64,000 nt of DNA from Powellomyces hirtus (taxonomy: Eukaryota > Chytridiomycota > Chytridiomycetes > Spizellomycetales > Powellomycetaceae). The stretch is from assembly GCA_025526995.1 (NCBI GenBank), contig JAHLKG010000017.1, positions 434,001-498,000 of the forward strand. Reading direction: 5' to 3'. The position numbers and the translations under genes are program-made. The notes beneath the pieces were generated by a model, which was not told the DNA's origin, did no database searches, and worked only from the letters and a program-made list of their open reading frames with translations. Shown in pieces: positions 1-64,000 of the stretch (its first letter is position 1; every line of letters begins with the position of its first letter).

Positions 1-2111
1 TCCACGACGATTGAAACTTTGCCCAAGAAAGCCGCCCAAACAGCAACTCAAGCCGCCCCTACTACAACGATGTCCACGGCGACTGCGGCTTTGCACAAGA
101 AAGCCGGTCAAACAACGATGGGCATGTTGGCTGGGGCGAACTTGGACATCAACGGCGGTTACAAGCTGCCTAAGCACCGCGAGGTGTTCAAAGAGGCTAT
201 GACGTCTGCGACAACCGCGCGGTCTGCCGCAAGCACATTTCGTACACCCAGCACTCGAGCATCATCGGCAAATTCTCAGGAGAACAAGTCTGTCAAGTCA
301 GAGAAGATCGAATTGTCCGCTGAACAGGAAATGGTTGCTCAACTGGTACTGGAGCGCAGAGAAAGCATCTTCTTCACTGGCAGTGCAGGTAAGGGTCCTC
401 GTGAAAGCAGGGCAGAAAGCAGCGATGACTGACCGGCTTTCTCACGATGCAGGTACCGGTAAAAGTGTGCTTCTGCGGGAGCTGATCCGAAGACTGCATG
501 GAAAATATGCTAAGGATGAGATTGCCGTGACAGGTGCGGTTCCTTATTCAGGGCAACCGTTTGTCGACATGACTAACATGAAGAGTCTGGTTTCCAGCTT
601 CGACTGGTATTGCAGCGTGCAACATCAATGGAACCACATTGCATAGTTTTGCGGGATGTGGCATCGGCAATGGTACCATCATGTTTTTGCTCTCCCCCGT
701 TTACATAAAGGACTAACAGGCTGTTTCTCTGCGTGCAGACAATGCTATAACACTGGCTCGACGAGTGATGGGAAACAAACGATCGCTGATGAGGTGGCGG
801 AAATGCAAGGTTTTGATCGTCGATGAGAGTAAGTTCACATGGTTTATCTTCAATGTTGCTCATTCTCGCATGTCTTGTCTAATTGATCAACAGTATCGAT
901 GGTTGAAGGCGACTTTTTTGACAAGCTGAATGAGATGGGTCAGATTCTGAGGAATATTAAACTCCCATTTGGAGGGATTCAGTTGGTTATCTGTGGCGAT
1001 TTCATGCAGTTACCTCCAGGTACTTTGCACTTGACAATGTTGATCGTCAGAACTATCAGTACTGACATGATCTTGATGCTTAGTTGCCAGAAATTCCAAG
1101 TTTGCCTTCGAAGCCCAGACATGGTCTAAATGCGTCAAGAGAACAATCCAAGTATGCTGCACCCTCGAGGCGTCGTGGATGCCAACATACTAAACATCGG
1201 ATCCCCTCGTAGTTGACGCACGTTTTTCGTCAAAAAGATCAAGCGTTCATCGACTTGCTGAATGAGATGCGCGTTGGTGTTGTCTCCCCGGAATCTGAGC
1301 AGCTGCTCACGAGCTTATCGCGGGATCTGCACTATTCAGATGGGATTGAGCCCACGCAACTGTTAGTACTCCATCATGGTTTGGTCTCGCATCGACCCTT
1401 GCTGACTCACCGCGTTTGTCTAGGTATGCCATCCGGACGCAAGTAGAAACAGCAAACGGACAGCGACTTCGAAACTTGAAGGGAGAGAGTCGCACTTTCA
1501 ATGCCGTCGATCAATGCAAAAACGATTCCGACAGAAACAAGCTGAAGGATATGATGGCACCCTTGGTGCTGGAACTCAAGATTGGTGCACAGGTCATGTT
1601 GATCAAAAACATTGACGCGAACCTGGTCAATGGCAGTCTGGGAATCGTACAGGGCTTTGAGCAAAACAGCGGGAATCCGATTGTCGAGTTCACGGTCGAA
1701 AACAAGCCCAAACTCATGGAAATATCAAGTGAAAGTTGGTCGGTTGAGATGCCCGGCGTGGGGGTCGTTGCCAGCAGAACACAGGTAAGGATCTATCAGC
1801 AAAGAAACTTGCAGCACGAATCTTTAGGTTGAACCAGGTTGCTGATGTGCTTCTCCACATAGATACCTTTACTGCTTGCGTATTCCCTGTCAATCCACAA
1901 GTCACAAGGACAAACACTGGAGCGAGTGAAAGTGGATCTTGGCAAGGTCTTCGAGAATGGTCAAGCATACGTGGCTTTATCTCGCGCAACGCATTTGAAA
2001 GGATTACAGGTTTTGAACTACAGCCGAGGCAAAGTCAAGGTGGACCCTAGAGTCGTAGCGTTCAACAAACAGTTGTCACGCATGTGTACGCAGCGCGGGG
2101 AGTACATTTGA
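1..2111 (+). CDS. PIF1: PIF1-family ATP-dependent DNA helicase (5' truncated)
   Basis: PIF1 is a 5'-3' superfamily 1 helicase that acts on G-quadruplexes, telomeres and mitochondrial DNA. Nine exons join in frame: <1-388, 453-533, 616-672, 739-828, 894-1019, 1084-1151, 1213-1361, 1424-1784 and 1863-2111, giving 522 residues from the window edge. Visible motifs are Walker A GSAGTGKS across the first intron, [13 protein letters not shown] (motif Ia), the DEISM Walker B box, CGDFMQLPP (motif III), the THVFRQ segment (motif IV), and near the C-terminus [10 protein letters not shown] and YVALSRAT (motifs V and VI). The frame is open to base 1 and the only early methionine follows a low-complexity Thr/Ala/Lys stretch, so the true start probably lies upstream. 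The catalytic core is intact, so this is probably a functional helicase. Family assignment is firm; nuclear versus mitochondrial role cannot be told. Confidence 0.95.
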
Positions 2112-2807
2112 AGACGGGACCTTGGATTTCTTAGAAATGGAGGAGGTTGGTCGAAGGACGTACAGGGCGTGATCAGCCCAGATTGCATATAGCTTTTTTG
2201 AGAGGAACACTTTCATTCCTTTGTATACTATTCCGGTTTTATGTACACAACATGTATGTGATTCTACGCATCTCCATTTATGTACTTGTTTCCTACTGTT
2301 GGGTGAAGCTCTAGGTGTTCCTTCGTCCATGATGTCCGCGCCAACGTCGATCATTGTCCCCAGTGGGAAGTACGGATAGGATGAACAGTGACGACGTACC
2401 AGACTTGGTGGTTGTGATGGGCATCCCCGCGCGGGCATACGATCCCACCCGTGCCACAGAATGCCTAATGCCCAGCGGTGGATGCCTTACAAAAATGTTC
2501 TCGCAATCCATCATGATGAACACCCTTCGTCTTTTGCCGACCGCGGAGCGAGCGGTCTTCTTGTTCTTGAGGATGCCAGTACAAAATTGATATGTCTCCG
2601 TCCGCATGATGGTCCGGGTCAGCTGATCCCAGCGGCAATAACCGCCGCAAACATATCTCACGAGTGCCACGCCTCGCACCGCCATGTGCTGCAGAAGTAC
2701 CCTCATCATCGGCTCCCGTGAGCATCGAGCGCAGCGGCGAGGCGGGCACAGCACAACCCACCCGCAGGTCGTCGCTGTTACGCACGAGATCGGGTAACAG
2801 ATATACT
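2112..2807. other. Convergent intergenic region, PIF1/DPH4 3' ends
   Basis: The two flanking genes converge here. The stretch holds only 3'-untranslated-like sequence; open frames in it are short, overlap each other on opposite strands and match nothing I recognise. No RNA gene was seen. Confidence 0.5.
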
Positions 2808-3615
2808 TCACGACTGCCCTTTTTCGTTCTCTTCCTGTTCGTCGTCTTCCTCATTGGTGACAACTTCATACAGCACTCTGATTCTCAGTCTACACCAACA
2901 TAACGCAAGCAGTCAACGACGAGGATCATGACGGCCTACCTTGTATCAACGCATGTAAAAATACTTACGAGCACGTGCTGCACGCAGCCATCTCAACCCC
3001 ATCCTCGAGGTCTTCCTCCCGGATAGAGAACTGTCCGCCGCATCGGCACGGAAGCGTGAACTCGGCAGATGTTGGGCTGTGGTGCATGTCGTCGAGGTCG
3101 ACTTCAGCGTGGAGGGGTCCGATGGCTTTTGAGTTCTCTGTGGCGGAAAAAAAAAAAGGAAAAGAAACGTCAGATCTTAACATCCGAGATGGTCACTGAA
3201 TGTGTTCTATGCGTTACTGACAGACATACTTGCTAGTTCTTCATCGTATGCCGCACGTCGTACAGGGTCTCCCACGACTTCATACGCTGCAACCACGCTC
3301 CGGAAACGATGCGTGCGTTCCTCATTGTCCATAGCATTGCCGGCGCCGCCATTTTGTGTCGCTTTGTCCGGGTGATACTGCGATAGCGGGAAAGAAGAAA
3401 AGAACAGAGGCATCAGATCAGGGGCGACTTTGCCATGCTCTTTGCATTCATGATACGTCCGTGGTTCATAATACCAAACTGTTGAAGAGCATGGACGCCC
3501 CCCATTGGTGGCATTCTCAACATACCTCTAGCACCAACTTCTGGTACTGCCGCCGCACGACGTCCGCTGGGGCAGTGGCGGATATCTGCAGGATATCGTA
3601 ATGCGACCGCGGCAT
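2808..3615 (-). CDS. DPH4: DPH4/DNAJC24, J-protein of diphthamide synthesis
   Basis: Dph4 is a J-domain co-chaperone with an iron-binding zinc-ribbon (DPH-type) domain. It supports the Dph1-Dph2 radical step that starts diphthamide on elongation factor 2. Four exons on the minus strand (3615-3526, 3377-3230, 3137-2969, 2889-2808) give 162 residues, an exact reading frame. The J domain starts near residue 5 (HYDILQI) and carries the diagnostic HPD in EYHPDK. The C-terminal ribbon has the CRCGG and CSTCSL cysteine pairs and the LRIRVLYEV strand that ends this family. The join into the last exon restores that strand, which otherwise would be cut by an in-frame stop at the splice donor. Length is normal for the family. 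Expected location is cytosolic. Confidence 0.93.
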
Positions 3616-4518
3616 GATAAGCGGGCGAGAACGGGGTGAGGAATGCGGTGTCCCCTTTCGCAATTGCAGTGTTTCTGAACGCGTGGGAACACCCGAAAGG
3701 AAGTCGTAGAGGAGACAAGCTGTTGAAAACAGGTATACGGTATGCATACCTATTCCAGTACTATGGATGAAGAGGGTTGCCGGTGTGGTAGGATCTCTCT
3801 TTGGTCTGGGTATTTTGGAGACTCGATACGTTCTGGTGATTGTTCATCAATAACGGTTCCTTGACTGTGAATTCTTTGATGACCGTCTATCGGCATGGTA
3901 GTTCTGAGTATCTTCTCAGCATCTCCTGAATCTCACCAGGTCTGGGTGTCATCCGGCACAAAGCTGTGTCTGCGCTCTCGCAACCGTTCCATATAAAAGG
4001 ATGATTGATTCTATTGATTTGCAAAACGTGATGGACCATCACTGGAAAGCACTTGGAGCAATCGAGAAGAAATGGCTCCGTGACTCATTAATTGCTTTGT
4101 TCTGACAGCGCCGTCCATTAGTTCTTAGCGTCTTCTTTACGTTGAAGCTTCGTCCGAGGCATCGGTCCGAGCGAGTCAGCGCACTTCAAAACACCGCATA
4201 TGCTGTGGCCAAAAACATATTCATGACTCCACAAATTTTCGACGTCCGGAGAACATGTCAGCCCTGGAAAGCAGTTAGATACTACTTACGAAGAGCGTTT
4301 CCGTTGCCCTCCTTTTGGCCCATCTTTCAGATATCTTATACTTCTGAGTCGCAGTTGACATATGCCATTTTTTCGAAATTATTTTATTCTTTCGACCCAT
4401 CTTTTCAGTGGAGATCTAGAAAAGCTATCTGTCTATTTACGGAACACAGTGGCTGGGGATATAAGGTGGTGTTCATGCCTGTTGAGTGAGCTATCTATGA
4501 CTCAATCGTCCGATTATC
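3616..4518. other. Intergenic, upstream of DPH4
   Basis: This holds the likely DPH4 promoter and the 3' end of the next gene. A TATA-like tataaaagg at about 3994 faces the plus strand, but no credible open frame follows it; the plus frame at 4142-4489 begins at TTG and resembles nothing known. Confidence 0.4.
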
Positions 4519-5262
4519 TCACATCCAATCGCAGGTATTGTGGATGTTATAGCTTGAGCCCACCTTGCGCAGTTTACGCATTTGAGACCACTTGACGGAA
4601 GCGCGCACTCCGAGGTTGTTGACAGGATTGGAGGTGAGCGAAAAGTAGAGCTGCTGCTCGGCGGCCCCCCAGAGCAGCATGAGGGTTTCACCAAGACCGG
4701 CAGTAAGCACTTGTCGGAACCACATGGAGTTGACTACCTCCTGGGCGGCTGTGCGGCTGTTCGCGGTGGTCAGGATCTGCGCAAGATTCGACATAGATTT
4801 GATGCCGTGCGCGCCGAGCAGACCTGTGAGCGCGGAAATGTCGCGCTTCGCACGTGCGGAAGATATGACTTCAGAGAGAATGTAATGGATGTAGACAGCA
4901 AGGTCGAGGTCGACCGGACGGTTGTTCTGGCAGCTTCGGAGGAGGACCTTCATTGGTTTTGCGAACATGGGAGATCTGACCGCTTCGTCATAGAACATGA
5001 ACCGCTGAGTGTGAGTGGCGAGACACGCCCAGCATCCGATCAGGTCGTCGACGGTGTGAACGTTGTCGAGCGCCAGGAGATCCAAGATGTGCTCTGAAAT
5101 GGCCGCTGAATATCCGTGCATGTCGATGAGGATATGTTTGACGTATTTGGTGAGTTTGGGGCTGGGACCTCTGTTGGTCGACATTTTCCACGGTTTCACA
5201 GATACAATCTTACGTGACCGTTCAGCCTGGGTGATTTGGAGAGCTCGCAGGATGACTGACAT
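4519..5262 (-). CDS. Hypothetical protein, 247 residues
   Basis: This is an uninterrupted frame from an ATG at 5262 to a stop at 4519; I do not recognise a family. The protein looks mostly helical (for example the stretches around VYIHYILSEVI and VNSMWFRQVLTAGLG), has no signal peptide or clear membrane segment, and has a basic start. A second in-frame methionine (MSTNRG) 26 codons in is an alternative start. Reality is supported by length, by natural-looking amino-acid use, and by a well-formed promoter just upstream: a TATA box at 5378-5386 and a cluster of TTGACAG sites at 5419-5511 on the same strand. Lack of introns is unusual beside its neighbours. A lineage-specific gene, or an insertion of foreign origin, are both open. 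Confidence 0.55.
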   Translation of the reverse strand: MSVILRALQITQAERSRKIVSVKPWKMSTNRGPSPKLTKYVKHILIDMHGYSAAISEHILDLLALDNVHTVDDLIGCWACLATHTQRFMFYDEAVRSPMFAKPMKVLLRSCQNNRPVDLDLAVYIHYILSEVISSARAKRDISALTGLLGAHGIKSMSNLAQILTTANSRTAAQEVVNSMWFRQVLTAGLGETLMLLWGAAEQQLYFSLTSNPVNNLGVRASVKWSQMRKLRKVGSSYNIHNTCDWM

Positions 5263-5377
5263 GGTGATTTTATGTTGATGTTGGGATACCGAAGATAGGA
5301 GATGTGCGCTATGCTGCTGTTGAGTCGTTGTCGTTGCTGGTTTGAAGGAGTGGGTGGTTGCCCAACCTCCGTCTCCA

Positions 5378-5511
5378 TTTTATATATCGCATACCGAGCC
5401 ATGCTCGCAAATTTTGAGCTGTCAAGTATCTGTCAACCACCTGTCAAAAGCAACCTGTCAAACTACCCATTGACCAGTGGCCGCTCACACCTGTCAATCA
5501 CAACCCGTCAA
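5378..5511 (-). promoter_or_regulatory. TATA box with TTGACAG site cluster
   Basis: On the minus strand a TATATAAAA box (5378-5386) lies about 115 bases before the ATG of the 4519-5262 gene. Beyond it are five exact TTGACAG copies (plus-strand CTGTCAA at 5419, 5430, 5441, 5455, 5491) and one variant (5505). The core TGACAG is the site type bound by TALE homeodomain proteins, so a homeodomain-controlled promoter is a reasonable inference. Confidence 0.5.
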
Positions 5512-7849
5512 AACCGAGGGACAAATTCTGGTTTCAGGACCAAAAATATCACAGATGGGATTTGTAACAACCCGCAACCTACGCGTTATTTTCAGCTCCT
5601 TACGTCAGCGAGACGTCGACATGTTCCCAGCGGTTTCTGAGAACGACTTCGAGGACATCACTGTTCCCACGTCACGATAATCACAGCAAGCTGTTCTCCA
5701 TGGTTTCTGGATGCAGGACCGCCTAAGATAAAATAATATGAACCCTTCTGATACGTATATAGCAAGTTCTCTTCGGCCTGTCTCCTGACAAATGGAGTTT
5801 GTTGCAACTCTATTCACAAATTTGTGCCCACTCGAATTGCATCTGTATCAACTTTTGAATGCAAGCTCTTCAACTCATGTGCTTTGACAACTACAGTGTA
5901 TGCCACGGATGGGCAGCTTTCCCACATGAATCATGAAGCGCAAGAGGGCGAAAAAGAAGCCTCAGCACAGGTTGCACAAAAATTTTATACACCAGCCCGA
6001 GCTGCGCTCGTGCTCGTGTCACGATAAGATCAGCCGCAGTAATAGGTTCACAGATCGGGCCACGGACGGGAACTAAATCGGTGGCGGCACGTACAGCCAG
6101 ACGACAAAAGTCCGCGGCCCCCCTAGATATACCACCATACAAACGTCTGCCTGTGCGATGGGGGGCATTTGTCGTCTGGCTGTAGACAGGATCGGATCCG
6201 ATTCTATCTCACATTTGGCGCATCCATTCAATTGTTTTTAAAAACCGATGCAAGCACGACGGCAGATCCATGTCGCCGAACAGACATAAGGATCTCAGTA
6301 TTGATGTCGTTATGAGCTGTTTCAGAACCTAATTAAACACCAGTGAGCCGCATACACTAATGCGAGGGAGCTTCGTTGCGTTTGTTGGTAATGTGTTGTG
6401 GACGAATGAAATGATTCAATTTCTAAACTTGGATATTATATCTAGCATGGAATTCTCGTCCCCACCACCTGGATAGCTTACGCCAGGCCCCTTCCCCTGG
6501 TCCAGAACGCGTCTCCCTTTGGGGGGCACGGCCGATTGCATCTTTCCTCACATGATGGGGGCACGGATACAGGTCACAAGGGCCATTGTTTTGGGGAAGG
6601 TTTACCAGGGGAGGGGCGCAGCACCGGCAATCGGCTCCGTAGGGATCCGGCGCCCACCGTTTCCCTGGAGAGCGGCGCACGCCTTTTCCCTCCCTCTTTT
6701 CCTCGCCTTCACCTCACTCGCTTTTACGACACACACAGACAAACGAAGCGGAAAAGACCGTGCTGCTCCTGCGTTTGAGCTTTGCTTTTTGATTTGATTT
6801 CGATTTTTTGCCGTCGCTTCTTGGCACGATATACTACCCTCCGCCTCAACTCGCCCACCGCGCTGCTTCAACAATACACCCAGGCTCAACCAGGGTAAGC
6901 AAAGCGCGTGCGTTATACAGTGCAAATAATCGTCCGGGGAAGGTTAGAGGAAGGGTCAGCTTTCCTTACTTACCAAGCGATATTTCTTCCTGCTTTACTC
7001 GACCGTCTTTGCGCTTTTACAACGAATGAATCATTCAATTCATGAATGTATCCTTGTAATATTGGTTTTCCATTCGTATCCTTTGCTCGCTCGCTCTGCA
7101 GTCCAGTCTCATGCGCCTCGTTTCTCGTGGTCGCGTCTCGTTTGTCTGTCCTTCAGTGAGCACTCTGTCTCACCCCCCGCCGACCTTTAATCTTCCTGTC
7201 CAAGTCTTGGACTTGGTTACGCCAAACGTAGGTGTCGATCTCTCATTCATATTCATGACAATCATCGTTGCGATCGAGATCATTAGTAAAACATGCTGAC
7301 CTATACCGTTAAGCCGTTCCCATTCCCCGTTAGACGGATTGCCGGGCGATTACACTCAACATTAAACGAGGTCATGCCTCAAGAAGGCTCTCCTTCCAAC
7401 CAGAACCCTCGAAACCCATAAATCCGCTCTGATCGACTCGCCGACCTCCAAAACCGCGGTCCAGGTCCGAACCGCCCACTTCGCGCAACGCTCACCCAAA
7501 AGGCTGTCCCACGGATTGTCGCTGCCCGTACATCTTTTGATTTTTGTCAAAAGTCCTCGGATCCATCCTTCGTTGTCCGCGCAATTGTTATATCCCACCT
7601 CCATTGAGCGCCGTCTCCCTGTCGTCGAGCATCCAGTAACCACCACCTTTACAGTCAGTCGCTTCAATCAGTTTTTTCGGCTGGCCCGAATTCAGTGCAT
7701 CTACATATACATCCAGCGTTGCTCGAGAGTCTCTGCTCCTCGGCTGGCGGTCAGCGGCTGATTCGAATAGCTCCACTTCTCGAAAACAATCCCCCGGCTT
7801 CTAGATCGAGGTTTCACGTCATCTAGTACTCTGCGAAGGCTTTCAATCC
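5512..7849. other. Long intergenic and probable velvet 5' leader
   Basis: No supported gene. It contains the inverted repeat at 6092-6184. From about 6690 the plus strand becomes pyrimidine-rich, like a transcribed 5' leader of the velvet gene downstream, with a possible leader intron donor (gtaagc at about 6895). Short frames in it are on both strands and look like chance. Confidence 0.4.
6092..6184. repeat. Perfect 17-bp inverted repeat, 93-bp hairpin
   Basis: The arm tacagccagacgacaaa (6092-6108) is matched exactly by its reverse complement at 6168-6184, with a 59-base interior. Inside, a C-run on the left (about 6118-6123) can pair with a G-run on the right (about 6159-6165). No target-site duplication is visible. 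It may be a miniature inverted-repeat element or a structured transcript. Confidence 0.75.
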
Positions 7850-10175
7850 ATGCGACCAACAGGCAATGCACCTGTGGACCCATCAAAAACACGGTCCAAA
7901 CCAGCGCGACATCAGCATTTTGAAGTATCTGAAATCGTTGAGGCCGAGCCCACTCGAGATGCACGTCCGACACCGGAGAGGGATGACTTGGAGCCGGATG
8001 CGATGGAGAGACCCATTCCAGCTCATTCTCCAACGCATCAATCACAACAACAGTCACGTTCTCAGCCGCCTCCACGCCCATTATCGCCAGCTCTTGAAGG
8101 TTTACGAAGTCGTTCCATGTCCCCTGAGCAGACTTCACTGTTAAGGCTTGAGCATCTCTTTCATCCACCACGAACAAGAACTTCAACTGCACCAGCAACG
8201 TTCTCAAACGCGAGTCCAAAAAGGTTTGCACCTTGTGTAGAGATGTTGGATGTGGAGAGCACCAGGCGTCTGGACTGATTGATGAGTATCTGTTGCTTTG
8301 GTCCTCTCTTTCAGGTATCATCTTCTCATACGACAGGAACCCGAGACGGCACGGAGCCGCGGCTTCACAACCGAAAACGTGTCCGGACCGGGAATAGACC
8401 CATGTGTTATCATCCAGCTCGGAACTCTAAAAACCAACGGAGAAGTTGACACCAGGTATGGGGAAACGCACGTCTAACCACTTTCACGTTACTACGTCAA
8501 CTGGAAATGATACTCAAAGTTCGCACGCTATCTTCGCGTTTCCATATAACAGTCTTGCGGCGCTGGGCGATGTGACAGGAATGGTGGTACACGCTACGCT
8601 CGTATCTGAAGAGGGAAAGGACGATTTGGCTTATGTCGTGGTACCACCTACCATGCCTTCCATTCTTGCTGGCCTGCCCCCAAAGAGCGAGCCTCGCAAG
8701 AGCTGGGAGGAGAGCGAGCCGTCTAGTTCGGATATCGTCGGCGCTATGATTCTAGCATCCATAGCTTTGCGAGAGACTTTGCACCAAGATCCTCAATCAC
8801 TGGAACTATCGAGGCCAGATTGGAATGCATCGCGTAATCTGCCCAATTCTCTTGGCCTTTGGCCGCCAGATGTTTCGCAGCAACCACCAGACCGCGTAGC
8901 ACACGAGCCTCTAGGACAACGCCATGGAACACTGTCCTTGGATCGCAGAGGGACCACATCTCCAAGGCACGGCCTCGGCGAGACACATGGCGACAAGTTC
9001 TTGGTCGATGGCGAGCGAAAAAATCGTAATCCTGATCGGCCATGGCTGATCTCACTTCAGGAGGCACCGATACGCTCCAGTGTATCACAGTCCGCCGATA
9101 AGCCTGTAGTGTCCATGCCCTCAGACATCTCAACCAAAAGCACCGCAGGCCGGCCAAATCCGGTCGCTTCCGAAAACGTGGGATCATTGACGAGCTCTCG
9201 GGTGACAAGCAGCATGTCGTGGCTTAATGAAAGTGACCCAGAACTGCCCCGGCGATCGAGCGGGCAAACGTTTCCATCGAATCCGAGACCGGCAAGAGAA
9301 GATCTTACCCAAGATAGCTGGGAGCGTGTCCTGATGGGCTCGATGGTATCATCATGCCACTATCTTTGCGATCTAAATGGTCTCAAAGGCGCGTACTTTG
9401 TTTTTCCTGACCTGTCCCTGCGCGTGGAGGGTATCTTTCGCTTGAGGATGTCTTTGTACAACCTGGCAAGGTGGGTATCAAGTTCTTTCACGCTTCTGCT
9501 TGTTGTGCTGGGTGTCCTATGTTGTGTGAGTCCACAATTCTTGAAAGGTTCTTGTTGGCATTATATCCGTGTTCGTAGTGAGCGAGGCACGTAGCAATAG
9601 GCTTGTATATCCTCGGCGTGAGAGTCGCGGTGGTTCTGGAGACACCGAGACTGAAAAGCAGCTCTATGAGAAACAAGAGCAGTGAGCCTCATGATTGTGT
9701 TTCTTTTGTTGATTCTGTGCGTCGACAGCATCGGCGCTAGAAGTGACAAGCCAGCGGTGCCGATATCTACCGCGCTGACGCAGCCGTTTACGTCTTTCGC
9801 TACTAGAGAGTATCCTGGGCTGAAAGGTAAATGGGACAAACCGCTTTGCATTTTTGCGTGGGTCCCGGAAGCCTGGTGGTGCGACCCTGTTCCACGCGGG
9901 GACATGTCTCTACCCTGTCGTCGTTCGTGGACGGCGCACGCTCACCAAGGAAGCGGGACGTGGAAACAAAAGCCGGCGAGGAACCGCGAGATGGCTATGA
10001 TCCCACCGCTGGTATGGCATGATCTGCGAAACTTGACTGACTCTGGTCTCTCTTTCTTGTACAAACTTCTCGTATAGAATCATCGGAACTGAGCAAACAC
10101 TTCTCGGACCAAGGACTCAAGATCCCCATCCGGCGCAAGGAGCAGCGCAAGAGTCGCAATCTGGATCATGGCTGA
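7850..10175 (+). CDS. Velvet-domain transcriptional regulator
   Basis: Velvet proteins are fungal DNA-binding factors of NF-kB-like fold that link development, light and secondary metabolism. Exons I can join are 8315-8455, 8553-9470, 9595-9681, 9729-9826 and 10078-10175. A proline/serine-rich first exon begins at ATG 7850; its donor is uncertain (a frame-keeping choice is 8245), giving about 578 residues. The velvet start YHLLIRQEPETARS is in exon 2; the middle FVFPDLSLRVEG is at the end of exon 3, with TQPFTSFATREYPGLK then SDQGLKIPIR at the end. Between the first and second halves lies a roughly 200-residue Ser/Pro-rich insertion, recalling the split domain of VelB. The last intron (251 bases) is long for this window. 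The assignment is firm; which paralogue (VeA, VelB, VosA, VelC) is not decided. Confidence 0.85.
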
Positions 10176-13100
10176 TCAGCCACTCACACTGTGGTTTTGA
10201 GCCACTCAAAGAGGAAGGGGTGGGGACGACCGAAACGCCGCGTAGAAGGGCTGGAGGACGAGAGCAGAAACAACACATACACGAGCATCATAGCATTAAT
10301 ACCCTGCGCTTCACAACAGAATACACACATCATCAGCAAACACCGCACCGTGGCATCTATCTCTTTTAAGAGACTTCTTTCTAATCTTCGTTCATTAGCT
10401 TTATCGTGCTCACCTCAATGTCAAGCTCAGAAGGGACGCGCAGGCAGACACACTAGTTCAAGAGGCAAAGGGCGAAACAGACCAGATAGGTGGAGTGGTA
10501 CGGGGAGAGGTACACCTTGGTGTAAGTACAAGAGCGCTTCTGGATACTCTCAGCGGCAAGCAATTGAGACGATGCAACCATGAGTCTGCGCGTTTGCAGC
10601 ATGATGTCAAACGAAAGAAAGGAGTGCAGCGTATCTTGAAAATATGACGTCGCATGGGAAGACAGTAGCCCCTCCCGTAACCGGGACTATACCACAGAAA
10701 GATTACGGACTATCGTCGACATCAAATCTCAACCGAATACCGTGGCGTCGGAAAGACCAGCACTAATGCGCAAAAGGGACCGGGAAGTAGTCCTTTGTCT
10801 AGCTGACACGAGAGGGTTTGACGACAGCTAAGGAGACGGAGAGTGCCAGCATTTGCGAGAGATCGAGAGAGACAAGCGTTGTGTAAGATAACTGACACGA
10901 ACGCCTTTACGGCAGCCAGGGAGAGGGAGGAGAGCGAGAGAGATAAGCAGTGTGTACGAACGGTTCGCAGTGAACGCATGGATGCGGCGATGGCGTAGAA
11001 ATCCGACCCGCTGTCCTGAACAATGAGACGACAAATTTTGTGGCAGCAGGAACAATGTACGGCAGTCGCGCAATGCCTGCTACGCGGATCTCGCAAGTCT
11101 CGCACTCTTCTTCTCCCTCGGCCACTCAGATGCTCATGTCTTCTTCTTACCAGGCCGCGCAGAACGTAAACCGGGCTCGCGGAAGCAGCAAATCGGGGAT
11201 AGACCGGGTTCTGGGTTCGTCTGGGTTTTGGGAACGCAGCAAGGATCCGGCAACTAGGAGAGAGGAGAACACTGGGAAGGAGCCTAGTGCGACGCGCACA
11301 ATTCGGGGTGGAGGCAGCGTGGGGCGGGCATGTTGCGCGCGTAGATGCAATGAAATTCGTGGAAGTACGAACACAAAGGCGGCTCCTGGCCACGGTGGTC
11401 TGGTTCACGGCGCGGCTACGCGCCGCTGGTACTTGCGGTAAACCACTGCATCGGGCCACTATGACCCAACTCAGCCAGCAGCTTAGACTTTTCTATGTTA
11501 CCCGGTTGAGTGGGATGGGTCGTGTCCCTTTGGGGCTTGTTCACCTTTCGAGAACGTACAAACGGAGCGACGAGCAAGTGACAAGGCCAAGTGTTGCGAG
11601 TGACAATGCGCAGTGCAGTTATTATGTAGCGAATGCGATGCAACAGCAAGCAATCATAGTCGTGAAGTCCACGCCTCTCAAGCCTTCGTTCAACTGTGAT
11701 TCACGGTCGATCGTGACCTACTCGTACTGACGTATGATTGGACGTCAAGCTGGGCACTCCATCACATCTTTGGACGTCTACACGCCTTGGCTGATGCTCA
11801 CGCTCAAGTTGAAGAGTGAGGGTCCTCAGAGGCTTGTGTGGAACAAGCGTGCCTAACTACGAAGAAGGACAGTCGCGCACTTCGCCTGTGTCCTCTTTGC
11901 TACACCGGAGAGCAGAAAGGCAAGGTGGTCGACGGGAAAGGAAACACGGACGGCGCTGTGTGTCTGGCAAACATGTATACGACAAGGGAGCACTGCCATG
12001 ATTTGATGAAAGTCACAGGCACAGTTACGCGGTTGGCCACATACTGCTGAAACTCCGGTGGTGAGTCTCGCGTACGGGGGAGAGGCAGCGTGTGGTTCTG
12101 GTGCTGCGCGAGAAGAAGGGTGCGCTCTTCAGGGAACGGCCACTCGTATGCATTCTGAAGGGAAGTAAGGAGATGATGGTGAGGACCAGCTTCCACCAAG
12201 GAGAGTCTTGTATATGGATCGCGTATCAACAAGGCAAAAGGGCAAGACATGCAAAGTAGCGATGCAACGAATCGTCTGCAGAGCGCTCCATCATGATCCT
12301 GATCATGATGAATGCGATGCGCGTACAGAAAAATAGAAACGGACGAGGAATGAGGAACCGACCGCACGTGTCTTGTCGTAAGGATGTGTCAGTCAAGGAT
12401 AGCCTTGCGTAGAGTGACTGCCAGCGAGTGGACGTTTACGGGCAGAACGAGGAAAATAGTGTTGTTCACAAGGGCTGCGAGTATGTTGGGTCACTACGCA
12501 TAAGCAACTTGTGCTGATGATGACCCTGTAGCAGTCACTCAACACTCAACGGTCATGACAACATTTGTTATGACGATGGAGTATGGCCAAGAGAGCAGTC
12601 AAAAACAAAATGTTTAGGGAAAGGTCCGACGTGTCCCAAAGCACGAGGAGAAGGAGAGAATGAGAGTAAGGGGGTGTGAGATCGAGCGAGAGAACCATGA
12701 AGAGCGAGGTGTTGACAATATGAGAAGAGCGCCGGAAAGCTTCGTAAGGAGTATGCAGAAAAAGGAGAGAGAGCCAGACAGGCGACGGTCTATGGTCCCA
12801 CTCAGAACCTGTACATAACAACAGCAAAAACAAGAGTATCCCTTTGTCAAGCGGATCCAGAATGTGCAGATGAGATAGTGGACAGACGTACGAGTCTGAG
12901 TGAGGTGAGCAAGGTACAGACGAAAAAGAGGGTGTCTGCATCATGGCAGGAGTGTTGCAAAGTAAGTAAGCAGAAAGAAAATGAGCGAGAGCATGAAGGC
13001 GAGTACGGTATTGCGCTCACAAAAGAGCCTAAAGAAAAGAGCGGCCAAGTTCTAGCGTGCCTGCAGAAGGAGAGAGAGAGAGAGAAGACGAGTCGCGGAC

Positions 13101-16100
13101 GAATGGTCTTGAGCAGTTGTTCCTCGGACAGCGATCAGATCAAGCTACAAGCGACAAGACTGCTGCAAGGATAGAGAGTCAGGATGCGAGCGTTACAGCC
13201 AGGTATTCTGCTTATATCCAAAGGAAGAACAAGCAGCGGAGCAAGAACAAAAGTACAAGTTGCTACGACAGGCGAGAATGCGGGTGGGCCGGATAAATTC
13301 GGTACACTTTACGACCAGAGCACGCAGGAAAGAGTAACACGACAACCGTGAGAGCAGGGAGGCAGGATGGAAAGACGGGAAGGAAGGAAGGACGGGTACA
13401 GTTACAGTAAAAGGAAGGCGGGGGCGAAGAATGAATGTGAGATGGGCGGGCGTTTTGCAACACGAAAAAAGGAGACACAGGGGCGGTAGGCGTCCCGTGG
13501 GTCAGACATGGGCTGGTTCCCGGCGACGGTTGTTCGGTTTTTGGACGCGAACGCGCGCGGTTGTGACGCATGCTCAACCAGGTCCCAAAGCGTCCGGATG
13601 TAGAGATCGGGTACACAGCCCTCTGGTAGGGACCCTTCCAGGTGCCGAGTGTTAGGAAGCAGGAACCAAGCCATCAACCAAACCTGCTGCTCAGAAGTTC
13701 CCTCACCCAGGTTGGTATGACAGCTGGAAAGGCCTTTCTGCTCTTACAGTGATATGCGCTAAGGCCCGGTCAAGGGAAACCCCAGGACTGCGTCTTCCAG
13801 GACAACACGAGTCAAGGGCTACTACGTCGAAGGAAGAGTGTCGAAGGAAGAGCGCTACGCTTTTGGTAGGTGCGCGTCGCAGTGCAAGGCCTACGCTAAC
13901 TTGTTACCACAGACAGAGATAGTACAAGCAACGTACGACCGCCAACGACAATCGCTCGAGTGTCTGGAATCAACCGACAAGGCCACGTATACTCAAAGAA
14001 ACCTCGACACGTCGTTGAGCGTCGACAAGTCGTACTTGAGCCTAGTGTTCCGCAGAAGTCCCTCGTGTTCCGTTTTACAGCCTCACAGCACTAGTCTATG
14101 TGCCGGGAAACTCCTACACTACCAGCTACCCTGGAAGCACCAGAGCGAGCGACGTACAGACACTACAAGAAGTGGACCCGCGCTGTCTACTACCATCGAC
14201 TCACGTTATGCGAAGAAGAGAGAGCAAGTGCGATCAGCAACGCAGCATGCGGGAAGGTAACTGCGTACAGTATTTTATGTGGAAGTAAGCAAGCGAAGTG
14301 CGTTGCGATGCCCCTGATCTAGAAAACTAGAAGGCTGCTTTGTCGTCAAACTAGCACGTGAAGGCGTCGGACTGCCCACGACAATGTATGCACCCGCAAG
14401 AACAATGTAAAGGGAACGAGGAAGGCCAGTGCGTAACGTATAGCTTCCGCGCGGTCGATGTGATTTGACAGAACATGCGTTATAAAAGGACACATCGCAG
14501 CTGTGGATGTGAAAGCATCATATCCTGCGCACAAAGCATGTTTGAGAGTAAGGAAGACTCTGGGATAGCATGTAGAGAGTCTCCAAGTTGTCTTCTGACG
14601 CATATTAAGAATCAGGAGCACTCGTAGCGCCTATGCGCTCTGCTCCTACGCAGTCACCTATCTTGTCAGTGGGAGCGCACAGAGAAATACGTATTGAACA
14701 GTAAGCGAGGCCGCCATCGAGAAGGAAGCTGTCATCGCGTTGTGAGGATGAACGTAGCGACATGTGAGAGAAAGCAAGAGCAGTGTCTTGTATCAGTGGA
14801 AACAAAATGTCACAGATGGTCAAAACTCGAGCACATGAGCAGCGTGGCGTCTCGTGCCGGACTGTAAATTTTGGTGGACGAGATGAAGTGTGAATACGCT
14901 CATTGGGAAGCATGAAGCATGTGTCCTACGAAGGGGCACGATGACGGTCAGGCGATGTTGGGTAACATGCTAGACTGCATCTTGACAGGTTTCGGAATAG
15001 CGGATGACGAGTTGTTTGCGGCCGGACATGATAGGCCAGCTGAAGAAGAAGAGGACGTAACGGCAATGCAGACGGTTATGCGCTACTGGGACCTCTACAG
15101 TATAAACTGTTGCGGCTCCACTATGTACCGGACTGATATGTATGCGATGAGGGAACGCGCATATGTACGGAACGAGATCAACAACAGCTTGAGGAGTGAT
15201 GTAGGCGGACAATGGATCCAGTGGGAGTGGTAGAGAGCCAGAGCGATAGCTCAATGTAATCAAACGGTATCCTATATGACAAGTTCACAGTAGGCCGAGA
15301 ACTGACATACTTCAGAAGCAGGGTGATGGACATTGGCAAAATCAGCAGGCGCTCAGTGCGGCGACAATGGGAGTCATAGGAACCATGGGACAGATGTGGA
15401 TGGGGGAGACGAAGAGTGGGGCAACCAACCCCACCAAGATTTACGCTTCGGGCAGGGCCGGCCGGCAGCTACGCATTTTTTTAGTCAGTTCCATGACGAC
15501 GTTCAAACGTACTGTGCGAAGTATTCGAAAATCATAAAGCATTTGATCTGAATCGGGGGCCCGGATGAATGAGAGGCGATTCTCTTCGTTGCGTTAAATA
15601 AACATCGTTGCTATGAGAAAGAGCTGGCGGCGGGGGGCACCCTTGCGAGGAGCGAAGAGGCGGTAAGTGTTAGCCATTCTCTTCTCGGTGATTCTCCATT
15701 CACGTCATCGTGTTCTTTCTGGTACGACGGCGTACCAGCGTGTATAGTCTTCGGAGGAGAATCGTGGCCGTCAACGAAACCCCGATTCGTGGTCGCGCCG
15801 GATCAGGGAACCCCTGGATGCATCCGGTTTCCGGTCAGGCAACGCGCGCTCCTATTCCGCGAATGATATACATCCGAACTCGAGGCGGGCCCGGAGAGGT
15901 TGCAGAAACAGAAGAACAGCCTTCAGGAGCCGTACCTGCATTAATGGCGCAGGGTGAGAAGTGTGTTGTCTCGTCTCTGTTGAGAAGGGAGGTGCAGGAC
16001 CAGGGCTCGCACCACAGCGGAGAGTTTGCGTGTCGCTCACGACGCAGGCAATCCGACTGGTACAGGGTACTCACAGAAACACACATTGAGCGGACCATGT

Positions 16101-18042
16101 GACCATCTTATTCTGCCACTGCGGCGACCGCCCAGTCATACTAAAGAGTCAAGGTTCCCAGCAGGGACGTCATGGAGTCGCAGATGGGGAAACTAAAGAC
16201 CCACACAGCGCCGTTGACATCCGCTGACTACGTTTCTCTGAAGAGAAGGCTCATGGTGCCCATCCAATGGGGACGGTTTGCAACCGAAGTCGGTGCATCT
16301 GCAACCGGGATGGGTGTGTACAGCGAGCTATTGAATCATCATTTGTCAAGCAAACAGCTGCTAGCAATTGTGATGATTGCGCAAGCGCGACCAGCAGTCC
16401 CGGAAACCGGGGTACGGTGTCGTTGGGGTCAGGGCCTGACGCGTTTTCCCTTTTCGCCGTACCTGTGGTACCTCCGTGACCACCGCTTCTGTTGTTAAAC
16501 CCAAAGTACCGCGGATGCTACGTGGACCCTACACGTGGACAAGCACAAAATTCCCCGCATACGAGTGGCGAAAGTGTGGAACGACCCTACGAGTTGTTGC
16601 TCTATGGGGGCCCGACGCTTGAAGAAGATCCAGATACGATGCTCTTGAAGCACCTCTTGCATCTACAATCGCGTGATGCGGCATCCTCGAAACACTTTGT
16701 TGATGTATTTGCGTTGAACTTCCGTGGAAGTCCTGCCCAGTCACCCCAACTGAACGGGCTCTCTTCCCGACCAATCAGTCACCGCAAGTTATCTTTGCGC
16801 TGTGATCCCCCAATTGGACATTTTTGCCTGAACACAGGACCGGCTACGTCATGGACAGCATGGGGTGGGCTGATGAAGGGGGAAAAGGACAGCTGAGACG
16901 ACGCGGAATGCAAGATGAAAAAAAAATCGCCCGCCGATTTGCCATGCCAAAGCTTATCGCTGTCAATCGTAGCTCGATTCACACCGCCCGTCGCTACTAC
17001 CAATTGAATGGCGAATGCCATTGTTCGAAAGCGCGACGCGTTTGTTCCCGCGTGTGCAAATCTTCTACAGCCTGAGTTCGCACCGATCTTACTATTTCGG
17101 TAGCCGGCGAACTTCGGCGACGGGTCTCACCGCCTCGCCATATACAGTAATCCCGTGCCCAAGGCGCTGCATTATTTGGAATAGTGCTCTGCCTCTTATC
17201 CCACTTTGCTTTTTTTTTTGTTCTTTTCGCAGAATTTCGGAGCGGAGGAGAACTAGGATAGCGGTTCGTTACGAAAGGAAAGAGCCAATGGGAACAACAA
17301 ATTTAGTCTGGGACCCCAAGTATTCTTTCATTCCTTTCCTTTCTTTGCAGATTCCCTTTTCCTCTCCGTGAGGTGGTTGGTCGGCTCAAGATGTGGGATG
17401 CTAATAATGATTCAGTCTCTAATTCGTAAATGAAGTAGCATCTCCTGATTACATTCCGATGGCAAAAAAAGGTTCCGGATGGCACATGCACGGACGGATG
17501 AAACCACATATGGAGAGGGATGCGACGGGACATGACTATTGGAAACAGTGCACTGGATAACAACCCAACCTATTGGGCTGTAGTAGGGAGAGTGGCTCTG
17601 CGCGGCAACAGGCGGGAGAGAAGATGATGGGCTTGGACGACTGAGAAACATCGGCAGCTATATGCTGTATTTGAAACCCTAAATCAAACAGATCAGCGAG
17701 TGATGTGAGTACAAACATCTTTATAATGTATGAGGACTGGATGATACGCCAGTAACAACCACCATGTGCGGTGGGGCTATATAGCGAAGCTAATCTACAT
17801 ATACATTTGCTGATGGTCATGAGACACCGCTTGCATACGCTGAGAAACAACCGTAAACAAATAACAAACAAACAAAAAAGACGCAGGCAGCAAACATCGC
17901 CAGGTGCCGGTCGTTCGCCATACTGCGCAAAACAAGACTTTACGCCGTGTTGACCGGAACAAACTCGTGCGGGGCGGCAGGCTCACTTGCGCGGTTTTTT
18001 CCTGGCTTTCGCGACACTTTGTCGGTCCTTGTGTCTGCCTTT
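10176..18042. other. 7.9-kb gene desert between convergent genes
   Basis: I cannot support any protein gene here. Frames are short, overlap on both strands and show no family motifs. Candidate pieces of about 100-140 residues (for example 13838-14260, 14919-15233, 15710-16102, 16492-16896 on plus) have no recognisable domain and do not join convincingly. No tRNA-like A/B boxes, terminal repeats or transposase motifs were seen by eye. The plus strand from about 12.6 to 13.45 kb is purine-rich with AG tracts (13071-13083, and an aagg repeat near 13379-13391). A decayed mobile element or a long non-coding RNA are the main options. Confidence 0.45.
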
Positions 18043-21000
18043 TTACTGAACAAAGGCGACGTTGTTTTCCATCCCTGTTCCGTCCCTCTGTGTGTGGCCT
18101 TCCAGGTCAGTTCTCCAATCACCGTCGACCACAAATTTGTAAAGCACATTTTGGTTGACAGGTATAGGAAGAGTGAGCTCAAAGTGCGTAGGTAAGTCAG
18201 AGCTCTGCTTCATGGCGTGCTGATTGGGGTTCCAGTCATTGAAGGAGCCAGTTACGAACACGTTGTTGCCGCCGTGTTTCCAGACAAAGGTGTATGGCTT
18301 TTCAGTCACAGCCTCTGGTGCCGCCCGTGCCTCTTCACTCGTCGCGGGGGCATCCAGCTCCCTCAAAATGGGTGTGGTATCAAGAGAAGGGGGTGGCGAA
18401 GCAGGTGTTACCGCATTGGTCTGCGCTTTCATCTCTTCTGTGCGCTGCTTGTCCAGCACTTCCAGCTCGTCGCGCCGCTTCTGCAAGACTTCAATAAGCT
18501 CCTCCAGTCCCTTGTTTGCCGTTTCGGCGCCCTGCAGACGCGCTGTCATGACTTCAATGGTGCTTTGGAATTTATTTAACGTTGCGGCGTATTGTGCACG
18601 GTCCGTGGTAAGGGCGTGGAGGGCAATTTTTGACTCAGCTAGATCTTGCTCCATCTGTGCGGTCTTCTCATTGGCGAGATCGAGTTTCTTCTGAAGTTTC
18701 TTCTCTTGAAGCGATTCTACTACAGCAGCCGATTCTTGCTCAATGGACGCAATCTGTACTTTGTCTCCCGCTCGTATTTCAGCAAGCTCGGCATTTTTAG
18801 CGGCAAGCTCCTGTTTGAGAGTCGCTACTTCCGCGTTCAAAGTGTGCTCTACTTTGGATGCTTCGGCCAGTTTAGCGTTCACAGCGCCAAGATCTTTGAC
18901 CTCAGCAGACTTGGCTTCAAGCTCCTTCTGTGCGAGTTCGGTTTCTGCGCGTGAGGCCTCAAGCTCTTTCTTCACTTGCTCGATCTTCACCTCAAGATCG
19001 CCCGCAAGAGACTGCTTGGATTCGAGCTCCCTCTGCGCGAGTCGCATTTCCGCTCGGGAGGAGTCGAGGTCCTTCTTCAATTGCTCGATCTCCGACGCCT
19101 TCGCTTCGATATTGTCCGTAACTGCAGTGGTCTTTTCATCGACCGCTGCCGCTTCAGCACCGAGCTCTTCGACTCTGCGCTTGAGATCTGCGGCTCTCTC
19201 TTCGCCAGATTTTACCTGCTGACGGAGGTCCTCGGTCCGTTCCCTTTCCTGACGAAGTTCTTCGGCCATCCGCTCAGTTTCGCCCGAAACCTCAGCCTGT
19301 TTTGAAACGAGCTCTTTGTGCGCGACCTGAGCTTCTGCTCGAGAAGCTTTCAGTTCTTCCTTCAATCGCGCTATCTCTTCATCCTTTGCTTCGAGATCGT
19401 CCGTAACTGCTTTCTCCTTTTCGTCGACCGCCGTCGTTTGAGCAACGAGATCCTCCACTCTGCGCCTGAGATCCGCGGCTATCTTTTCGCCAGATTCTGC
19501 CTGCTGACGGACGTCTTCAGTCAGTTTCCTCTCCTGATGAAGTTCCTCGGCCATCCGCTCGGTCTCTGTCTGGTAACGCTCTTTCCAGTGATCCATTTCG
19601 CGCTTCAGATTGTCAGCAACATCGCGTTCCTTTGTTGCCTGCGACAACTCCCTGCTGAGAGATTCGGCTCGTGATCTGTGTTCCTCCAACTGGCTATCAC
19701 GGTCCATGTTGTCACGGGTCAATTCGGCGAGACGAGCTTCATACTCATCTGAAATCTTTCTCAAGTTCTGAGCGGCTTGACGTTGTTCCACCGCGCGATC
19801 CTCCCGTTCCTTGGCAAGTTCCTGCTGGATTATTTGCAGAGCGTTTTCGAGCTTTGATGTGAGCGCACTCTGCCCTTCCAACGCTTTGCGACGGGAGGCA
19901 TCGACCTGCTGGTTACGGTCTTCCAATTGCGCTTGCAGTTCTCGGTTGTTGGCCTCAAGATTGCGAATAGTCGCTCTGAGCTTTTCTGCGAGCTCGGCGG
20001 ACTGTACAGCTTTGATGGCACGGTCTTTAGCATCTCTTTCGTGCAGTTGGGCATTGGTCAATGACTGAGTGAGAACGCGGTTTGTATCTCTAAGGATAGC
20101 CATCTCAGATTGCACCCTTTGCGCAGCTTGACTTTGACGCCTCGCTTGATCAATTTCAGAGGCCAGAAGAGTATTCGCGGAAGCCAACTCCTCTTGTTCG
20201 TGACGAAGGCTGGCGATAAGCGCCATGCGCTCGCTGAGCTGCTTTTCCATCGACCCGACCTTGCTGAGGGCGTGCTGGAGCTGGTTTTGTAACTCCGAAG
20301 CACGCCCAAAGTTCGCTTGTTCAACATCTCGGGAGTCCAAGGATGGGGAAGGAGACGATTGAACACTTGAATTCTCTTGGGGTTCGATCACATCCTCGTC
20401 TTCCTCGAGAGGAGCTTCAGCGCTCACCACTTCGGTGGCTATCGGCTCGGCAGGATGGGCTACGGAGCGCTCGTCATCAGGCTGCGATACCGATGCTGAT
20501 GCCGGAGTTGAATACTCGTCTGCGGCGGGAGCGACGACGTCGCGCGCTGGGTTCGATTCTGCGAACTTTGGGATCTCCTCGCTTATAGGGTCGGCCTTTT
20601 CAGGAATAACCTGGACTTTCTTCTTAGGCTTGCTGATTGCCTTCGCAGCTTCCCCCTTGGATTGCGTTGGCTTTGGCTTCGTGGACTTGGCCAAGGTGCT
20701 AAGCAGGAGAAGATCTTCGATGCTGTCTTCTTCGCCAGCAGCCTCGTAATCATCCTGGTCAGAGCTTTGAGCAGAGTGACCTTCCAGGGTCCGAGAAGAC
20801 TTTTTCTTCGCCTCCTCGGGTTTCTTGACCGCTTTTTTCTTTAGCTGTTACAACCATCTCAGTCAAAGCTCAGATTGACGTCAGCGATGTCACGTCACTC
20901 ACAATCTTCGATTTCCTAAGCGAGTCCTTTTTGGAAGCCAGAGTCTTTTTGGCAGTACCGAGTTGCTTAGAAGTATCTTTGATCAGATCTGCAATGAGAG

Positions 21001-21145
21001 TTTCACGTTCGGCCTCCGTGGGTACAGAAGGCTTTCCGAGTGCGGCTGGCAGCCAACCCTTGTAGTAGGCGAACGCGATGGTAGATACGGTGACGGCAGC
21101 GCCGACAGCCAGTAGCGAAAGGGCCGGGACGTCAATGGCCTCCAT
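18043..21145 (-). CDS. Membrane-anchored coiled-coil protein with C-terminal CBM48
   Basis: Two exons (21145-20903 and 20844-18043) give 1014 residues. The N-terminus has one hydrophobic segment (about residues 8-28, LSLLAVGAAVTVSTIAFAYY), then a lysine-rich stretch, an acidic/serine-rich disordered part, and about 600 residues of heptad-rich Glu/Lys/Ala/Arg coiled coil with internal repeats (for example two copies of ETERMAEEL plus ERTEDLRQQ-like units). The last 85 residues are an AMPK-type CBM48 (FVWKHGGNNVFVTGSFNDW, then LYKFVVDGDWRTD and ENNV), the fold that binds glycogen-like glucans. The TM plus coiled-coil start resembles kinectin/p180-type ER proteins, and the ending recalls glycogen tethers such as STBD1. 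Inferred role: holding glycogen, or a kinase partner, at a membrane. Domains are clear; function is inference. Confidence 0.85.
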
Positions 21146-21687
21146 TGCTGGATGTTCTGCGAAGTACACAGTATGAGGATGACGGGGAAATGGAGGAAGA
21201 TGGGACGCAGATAGGAGGGTGAAGGGCGACGAGTGAGGATTCGACCTAGATGTAGGTCGGCTGCGGTCAACCGTCTCTTGTTGCCGTAGTAACAGCCCCA
21301 ATCGGTGATCGATTATCTCCAGCGTTTTTGCGAGCCAGATAAAAGGTTGAAAGGCAAAGCGATGAGTGGATCTGCAAATCTAGAAGGCAGGTGAAGTAGG
21401 GGTAGGGGAAGGGGCTTTGTCAATTAGAACATCTGAATGCCCCTATAGAGAAGTTTTTGGAGGGCCCAACAAGTAAATGTTGGATTGGGATGTGTTGTGT
21501 CAGAACAGATGATAATTGTGTAGCAGTTAATGATAATAATAAAAAGTCCGACGGGCAAATCATTGTTCGTCTTCGAAAACAGCGCTTTGCCTCCTTACAC
21601 TTCAATGTGCGGCCCCAAAAGTCCACCCGTGCGCGTTTGCCGCCATGTTTATGTACAATGAGGATGAATCCTTTCCTTCTGGTCAAC
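21146..21687. other. Intergenic, promoter of the coiled-coil gene
   Basis: Between two minus-strand genes. It holds the 5' leader of the coiled-coil gene and the 3' end of the Frag1 gene. I see no other feature. Confidence 0.4.
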
Positions 21688-22672
21688 TCAATAATATCGT
21701 CTTCCTCCCATAGTGGCCTGGGACGATTGTCTCCTCCCGATCGACATCTCCCCACCGTCCATATACGTCTTTGAGGTGTAGACCGCCTGCCGAATATCCA
21801 CGACAAGCGTCAGGAGATATACAACGAATAGAAGGGCAACGACCCATTCGCAGATAGCCGACGCGGAATGAAGTGCATTGCAGCGGGGTGCGTCGGGTGT
21901 GCTCCGCCAGTCCTCTGTGCGGCACAGCTGCCTCAGCACTACCATGGCGATCACGGCCGCTGAACGAAGGAGGTGCCAAAATGAGTAAGCGGAGCTTGAG
22001 GATTGACGGAGTTCCTCCTCTCATGTCTTTGGCTGCTTGAAACTGACCGTTGTCACTTACCAACAGCTAGCACAACAATCATGGCTTTGACAAAGAAGCT
22101 TCTCTTCAAATGTGATTTCCCGTGATGATCGTTCTTCAATCGTTTGAATTCGGCTACGGTGAAGATAGCACTAACAGACAAGCAGCCCATGAACACGAGC
22201 GTCAAAGTCCAGTGCACTGTGCCGTGATTGTGGACATCCATAACAGCCAGGCCAATAAGAGCCGCTCCAGCAATCATGCCAAAAAGGATCGACAAAATGG
22301 CGTTGATCCGCGCCCGCGGATGGATGGGTGCGCTCAGTCGGTGGGCCTTTCGCAAAATGTAATCAAGCAGAAGCGAAGTGACAAAGAAGGCGGACGTAAG
22401 GGATGTGCCCACTATGAAAAGTGTTTTATATTTTGCACCTACAAACGGCGGCCACACATTATAGAGATGAATGTGAGTTGAGAAGAGGGAAGCTGAATGA
22501 AACCCGTCATGAAAGACTCACCGACATCTGATATGTAGACGATATCCGCATCATCTTGCTTGTAGTGTGGAGTGTCGTTTACCAACCACAGGATCAGGAG
22601 GGCGAGAATGGTAGCAAGCCACCAGAAGGCCGCCAAGAACGGAACCCAGGCCCAACCAAGGAAGCGCGACAT
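21688..22672 (-). CDS. Frag1/DRAM/Sfk1-family membrane protein
   Basis: Three exons (22672-22522, 22438-22061, 22019-21688) give 286 residues in an exact frame. The protein has about six hydrophobic segments: an N-terminal one (FLAAFWWLATILALLILWLV), two after the YISDVG turn, two around the VHWTLTLVFMGC region, and a last one after the CEWVVALLFVVYLLTLVVD motif. A short first helix, an extracytoplasmic YISD-type loop, and a late AICEWVVA motif are typical of the Frag1/DRAM/Sfk1 group (PF10277). Members act in GPI-anchor remodelling (PGAP2), phosphoinositide control (Sfk1) or autophagy (DRAM). Which branch this belongs to cannot be fixed by eye. Its promoter region is shared with the SMP-domain gene on the other side. 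Confidence 0.85.
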
Positions 22673-23552
22673 TGTGGCAATGGAGACCGAGTAAATGAGG
22701 TATGAAGAAGGGTAATTGGACGTACACTGACGGATGGGACAGTGGGTCGGCTTGATATGATGTTGAATATATAGTAGTTGAAAAGTTGGGGTTTTGATTG
22801 AGTTTTCTCTTGGCGGCAAGACAGAGCAGGGCGGAAGTGTGAAAAGTGCCGTCAGTGACATGCTTACGCGAAGGATCGGGGGAAAGAATGACATCGCGCG
22901 TTCATCTGTCGTCATCGTCCGTTCATTTACCAAGTGATGAGACTGATACACGTGATACAGTACCATGGCTGGATACAGCATGGATGGACAGAGACGAGCC
23001 ACGTGATTTGATGCAAGGCAAATAGTTGGAAATCCACGTGCAATGCGGTTGATGCTCAGATGCGTCTGATAGACACTTGCAATTGTGTCATTCCGTAGAC
23101 CCAAGCAATAATAGGAAAAGCTACGCTGGCTGGCTACATACAGCTATCGATACTGCTAGACACGTTACACATGCGATGCATAACGGTTGGTGAGCTGCCT
23201 GATCTATGGCATATGCAATCAAGCACTCGCGTTCGAGTCAACATGCAGCCGAACGACCAGATAGTATCTTAGTGAGTACCGAAGTATAATAGAATGTCGG
23301 GAGGTTTATGACGCGTATCCTTGCGCGCTTCTCTAACGCCTTGTTGCCTTCACACCTCGTCTCACCTCAGCCGCAAAGTTACTGACTAGCATTTCATGTA
23401 TACTCAGCCCCGGAGATTCTTCATTTCACCCGCTTCTCCTTTCATCATCACTGCTTCGGCCCCTTTGTTTCTCCCTTCAACGGACTTTGCCTTGAGGGTT
23501 TTTTTTTGAAGTTCGAGGGCTGATCTTCAGGGCCTCCTTCTCACGAAATCAC
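22673..23552. promoter_or_regulatory. Divergent promoter with three CACGTG E-boxes
   Basis: This 880-base region separates two head-to-head membrane/lipid genes. Three CACGTG palindromes lie within 92 bases (22949-22954, 23000-23005, 23035-23040), two of them in the form CACGTGAT. Such sites bind bHLH factors (Cbf1, Pho4 or Tye7 type). Co-regulation of both genes is an inference. The part near 23400-23550 is pyrimidine-rich, like a 5' leader. Confidence 0.45.
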
Positions 23553-26500
23553 ATGCAAGACCACACTCTTCCACAATATGCCTCCGCAACCACAGCATAT
23601 TTCTTCAAGGGCCTGTTCTTTGGTGTCCTTCTCACTGTCGCCGTTCAGGCCTTCTTTCTCTACCGAATCGCCCAACACCTGCTCAATCCAAATACCCGCA
23701 TCACAAACCCCAACAAGCCCAACAGCGACCGCCCTTCTTTCGCCAAAGAGTTCGTAGCAGTTACAGGCTCTCGACTGGGAACCCGGGATAATGATCATGA
23801 GGTTTTGAGGGACGATCTTCTGCTTGGTGACAAAAATTCGTCAAAATCGTCGAACGCTGCACAGGGTGCGGCAGCCCACCATCCTTCTCTTCACAAAACT
23901 TCGCGCGAACATAACGAACCTTGGCCGGAACACATAATTGCATTCTTGAAAGCTGCACTTGCGCCGGATCTTGCTACAGACACTCCTGTGCCGCCACTGC
24001 GCAAGTCCGCAAAAGATACTGCGACTCCGCAATCAAACACGTCTTCATCAGCAACCCCTGGAACGACAGCGACAACACCTGCATCGTTTACCAATATCGA
24101 CTCAGCCCAGTTCCTAGCGCCTGCCGAAAAAGTGGACTGGTTGAATGTGCTTGCGACTCGCTTTTTTCTCGCGTTGAGAGGGTCTCAACTGTTCAAAGAC
24201 AAAGCTCGTGCAAAATGGACTGGCAAAATCAACGATAAGCTGAAGGGCAACGCATGGGTCTCCCACGTTGAGATTGTGGACATTGCAATTGGAGATTGTG
24301 CCCCAAAGATCCAGTCCGTCAGATTGATGAAGGCTGTCACGGAGGATTTGGCTGTGGTGAGTCGTCGGCGGCTAATTATTTTGATCTCTACATCACTCTT
24401 TGAGATGTTGAGCACGTTTTTGGCGATCTGTCATTAATCGTTACTCACTGGTGAACTCCTTTGCAATCTAGTCGGCAGAGGTGGATGTGACATACGATGG
24501 TGGCGGTAGCATTGCGATCCAGACCACGCTGGTGGGTGGGCTCAAACTTCCAGTCCGGGTGCACATAAGCGGGTTTGCGGGCAAACTGCGTCTGCGATGT
24601 CCTTCCATTCAGTGGGCCGACATGATCGGAGTCGCGTTTGTCGACGATCCCGGAACTACGTTTCGCGTTGACTCGGCATTAACGGTCAGAGACAACGAGT
24701 TGCTCAGGGGCATGGTCAACAAACTGCTCGCATCTGTTGTCAGGAAGGTTTTTCTGGAACTCTGGGTGTTGCCTTCCTGGAGGACATTCTTCATGCCGCT
24801 TATGGAGCCAAAACTCGAGGTAAGAGGGTGGGTACGGACGTCCTAGTAGCAGGTTCTTGCAACTTCATGAATGGGAGAATTGCAAAATTACGCGCTGGAA
24901 ATGGTATCTTAGGCGTTGCATTTGTTTGAAGCATGAGCACAAGCTATTCGCGCGAACTGTCCTGATCACACATGGATATCTGATGCTGTGTTTGGCTGTG
25001 TATAGGATGTGCTGGCCCGGCAAAATGCGGCAAAGGAGGCGCCGCCGGCACTTCCAGTGCGCAAAAGTCTCGCAACTAAAGCATCGACACTGTGGGAAAA
25101 CAGATCGCCACTTCTACGGGGCAAAAATGGAAGTTCTGCTTTGCTGGGCGACGCCCTTGCCAACGTGGCATTCCCTACAACCATAGTTCTAAACCCGCAA
25201 TCACCGGAAGTTGAAACAATGGAGGAAAACTTGGTGACCGCGTTCCTGAGATATGCGCGGGAGAAATCAAGCGATATGACGATCCCTCCCTCTGTCGGGC
25301 AGACACCAGCAGACGAGAGTACACAGACGGCAGCATCGGATTCAGACCGTGAAGCTGACAGCGCGACCATAGCTTCTACCGACAGCACGCCAAGTCCGGT
25401 CGTCGCTACGGCATGGAAAAGTGTTAGGAATCGGAACAACATTCATGTGGAAAAGAAAAGAGTTCTGATCGACGGAGAAGTTGCGGAGATTACGAGAGCG
25501 TCCATGCAAATGCAATGTGATGCTGAGCGGGTCTTCTCAGTCCTGTCCAATCCTGAACATGATCGTCACGTCGATGATAGCTACGTCGGGTCCGAGATCG
25601 TCCATCAGTACGGTATGTTCCTCAGAATATTCTAGTCCTAAGCTTACCCTCATTTGGCGCGGCTTGACGCTTCTTCCCTTCTTGCTTTCTGTTCGAAAGA
25701 CGACGGAAGAGGAGTTCGCCATACGAGATACAAGTTTGGAAGACAAGGCCATCGCGAGTTTGCAACATTCCTTGTCAAACGCCGGATTGGCGCCACTGCG
25801 AAGGCGAAAGGGTCAAGAGATCCGGACTCCATATCCATATCTACAGCCGCTTCTGTCTCGACCAGCGCGAGTCTTGAGAAAACGGTCGAGTACGTGGTGG
25901 TAAGCCGCTCCATTGCCGCGTTCCATGACACACCCGAGGTGCACGCCGTACCCGTTCCTGCATCGTCCACATCAGACTTCGATACGGCGGGTAAACACAT
26001 TCCGGCAGTCTCTCATGAAACTCTCACCTCCGAGTTGCAATCACCTGTTCGGCCAGATCCGGTTGTAGCTCCCACAAAGCCTGACGCGGAAATATCATCC
26101 CTGCGACCGCCAATAGCACCTTCTCCTTCAACAGAGCTGCCAGTGTCGTCCACTAAAGTCTTCCTTTATGGCTATTTGATTACCGCTGACGAAGCATCTC
26201 CCACGGACACTTGTCACGTCACGATCCTGTCACAGTTGAGTCAGGATCTATCACGCATCGAAGTGTCATATGACTCGAGCCGCAAGCTCAAAACCTTCAT
26301 CGAAGAACTTGCGTCACTCTCTGGCTTGGCGGCCACCCGCGACCGCGACACAAGTTCAAACTCACTTCGCAGGAGTCCCAGCAACTCCACCATCCGCAAG
26401 CGGCGCTTCTTTAGCGATTCCTCTTCTCATTCCAGCAGCATGACTTCATCTTTTGCTTCAACCACGACTTCAGGGACGGCAGCCGGTGATCTCAACCAGG

Positions 26501-28485
26501 GACGGAAAATCGATAAGATCAAAAGCTTTGTTGGAAGCACTGCTGGATATCTTATTAAATCCCGTCGTGTTGCTGGATGGCTTGGGAAGAATGGTAATGG
26601 AGTCGACGGCGACCTTGGTTCTCCTGCCAACGACAGTATGGATGAAGGCGCTTCTGCCACGCATAGCGAAACCCCATCCGTTTGCGACGGCGACTATGAC
26701 CCTTCTGAAACCTCAAGACTTTACAGTGCAGGAGATATTCCCAAGATAGTCGAGAGTTTGGATGAGAGCGGTGGTAACAACGTTTCCGACGCAGAAATCC
26801 TCAGCGATTTGAGCGAAGAAAGCCACAGCGGCGCAAATAGCCATATTTCCAAAAATCGGAGTTCTAGCTTCCAGTCGTTGCCCGAGCTCTCATTTGACCA
26901 TGGCAGCATCTTGGAAGAAGACTCTGAAGGAGAACGGGGGTCGAAATTCGAATTCCACGCAACCCCGCAACTTTCTGTTGAGAGAACCTCTGGACCACCT
27001 ACCCTTCCCCCACGTCGGCCCGGCTCCGCTTCCAGTTCTGGTACAATGCTGACGGGCCGTGGCAGATCCGCATCACTAGAAATGAACGCAAGTACCAAAG
27101 CAATGACGGCAAAGTCATCTTCCGAACGGATAGTAGCACCGCGAGCACAGGTGTACGTCGACATCCCCTTCCGGCGCTCCACATCACACGCCGGTCCAAT
27201 GCAGCTGAAATGGGAATATGTGATATCAACGACAGTGTCTGCTTCTCAGCAGCAGGAGCAGCAAGTACAGCAGCAGCATACGCAGAATCAAAGCCTGATC
27301 TTCTCCCTCGTGTTCGTGCCCGATCAACATGAGTACAGTGAATCTCACCGCGGATTCTTGACACTTTTCCCCACTTCGCCAAGTCATCTTGCTGGACGGT
27401 ATCTCGTGCCACCAACAACCGTCCACGCACCACAAACACATCCAGCCCTCGCCACAATCCCACTGCCGAGCACATTTCCGGACGGTAAATTCCTATTTGG
27501 GTTTGACAATTCGTCTGAGAAGCGCATTGCTCGTAAAGTCGAGTTGATGTTCTCCATAGAACCGCCGGTTCTTCACGGCAGCGGCAGCGACATCACAAAC
27601 GACAGTGTCGTACGACTCGACATGGCGGTACCGAGAAAGCAGGTCGTCAGGTACCCGTTCGCGGTAGACATTGTTGATGCCAGCAGTGAAGTCTGCTGGG
27701 AGTTTGTAGTAGCGGGTGGCTACGAGATTGGTTTTGCGGTGCTGTTCCAGCCGGACATGCAGTCAATGGATGATGATGAGGACATTGTCCTGGGGAGACG
27801 ATCAAGCGGGGGTGAGAGTGACCCCCACAATGTTGGGCGTGTAAAGGTTGATGAGAACGTGATGCTCGACTCCACGGGATCAACACCCGCATTGAGCAGC
27901 GAGAAGGTGAATGATGAGAAGGAAGTGGAGCAGCTGGATAGCGATGTGAGCAGAACACATAGCAACGATCAGCTGGCAGGCACAAGCGCTGCACCCTCTG
28001 ACGCTGCACGGACAAGCACCTCCACGGCGGAAGCGCTCACCTCTGCCGTCGTCGCTGCCGCGGCATCTGTCACCACAGCCGCGCTCGCGCCAACTATCCC
28101 GCCCATCGAAATGAAAGACATTGTCAACGATTTGTCGCATGATGCTGTCCCTTCCTCCAGCCCGCCCGCTTCGGTCATCAGTCAGCCTGCCGTTCTAACT
28201 CCTCGCACAGTGCGGAACCGTCCCTCCCTTTCTTCCCGTCTGGCTGCTGCTGTGACAGGCAAATCCCAGCCGTCGATAGCGATTACAACATCACAAGCAT
28301 CCTTGGCCGAGTCAGACGCTGATGCACCGGCACCCGTGCCGCATGCAATTCAACCCCTCCAGAAGGTGCGTGGCTCGGTAACGGGCTCCGTTCCCGCTGC
28401 CAAGGGCCTGTACTATTTTGTATGGGACAATTCTCAGGCAGTCGTTGTGGGCCGTAGAGTCGGTGTGAGACTGTGGATACAGTGA
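23553..28485 (+). CDS. TM-SMP-START-GOLD lipid-transfer-type protein, 1514 residues
   Basis: Four exons (23553-24356, 24472-24819, 25006-25612, 25700-28485) join exactly. Residues 15-37 form a membrane anchor. An SMP lipid-binding tube (about 192-384; EKVDWLNVLATRFF start, FVDDPGTTFRVDS and LPSWRTFFMPL end) is of the Nvj2/TEX2/PDZD8 kind found at ER contact sites. Next comes a START-like domain (about 529-784: ARVF-like CDAERVFSVL, REFATFLVKRR, CHVTILSQLSQD), a Ser-rich disordered part, and a GOLD-like beta domain (about 1070-1260: QLKWEYVIST, CWEFVVAGGYEIGF). GOLD's closing strand (GLYYFVWDNSQA, about 1489-1500) is separated by a 200-residue Ala/Ser/Thr-rich insertion. Inferred role: lipid transfer at an ER contact site. 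The START and GOLD calls are by pattern and less certain than SMP. Confidence 0.85.
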
Positions 28486-28915
28486 GAGGAAATCTGTCTG
28501 CAGATCGCGTTTGGACCGACTTGATGGCTCTTTTTTATATGTACATACCTATCTCCTCCCTTCTGCCCCGTCTTTCCTTGTTCTGTATCTTGTTCCCTCA
28601 ACCCACACTTGTATGAATCGAATACCTTGTGAGTGTGATTGTATGTGTGAAATGCACTTATGTACTGTGAAGGAACCTGTTTTGACGGCGATGACACCTG
28701 TCACTTTCGACAGCGCGTGTGTGGCGCAGCATTGACAGGTCATGTATTTCAATGAGGAGCTTCCGAGAAACTTGTGATTCGCGCCCCATTTTCCCACTCT
28801 AATCTTCTGCTCCCCAGCCTGCCTTGAGAGCATCTTCCATCTTCTGGGGTGCATTAAATAGCGGGCTCATATCGAAAGCAAAGCACAGACCGTCAATTTG
28901 ATACAGTTTGCAACC
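28486..28915. other. Intergenic, promoter of the PAZ-FKBP gene
   Basis: Short gap between two plus-strand genes, holding a 3' untranslated region and the next promoter. A pair of opposed TGTCA/TGACA motifs sits near 28698-28739. No gene seen. Confidence 0.4.
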
Positions 28916-31900
28916 ATGGGAAATTCGTCAGCAGTGCAGCAGCAGACCTCTACTGAAGGTTTGGCTATCGTTGTCCGCCTGGTTTCTGGCAACGAGACTC
29001 ATCCAAAGTGTGTTTGGTATCTTTAAACAGATGCAGTAGACTCAGCTGCTCCAGCTAGTTCGCCCGCAGCAACAGCCACGGTGAGCGACTTTGACGCAGA
29101 AATGGAGGCTCGCCTTCACGCTTTCGAAAAACTGGAACGCGATCTCAGGTTGGCTTCGTCAAAGCTCCCGCAAGAGATTGCATGCCAGGTTGTTTACAGA
29201 ATCAAATTTGACCTCATCTTGTAGTGAATCGCTGAAGCCCCAATCCAAGTGGGGAGATGAAACCTTCAGAGCCGAACCCACTGGTGAGGCTGACGACGAC
29301 AAGGAGTACCATGAGGTCTGTGTACCGGACGAAGACGAGTTTATGGACGGAGGTAAGGAGCGCATAGCTGGCGTTGCACATCAACCATCAATTGATCCAT
29401 GCTTCTTGTTCCATGGCATCCCTAGGTCCACTCCTTCCTATCGTTGCCAAATTTCTGCGCAAACGCTACCCTGCCAGAGACAGCCCGTTCTCGCGGCCCA
29501 TGACCAGCGAGGACGCCGAATTTCTCACCTCCAACCTCCGCAACTTTAAGATAGTGACCACGCACCGCCCAGAGTTTAAGCGCGGCTATCGTATTTACGG
29601 GATCGATCCGCGTTCGGCTGGTGCCATCGCTATTGGCGCAGATGAGAAAGAAGTGAACGAAAAGGGAGGCCAGACAGTCAAAGACTATTTTACGGAACGG
29701 TACGAGGTCGACATCAAGGATGAGCATGCGCCTTGTGTTGCGGTCAAGAAGCTGCAGGTATCATGATCCCGTCGTTGGCGCACGGGATGGGGACATTATG
29801 CTCATCATGTGACGCTCGTCTTTCATAGGGATGGACGTACTTGCCCATTCAATTCTGCGAAGTCTTGCCCGGCCAGCGTTTGTGCACCCCATCCTATGAA
29901 CTGCCTGTAAGTGTACCCCAATATGCCATACCCTCATTTACATTCTCAGCTGAATGCTTGTTTCCTGGCTGTGCAGGACCCTAAGGATACTAGTCGGGTC
30001 CCGGATTTCACTCCTGCGGAACCGGAAGAGGGAGATGGAGACGGTGGAACTGAATTCAAGAAAAAGAATAAAAAAAAGAAGAAGAACAAGAACAAGGAGT
30101 CTGAGGCCGGGGACAATTCTTCCGTTTCCACTGCTCCCGTTTGCGGTGAGCCCGTCGCTGCTCCAGTGGCCGCAGCCGCCTCAGTGGCCCCTGCAGCCGA
30201 AGTCGTTCCCAAAGTCGAAAAGGAGCATAGCTTGTACCGCAAGCGTGAACCCCAGCGATTTGGGGTCCCCGAGGCCACATGGAATCATCGGAAGTCCCTC
30301 GGCGTCTGTCTCCGCTGCGGACACCCCAGTCACCGGATCCATGATTGCATGCTGTATGGGATCGATGATGGCAGCAAGGACTGGCACGATGTACCCCGCT
30401 ATGTCCTGATGAACATGGAAATTCCAACCAAGCCAAAGCAGACACTCGCTCAGAAATGCAACGTCCCGAAAAGCGATTGGTATCGTCGCCGTGATGGCGG
30501 TCTTTGTGAGCGCTGTGCCCACCCTGGACACATTATTCAGGAATGCCGACTTATGAAGATTGATGAGATGTGGAATGATGGCACCAAGAGGTGGATTGAT
30601 GTACCTGAATACTTGGAGGATTCCACACCCAACAAAATTCCCGGCAAGGATCCAGTTCCAAAAGGCTTTGTTTGGGACCATGATCGATATTACCAACTTG
30701 GCGAGGACGGCGTAACCAAGATCCCACTCATAAAGAAAGTTTACACGCCTAACAAGAAGGACATGCGCCCCGTTCAGGATCTGCCTGCTGTTCCGTGGGA
30801 AGAGGCTGAGAAGTTGGAGAAAGAGCAGCGGGCTGGCAAGGATGGTGTTTCTGTCGGAGAAAGCAAAACGGGAGCGCAAGATGCTACTGCCAAAGATTGG
30901 AAGCCCAAACGAGATGCAGAATCTGCTGCTGTGACCCGTGCAGAGCCAATCGTGGATGCGGAAGGGTACACAATCTTAGACAAAGCAGGCACGCTCAAGA
31001 AGAAAGTCCTGAAGAAAGGAGCTGGCCCGTTGATGAAGCCCCAAACTATCTTGCAAGGTATGGGCCGAATATTTTATCTGTTGATTTTTTTGACTCAACG
31101 TCTTTTACTTTGCAATTGCAGTTCATTATATTGGCTGGATTGTTTCTGCCCCAGACTTCAAGGAAGAGGAACCCAAGGAATTTCACAACACCTATGCCAT
31201 TGATGACCCATTGGAGTTCGTGCACGGTGAAGGTATGCTAGTACGCGGACAGTTTGCTCCAAATTGTTTGGCTGCCGCTGACTGCCGGTTGTGCTTTGTC
31301 TATTGAAGGCCAGGAGCTCCCGGTCTGGGAGGAAACCATCCCCACGATGCAAACTGGGGAAAAATGCGAAATCATCTGCGGACCAGAGTATGGCTTCGAT
31401 GCAAAGGGCTATGATGATATAGTTCCACCCAACGCGACTCTCAAATTCCATCTGGAGATTCTATTTGCAAAGCCAGTAGGTGACATTTCTCATTGATCAT
31501 CGATGGCACGAGAGGCTGATTCAATTGCTTTGAAGCCTGAGGACCCGATCGAGATTCGTCTCGCAGATGCGCAAGAGCTCAAGGACCGCGGGAATACACA
31601 TTTCAAATCCGGAGCTTTCCTCCTCGCCCAGACTGCTTATGAGGAAGCTCTCGCGCGGCTCAGTCACACCTGGGGCATGAGCTTGTCCCAGGACGTGGAA
31701 ATAACCAAATTCCGGGCAACCGTCAATGCAAATCTCTCCCTCGCATACCTCAGGACCAAAGACTGTGACAAAGCCATTACGGCTGCGGACGACGGCCTGG
31801 TTCATAATCAGCACAGCGCAAAATTGTGGTACAGAAAGGCACAGGCCCTCCGCGGTTTGGAGAGGTGGGATGAAGCTGTGAAGGCGGGAAATATGGCTGA

Positions 31901-32186
31901 GGAGGTGCGTGTCGCTCAGCGTGCGCAATCCCCGCCAAATGGTTCAGTTCATCTGATATCTCTCAATTTCTCATAGTACGACCCCGATGACAGCAGTATC
32001 AGAGCTTTCAACAAATCGCTGCCTGGAGCTCGCGAGGAGGCGAAGCGCAGGGAAAAGCGGATGTATGAGCAGATGTTCAGCAGCGATAAAAATACGCCGA
32101 GCCCAAGCCCCTCCACTCCTATTTCGGCTGATAACAATGCCACTGCGGATGCAGCCCCTGAAGCTGCCTTGGACGGTGCTGCTTGA
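28916..32186 (+). CDS. PAZ - two CCHC knuckles - FKBP - TPR fusion protein
   Basis: Ten exons (28916-28958, 29031-29148, 29225-29352, 29426-29757, 29829-29906, 29977-31057, 31122-31232, 31309-31475, 31536-31904, 31977-32186) sum to 2637 bases, exactly 878 codons plus stop. Domains in order: MGNSSA start (possible N-myristoylation); Argonaute-type linker-1 and PAZ, about 125-233 (LRNFKIVTTHRPEFKRGY, TVKDYFTERY, TYLPIQFCEVLPGQR); Lys-rich and Ala-rich linker; CCHC knuckles at 344-357 and 410-423 (CX2CX4HX4C); FKBP domain about 570-686 (VHYIGW, LPVWEE, GPEYGF, IVPPNATL); TPRs about 690-815 (RGNTHFKSGAF first), then a REKRMYEQMF tail common in FKBP-TPR proteins. No MID or PIWI. TPR immunophilins bind Hsp90 and help load Argonaute elsewhere, so a role in small-RNA handling is inferred. 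Intron 8, just before the TPR part, is the join most worth checking. Confidence 0.85.
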
Positions 32187-32716
32187 TCTTTAGGGCTTTT
32201 TCTTCTACCTGTAATTCTTTGTTTTATAGCGGATCCCGTTTCTTGTATTTGTTGCGCACCGAGGGGTGCGCAAGAAGGCGTACGTTGTTCGTCAACCCTT
32301 GCATTAGTTCTGAGTATTGTGCTACAACTCATAGTGCATCAGAGTAGCTGAATTGAAACATTTTTTATGGCTTCTCCGATCATTCTGCATGTTGCGCGGC
32401 GAGTAAATGACAGTATTCATAGGAGATACTAAATGTAGCACAACGTCAGTCACGTGGAGTTGCTTACACAAGCGATGTGTTCTGATTTTTTGTTTTTGGG
32501 CGCAGAGCGTTGGTTGTTTGCTCGTTTCCCAGGTTGTTTGGTGGATTCTCGGCATTTTGCATCAGGTCTCCGCTCTCGACACAGTGTTCCCACGCCGACC
32601 CAACCTATCGTCGTATACAGACGGTTTCTTCTCTCAACGCTGCCGGCTTTTTCGACACCGACACAGTCCCGAGCACTTCAATTGACACTTGTCAAAAGCG
32701 GTTTCACACATACAAC
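32187..32716. other. Intergenic, promoter of NOP56
   Basis: Holds the 3' end of the fusion gene and the NOP56 promoter. A TTGACACTTGTCAA imperfect palindrome lies at about 32681-32697, close to the NOP56 start. Nothing else seen. Confidence 0.4.
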
Positions 32717-34406
32717 ATGTCGTTCTTCCTTTTGCACGAGACGGCCTCCGGGTACGCTCTCTTTGAGCGTATTGAGTCCGAAGAAATTGGTCAGGAGCTG
32801 GAGGAGGTCCAGAAGAGCGTCTTGGACTTGGCCCGGTTCAGCAAAACCGTCAAGCTGAGGTCATTTGCCCCTTTCAAGAGCGCTGCCCATGCGCTCGAGA
32901 ACATTATGGATGTGTCTGAAGGTGTGTTGTAGAAAGAGAAAAGCACTGGAATGGAACGAAAATCCACAGTTGTGGGGAGTGGAATGGTAGAAGAAGACTG
33001 ACATTGAGTTTATTTTCCCAGGTATCGTTAACCCGTCCTTGAAGGCTTTCCTGGAGATGAACATGCCCAAAGCTGGAAAGAAGCAGACCGTGCAACTGGG
33101 AGTGTCTGAAAGCAACTTGGGAGGAGGCATCAAAGCTGAGCTGGGATACGACTGTCTTCACAACGAGACCGTCCGTGAGCTGCTCCGGGGGATCCGTCTG
33201 CACGCCGACCGTCTGATGAGCCAGCTCAAGGATGGCGATCTCGACAAAGCACAGCTGGGTCTTGGTCACGCGTACTCGCGGTCCAAGGTAAAGTTCAACG
33301 TGAACAGGGCCGATAACATGATCATGCAGTCCATCAACCTGCTGGACCAATTGGACAAGGATGTCAACACATTCTCCATGCGAGTGCGAGAATGGTACGG
33401 CTGGCACTTCCCGGAATTGGTCAAGATCTGCGCCGACAACGCCATGTACGCCAAGCTTGTCAAGCTTATCAAGAACAAGGGCGACCTTGGCGAGGAGAAG
33501 CTGGAGGAACTTGAGGTTGTCACCGGCGACCCTATCAAGGCCAAGCAGATTCTCGACGCTGCCCGGGCTTCCATGGGTACCGATATCTCCGAGATTGACA
33601 TGACCAACATCGACAGCTTCGCCGACCGTGTTGTTGCTCTGACCGACTACCGCAAGAAGCTGCACGGATACCTGGTCAGCAAGATGCACCAGGTTGCGCC
33701 CAACTTGTCCGCCCTGATCGGCGAGATGGTCGGTGCCCGTCTGATCGCCCATGCCGGTAGCTTGACCAACTTGTCCAAGTACCCCGCCTCCACTGTCCAG
33801 ATTCTCGGAGCCGAGAAAGCTCTTTTCCGCGCCCTCAAGACCAAGGGAAACACTCCCAAGTACGGTCTCATCTACCACTCCACCTTCATTGGTCGTGCCG
33901 CACAGAAGAACAAGGGACGCATCTCGCGTGTTCTCGCCAACAAGTGCTCCATCGCGTGCCGTATCGACTGCTTCTTGGACAAGCCAACAAGCAAATTCGG
34001 AGAGCTGCTCCGCGAGCAGGTTGAGGAGCGAGTGCGATTCTACGAGGAGGGTGTCACTCCCCGCAAGAATGCCGAGGTTATGCAGAAAGCTCTGGCCGCG
34101 GTCGGCATGGAGGATCTGATGGACGTTGTTGCCAACGATGATGATGACGAGGAAGACGCTGCGGGTATGTTAACACATCCCCCATCATGTTTATAGAGAC
34201 CTTGTGATTGACATCTTCATGTTTGTTTTCTAGAAGAGGAAGAGCCACCGAAGAAGCGCAAGGCCGCCAAAGCTGAAGCCGCGGCTGACTCTGACGCGTC
34301 TGATGCCGAGGTCCCCAAGAAGAAGTCCAAGAAGGAGAAGAAGCCCAAGAAGGAGGGAAGCGAGAAGAAGAAGAAGAGCAAAAAGGACAAGAAGGACAAG
34401 AACTAA
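32717..34406 (+). CDS. NOP56: NOP56, box C/D snoRNP core protein
   Basis: Nop56 is a scaffold of box C/D snoRNPs that guide rRNA 2'-O-methylation in the nucleolus. Three exons (32717-32921, 33022-34164, 34234-34406) give 506 residues, the usual length. The N-terminal domain begins [13 protein letters not shown], followed by a coiled coil and the highly conserved NOP domain (for example [18 protein letters not shown], the site that grips the kink-turn and the 15.5K/Snu13 protein, and [12 protein letters not shown]). The tail is the Lys/Asp/Glu-rich repeat typical of the family. Codon use is visibly more biased to C/G-ending codons than in the neighbours, fitting high expression. I looked for C and D boxes in both introns (100 and 69 bases) and saw no convincing snoRNA. 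Confidence 0.97.
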
Positions 34407-35568
34407 ATTCAGTAGCACGTACCCAATGCGAGTTGCAGTCTGCACGGGACCCCTTCACCGGATAGACACAATCACTATCATCACCGACACAACCCTTTCC
34501 GACCGCTCTCTGGCGTTCTCTCCTCCCGGCTTAATCGCTCGGCGCAAGCAGCCGTGTGTCAATCTCGGGCGCTCATCGGTCGCCTCCTTCCTGGGACGAC
34601 TATCCATTCTTTTTTATTCAGTCTTTAGCATTCGCTCCTTTTTTGTTTCTCTTTAGCATCTTTTTATCTCTTCTTCTATACTTTGTGTGGTTGGAGTTTC
34701 TGTGTGTATATATCACAATTCAACATTTCATTTTTAATCCTTCTACCATCAAATCTTTTGACGCACCACTCTGAGAGAGTTGGTGAGTTGCAGCGCCACG
34801 CACGTGTGCGTATCACGTGTATATCGCAAGAAAAATTCCTCTCTTGGGGTATAAAAGACGTCGGTGAGCGAGATCCGCTTCTTGTTCTCTACTCATTAAA
34901 GGTCCGCGCTTATTGTGGAGGGTGTATCGTTTTCTTTCGATTGGACATTCTCCCTACCGTGTTCCTGAGAGCAACATATCATGGCGTCTCCCAGCTGGAA
35001 ATGGTCGATTCTGAGGAACTTGAGACCAGACTTCCTTACCAGGAGACGCACAGTTCAGATCGTTTACTTGTTTTGATTACTGTGAGGCACATCTTACAGA
35101 CACAGCCTGCAACACGCAGAAACGTTTCCTCTGCTGCTGTCGCATCATAGAAGAGCGCTGGGGAGCAGGAATATCTACTTTCTACGCAAATCCGTTCATT
35201 TCATAATCCCTAGCAGGGAGAGAACGTGTTGGGCTGCTTGTATGTTTCGCTGCTACATGCTCAAAATGGACAGAAGAAGATATTGCTACACAGGGCTCTC
35301 TATGATGCAGAATACCATTAGTTGCGGCCTCAGTTCCGAGCAAACAGTATTCAGCTTGACTAAATGGGATGTCCTAAAAAGGCAGCGTGAGGATTACATA
35401 AGCTTGATGTAACCTTTTCAGACAAATGGAACGCACAAATGATTTGCACGCGATATTGACGGCTGCCCCGCAAACTGCTGGGTCGCCCAATTTTATCGCT
35501 CCCAAGAGCATTGGTCTTCGTGATTGATCAGAGACGACAGATTTCGTTTGCTGCTTCCATCCTCAGCA
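34407..35568. other. Intergenic with an orphan promoter-like cluster
   Basis: Begins with the NOP56 3' end. At 34801-34819 two CACGTG sites lie 13 bases apart, followed by a TATA box (tataaaa, 34850-34856). The first downstream ATG (34981) opens only a 31-codon frame. No protein gene can be supported; an RNA or small-peptide transcript is possible. Confidence 0.4.
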
Positions 35569-37015
35569 ATGCGAGGCTCGGCAGACTCGAACGCTCAAGA
35601 GCAGTTGGCCCCCGCTTCCCCGCTCGTCTCGGCGGCGTCGGCACCCCGCGGAAGACGTCGCGGAGGGAGCGTTCACCCTAACCAACGCAGTACTCCTACC
35701 GAACCCGACTCATCATCGAAGCCCAGCCGCCGGTCCGCTGATCTACCACCGTATAACCATAAGTCACAGGCATCCAACACTCCACGGAACCCTCCGGGCG
35801 GCGGTCTTCTGTCCATTATCACTATGCTCGCGCTCGCACCCGTGCGACTCTGTATCGCCGTGCTCACAGCTATGCGTACTTTCCTTGTCGCTGCTGGATC
35901 CGTGCTCGGAATCACAAGACCGCGACCATCAGCGTCCTCTGAAAGGGGGTCTTCGGAGTGGAGCCTCCTTGCTTTTGTGGATGCGATCGACCGATGGTGG
36001 AATGCCGCTTGGTGCTGGGTCATGGAAGCGTGCCTAGGCTTTCCACTTAGAGCTACGATACATTCCCATGGAGCCGTGCTGGTTACTGGCGCTGGATCTG
36101 GGATTGGGTATGTTATTGGCTTCTTTGTTGTTTCCGATCATTTTGGCTCATCCGATGCCTATCTGCAGAGCACATGTCGCACAAACACTTGCCGCAAAGA
36201 ACTACGTAGTCTACGCGGGGATGCGAACGCTATCTCCCGGAAATAGCCGACGCTCCTCAAATCTGCACCCAATTCAGCTCGATGTGACCTCCTCTTCACA
36301 GATCCGCGCCGCTGCAGAATACATTGAATCGCTGGACATACCTTTGATTGCTGTTGTGAACTGCGCCGGCATTCCGTCCGCGCCCACGCCAATGGAGTAC
36401 GTCTCTGAGCGGGACATGATGCAGTGCCTAGACGTGAACGTCGTTGGACCTCTCCGCATTGTGCAGCACTTTCTTCCACTACTCCGAAGATCAAAGGGGC
36501 GTATTGTGAATGTATCGTCGGTCGCTGGATTCACCCCAAGTCCAATGCATGGTGTCTTCGCGGCGAGCAAGACGGCACTGGAAACATGGTCTGATTCCTT
36601 GAGGGTGGAGGTACGCAAGTGGGGCATTGCCGTCGTAATTGTCCAGCCTGGATCAGTCGACACGGCACTGTGGCAAAAGCCGCCTCACGCACATCAGAGC
36701 GATGGACATCCTTCACAGGCAATGCAACGCCTCCCGATCGCCACCACCACCACCATTATAACGCCGGGGCCGCCAACAACCATTTACACGCCGCTGCAAA
36801 CTTCCGTGACACAAATCACCGCGGAGACTCGCAAGCACCTGATCAGCACCACTCACACATCCCGCGCCATCTTCCACGCCATCACGGACCGGTACCCTAA
36901 AACGCGATACCTTGTCGGCGTAGACGCCAGGCTTGCATACCTCCTTGCACACCTGCCAGATCGAATCCTCGACTGGGCATTCTGGATCGCACTCGGCAAA
37001 GATAGGACCGAGTAA
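35569..37015 (+). CDS. Short-chain dehydrogenase/reductase family protein, altered active site
   Basis: Two exons (35569-36107, 36169-37015) give 461 residues. The first 120 residues are Ser/Pro/Arg-rich and then hydrophobic (LSIITMLALAPVRLCIAVLTAM, about 83-104), suggesting a membrane anchor. The Rossmann fold follows with the nucleotide motif VTGAGSGIG, split by the intron, then VNCAG, and the NVSSVAG strand with the catalytic serine. Where the catalytic Tyr-x-x-x-Lys is expected the sequence reads FAASK: the lysine is kept but tyrosine is phenylalanine. The C-terminal half (YLVGVDARLAYLLAHLPDRILDW) resembles the retinol/17-beta-hydroxysteroid dehydrogenase branch. A Thr-rich insert lies at about 36740-36790. 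It may be inactive or use a different mechanism; the family call is firm. Confidence 0.9.
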
Positions 37016-37852
37016 TCTGGTGGCGCCTAGAAACGAAGTGTACCTGTGCTCTATTGTCAAACGGCTGGAAAGACGCTTCTGCTTTGAGGGCCGCAAGTGT
37101 AATCCTGCCTTATACCCATCGCCTTTGTTTCCTAAATTAACCCGCTCCTTTTGTTGCGTGACGCCCCGCGGATATTTGTACAAAACTTTTCCCCAATTAA
37201 CTTTGTGATGCGAGCTCCTGTAATAGTGTAAATAGAATCTTTTGAAAGCAGGCACACCAAATAAATACTTGACGTAGGCTATGTTATCGTGCTTTACTTC
37301 CTCATTGTATCGGGTTTTCAAGTCAGTGTGTTCCCCCCTTTAAAATAATGTCGCGTTGCACCGTCACGCAGTGGACACTGACGGCATTGCTGCTGTCAAT
37401 GCGCAGTATTGTCGACAGGTTGGTTTCAGAGTTCAGACTCCCGCTTCCCATTCAGACACCTCAACACCAATCTTTGGGGACAGAAACCGTGCAGGTTGTG
37501 GTACAGCGAAAACGGAAAGATCATAACAAGTCAATACTGTATAAACTGTTGTGAAGTCAGTGTTCTCAAATTCTGTCCCCCACAGTCTGGGTGTTATCCC
37601 CCATTCAAGGTACAAAATATGATAACACAGCAAGCTTCTCTTGATAATTGAAGGAACCAAGATTTAATTCGAACCCGAGTCTCACACTACTATTCTTCTG
37701 TAGTAACCCAAATGATTTTCGACGTACCACGGTGAAGAATGAAAAATGACCCAACGAAATGTAAATATCTCGGGGATCACAACTCGCTGCTTCAGGGTCG
37801 CGAATTAACGGGAAGTCTCTTGCGCAGAAGGAGTTTTCAACATTGAACAGTG
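37016..37852. other. Intergenic region
   Basis: Between two plus-strand genes. No supported gene; A/T-richer than its surroundings. A ttcgaaccc-like match near 37670 resembles a tRNA B box on the minus strand, but no cloverleaf could be built around it. Confidence 0.4.
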
Positions 37853-40800
37853 ATGCCTCGCCAAGTCGCTGGTTCTCGCTTCCGCCCCGAACTAGAGCAG
37901 GTCAGCGCCGACTCCGCTCGCCTACTGGATCGAAGAGCAAAGGCCCTGCTTCCAAGGCGCCGAATGACTTCTTTGATATGACGGCCCACACGCCATCAAA
38001 GGGAAAAGGGACGAAACACATCGTAAACGAAAAACAAAGTCATCTGAGGACTCCGAGCAACAACAGAAAGGAAGAAGTCATCTTGTTGGATTCTGATGAT
38101 GATGACGACCGTTCGGTTGCAGGCGCTGTATCCTCCTTGAGAACACCCGTTCGGGAGGAAGATACGCTGACTGCTGAAATCCCGAAAGTGCGGAGAGCAC
38201 CTGGTACATATGCACGGAGGGGCGGGAAATTCAGATCAAGCGATCGGCCAGTTGTTGTGGATACCACGCCACATTCATCTGGTCACCCAGCACAATCACT
38301 TGCAGATCAGCCACGGAGGGTTGCGCGGAGAGGGGGGGTCTTCAAAGGGTTGTCGCGTTTGCAATCAAGTTCTTCGTCTCCCTCTCCGTCACTAAATGCT
38401 GGTAGCCAAGACGCTGACGTGAGATCCACGGCAACGATTGTGGTACCTGAGGTATCTCCACCCCGCACATCCATGGCGGCGCCTGAAAAGCTATTCCCTC
38501 AGCCCCCACTGGGAGCGTTTGTTGTCGTCCTGAGTGAAAGTGAGCGGCAAGGCGTTGCAGTGGGGAGTTCGAAGGTAGTCAGACATGCCGAAGTGGTTCT
38601 AGGACCTGGCCCTCTTACTGGAGACGCAACGATTATATCGAGTTCCCCTACTCCGCAGACTTCAGAGAATCAAGCGACGGAAGTGACGGAAACATTGGTG
38701 GATACGGACCTTGCCCCGTTGATTGGACTCGATCATATGGAGGCTGAGGCAGAACATTCCGCGTTACACCAGAAGATAGATCCTGAGATCGATCGTTCTC
38801 ATGGTGATGCCGACAGCGAATCTGTCACTCAAGCCCGAAATCATGAGCTTGGCTCGAGGGAAGCAGTAGAGTTGGAAATTGCGTCGTATATCGATTACCC
38901 TACTCAGTTGCCGGATAACTACATTGCGGAGAACGATGACAGGATGGGCACCTTTGAAGAAGATCGAGAACCTTTGGCTCAAGCATCTGGTGAAGTATCA
39001 TCTAGCATTCGCGCTGAAAGTGAGAGTTCCGCGATGCATATCCCTGACATGTCGAAGAAGGAAGCTCACTCTGGAGAGACTGAGAGAAGTACCGATACAC
39101 AGGAGACCGGAAAAGTCTCGCTCTCGCTACATGTGTCGGATGCGGATGAGGTAGAAACGACGCAGGTTTCTGCATCGCCTAATGCTGGGCCGGGCAGCGT
39201 AGCGCTTGATTTGCACATGTCAATCTCTCGCACGCCAGAGTCGACCCTACCTGACATTGAATTCAAGGATCTAGGTTCAGCCGAATCTTCAGCAATATGG
39301 GCTGATCTAGATCCTACCACTTTACTAGAGCAAACGTACATGCATATGGCTTGTGGATGGGATGATCGGCATGGCCTCTTTGAAGAAAGCAATTATTGGC
39401 TGAAAGAACAGGACGAGCCTACCGACACGACACCGGTCACTGCACCTGACACTGGAGCAACAAGCGAATCTCCTTTCGACCCTATGGACAGGACACCCGT
39501 CATTGCACCAGAGGCAGGACCACTGAGCGATTCGCCTCTCAATGCTGAGAAGCCGGCACTCCCTTCGGCACTGAACGGTCGCTCATCACACGACCGCGCC
39601 CATGATGCTAGTAGTGATACCCTGACCGCTTCCTCACCGCCGAGCTCGACAACAAAATTGGGCGTGGTGGACACTGGAAATTGTGATGCTGGAGTTACGG
39701 GTACTCATGAAGCCCCGCCGAATGTCCCAGAAAGTGCCTCGGCAGAAACAGCGCCGGCTGTAGATGAGTATGCAGATGTCTTGGATCACCCGCCTACAGA
39801 TCCCGCAAATGCTTCACTCGTCTCGGTTCAAACGGTCGAAGCGAAGGATCCCCTGCCAATGAACGCTCACTCGGAAGCTGCGAATGGCGACATTCGAAAG
39901 CCGCCTGGGCACAAGAATGTCATGCAAAAGTACTTTGCAAAACGCTCCAAAGAGTTACCACCTTCGCCGCCCCATAGCCATAGAGCTGCGCAAGAGTCGT
40001 TGTCCAATGGTGAGCTCCTTCCAAATGGACTTGTGCAGCCGACCCAAGACGAAGACGTAACGGAAGTGCACGAAGCTGCCGACGATGCTCGTGATGAAGA
40101 TTTGTGTCTAAATGATAATTCAACCGACGATCCCATGACATTGTCCCTGCCGGATCTCCAAGTAATGAAGGATATTTGTGGTTCAGCACTGACGAGGACA
40201 CGGTCCACGACCTCATCGTCCCCAATGTCGTCGGACGCTATGCCAGCCCCGAAGCGACGAAAGCTTGTCCGTCGCGCTAATTTGAAAACATCGCCTAATG
40301 TCAAAAGGCCGCTCGCAATCGCTGTAAGCGAGGATGAAACCTTGGTCGAATTCAATGCCCCATCCTCTCCGCCGCACCTGTCTTTCACCGTAGACGCTCC
40401 TGCTTCCCGCGACCAACCTAGGCTGGGAGGCACTCAGGACGGGACGGATCTCGTATCGTTTGGAGGAACCGGAGAGCCTCCATTACGCCCCAGTTATCGT
40501 TTTAAATCCGTAGCCGCCCACCGTCAGGGATTCGGACGCACCTCCCAATTGCGCTTCGCTCGAATCGCCACAGAAGATGTCAGCGGGCGATCCTCGCGTC
40601 TATTACTGGCTTCGTCCCATTTTGTCGACCAGTCCGAGGAATGCAACAAACGTGGCGCCGTCGTACTGGTCGATGTTGAAAATCGAGGATGGGAAGATAA
40701 TTTTTCCGATATTGCTCGAATTGTGGGTGATCCTGACGGAACAGGTCCACCCCGGTCTCACACCCGGAAGGACTCCGCCAACCCTGCCAATGTTCGGGAT

Positions 40801-41941
40801 CTGGTGTTCGGCCCAGATGGTCAAGTTCTGTTCACTGCCGCTGCGGAAGATCCGCTGATCAAAGCGTGGAATGCATCAGACGGGTCCCAAATAAAAAGTG
40901 TCAAGCTAAACGTGAAAAAATGGAACCGACGATCCAGGAATCTGCGGAACCTCGGAATCCAAAAATTAGCGGTCCAACGATCTGACACTGCTTGCATCGT
41001 AGCCGGCGCGTCCTTCGATGGCTCCTTGCGCATGTTCTTTCTGGAATACGGAGATCAAGGATGGGCCTTTGGCAATATCTCTCCGCCAATGGAGGTCGAA
41101 GAGATCGCACATTCCACCGAATTTCGTGTTGCGACCTCCGTAGCATTCGGCCTAGGACCTTCCGACAACATTGTGATGGTGGGATACGAACGCTTCCGTG
41201 GGAGTACCGGCAATGGCGTGGTGAGACTGTACGATGTATCGGCCGAGGATCATGCTATTTCGACGCTCAAAGTGGAAGACAACGCAGTTGCATGCCTCGC
41301 TGTTTCAGAATCTGGCCAGTCACTCGCTGTCGGTGTCGCCGGTAATAAAGCGCTGCCTTTCGAACCAGAGGGTAACTTTTCCGAAGGCGGCGATGGGATA
41401 CTTAGAATATTCGACATCAGGAACGCTGGAGGCTCCGGGCGCGGCCCCACCGCTAAATATACCACCGGACAACGGAAGCACACTGTTGTCGGATACAGTC
41501 CTTGCGAGCGATATGTCTACTCGTGCAGTGCCCAGGACAACTCACACTCGAACCAACATACACTTGTGTACGATGTTCGCAACGCCAACACTCGGCTCAT
41601 CGTCGATGCAATTCAGCTGGAGCACAGAGGTAAGTGATTGCATAAAATCTGCATGGGAATCAACCACGGCTGATGTCAGTTCCCTTTTCCGGAAAGGTTC
41701 GAGCTACGGCGCTACCTGCGCAACGTGGACGTCCGCCGGTCTCTTCCTCACTGGCGGACAAGACGATGCCGTTCGAGTCTGGGACATCCGCCGCGGAGAC
41801 CCGCTCCTCCGTGTGCTTCGCGCTCACGAGGGGCCCGTCACCGCGATGGCTCTTTCACCAGAGGAAGAATGGCTCGCGGTTGGCACTACCTCGGGAACCG
41901 TCCATCTCTGGTCCGTCGAAGACAGTAGCAAGTCTGGCTGA
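37853..41941 (+). CDS. WD40-repeat protein with long disordered N-terminus
   Basis: The bulk is one exon to 41629 plus a second, 41697-41941. The start is uncertain: either ATG 37978 (1298 residues) or ATG 37853 with a 56-base intron (37901-37956) that adds MPRQVAGSRF and keeps frame. The first 830 residues are Ser/Thr/Pro/Glu-rich without a fold I recognise; a KNVMQKYF motif near residue 650, followed by basic residues, loosely resembles a PCNA-binding box. The last 440 residues form a beta-propeller, with blades ending in IKAWNASD, VRLYDVSA, LRIFDIRN, LVYDVRNA, VRVWDIRR and VHLWSVED. Propellers of this kind often serve as substrate receptors or scaffolds, for example with DDB1-CUL4. No closer identity can be given from the sequence alone. 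Confidence 0.85.
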
Positions 41942-42327
41942 ATGAAGGCTGATGTCTTCGAAATGTTACCTACTAGGGAGACCATGCGTATTAAGATGGC
42001 CGTCTCTTTTGGGGCGGGTGGATGAAGGGGAAGTTCGTGACATAGATTTTAATTGTTGTGGAGTCGCTGTGCTTTGCCATACCAGATTTGATGTGATTAA
42101 TGTAAATAGTTGTTCTCAACCTGTAGTGTAGATAATACCATGCAATCATTTATTCCGTGAACCGCGCCGTCAGAAGGCCTGATAACAGCGACTGCTGTGG
42201 TTTACGATCAAAAGCAATCGGCCACAAGAAGGAAAGAGTCGAATATGGCTCCTTTTCATTATCGTTTACGCAGACAAAAAGCTCCAAAATTATATAAGCT
42301 GTACAAGGGTCTTTTTTCGAATATGGT
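41942..42327. other. Convergent 3' intergenic region
   Basis: Lies between the stops of the WD40 and Cas1 genes, which converge. A/T-rich, with likely poly(A) signals; no other feature seen. Confidence 0.4.
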
Positions 42328-44863
42328 TTACCATGCCCAATTCCAAATCAACATTGCACCGAGCAGTCCAACCGTTCTCCACTTGGACACCTTCGATCCC
42401 GCGATCCAGTCCACAACGCGGGACGAAACGCCAGAGACCCCTGTAGCGACGGTAAAGAACAGGATGCCGAACACAAACATGCCGACGGCAGGGGATCCCA
42501 TGATGCTTCCAAACGGCAACACAACGAGGCCTTTGGTGTCGACAGCGAGCCAAACATGGTACTGCACCAAGAAAAGCTCCAGGGAAGATTGTCCGACCCA
42601 TCGGAAGAACTGTGAGGAGGACCCACGCAGGGAGGGAGTATAGTTTCGCAGAATCGTGAATGCGATGACGACCAGGGGGGAGATGTACGGGTGGACAGCG
42701 TTGTAAGTGAATTTTGTCGGTGTGATGGTGATGAAGACGCTGTAGCCGGCGATCACGGCGAGAGACGCGCCGAGGGCATACGGTTTCAATTTCGTGATGG
42801 TGGCGAGGCTGAGTTGAGTGGTTGTGAATGCCGTGAGCATGCCCGCGAATACAATGAGGTGATCCAGCATCAATCGGAACGCGCTCTCCTTTGCGTCCCA
42901 GTTGATGGCGGCAACGAGGTTGAGCAGCTTGAACAGATTTTCGAGGAACCACGGGATCTTGATGATGGCCCACGAAACCATGATGGCCACGCCAATTTTC
43001 ATGAGGAGGAACGGCGTGTTCTTGTTGTACTGGTTGCCGATGTACATGGTCAACCACACAAAGATGAACCAGAAGGAGACCAAGGGTCCGAAGTAGTAGA
43101 ACAAAATATCCTTGTCCATGGTGTAGGCCATGGCGGCGGAGAGGAGGTTAAGTCGGACGAGGATGGAGGCCGCGCGGGCGAATGTGTATACGTTCTTTTT
43201 GTAAAAGAAGATGAAGTGTCCGTATCCAGTCATGAAGAGATAGGATGCAACAAGGACGCGGATGACTGCATAGATTGGGGTGATGGAGCTGGCGCCGGTA
43301 TAGTGGTAGACCAGAATGGCCAATTGCATCCATCCCTTCCATTCGTCAGTTTGATGACGGTTCAAGAACGACGTGTCCTTTTCCGTCGCGAGAGTGGCCA
43401 ATCCCGGGATGACCGTAGAGATTACAAGGAGAATGAATGTCGGAAGGTAGAAGGATTTGTTGACCTTTAGAAAGAGAGGAGTACGATCTACCAGGAGCAT
43501 GTAGAACACAGCTGCGCCGATGATTGTGAGATCGGACGAAGTTTGCTCTCCTGGGAGGTACTTCTCAAGAAGGTCCGTTACGAAGCCACCACCGATGGTG
43601 CCCTTCATTCGTCCTTCGCGGGTTACGTGTCTCCAGAACCACGCGGCACATCCAAAGACCGCGAACATCAACAATGTCACCCATTGTTGAGACTTGATCT
43701 CCGCGTATTTGACGCAGCAAGTGGCCTTTCCAGCAGGGTTCTTTCCAAACAAGCGAGAGTTGCAAATTTCGTTCAACTGCAGGTTAAGCTCGTGCGACAA
43801 AACGCTGTCGTCATAGTGGAAGCCGTCCACGGTGTGGTCGGCAGAGACTGAATATAGGGCAGCAGAGTAAAGAGGCGCTCCAACGTCATGTAAAGTCCGC
43901 CCTTCAGCTCCAATGACGCTGAATATGTGAGTGTTAAATTGGTCGACCTTCTCAGGGGTCATTAGCCCTTTTCGACTCGCGTCGAGCTTGGACTCTACGA
44001 CCGGATTTACTGGTCGGACAAACACCCTCTCGACGGCCCCATCCGCATTGAAGGTGCTCCAAGCTACTCCGGAAGAGTGGCGGAGTGTGACACCCTCCAG
44101 CACGTGGTCCAGAGCGTTCTGGAAAGATTTAAAACCATCTGCACCTCCATATTTCATGAACCAATGTCCCGCGGAGAACGTCAACAGGATGGGCTTTTTC
44201 GCTGTCGGTCCCTCAGCTTCGAGCCAGGGCGGGCTTTCTTGATTTGTAACATTCCAGAAAGGGTCCCAGTAAAACGATAGAGAGATGCCATTAGGACCAT
44301 CTATGTGCTGATCTTCGTGTTTTCCGCCCGTGTTTACTGCGTCCGGAATCAGCTTGTTCCTGAGAGCAAGGTAGGCAGCACGCGCAGTCGAATCTCCGAC
44401 ATAAACGGCCCGAGAATCTTTCAAACACGTGGTGGCTTCCTTTTGGGTATATTGGTGAAGAAAACATGAGTGGGTTTGCCAGTGGGCTTTGCCGTAGCCG
44501 GCGGAGCCGATCAAGTGTCCGTTGGCGAGGTCGGCACTGCAAAGTTGCACATCCTCGTTCCCAAACCGAGCTTCTGCAAGATGATTGGTAAATGATGACT
44601 TTAGCGAGACAGCCACATCTCCGGAAGCTACACCCGTGTTGTTGCGCAGTCTACATACCAGGTCTTGGTTTGAGGAGAACAACCACGACAGACAAGAGTA
44701 CCATGAGCGTCGCGGCCGCAATGGAGATCTTGACCCCCGTTTGTTGCTTCGAGAAGCCCGATCGCTTCGATATGCTGTCCTGGGGGACATCCTCAGGCGC
44801 CTTGGGTGTCTCAGTTACGGGCGTTGGCAGCAACCGTTCAGCGTCGTCGGTCATTGCGGTCAT
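42328..44863 (-). CDS. Cas1/CASD1-type polysaccharide O-acetyltransferase
   Basis: Cas1p-family enzymes add O-acetyl groups to glycans in the Golgi lumen (capsule mannan in Cryptococcus, sialic acid in animals as CASD1). Two exons (44863-44659, 44573-42328) give 816 residues. The order is a short cytosolic tail, one membrane anchor (about 49-63, AAATLMVLLSVVVVLL), a lumenal SGNH-type catalytic domain with the nucleophile motif VGDSTAR (about residue 126) and the DGFHYDD Asp/His pair (about residue 317), and then the C-terminal 10TM acyltransferase domain from about residue 370. Two methionines (MTAMTDD) compete as start. All key catalytic elements are present, so the enzyme is probably active. 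Confidence 0.95.
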
Positions 44864-45320
44864 TCCGGCGACTGAAGTTTATGGACTTGCAGAATCGCTC
44901 AGAGATCAAGTCGCAAGCAGGAGGCAGTGTCAATAGCACTGTTGCTTGACAAACTAGGGTAAATACGTCTGTATATATTGTCAAGCTTTTAAGGTAGTGC
45001 ACTTCCGGCGGAGCATTTAAGACGGTGACAGATTTGCTCGCAGGTCTGCCTTGCCGCAACAAACGGCCCCCAAAACACGAAACGCGCTCTCAGAATTTCT
45101 GAAATTGAAAGGGGCCAAGAATGGTGACACAATTTCCCCGTGACGACATTTGCAGAGGTACTGTCAAGATATGGAGACCCTCTGCTTTTCGATACGATGT
45201 AAACGGATTCACTGCTTTGCTAGAAATTCGGTGATATGCATTATATGTGCGCAGCTGCGGTGTCGCTAATGCTACTGCTAGATTTGATTTATTACTTCTA
45301 CTACTGTACTAGCTAGTCCT
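44864..45320. other. Intergenic, promoter of the Cas1-type gene
   Basis: Between two minus-strand genes; holds the upstream region of the O-acetyltransferase gene and the FKBP25 3' end. No other feature seen. Confidence 0.4.
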
Positions 45321-46385
45321 TTAATCTATGCTGACCAACTCGACCTCGAAAGTAAGATCTGTATTCGGTGGTATCCTGATGACAACCGATTGCAGTCAGC
45401 ACAACCACTCTGCCCGCTGTAGCACCATGGAGAGTTTACCTTCCGTCGGGAGTACCCTTCTTTCCGTATGCCCACTCGCTCTCTATTATGAGACGGGCCT
45501 TCTCCCCTTTGAACATGGTCATGAGTCCCTCGTCCCTGTAAGTTGACAGATCAGCATATCAGAGCCAAGAGAATTAAGGTAAATGCTGCACCCGCACCAG
45601 CCGCGAATGACTCTTCCAACTCCAACTGGAAAAGAGATCACGGCATCAGATACATGAAGAAGAACGAACAAAACATCATGACGCACGTCGCGGATGTGAA
45701 AGAAGGGGATACCTTTGAAACGCAGTGCAGAAGGTTTCTTCTTTCCAAGATTGGTGTCAAACACGGTGCCATCGGGCAGAGTGCCGGTATAGAAAACATG
45801 CACCGTATCTCCTTTCTTTGCTTTTCGCTCTCCGTCGCCTTTCTTCAGAACCACTTTTGTGTACTTTGGCTCTTTTTGAACGACCTCCTAAATACAATTT
45901 GTCGTCAAGCAGAGATCGGTCTTGAGACAACGCACCAAACGCATACCGTGTCTTTGGGTTGCTCAACAACTTTTTCTGATTTGTCCGAAGTCTGGCCTGC
46001 AGTGGCTATCGCGGCCGCTTCCTCAAGCGTCTGTCCTTCGGGTCGGAAAGCAGCATCCCCTGCTTCGTACAGGGCTTTGTATGACTTGACCAGGTCGGGC
46101 TTCTTTGAAGATTTGATGATATTTGCTGTTTTGCCGTACAACTTTCTTTCTTTCAAGAACTGTTCCAATTAAAACGTGTCCCACGATTAGCATAGCCTTG
46201 TTGGTCTCGAGAGGAGTACAAGAGGACCTCATATGTCGCGTTGTCGTGGAGGAAGGTGACCAGGTCTTGACAGGTCGTGAGCAACAAGCAACCGGGCATG
46301 CAAACGAATTTACAGACTCTCTACCTTTCTTGGAGACAGAGTCGCCTTCGAGCTGCTCTGGAGTCCACAGTGCTGCAGGTGCCAT
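45321..46385 (-). CDS. FKBP3: FKBP25-type peptidyl-prolyl isomerase
   Basis: FKBP25 is a nuclear prolyl isomerase with a nucleic-acid-binding helical N-terminus. Seven exons (46385-46325, 46265-46228, 46159-45947, 45887-45713, 45625-45598, 45535-45440, 45375-45321) sum to exactly 221 codons plus stop. The N-terminal basic tilted helix bundle starts WTPEQLEGDSVSKK and continues FLKERKLYGKTANIIK and LVKSYKALYEAG. The FKBP domain has VFYTGTLPDGTVFD, VIRGWDEGL, WAYGKKG and the closing FEVELVSI strand; the pocket residues Tyr, Phe-Asp, Trp and Tyr are in place, so activity is expected. Exon 5 is only 28 bases. The gene shares a short divergent promoter with RPC2. Confidence 0.93.
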
Positions 46386-46710
46386 TTCGAATACTTTGTT
46401 TAGCAATAGATATCGTTGCAGGGGTTGTCAAAAGACGACAGATAGATACGTAGAATGACAGCAGCGCGTATAAGTTATTTTGTTGGCATGGCTGCCAAAA
46501 ACAATTCACAGGCGGGTCGCGTTTATTGACAGCATGCGTTGAATGTTTGACACTTTTGCTCGCTTTGCATTGACACTATTTATCCTTTGTCGAGCGATAC
46601 CAGAGTAGTTCCTGCTCACCCCTGCTAGGTATAAGTTTATTCTCTGCATAGGGTGGAGAAAGGGGAGTTACTCTGTAACATTCGGTGCCAGTCGCAGTGT
46701 CAAAGTCAAC
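46386..46710. promoter_or_regulatory. Divergent promoter FKBP25/RPC2
   Basis: A 325-base head-to-head gap that must carry both promoters. TTGACA-type motifs occur on both strands (about 46526, 46549 and 46570). No TATA box was obvious for RPC2. Confidence 0.45.
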
Positions 46711-49700
46711 ATGCCACCATACGTCCCAGGAGACCACCCACCCGGCAGGGGAAAGGGTAGCTCCATTTTCGAAATGGATACAATGGGTAGAGACGATTTG
46801 AGATATGCCGGCAAGAAGCTCACAGATCCAATCAGCGCCGCAGAGGTATTAGCTTCTAGTAAACCAGTTGCTTTATATGTCAAGTAATTGTACTCACTTT
46901 GTTCTCGCAGGACAAATGGCGGCTTGTACCAGCTTTCCTTCAGACCAAAGGACTGATCAAGCAGCATGTGGACTCTTTCAACTATTTTATCGAGACGGAG
47001 ATGAAGCAGATCTTGCTGGCGAACGCCAAAGTAGATAGTGATGTGGACCCAGCTTTCTGGTTGAAGTGAGTGTCTACCGGGATCGAGGAAATGCGTGAAG
47101 AAGGCAGGAGCTTAACAATACTTCCGCACAGGTTCCGAGACATCCGTGTGAAGCATCCGCAGGCTTACGACGCTCGGAAGGGTATCGCGTACGAGCTTAC
47201 CCCGCACGAATGTCGACTGCGAGACGTCACCTATGCCGGAACTATCTTGGTGGACATTGAATACGTACGTGGCAAACAGCTAGTAAAGAAGAGGGGAATT
47301 GAGGTCGGACGAATGCCCATCATGCTGCGGAGTAACCGGTGCTGCTTGACGGGAAAGTCACCGGAAGACATGGTCAAGGCGGGAGAGTGTCCGTTGGATC
47401 CTGGTGGTTACTTCATCATCAGAGGTACCGAAAAGGTCATTCTGATTCAGGAGCAGCTGTCCAAGAATCGAATCATTGTCGAGACGGATCGACTGGGATT
47501 GATCAATGCGAGCGTTACGAGTTCAACGCATGAGAAGAAGAGTAAAACTAATATCTGTTACGGCAAAGCGGGTCGCGTGACAATGAAGCACAACAGTTTC
47601 ACCGCGGAAGTACCTGTGGTCGTTGTAATGAAAGCAATGGGTATCGAATCGGATCGAGAAATTGCCGAACTTATTTGCGGCAACGATGAGAAGTTCCTGG
47701 ATCTATTTTCGCCATCACTGGAGGAATCATCGATGCTGGACCCGCCAGTTTACACACAACGGCAGGCTTTGGACTGGCTTGGACGCAAGGTTAAAGTTAC
47801 TGCCATGCGTAGCAGGATCGGTATGCGAAAGGATTACGTGGAAGAAGCGCGTGATTTGCTGGCGACCACGGTACTCGCCCACGTTCCTGTGGACGATGTC
47901 AATGGTCAATGGAACTATCGACCAAAGTCAGTTTACGTCGCGTTGATGGTTCGTCGAACGCTTCAAGCCGTCAAGGACGGCGGTATTGTCGATGATCGTG
48001 ATTTCGTGGGAAACAAGAGATTGGAACTGGCTGGTCAGCTTCTGTCACTGCTGTTTGAAGATTTATTCAAATCGTGGCAAGCCAATATCAAACGAGCGAT
48101 CGATACCCAGCTGAAACGCTCCAATCGCACCTCACAGTACGACGCTGCTACAGCTGTAGCTCAAACATCACGTTTCATTACCGATGGGCTGTTCCGTTCG
48201 ATTTCATCAGGAAACTGGAATGTCAAGCGTTTCAAGATGGAGCGTGCTGGTGTCACGCAAGTGCTGTCACGTCTCAGTTACGTCTCTGCGCTGGGCATGA
48301 TGACGAGAATTAGCAGTCAGTTTGAGAAAACGAGAAAAGTCAGTGGACCTCGTGCCTTGCAGACATCCCAATTTGGTGTCATCTGTCCATCAGATACTCC
48401 AGAAGGAGAAGCCTGTGGTCTGATCAAGAATTTGGCTCTCATGACCCATATCACAACCGACTCGGACGACTCGTCCATGCGGCGACTGGCTTTTATTCTG
48501 GGTGTGGAAGATATCAACGTGCTCACCGGTCTGGATCTCTACGAAGACGGCACTTATCTGGTGTTCCTCAACGGTGTCATTCTTGGAGTGCATCGCAACC
48601 CAGAAAAGTTTGTCAATGACTTTAGACGACTACGGCGCGCAGGTCGCGTGGGTCCGTTTGTCTCCGTATACAGAACAACCACACAACGCACAGTCAATAT
48701 CAGTAGCGATGGAGGACGAGTCTGTCGACCGCTTATCATCGTCAACAAGGGCAAAAGCATGGTCACGGATCAGGACGTCAAAGACGCCATCCACGGCATC
48801 AAAACCTTCGAAGATCTGATTCAGGAAGGCAAAATCGAATACCTGGACGTCAACGAAGAAACCGATACAGACATTGCCATGTACGACAAAGACCTCAATT
48901 ACAACGGGAAGTTGCCATTCGGCGTGAACGATCCCGCCGCCCTTGAACGCCCCAACACCACCCATCTCGAGATTGCTCCCTTCACCGTCCTCGGCGCCGT
49001 CGCGGGGCTCATTCCTTACCCACATCACAACCAGTCTCCGCGAAACACCTACCAGTGCGCTATGGGTAAGCAGGCGATCGGAGCGATCGCTTACAACCAG
49101 CTCACGCGGATAGATACGCTGCTGTATCTCATGGTGTATCCGCAACAACCTATGGTGCGGACAAGAACCATTGAGCTGATTGGATATGATAAGCTGCCTG
49201 CTGGACAGAATGCGACTGTGGCCGTCATGAGTTATAGTGGATACGATATTGAGGATGCGCTGGTATTGAACAAGGTAGGTGTTACATCACGTAGATGTTG
49301 TGAGGGAATCAAGCTGATTGGTCGATCATTGTTCGCAGGCGTCAGTTGATCGAGGATTCGGACGATGTCAAGTCATGCGCAAATTTGCCACCATGATCAA
49401 ATCATACCCGAATCAAACTTACGACCGTCTCGCCGACCGAGCCGAAGACGCTTACGGGCAGGTCCTCGACAAGTACGAAATTCTCGACGATGATGGTATC
49501 GCAGGCGTAGGGGAACGGATTCACACCGGACAGGTTGTTATCAACAAGCAAAGTCCGACGGAAACGGCGCCCCGGGTGGCGCCCATGGCCGATGCCGCAG
49601 AACACGGCCAATTCATGGGAAGCACTGATCCAACCACCATTTCGTACAAAGCCGCACCCATGACCTTCAAATACGATGGTGATGCCGTCATTGACCAGGT

Positions 49701-50633
49701 CCTCCTGACCACCAACGAGGAGGATCAAACCCTTGTCAAGGCTCTTATCAGACAAACACGACGACCGGAACTGGGAGACAAGTTCTCGTCGCGGCACGGA
49801 CAGAAGGGAGTGTGTGGAATCATTGTGCAGCAAGAAGATATGCCGTTTGCGGATACGGGTGTGGTGCCAGACATAATCATGAACCCGCACGGTTTCCCCA
49901 GTCGAATGACTGTCGGGAAGATGATTGAACTGTTGGCTGGTAAAGCGGGAGTGCTGGCTGGGGAATTGCAGTATGGAACGGTGAGTCTTAAAAGCTCTGT
50001 AGAATCGAGGGGACATTGATCATGCTGATACTGATAATTTCCTTGTAGGCTTTTGGTGGAAGCAAGGTAGAGGACATGTCAAATATCCTGGTGAACAACG
50101 GATTCAGCTATTCCGGCAAGGACTATGTCACGTCAGGCATCACGGGAGAACCCCTTCAGGCGTACATTTTCTTTGGTCCCGTGTACTACCAAAAGCTGAA
50201 GCACATGGTGTTGGACAAGATGCACGCGCGATCACGGTAATTAAATTCTTCACACAACCCGCGTCCTCTTGTACCATTCATCAATGCTAACATTCATTTC
50301 GACAGGGGGCCTCGCGCCGTCCTTACGCGCCAACCTACCGAAGGACGATCCCGCGACGGTGGTCTCCGAGTTGGCGAAATGGAACGCGATTGCTTGATCG
50401 GCCACGGTACCGCCGCGCTCCTCATGGAACGACTTCTCTACGCCTCTGACGCCTACGACTGCGAAATGTGTGGCGAATGTGGACTCGTTGGTGGATGGCA
50501 TGGATACTGCAATTACTGCAAATCGAGAAAGGGAGTTGTCAAAGTCAAGATCCCATATGCGTGCAAGTTACTGTTTCAGGAATTGATGAGCATGAATGTT
50601 GTCCCGAGGGTTAAAGTCAAGGATCTGGAGTAA
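46711..50633 (+). CDS. RPC2: RNA polymerase III second-largest subunit
   Basis: RPC2 (Ret1/POLR3B) forms one half of the Pol III active-site cleft, which makes tRNA, 5S rRNA and other small RNAs. Six exons (46711-46845, 46911-47065, 47132-49274, 49339-49980, 50049-50236, 50306-50633) give 1196 residues, normal for the family. Conserved blocks seen are [13 protein letters not shown] at the start, [11 protein letters not shown] and [14 protein letters not shown], the fork region [20 protein letters not shown], the hybrid-binding [16 protein letters not shown], and near the end [12 protein letters not shown] plus a four-cysteine zinc site (CEMCGECG and CNYC, about residue 1139). Nothing is missing. 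The [17 protein letters not shown] insertion region is diverged. It is convergent with CFAP299, 220 bases apart. Confidence 0.98.
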
Positions 50634-50853
50634 GGGGAGATGAGAGATGTGCGGGGTTTGAGTGAGGCTCATGTTTGGATATGTATATGCACGCGACCGC
50701 GACCGCTTCGCTTTCTAGATAGCACTGTAATTTGTATTTATATTCTAAGAATGCGGCTCCGTGAGGAGTAGATAAAAGAAAAATGGAGGACACATATGAT
50801 CGCTCGCAACCAAGTCGGGGGCCAATAGGCTGTGGGGTGGCATGGTGAGATTC

Positions 50854-51305
50854 TCATGTCTTTCGCCGTGTCAAGTGGTCGTATATGACTACTTGTATAT
50901 GCTCATCCGTAACAATCTGCGACCTCGTTGTATTGTCCCCCGGTTTTGGTTCCTAAGAAAGCCCAGTTCAAAACCCCCTCTCGTGTCTACATTGACCCCA
51001 GCCACACCCCCTCACACATACCTTCGGATCAACATTGATGATCTTCCTATCCCTCTTATTCTTAAACAGCAGTCCATTCTCATTATCTGCAATAACCTGG
51101 AAATTCGGCGTCGCATTGCTAGTACACGTCTGGGTCTCCCAATTGTAGAAACTCATGTCGGACGTCCGCGGCATCAGGGTGCGGGTGCGGGTGAAGTACG
51201 GCTCGAAATTCTCGGTTTTGAGGCGGTGCGCGTAGTCAATGTACCCGCTGATCTCTTGGTCTTTGGCGTTGAAGGTGCGGATGAACATGATTGACTAGAA
51301 GAAAC

Positions 51306-51370
<65 letters not shown>

Positions 51371-51848
51371 GAGGAAAGGGTGCCCGGGTCGGGAGAAAGG
51401 GTGAGCGTGAGACGTACGGTGAGTTTCCCGCTCCGATTCGCTTCCTCACGTTCCGCCAATGCTTGTAGAAATGGAAATCCCGTTAGGTCCTTCCCATACG
51501 ATGCGAGGACTTTGGTTGCGAGTCGTTTGTTGAGCCGGAAGTTCTCGGCTGCTTTCTTTTTGGCTTCGAATTCTTCTCGTTTTAGAGGTTCGCCGGATCC
51601 GCGGTAACCCAGTTCGACTAGTTGGCGGGCTAGTTCTTTATCCTTTGAGTATAAAACAAAAACAAACCGGCGGTTGAGAAAAGAATGGGATGCGATTTTG
51701 TGCTCGGGCGTGATTGACTTACCTCAAGATAGAACAAATCGATCGGCGTGATCTGGTTGTCGAGGTATTCCTCATATGTAGCAAATTCGGCGACAGTGTT
51801 GTCACCTGTGCCGCTTTGCAGGTCCGCGAGGTCGTCTGTCATGGCCAT
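50854..51848 (-). CDS. CFAP299: CFAP299 (C4orf22), cilia- and flagella-associated protein
   Basis: CFAP299 is conserved in organisms with motile cilia; its molecular role is poorly known. Four exons (51848-51723, 51642-51418, 51294-51022, 50952-50854) give 240 residues in an exact frame. The match runs along the full length: [100 protein letters not shown] and, after the last intron, the [12 protein letters not shown] ending. The intron before exon 3 contains a long dinucleotide tract (51309-51367). Presence of an intact copy says the organism makes flagellated cells. Confidence 0.95.
51309..51367. repeat. (GA)n / (TC)n microsatellite in CFAP299 intron
   Basis: A perfect GA dinucleotide tract of 59 bases. 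On the coding (minus) strand it reads TC and ends 14 bases before the 3' splice site of exon 3, so it serves as the polypyrimidine tract. Confidence 0.95.
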
Positions 51849-52536
51849 CTTTTCATCTGCTCTTTGTTCCCAAGTTCTGCAAAAAGTACATTTATATGGG
51901 TGCAGCGATTTCTGGGAAGCGGAATAGATTCAGGTTGATTGTGTAAGCGGCGGACGTAAGCTGGGAATACTGTCAATCCACGTCAGGCGGAGCGTTCGCG
52001 TTTTCCCCTTTGTTTTCGTGGCTCTGGAGGAGTCAGGGCGAGCAACTTCATGATGATAAAGCTTGAATGGCGGAGGGTGCTCGCTCGTGTTCTGAAGCTC
52101 CCGTTAGGCAGTGAAACCACTGCCACATGTCATCACTTCCGGATGTTCCCACCGTGCCAATTTCTCTCTATGGTTTCCTTTGTGTGGCTCAGTGCGATGA
52201 GACCGTCCCATTGGTTTTTGAAGGAAAATATTATAATTAGATGATTTTTTCGTCCCAGATATGTTACGGGATTTGCGTGTGTGGCTGAGGTGCATTGCCT
52301 GTCGTTCTGCTGCACTGGCGGAAGCTTACAGGGCAGGGAAGAATGGCAGTGTCTCACATTGACCAGCTAAATGTAGCTTCTATAAAACGAAGCCGTCTTG
52401 GCGTCCGCTCTTGTCACTTACGACGCTCCCCATTCACTCTCATCTGCTCTTTTCTCATCCTCATTTGTAAAACACATCGTCCCCATACACATCTACACTA
52501 TTCTTCTCACTCATCTACCATTTTCGAATCTCCAAC
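51849..52536. promoter_or_regulatory. Divergent promoter CFAP299 / secreted His-rich protein
   Basis: Head-to-head gap. A TATA-like tataaaa at 52381-52387 lies about 155 bases before the ATG of the secreted gene, followed by a C/T-rich leader. No coding feature was found inside. Confidence 0.4.
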
Positions 52537-53150
52537 ATGAAGTTCATTCTTCCTTGCATTGCGATCGTCGGTTCGCTGCTCGCCTGTTCCGCGGCTCTTC
52601 CCACTTCAGTCAATCTGGTATGCTCCCATTCGGATGGTGCTCTCTTGTTTTAAACGATGCGACAGTGACTGATTTGTTTGATTGCGTACTCTTGCAGAAG
52701 GCTAGGGACAGTAAGGACGTCTCGCACTACTACGACGACAAAGACGAGGACTGGAAAAAGAACTGCGACAAAGATGACTACGGTCACGACAAAGGTAAGA
52801 GATGACGGTGCAGCGTCGCAGCTTGACATTTACTGATTTTACTTGTGTCTTTTTATTTACTACTAGACAGTCACGACCACGACCACGACCATGACCGCCA
52901 TGGCTGGCGCCACGGAGACTACTATACTATGGTGAAGCGAGGCGACGGTGGCGACGGTGGTGACGATGACGACCATCACGACGTTGAAAAGCGCGGCTAC
53001 GGACACGGTCACGGCGGTCACCATGGCGGGCATCGCGATGGGCACAACTCCCGTCACAAGATGAAGCGTGACCGCGACTACGGTGACGACGACTATGGAA
53101 AGCACTGCGGAGGTCACCGCGATGGTCATCACGATGGTCACCAAGGTTGA
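52537..53150 (+). CDS. Secreted His/Asp-rich protein with three Lys-Arg sites
   Basis: Three exons (52537-52617, 52698-52794, 52867-53150) give 153 residues. A clear signal peptide (residues 1 to about 20, FILPCIAIVGSLLACSAALP) heads a very polar chain rich in His, Asp and Gly (DSHDHDHDHD, GHGHGGHHGGHRDGH). Lys-Arg pairs at residues 83-84, 101-102 and 126-127 would let a Kex2-type protease release peptides of about 18, 25 and 26 residues. His/Asp clusters are suited to binding zinc, copper or nickel. It could be a metal-scavenging secreted protein or a peptide precursor. No known family is recognised, but the signal peptide, exact frame and TATA box support a real gene. Confidence 0.75.
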
Positions 53151-53851
53151 GGCTCTCACTACGTACCCAAAGGTTGTTACGTCTTTGCACATATCATTGG
53201 AAAAGGGGCTATTGGGCGTGTCCTTCCCCAACTTTGCGCATGTCTGTAAGATTAGTTAGTGTTTTTTTGAGTTCCCTTTGTAAAAGCTCAGCATTGTAAT
53301 TAGCTTTTCTGGCGTTGTTTGATGATCATTACATAGTCAGAATCTGAAATAAGAAGAATGTTTTTGAAAACCCATCAAAGCCATCGAGCGGATCAACTTG
53401 ACTGTGCCACCTGCGCGGTGAGAGTGTGCAGCGCAGGTGATTTAACCAAATATGGGGGTCAAATAGCTTACGAGTTTACGAAGCCAACAGACGCGCTTTT
53501 TCCACGCCATCCGTGATATCACCTTGAAGCCATGCATGACGGCATTTCTTACTATTGTCTTGACGCGTCAGCTGCTTCTCCCCCTGCGTGAATGATGAGA
53601 TGATGAGTTGATTGATGAGGGAATTGATTGAATGATGCAAACGACGTCGACGACGAGGATGATGATGTAGTACTACTAAGCTGATGTAGTAGAGAGTTTG
53701 ATAGTTGCATGACTCATGTCGCCCCTCGTTTTCCCAGCAGTATAAAAACAAGTCCCACCACGCTCCTCGCTCGCCTGCCTTCCCAATTCTTGACAAGCAC
53801 ACAGCATACTTCCTAACAATTTGTATCATCATTTTCACATAACTTGCAACA
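53151..53851 (+). promoter_or_regulatory. Promoter of the LEA-like gene (AP-1/Gcn4 site, TATA)
   Basis: The stretch between the two secreted-protein genes. An ATGACTCAT palindrome (core 53710-53716), the classic bZIP (Gcn4/AP-1) site, lies 25 bases before a TATA box (tataaaa, 53741-53747), itself 105 bases before the ATG. This layout fits stress-inducible expression. The rest looks like the upstream gene's 3' end. Confidence 0.55.
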
Positions 53852-55674
53852 ATGGTCAACCAGAAAATTGCCATTGCCCTGCTGCTCTCCAGCGCTGCCG
53901 CAACAAATGCATTCTCAGTCAACGACGCAAAGTATGTATCACATCTCAGCTTCCCCCTTCTCTCCCACGCCACGCGTTCATTTCGCCGACAAATGCTAAT
54001 TGTCGACTTTCCTCTCTCTCTCTCTCTCTCTCTAACAGGAACGCCATAAAAAACTTTGAGATTTTCCCAGGGGTAGCTGCCGACGCCGGTGCCAACGCCG
54101 GTGCCAGGGAAGAAGTGCGGCTTGCTGCCGACTCTGCTGCCGAAGCTGCGGGCCACATTGCCAAAGCTGCGCAGAAGGCTGCATACAACGCTCGCGACGC
54201 CATCTACGACGCCAAGGACTCTGCTGTACATGCCGCTGCTGATGTTGTCGACAGTACCAAGGACACCGCGGCCGGCGCTGCCGGTTACGTCGCTGGCACT
54301 GCTGAATCTACCAAGCAAGCTGCTGGTCAAGCTGCCGGATCTGCCCAAAAAGTCGCCGGTGAGGCCGTCGGCACAGCCAAAAACACTGCCGCAGGTGCTG
54401 CTGGTTACGTTGCTGGCACGGCCGAATCTGCCAAGAAGGCCGCCAGCGACGCCGCTGCTGCTGCTTACGGCACCGCCGCTGAGAAGTCCGCGCAAGCCGC
54501 TGAAACCATCAACAACGCCTACGAGGCCACCAAGGAAAAGGCTGCCGAGCTCTACGATTCTGGCGAGGAGACTGCAACCGCTGCCAAGGACCGTGCCGCT
54601 GCTGCTGCCGCCCAGGCTAACGATGTTATAAGCGACGCGTACGAGTCTGGCAAGGAGACCGTGGAGGGGAACTACAAGGCTGCCAAGGACACTGTTGTTG
54701 GCGCGACCGACGCCACCGCGGAGTCCGCAAACGCCGCCGCAGAGGATGTCAAGGCAAAGGCTGCCCAGGCAGCTGCCGGCGCTCAAGGCACTCTTCACCG
54801 TGCCAAGGATGGAGCCAAAGTGAAGGTTGGTGATGCGTCAGCCTTCGCCAACACTGCCAAGGCGGAAGCGGAAGCCAAGGCGGCCAATGTTGCTGGATCT
54901 GCCAAGGGAGCTGCCTCCGACGCCTATCAAGCTGCGCAGCGCAAGCTCGCTGATGCCGCGGACTATGCCAGTGATGCCACCGAAGACGTCAAGGGACGAG
55001 TCAAGCGTGCTGCGTCCTCTGGTCGTGAAGCTGTGCAAGATGCTACAAACTCAGCCAGTGGGGCTGCACAAGCCGCCAGGGACAAGGCCGCCGCTGCCAA
55101 CCGAGCCGCTTACGAACAGATTGTTGGTTCTCGTGACCATGCAGCTAAGGCCGGACAGGAAGCTGCTCACCAAGGGGAAGTCAAGATTGACCAGATCCGC
55201 CGCCGATCATCCGACTACGCTGAGCGCGTTGCTGAGAAGCTCCGCACTGGAGACCACAAGCCACAAGGAAAACCTCTCGCCCAGCGTGCCGGCGAGACTC
55301 TTGAGGAGTTCAAGGCCCGCATTCAGGATGCCCGCGAACGAGGCGAAGAAACTGCCGACCACCTCAAGGCCCGCGCTCAGGGTAACATCGACAATGCCAA
55401 GCGTGACGCTGCCGAAGCCGAAGCTGACGCACGTGTCCGAGCAGGAAGACTTAACCGCTGGTTCAAGAAGCGTGGCGATGCCGTCGGCGAAGAGGTCAGG
55501 GAATCTGCTGAACACGCCAAAAACGCCGCCAAGATTGCCGTAGAAGGTGTCCCAGGAGAGGAGAGCCCCAACGGCCCTTCTCCGAGCACCATGGAGAGGA
55601 TCAAGGAATACCTCGCCGAGAACGTCGTTGACCCCGTGAAGAACGCTGCCGGTTTCGGTGGACCTGAGCTTTAG
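53852..55674 (+). CDS. Secreted LEA-like alanine-rich repeat protein
   Basis: Two exons (53852-53931, 54039-55674) give 571 residues. A signal peptide (MVNQKIAIALLLSSAAATNA) precedes about 500 residues of Ala/Lys/Asp/Glu-rich amphipathic sequence in loose 11-residue periods (such as AAEAAGHIAKAAQKAAY, DAKDSAVHAAADVVD), the pattern of group 3 late-embryogenesis-abundant proteins that protect membranes and proteins during drying. One unit, TAAGAAGYVAGTAES, is repeated 40 residues apart with different codons, so it is kept at the protein level. The last third is more charged (RRRSSDYAERVAEKLR, TLEEFKARIQDARERGEE). A secreted or organelle-bound LEA-like protein in a fungus is uncommon. The opposite strand has a long frame that is only a shadow of this GC-rich repeat. 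Confidence 0.8.
54011..54033 (+). repeat. (CT)n tract in the LEA-like gene intron
   Basis: About eleven CT units directly before the aacag acceptor, acting as the polypyrimidine tract. Confidence 0.9.
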
Positions 55675-56713
55675 TTACCCTCACTGTAGTCCCTTTTCCA
55701 CATACCCCACACCCTTTTCCTTTCTTGTATGATTTTTTTCCCCTTGTGCTCTGCACACTGTAATATGAACTTTTTGACCTTGCACACCCTTAAGTCAATA
55801 TTTTTTCCTCTGTCATGGATCACATCTCATCAAGCTGCGGAAAGAACTAATGCGTTATCTCAAGAGAAATGGCTATCGCAGGACGACGGTAACGAAAACG
55901 AAAGCATGCGGTCCTGAGCATCCCTGATTGGCCAATCTCTGTTGCCAATTGTGGGAAGGAGGTTTTCGGCATCATCTTCTGATCGTCCTTTTTGTGCAAA
56001 GGCGCCGCTCGCGATCTACACAAAAATATGAAAACTACATGGAGACATGCTGCGTGCCTCCGACATCACCTCGCAGCGTGTCGGCATACCGAACACGCGG
56101 CTGTCTCAAATGTTGGGCACTTCGAAGCCGCGCCGCCCACTACGCGGTCCATTGCGCAACGCCGCATGAAAAATATCAATAGAAATACCACCAACCAGCA
56201 CTCCCCATGCTGTGTACGACGCCAAAACACTAAAAAAAGATGAATCTCCTTCCGCACCGTTCTCATGCGTTACTAGGAAGATTGCGAAAACACGAGAGAA
56301 ACGCGTAGGCCCCAAGCCACAGAAGTATCAAAGCCACTTGCCAGATTTGCCTGGTCCTCCGCATCGTTGTGTACGCTCCAGAGCGATATTTTGGTTAGAC
56401 CTCGCATCGTTGTGTGATTGACTGCGTGGTTTTAGCTATGAAATAGACTTGTTATTGTTTGGTTCTTGTGGACGCATTCTGGTGGCCCGATTGCAATGAC
56501 ATTTACTGATTGATGTGTGAAAAGTGCACCCAATCGATAATGTTATGTGAGAGCCATTTCTCTCCACGGCATGCTCACGTAGAAGTGATGGAAATATGAA
56601 AGGCCAAGTGGTCCTCTTGATCTTCTTCTCCCCGCCGAGTCACATTTGCCAAGACTCCATCCGAACACAGCAAGATTCTCCTCTCTGCTCGTCAAATTCA
56701 AGTGCTCACCGAA
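55675..56713. other. Intergenic region
   Basis: Begins with the LEA-like gene's T-rich 3' end. Short frames on both strands show no family signal, and I found no RNA gene. The final 100 bases look like a leader for the cysteine-rich gene. Confidence 0.4.
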
Positions 56714-57101
56714 ATGGCCCACCCAATTGTCGTCCTCCTTGCCGTTCTCGTGGCCCTTTTCGCCATTACCTCCGTAATCGCCGCGCCTGCAGAATCTCTC
56801 GAGGCGCGCGCCGGATGTTGGAGCTGCTGCAAGCGCTGTCAGTGCAAATGTCAGAGCGTAAGTACAAAGCACACGAGTCTCTAACGTCTGAGGAATGATC
56901 ACATACTCATTCTGGCGTATTCGATAGGGCATGTTCCAGGGCAAACTGGAACGAGGCGCAAACTCGCACGGCGGACTCATGAATATTTACTGCACGGAAT
57001 CTTACTGCGACAAGCAATGCACTACTTGGCAGACGGCCAAGATGGTCTTTGTGGGTTGCGATCTTGTGGGAGACTTTGACAAGTATTCCAAGTTTGGATA
57101 A
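56714..57101 (+). CDS. Small secreted cysteine-rich protein, 105 residues
   Basis: Two exons (56714-56857, 56928-57101) join in frame. The signal peptide is clear (IVVLLAVLVALFAITSVIAA, cleavage likely after APA). The mature part carries ten cysteines: six packed in CWSCCKRCQCKC just after a possible processing site (LEAR), and four spread through the second exon (IYC, YC, QC, GC). An even count fits disulfide bonding. The family is unknown; size and make-up are like small secreted effector or antimicrobial proteins. It ends ...YSKFG. Confidence 0.7.
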
Positions 57102-57482
57102 AGTAGCAGTGTCTTGATGGTGGGAAGGGCTGGCCTTTCCGATACTTTTAGCTGTCAAACAACGTTCATCCGCAACTACACAATGTGATCTGGCTACCAA
57201 TACATTCATCGCCCAACACTTGAAAGATGATTGTTCGTATGTTCCTTGGATCTATTCATGTGCCAGCGTCATCTTCAAATGCTGTCGAAAGCTGCACATC
57301 TGACGCAAGAATAACCACTAACGCAGAAAAAGTTATGGTTGCTTTTCTGAAGAGGAGGTATGTTGTCATACTGTCAATGAATGATTTTCATGGTTGGACA
57401 TCTCATATTGACAGGGCGAACCGATCAAAAACAATATCGGCGCGTCTTGATGATGCCAGCTTGTTGCCAAAGCCCGCAGCAA
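57102..57482. other. Intergenic, promoter of the MYST gene
   Basis: Between two plus-strand genes. Upstream in-frame methionines (57381, 57447, 57450) mean the MYST start could lie within its right end. Nothing else seen. Confidence 0.4.
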
Positions 57483-59418
<1,936 letters not shown>

Positions 59419-59587
59419 AGGAAAGAGAATGTGTGGTTCCAAACTGCATGTATGAAAAATGAAAAAATACGTCTATTCGAGTGTGTAAATATGAGATACG
59501 TAAATGGCAGAGCTTGAGGTGGGGGAGTAAGCGGGGAAGGAAAGATGGAAAAATACAATGGGGAGGTCTGTTTGTTCTGCTTAAAAA

Positions 59588-62500
59588 CTATTCTTTGGCT
59601 GCTGCCGCGCTGGCAGCAAGCTTGGCGCGGTGCTCGGCGCCCTGCCTCCATATATCCTGGATGAAAGCCTGCTGCTGGCCCGTCAGGGTCTGCTGCAGCA
59701 GCGACGCTGTGTCTGGTCTCGCGGCGAGTTTCTGCATGGTGGTTTCAAACAATGTGTAGGCGTCGATGCTGTCGAGCGGGCTCTCGAAAAAGATGTCTTC
59801 TTCCAGGTCCTCCACGTCCCACATGTCGTCATCGTCATCGTCATCGTCGTCACCTTCGTAAGTGCCGTCGTAGGTTGTAGCGGCACCACCTTCTGGGTTG
59901 CTGTCCGAGGCTTTCTTGGCCAGCATCTCGAGGTACTCGTCGTCATTGTCCAGAACGTCGGTGTCGTCTGATAGGAAATGGGTGTTGTCAGTTACGCTAA
60001 ACTGATGCGCATAGCGCGGGGTAAGAAAGAGGGACCTCACCTGTAGAGTCTTTAAACAGCTGTTCCACATCTTCATCATCTTCGACATCCTCATCCTCGT
60101 CCAATTCTTCAGTGTACATTTTCTCCTCCTCCTCACGTGCCTGCAGCGCCGCGGGGTAGGTCTCAAACACCGTCAGGACGCCCTGGAGGAGCTGTCCCCA
60201 CACCGCACCCTGGAGGGACGGGGGAAGCATTTCCGCGGGAAGCTCCAGGACCGCCGACAAGGCAACGATGCACAGCTTCTTGTCATGCACGCGACGGAAC
60301 TCGGCCAGGTTTTTGAACCACAGAGTGAGGAACGCGGTGGTGGCGCCGCGCTGTTCCAGTAACGTCAGTGTACCGGCAGGGTTGTAGTAGATGGCGTTGA
60401 TGATGACCTCGAGACATCGGACTCGGAAGGCGGCTTTCTTGGCTTTGCCAAGGTAGGGGATGGCGAGGTCGATGAATTCCGGGACGAGCGGGTCAACGCG
60501 GCCGCGGAGATGGAGGAGCATGGCTTCAATGAGATCACACGCGCGACTCCGGTTAACGTTAGTGATCAGGTCGTTTTCATTGTCACGCAGAATGGTTTGG
60601 ATGATGTCAAACATCTGTGTCTGGTGCTCGGTGCTCTGAGCAAATGTGTCCTTGCCGTATGAAATAAAGTTTTCAAGCGAGTTTGTCATCTCGTCAATGT
60701 AGTCGTAAGCGTCCGTCTTGAAGGCCTTGTACACGTACGGCCACATTTGCCACATGACGGGGGAGATGGTCTTTGAGCAGAAGGTGGTTGTTTCAATGAC
60801 TTCAAAGACCTCCTCGTAGAGGTCTGAAAAGGATAGACAGAAGTGTAAGAGGCAGAGTGGAGTGAAGCGAAACAACGAAGTATATCTTACCAACAGTGTT
60901 TCGCTCAAGCACAAAGATGATGGCAGGGGCCACAATCACTTCGAGCTGAGCCAGAATCTGAGGAGAGGCTTCCATAGCGAGCACGAGGGTGCAGACGGTC
61001 CTCATGACACCCTGAGCAGCCGCGGTCTTCTCGTCGAGTTGCTCCGACATGTCGATATCCTCGCCCTCGGCAAACACCTCGTTCATGATGCGGAGGAAAG
61101 TCTCGCAAAGCTGAGTGGCGAGCTGAACCGCGAACGGGCTGAGTTCTTCCGAGAAGTCGGCCACCAGGCTCTCCAGCACCTGCGTGAGCGATTCCATGTC
61201 GACCTCGTTGGTAAGCATCATTAAGGCCTCAATGACTTCCTGCACATGGGGCTTCATGGCTTCGTGGATTGATTTGATGGTCAGGAATGGTCGCAGGGCC
61301 ATGGCACCCGACACACGCACGGGCAGGTCGCTGTCGCGCAGGCATGCAAGCACGCCCTGGAAAGCGTACTGGCGATGCTCGTCGTTCTCGAATCTGGCCT
61401 CCTCGTAGCTGAGGAGAGTCTCGCATGCTCGCGCACGCAAGAACCCGTACGAGCTCTTCAACTCGGGCAAGACGTTGTTGACCAAAAACATTTCAATGTG
61501 GCCGACGACAGGCGAGTTCTGGTCGGTAGCGAGGGGAGCGAGGGTAGACATCAATTTGAGCGCTCCGTCTTTTTGACGAGGGTCGCGGTGTTCGGCGGGG
61601 GTTTCGTTGTACCTGAAGGACGCAGCAGTCAATACCTCACCTCGACAGGACATTGCTAGTGATACCGTTGCTTACTTGGTGATGACGCTGTTGACGAGAT
61701 TCATGATGGGCTGGAAGGTCTGCTTCGATCGCAGCTTGGCGATGCTGAACACGAGGGTTTCCGCAGCATGTACGGGACTCCGGAAATCCTCCAACGGGTT
61801 GTCGATCTTTTTGTGAACATACTCCAGCGGGTCGTCTTCCCACTGTTCCTGGTCTTCCTGACTGAAGCAGAGTTGTGGGAAAATGAAATGCATGATGATA
61901 GCTTCCAGGTGGGGTTTGATGATGTTCCATGTGACTTTGGGTTTTACACTATAATTGAAAAAGTAAGATCGTCGCTGCGTTTGCTGTGTACGCTGGGAGT
62001 ATGCATGCTTACCAGTTTTCCAAGAAGTTGGCAATCAGCTGCTTCACTCTGGACGACATCCAGGTCCCAGAGACCAACAGTTCGATTTGCTTCAGATATG
62101 CGTTTAGAATGTTTGGGGCGAAGTGCTCCATGAACATCACAGAGAAGGCTTGGTACTTCTTCTCTGGTTTGCGTCCATATCTAAGTGGGAGTCCCCAGTG
62201 AGTACGAGTTCATTGAAGACCATAGCGGGTGCGACGATCGCGCTCTTCTCTTTTACCTCTCGAACAGAACGTTCAGGCAAGAGTATGCCCACTTCTTGGC
62301 CTTCCACCACGGGTGCGCTTCGCGCTCCGACGGATCCTCAGGCATGCCAGGGATGCCAGCGTGAAGCGGCTTTTCGACGATCGTCACGAAAAGAGTCCCC
62401 CAGGGAACCAGAGATGCAGAGCTTTGTTGGGTTTCCGACAACGAGAGCTACAAATACAAACACGTTGAATGGGCGCACTGGCTCGCAAGCAGAGAAAAAT

Positions 62501-63403
62501 GAGATATATACCCTAATGGTGGAGTTGTACGTCTTCAAGATGGATTTGACGAGAAAGCCAGCTTCCTGCGAGTCAGACGCCACCAAGCGGGTGGCAACAG
62601 CGTGGAGGATGGGAAGTCCCTGCTCAATGACAACATTTACAGCCTTGCGCTTCTCCTGTTGACCCCATCTGATTCCCTTCTGTTAGCCGCTTTGGCAGAG
62701 TGAACGGTGCCACCACATATTGACTGATGCTTACTGGTAGGTCTTGACAAACTCGTAGAGAGCAGCCACTCCAGCATGGACAGACTGCTCGTCGGACGAC
62801 TGAACCAGCTGCATCACTTCCGGGAGGTACTGAGGCCATCGGCCCTCAAGATGATCAGCCGAGAGCATCGATCCGAGGCAGGCAATAAGTTGCACTCTAT
62901 GTGTTGTCCGATTTTAGTGTGCAGCTCCCAAAGAAATTGATTTCGCGAGTGGCTAGTACCTCAGTCTCTGTGGTAGGGCTACAATCGCTTGCAGGATGTG
63001 CTGACGCACAAACTCCTTGTCCTGCTCGTCGAGCGGATTCCCCTTTGCAACATCCCATCCTCGTTGGCAGCGGTTCTTGAAGTAGACCGCGGCTGCAGGA
63101 TATCAAGGCGTGTTGGTTTCGACTGTACATTCGCGCTCCACTAACGCCCCCCCCCCCTCATTTTGCTGACCTGCTTGTCGGACTGCTTCGTCAGCCTCCG
63201 GGGATCCCAAAATTTGCAGGACAGCAGGCAAGAAGCCAACGGACACTTCGACCTGCAAGAAGACTTAGCAAAGTCCGACAGAGACAGAGTTTTCACAAGC
63301 CAAGAGATCACACCTTCTTCAATTCCTGCTCTGCGGGAATGCGGATAGCTTCCTCCGGCCGCACCGTTGCGGAGAACAGCTGATACAAAGTGGTTACGTC
63401 CAT
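59588..63403 (-). CDS. Importin-7/8 (Sxm1/Nmd5) karyopherin
   Basis: Importin-beta proteins of the IPO7/8 group carry ribosomal proteins, histones and other cargo into the nucleus. The gene runs from ATG 63403 to a stop at 59588 through about ten exons, for roughly 1040 residues, the family norm. The N-terminus (LYQLFSATVRPEEAIRIPAEQELKK) and AAVYFKNRCQRGWD, EFVRQHILQAIVALPQRLR, VQLIACLGSMLSADH form the Ran-binding HEAT repeats. Later blocks include EDDPLEYVHKKIDNPLEDFRSP, GFLRARACETLLSYEEARFEN and VMWQMWPYVYKAF. The tail is acidic (DVEDDEDVEQLF, then a nine-aspartate run), as is usual for this group. It converges with the MYST gene, 169 bases apart. Confidence 0.93.
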
Positions 63404-63877
63404 GCTGATTGAGGTGCTCTCCGCTATAGGCTTGAGCGGTTACGAGGAAGCTCAATTAGCCTTTAGCAAATTGGGAAAACTTGCAAAAGTGCTAAAAGAC
63501 CGCAATATAGAACGGTGACAGTTCACGTGACAAAAACAAAAATGAACGTGAACCTCTGATGAGTCAGCAGATGAGGCGCAAACCTCCGCTCCTCCTTCCC
63601 TTTTTGACATATGCTTCCACAAAGACAAAGGCACCACAAACCTTGGTAGCCAGGAGAAATAGAATGTCACTCAAAATAGGCTCGGAGAATATCATGACGT
63701 TAACCTTCAGAGATGAGACTACTCTTTGTTCGTCTACGGTACTGCAATTTCTCCAGACTTCTAAGCTGCTGTCCGCAAAATGATCGCTGTCGAGCGTTCC
63801 GGATCAATGAAGTATGCTGGATCATGTTTGATGCTGAATTCGACACCAACTGATGAAATCTTTCTAATTTGTCGGCC
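63404..63877. promoter_or_regulatory. Divergent promoter, importin / right-edge gene
   Basis: Head-to-head gap with no supported frame. Nothing specific could be read beyond its position between two starts. Confidence 0.35.
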
Positions 63878-64000
63878 ATGCGAAGCGCAAAGTCGCCAGC
63901 AGTTCAGCTTCACTTTCGCAAGCCACCAAGAAAAGACTCTTCCCCTCCCTTCAATTACGATGCGCGAAACGATCCGGCGTTACAGCACTGGTTTGCAAGA
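63878..64000 (+). CDS. Start of an unidentified gene, cut by window edge
   Basis: An ATG at 63878 opens a frame running 41 codons to the last base. The visible part is basic, then reads FNYDARNDPALQHWFAR. I do not recognise it. Its position opposite the importin start and its natural composition favour a real N-terminal exon, but 41 codons is weak evidence. Confidence 0.4.
   Translation, partial: MRSAKSPAVQLHFRKPPRKDSSPPFNYDARNDPALQHWFAR

Follow-up and report, generated by a model that had tools for sequence, protein, structure and literature searches.

Among the proteins closest in type to the gene analyzed here are FKBP-TPR proteins involved in small-RNA pathways. Coi12p of Tetrahymena is required for siRNA loading; in the available part of the report describing it, no PPIase activity was detected, and removal of the TPR abolished Hsp90 binding (PMC4331008). 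In that report, Woehrer et al. detected no binding of Coi12p to siRNA duplexes and did not settle what protein connects the duplexes to loading in Tetrahymena (PMC4331008). The available text on FKBP6 describes a protein devoid of PPIase activity that works with Hsp90 in piRNA delivery (PMC4496705), and Drosophila Shutdown is assigned a role in piRNA biogenesis (PMC4331008, available part).

The window analyzed here is a 64,000-nucleotide stretch of the Powellomyces hirtus genome, and the gene parts located below lie on its forward strand. A sequence-only reading of this DNA had proposed that one frame of 878 codons at 28916..32186 joins an Argonaute L1-PAZ segment, two CCHC knuckles, an FKBP domain and TPRs into a small-RNA loading factor. 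The splice model reproduces the frame exactly: 878 codons and a stop are assembled from ten exons (28916-28958, 29031-29148, 29225-29352, 29426-29757, 29829-29906, 29977-31057, 31122-31232, 31309-31475, 31536-31904 and 31977-32186), and the nine introns, which include the two singled out for checking (31058-31121 and 31476-31535), are all GT-AG and 60-76 nt long. The extent of the coding region is supported both by this model and by collinear orthologs. The order PAZ, two CCHC knuckles, FKBP and TPR within one predicted P. hirtus protein is confirmed at the sequence level. Since exon 29977-31057 holds both knuckles and the start of the FKBP domain, PAZ is connected to them through a single splice, the GTAAGT...GTGCAG intron at 29907..29976, and the same join is found in two orthologs.

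Argonaute and Dicer proteins are known to contain PAZ domains. The PAZ domain of the fusion (29515..29882, aa 127-225, exons 4 and 5) is of the Argonaute type, as judged by Pfam, PDB sequences and pocket residues; it scored 52.5 bits against a Pfam cut-off of 28.8 (E = 6e-14), and the orthologous fusions of Thoreauomyces humboldtii and Geranomyces variabilis reached 65.2 and 57.3 bits against the same cut-off. PAZ similarity is thus present, and its absence is excluded. All 31 distinct PDB sequences matching the PAZ part at E ≤ 1 were Argonautes or Argonaute PAZ domains, headed by 1si2 (E = 1.6e-13). The L1 segment did not hold up: Pfam returned no ArgoL1 in the 878-aa protein at E ≤ 1, and just a short stretch upstream of PAZ (29428..29514, aa 98-126) aligns with the corresponding stretch of the genome’s own Argonautes, so that L1 is a stub at most.

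In the available part of PMC5896489, PAZ is described as contacting the last two 3′ nucleotides through residues including H269, Y277, Y309, Y314 and Y336, and the contact numbering of that source agrees with hAGO1 PAZ at 13 of 13 letters. At these five pocket positions, the P. hirtus and T. humboldtii fusions keep all five residues and the G. variabilis fusion four, with Y in place of H269, while the six P. hirtus Argonautes keep 4, 4, 3, 3, 2 and 3 (one position not seen in the last). When all 13 contacts given there are counted, basic ones included, 8, 6 and 8 are kept in P. hirtus, G. variabilis and T. humboldtii, respectively, and 8, 9, 4, 3, 4 and 4 in the six Argonautes. K333 is replaced by G in all three fusions, K276 by G, R or Q, and K313 by R, R or Q, and the Q295 contact is lost; given these changes and the contact counts, the RNA affinity of the fusion PAZ may be weak.

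The two CCHC zinc knuckles are located at 30307..30348 (aa 344-357) and 30505..30546 (aa 410-423), and both are present in both orthologs, the CX2CX4HX4C pattern occurring twice in all three fusion proteins. When the protein was shuffled 20,000 times, at least one knuckle arose in 1 shuffle and two knuckles in none. Knuckle profile scores remained under the curated Pfam cut-offs (best 16.4 bits versus 27). Setting aside its matches to the gene and to a stray copy, the knuckle module had a single genome match at E ≤ 10, a Gag-like ORF (C12:404833, E = 0.013), too weak for any conclusion that the knuckles derive from a retrotransposon Gag.

The FKBP and TPR domains each exceeded their Pfam cut-offs, as the sequence-only reading had led us to expect. 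FKBP_C (31036..31460, aa 587-681, exons 6-8) scored 59.6 bits against 21.1 (E = 4e-16), and TPR_2 (aa 781-814) 29.3 bits against 27, within a TPR domain with an Hsp90-type carboxylate clamp at 31560..32078 (about aa 695-843, exons 9-10). At the positions that we take to form this clamp, five of five residues are kept in P. hirtus and G. variabilis and four of five in T. humboldtii, which has S at one of them. In the FKBP12 numbering that we assume for PPIase-site residues, the P. hirtus site is not intact (D37H, F46L, V55E, Y82F), with the catalytic residues partly lost, and its FKBP domain is probably a poor enzyme; the orthologs retain more of the site. To judge from Coi12p and FKBP6, a co-chaperone of this type can do without an intact PPIase site. 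The MAFFT column for F36/D37 in G. variabilis was off by one, and because F-D is present in the sequence these residues were not counted as lost. The best sequence matches to the FKBP-TPR half were FKBP51 and FKBP52.

The best PDB matches of the G. variabilis protein model were FKBP52, FKBP51 and FKBP38, several of them solved with Hsp90 or an Hsp90 tail peptide, and hAGO2 ranked 43 among its structure matches (E = 4.9e-8). A further alignment tested mainly the TPR part of the ortholog, and its 50 listed matches were FKBP-TPR chains, other TPR chains, among them CHIP TPR domains with bound Hsp70 tails, and a single designed cage protein. The absence of Argonautes from these 50 says nothing about PAZ, given the part tested. 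The full-length model had low overall confidence (mean pLDDT 60.8, pTM 0.30), with ten-residue blocks at pLDDT 56-83 over residues 81-200, where PAZ lies, and mostly 84-96 in the TPR part; no domain arrangement was therefore taken from it.

The same domain order was found in two relatives, in collinear orthologs from G. variabilis (46% identity) and T. humboldtii (43%); a further alignment of the P. hirtus and T. humboldtii proteins gave identity in 331 of 832 columns (40%, E = 1e-178). PAZ (56% and 51%) and the knuckle module (52% and 52%) are conserved on a par with the chaperone half, and the linkers are at 28-39%. An assembly error or wrong splice model merging two genes could be suspected, as the PAZ join depends on the single intron 29907-29976 of a predicted gene model and the T. 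humboldtii model appears fused at its N-terminus to a neighboring gene. However, the G. variabilis model carries no extra gene, and two species share the order, with similarity over PAZ, knuckles, FKBP, TPR and, more weakly, the linkers. These collinear orthologs strongly contradict an assembly join; an assembly or gene-model artefact is accordingly rejected as very unlikely, and two separate transcripts are unlikely on the same sequence comparisons. As to novelty, a literature search found no such protein, in line with the suggestion that it had not been described, but databases already contain two entries of this architecture, unrecognized as such. A search with the full-length protein gave no matches among 7,988 scored despite both orthologs being in the same database, probably because low-complexity words filled the candidates; the PAZ-part search recovered P0001 and missed P0002 (1 of 155 candidates), and the knuckle search recovered P0002 and missed P0001 (1 of 24). 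Such searches overlook true relatives, so absence from other fungi is not deducible from them.

The P. hirtus genome encodes six Argonautes, Dicer-type RNase III genes and RdRPs, as well as an Hsp90 (on C15) whose tail is MEEVD. Pfam detected no PIWI in the fusion protein, in agreement with the initial reading, and the 16 listed PIWI matches in the genome all lie on other contigs; Pfam likewise detected no RNase III in the fusion, the nearest listed RNase III pair on the contig being about 86 kb away. Lacking PIWI and RNase III, the protein is not an Argonaute or a Dicer. Each of the six full Argonaute loci has a PAZ match, and a PAZ-less own Argonaute that would need PAZ in trans was therefore rejected; PIWI without a PAZ match occurred at one place, C24:372500, a short fragment whose identity to the C5 Argonaute reaches 68% over 59-70 residues. 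Eight neighboring frames of the window were tested, and none contained an RNAi domain. The adjoining downstream gene encodes a Nop (snoRNP) domain protein.

Our best explanation, to which we give about even weight, is that the protein is an FKBP-TPR Hsp90 co-chaperone of Argonaute, similar to Coi12p, which has gained its own RNA-3′-end-binding module. The residues kept in the PAZ pocket and the TPR clamp are those that such a loading factor would need; the loading role itself is suggested by domain content and by analogy with known FKBP-TPR proteins. PAZ and the knuckles would hold 3′ ends or small-RNA duplexes, the TPR clamp would dock onto the Hsp90 tail, and the FKBP domain, though probably a poor enzyme, may promote loading as the Coi12p FKBP domains do; the fusion would thereby bring together Hsp90-opened Argonaute and small RNA and release them after hand-over. 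Counting against this explanation are the reduced set of PAZ contacts, the Y for H269 in G. variabilis, the S at a clamp position of T. humboldtii, the low knuckle profile scores and the tested neighboring frames, in which no RNAi domain showed up; moreover, known FKBP-TPR co-chaperones function without PAZ. Alternatively, PAZ on such an Argonaute co-chaperone could hold no RNA and act as a protein-binding decoy that removes an inhibitor from Argonaute’s own PAZ. The loss of several basic RNA contacts of hAGO1 PAZ would fit this, but the pocket aromatic and histidine residues are kept in the three fusions bar one H-to-Y change, better than in most of the genome’s own Argonautes, and two RNA-type knuckles follow, which makes a decoy unlikely.

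PAZ and knuckles are not inherently siRNA-specific, and the protein might be an RNA-binding Hsp90 co-chaperone outside RNAi, e.g., for another RNP with a free 3′-OH RNA end; the neighboring frames and the downstream Nop gene would be compatible with this, yet the exclusively Argonaute matches of PAZ among solved structures and the richness of the genome in RNAi genes render it rather unlikely. A negative regulator, i.e., a small-RNA sponge or quality-control factor that sends small RNAs, or Argonaute not yet loaded, into Hsp90- or Hsp70-dependent turnover, seems quite improbable. In its favor, PAZ would, in a protein lacking MID and PIWI, be able to grip a 3′ end and neither a 5′ end nor a target, and the CHIP matches of the ortholog TPR point the same way, but Pfam found no degradation domain in the protein, and nothing favors turnover over loading. 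Returning to the co-chaperone of Argonaute with an RNA-binding module, we tentatively hypothesize, with less than even confidence, an undescribed class of RNA-reading Hsp90 co-chaperones, in which PAZ and knuckles would take the 3′ overhang of Dicer products while Hsp90 is bound by the FKBP-TPR half, which also acts on Argonaute, physically coupling recognition of the right RNA to Argonaute opening. If true, this would be one chytrid answer to the type of question raised in the Tetrahymena report, namely what links duplexes to loading. RNA recognition and the Hsp90 loading arm would then share one polypeptide, and their coupling would be open to testing by point mutations in pocket and clamp.

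Within the same genome, a second FKBP-TPR protein (C2:1682k), which we read as AIP-like, resembles the fusion in having FKBP followed by TPR and differs in that no PAZ match is listed there; it could serve Argonaute instead. Dicer shares the presence of PAZ, whereas the fusion has no helicase domain detectable by Pfam and no RNase III, and its PAZ matches Argonaute rather than Dicer among solved structures. The PAZ domains of hAGO1/2 are the best matches of the PAZ part, with the five-residue 3′-end pocket kept, but the fusion is without MID or PIWI, and several basic contacts are gone. FKBP51 and FKBP52 are closest in FKBP-TPR sequence and in ortholog-model structure; in FKBP51, unlike the fusion, two FKBP stretches were matched, and to our knowledge neither protein has an RNA-binding part. 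FKBP6 and Shutdown combine FKBP and TPR, the FKBP6 domain being inactive in the available text, and we know of no PAZ or CCHC knuckles in either. Coi12p, in the available part of its description, shares a poorly conserved FKBP active site followed by TPR and differs in having two FKBP domains and an architecture described without PAZ or knuckles (PMC4331008). The chytrid fusion places a PAZ domain with a kept pocket on a type of protein that has been tied to Argonaute/Piwi loading both in ciliates (PMC4331008) and, for FKBP6, in mice (PMC4496705).

In the 29.26-Mb P. hirtus genome (60 contigs, numbered C1, C2 and so on), the window occupies C17:434001-498000, and the fusion gene lies at 28916..32186 on its plus strand. 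The single frame of 878 codons claimed for this interval by the sequence-only reading was reproduced by splicing 10 exons; all nine introns are GT-AG and 60–76 nt long. The claimed PAZ, FKBP and TPR domains were all recovered above the Pfam cut-offs: PAZ at aa 127-225 (52.5 bits, cut-off 28.8), FKBP_C at aa 587-681 (59.6 bits, cut-off 21.1) and TPR_2 at aa 781-814 (29.3 bits, cut-off 27), with further sub-cut-off TPR models at aa 754-814. The proposed Argonaute L1-PAZ segment held in its PAZ portion, ArgoL1 being absent among the families at E ≤ 1. Both CCHC knuckles are present as exact CX2CX4HX4C patterns (aa 344-357 and 410-423) with Pfam scores under cut-off, and none of 20,000 shuffled versions of the sequence contained two. 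The gene appears to be single-copy, as the other matches of the 878-aa query, beyond its own exons, were the PAZ exons of four Argonautes, a TPR protein and a stray piece. This piece of the knuckle exon (21 residues; 56 nt, 93% identical) lies on the minus strand of an 88-kb contig (C37:29007-29069; locus L040, 1508-1563). The only other weak genome match of the knuckle module is locus L072 on C12 (571-1842), in which an ORF with one CCHC knuckle, Gag-like in our reading, is followed by a second ORF.

Judged from the sequences, the fusion architecture is real and conserved. Other fungal proteins with the same architecture were looked for and two were found, both in Powellomycetaceae (Spizellomycetales): Thoreauomyces humboldtii HKX48_000046 (P0001, 1177 aa), the sole match of the PAZ-part search (1 of 155 candidates), and an 801-aa Geranomyces variabilis protein (P0002), the sole match of the knuckle-part search (1 of 24); the full-length search returned no relatives among 7,988 scored proteins. 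Both orthologs carry PAZ, FKBP_C and TPR by Pfam as well as both knuckles. Compared with the window protein, the G. variabilis ortholog is 46% and the T. humboldtii ortholog 43% identical, the local alignment with the latter having 331 identities over 832 columns. By region (G. variabilis/T. humboldtii), identity amounts to 56/51% for PAZ with its upstream stretch, 52/52% for the knuckle module, 44/49% for FKBP, 52/42% for TPR, 33/31% and 28/39% for the linkers and 34/29% for the N-terminus; thus, PAZ and knuckles are conserved no less than the chaperone half. The N-terminal extra of T. humboldtii (P0001 residues 6-380), which has no Pfam family above cut-off, is probably an adjacent gene fused by annotation, since its homolog is a separate place in P. 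hirtus (C4:128534-129712, L041; 46% identical) and has no counterpart in the G. variabilis protein. One source labels P0002 'cytochrome P450 monooxygenase 9'; Pfam detects PAZ, FKBP and TPR without a P450 domain, and the record is probably misnamed.

The PAZ is, by its sequence matches, of the Argonaute type: all 31 distinct PDB sequences matched by the PAZ part at E ≤ 1 are Argonautes or Argonaute PAZ domains (best E 1.6e-13), and in its own genome it matched exons of four Argonautes at 27–32% identity. In an 11-row PAZ tree, the three fusions form one group (SH-aLRT 96; bootstrap 92, under the tool's threshold of 95), the window protein and G. variabilis being the nearest pair (98/96); the deeper branches are weak. 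The Argonaute at C5:653561-656785 (L006) has a very divergent PAZ, with a branch length of 1.94 and two of five pocket residues.

According to excerpts of PMC5896489, the last two 3' nucleotides are contacted by H269, Y309, Y336, Y314, Y277, Q295 and K313, and large shares of the binding energy come from K264, M273, R275, K276, R278, K313 and K333; this numbering agrees with the hAGO1 PAZ at all 13 positions. Of the five pocket residues that are aromatic or histidine, the window protein and T. humboldtii keep all and G. variabilis four (H to Y), compared with four in the C6 and C2 Argonautes, three in C1, C18 and C4 (the C4 exon stops before the fifth) and two in C5. Across all 13 contacts, the window protein keeps eight, G. 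variabilis six and T. humboldtii eight, against C6 eight, C2 nine, C1 four, C18 three, C5 four and C4 four of the 11 visible. The fusion PAZ is therefore about as intact as those of the two most canonical P. hirtus Argonautes and more so than the other four. All three fusions have G in place of K333. K276 is replaced by G in the window protein, by R in G. variabilis and by Q in T. humboldtii, and K313 by R in the first two and by Q in T. humboldtii.

In the chaperone half, the TPR clamp residues, at positions we take to be the relevant ones, are kept 5/5 in the window protein and G. variabilis and 4/5 in T. humboldtii. In the FKBP site, under what we assume to be FKBP12 numbering, the window protein has D37 changed to H, F46 to L, V55 to E and Y82 to F, and because of these changes isomerase activity of the P. 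hirtus fusion is probably weak or absent; both orthologs retain more of these residues. The G. variabilis protein was modelled with AlphaFold2 from an alignment of two full-length proteins plus four exons from the window; the mean pLDDT was 60.8, the TPR part being best. Top Foldseek matches of this model in the PDB were FKBP52, FKBP51 and FKBP38, and several of these top FKBP structures contain Hsp90 or the Hsp90 tail peptide; human Ago2 ranked 43rd (E 4.9e-8), and further structural alignment covered mainly the TPR part. By its domain composition, the fusion protein is a variant of the FKBP-TPR co-chaperones. Among these, isomerase activity was undetected for Tetrahymena Coi12p in the sections available of PMC4331008, and FKBP6 is described as lacking it in those of PMC4496705.

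Candidate partners are encoded in the same genome. The nine PAZ profile matches, eight of which exceed the cut-off, are spread over eight places. Six of these places also have PIWI, one has two RNase III domains within a long open frame (C6:964k), and the last is the fusion gene. PIWI matches (16, 13 over cut-off) fall at the six Argonaute loci and a short piece at C24:372500-372727 (L022), which has no PAZ match, is at most 68% identical to the C5 Argonaute across 59-70 residues and looks like a decayed copy. Further RNase III pairs lie at C3:1312-1313k and C17:376338-377351, the latter Dicer-like and ~86 kb from the fusion gene on the same contig. RdRP matches occur at three places and Hsp90 at two, the C15 copy ending in MEEVD and the C7 copy in HDEL. 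Another FKBP-TPR gene at C2:1682k (FKBP_C and TPR matches) is AIP-like in our reading, and the window holds a second FKBP-domain gene on the minus strand (45448-45833; C17:479448-479833), its match split in two pieces. No RNAi domain was found by Pfam in the eight neighbouring open frames tested (of 20 with at least 250 aa), two of which matched no family. Identified neighbours encode a long protein with an AMPK1 glycogen-binding domain at its end (18043-20847), a Nop snoRNA-binding domain (32991-34196), a short-chain dehydrogenase (36038-37015), a Cas1p-type acyltransferase (42328-44814) and an Rpb2-type RNA polymerase subunit (47070-49349).

As far as searched, the architecture is undescribed, and it occurs in chytrid fungi. 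In open-licence literature, titles and abstract openings among the matches listed held no protein joining PAZ to an FKBP, immunophilin or peptidyl-prolyl isomerase, nor did those on chytrid RNAi; 'PAZ domain' was not found in such literature on these chytrid genera. A fungal Dicer survey including 19 chytrid species treats, in the portions available, the Dicer PAZ (PMC12663654).

The sequences themselves show the fusion, how it is conserved, the retained pocket and clamp residues and the partner genes. PAZ and knuckles would bind small-RNA 3' ends, the TPR domain would bind Hsp90, and the FKBP domain may act on Argonaute or on a lid, so that the whole protein would promote small-RNA loading. 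Loading into Argonaute is the likeliest single function predicted, with roughly even chances of being correct. The chief alternative in this pathway is a PAZ that would serve as a lid decoy instead of binding RNA; the Argonaute lid Giw1p contacts the PAZ and Piwi domains (PMC4331008, in part), and the fusion PAZ keeps four or all of the five 3'-end pocket residues.

For the predicted loading function, Coi12p offers the precedent. As far as the sections available of PMC4331008 describe, it promotes siRNA loading by an ATP- and Hsp90-dependent route requiring the TPR and by an ATP-independent route that counteracts Giw1p; the second route works without the TPR, a two-FKBP-domain fragment being enough. 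Its siRNA duplex binding was not detectable, and its authors left open what recognises the duplex before loading. Coi12p combines two FKBP domains and a TPR with no detectable duplex binding, whereas the window protein adds PAZ and knuckles to FKBP-TPR, and a protein with both RNA-binding and chaperone halves would fit this gap in duplex recognition.
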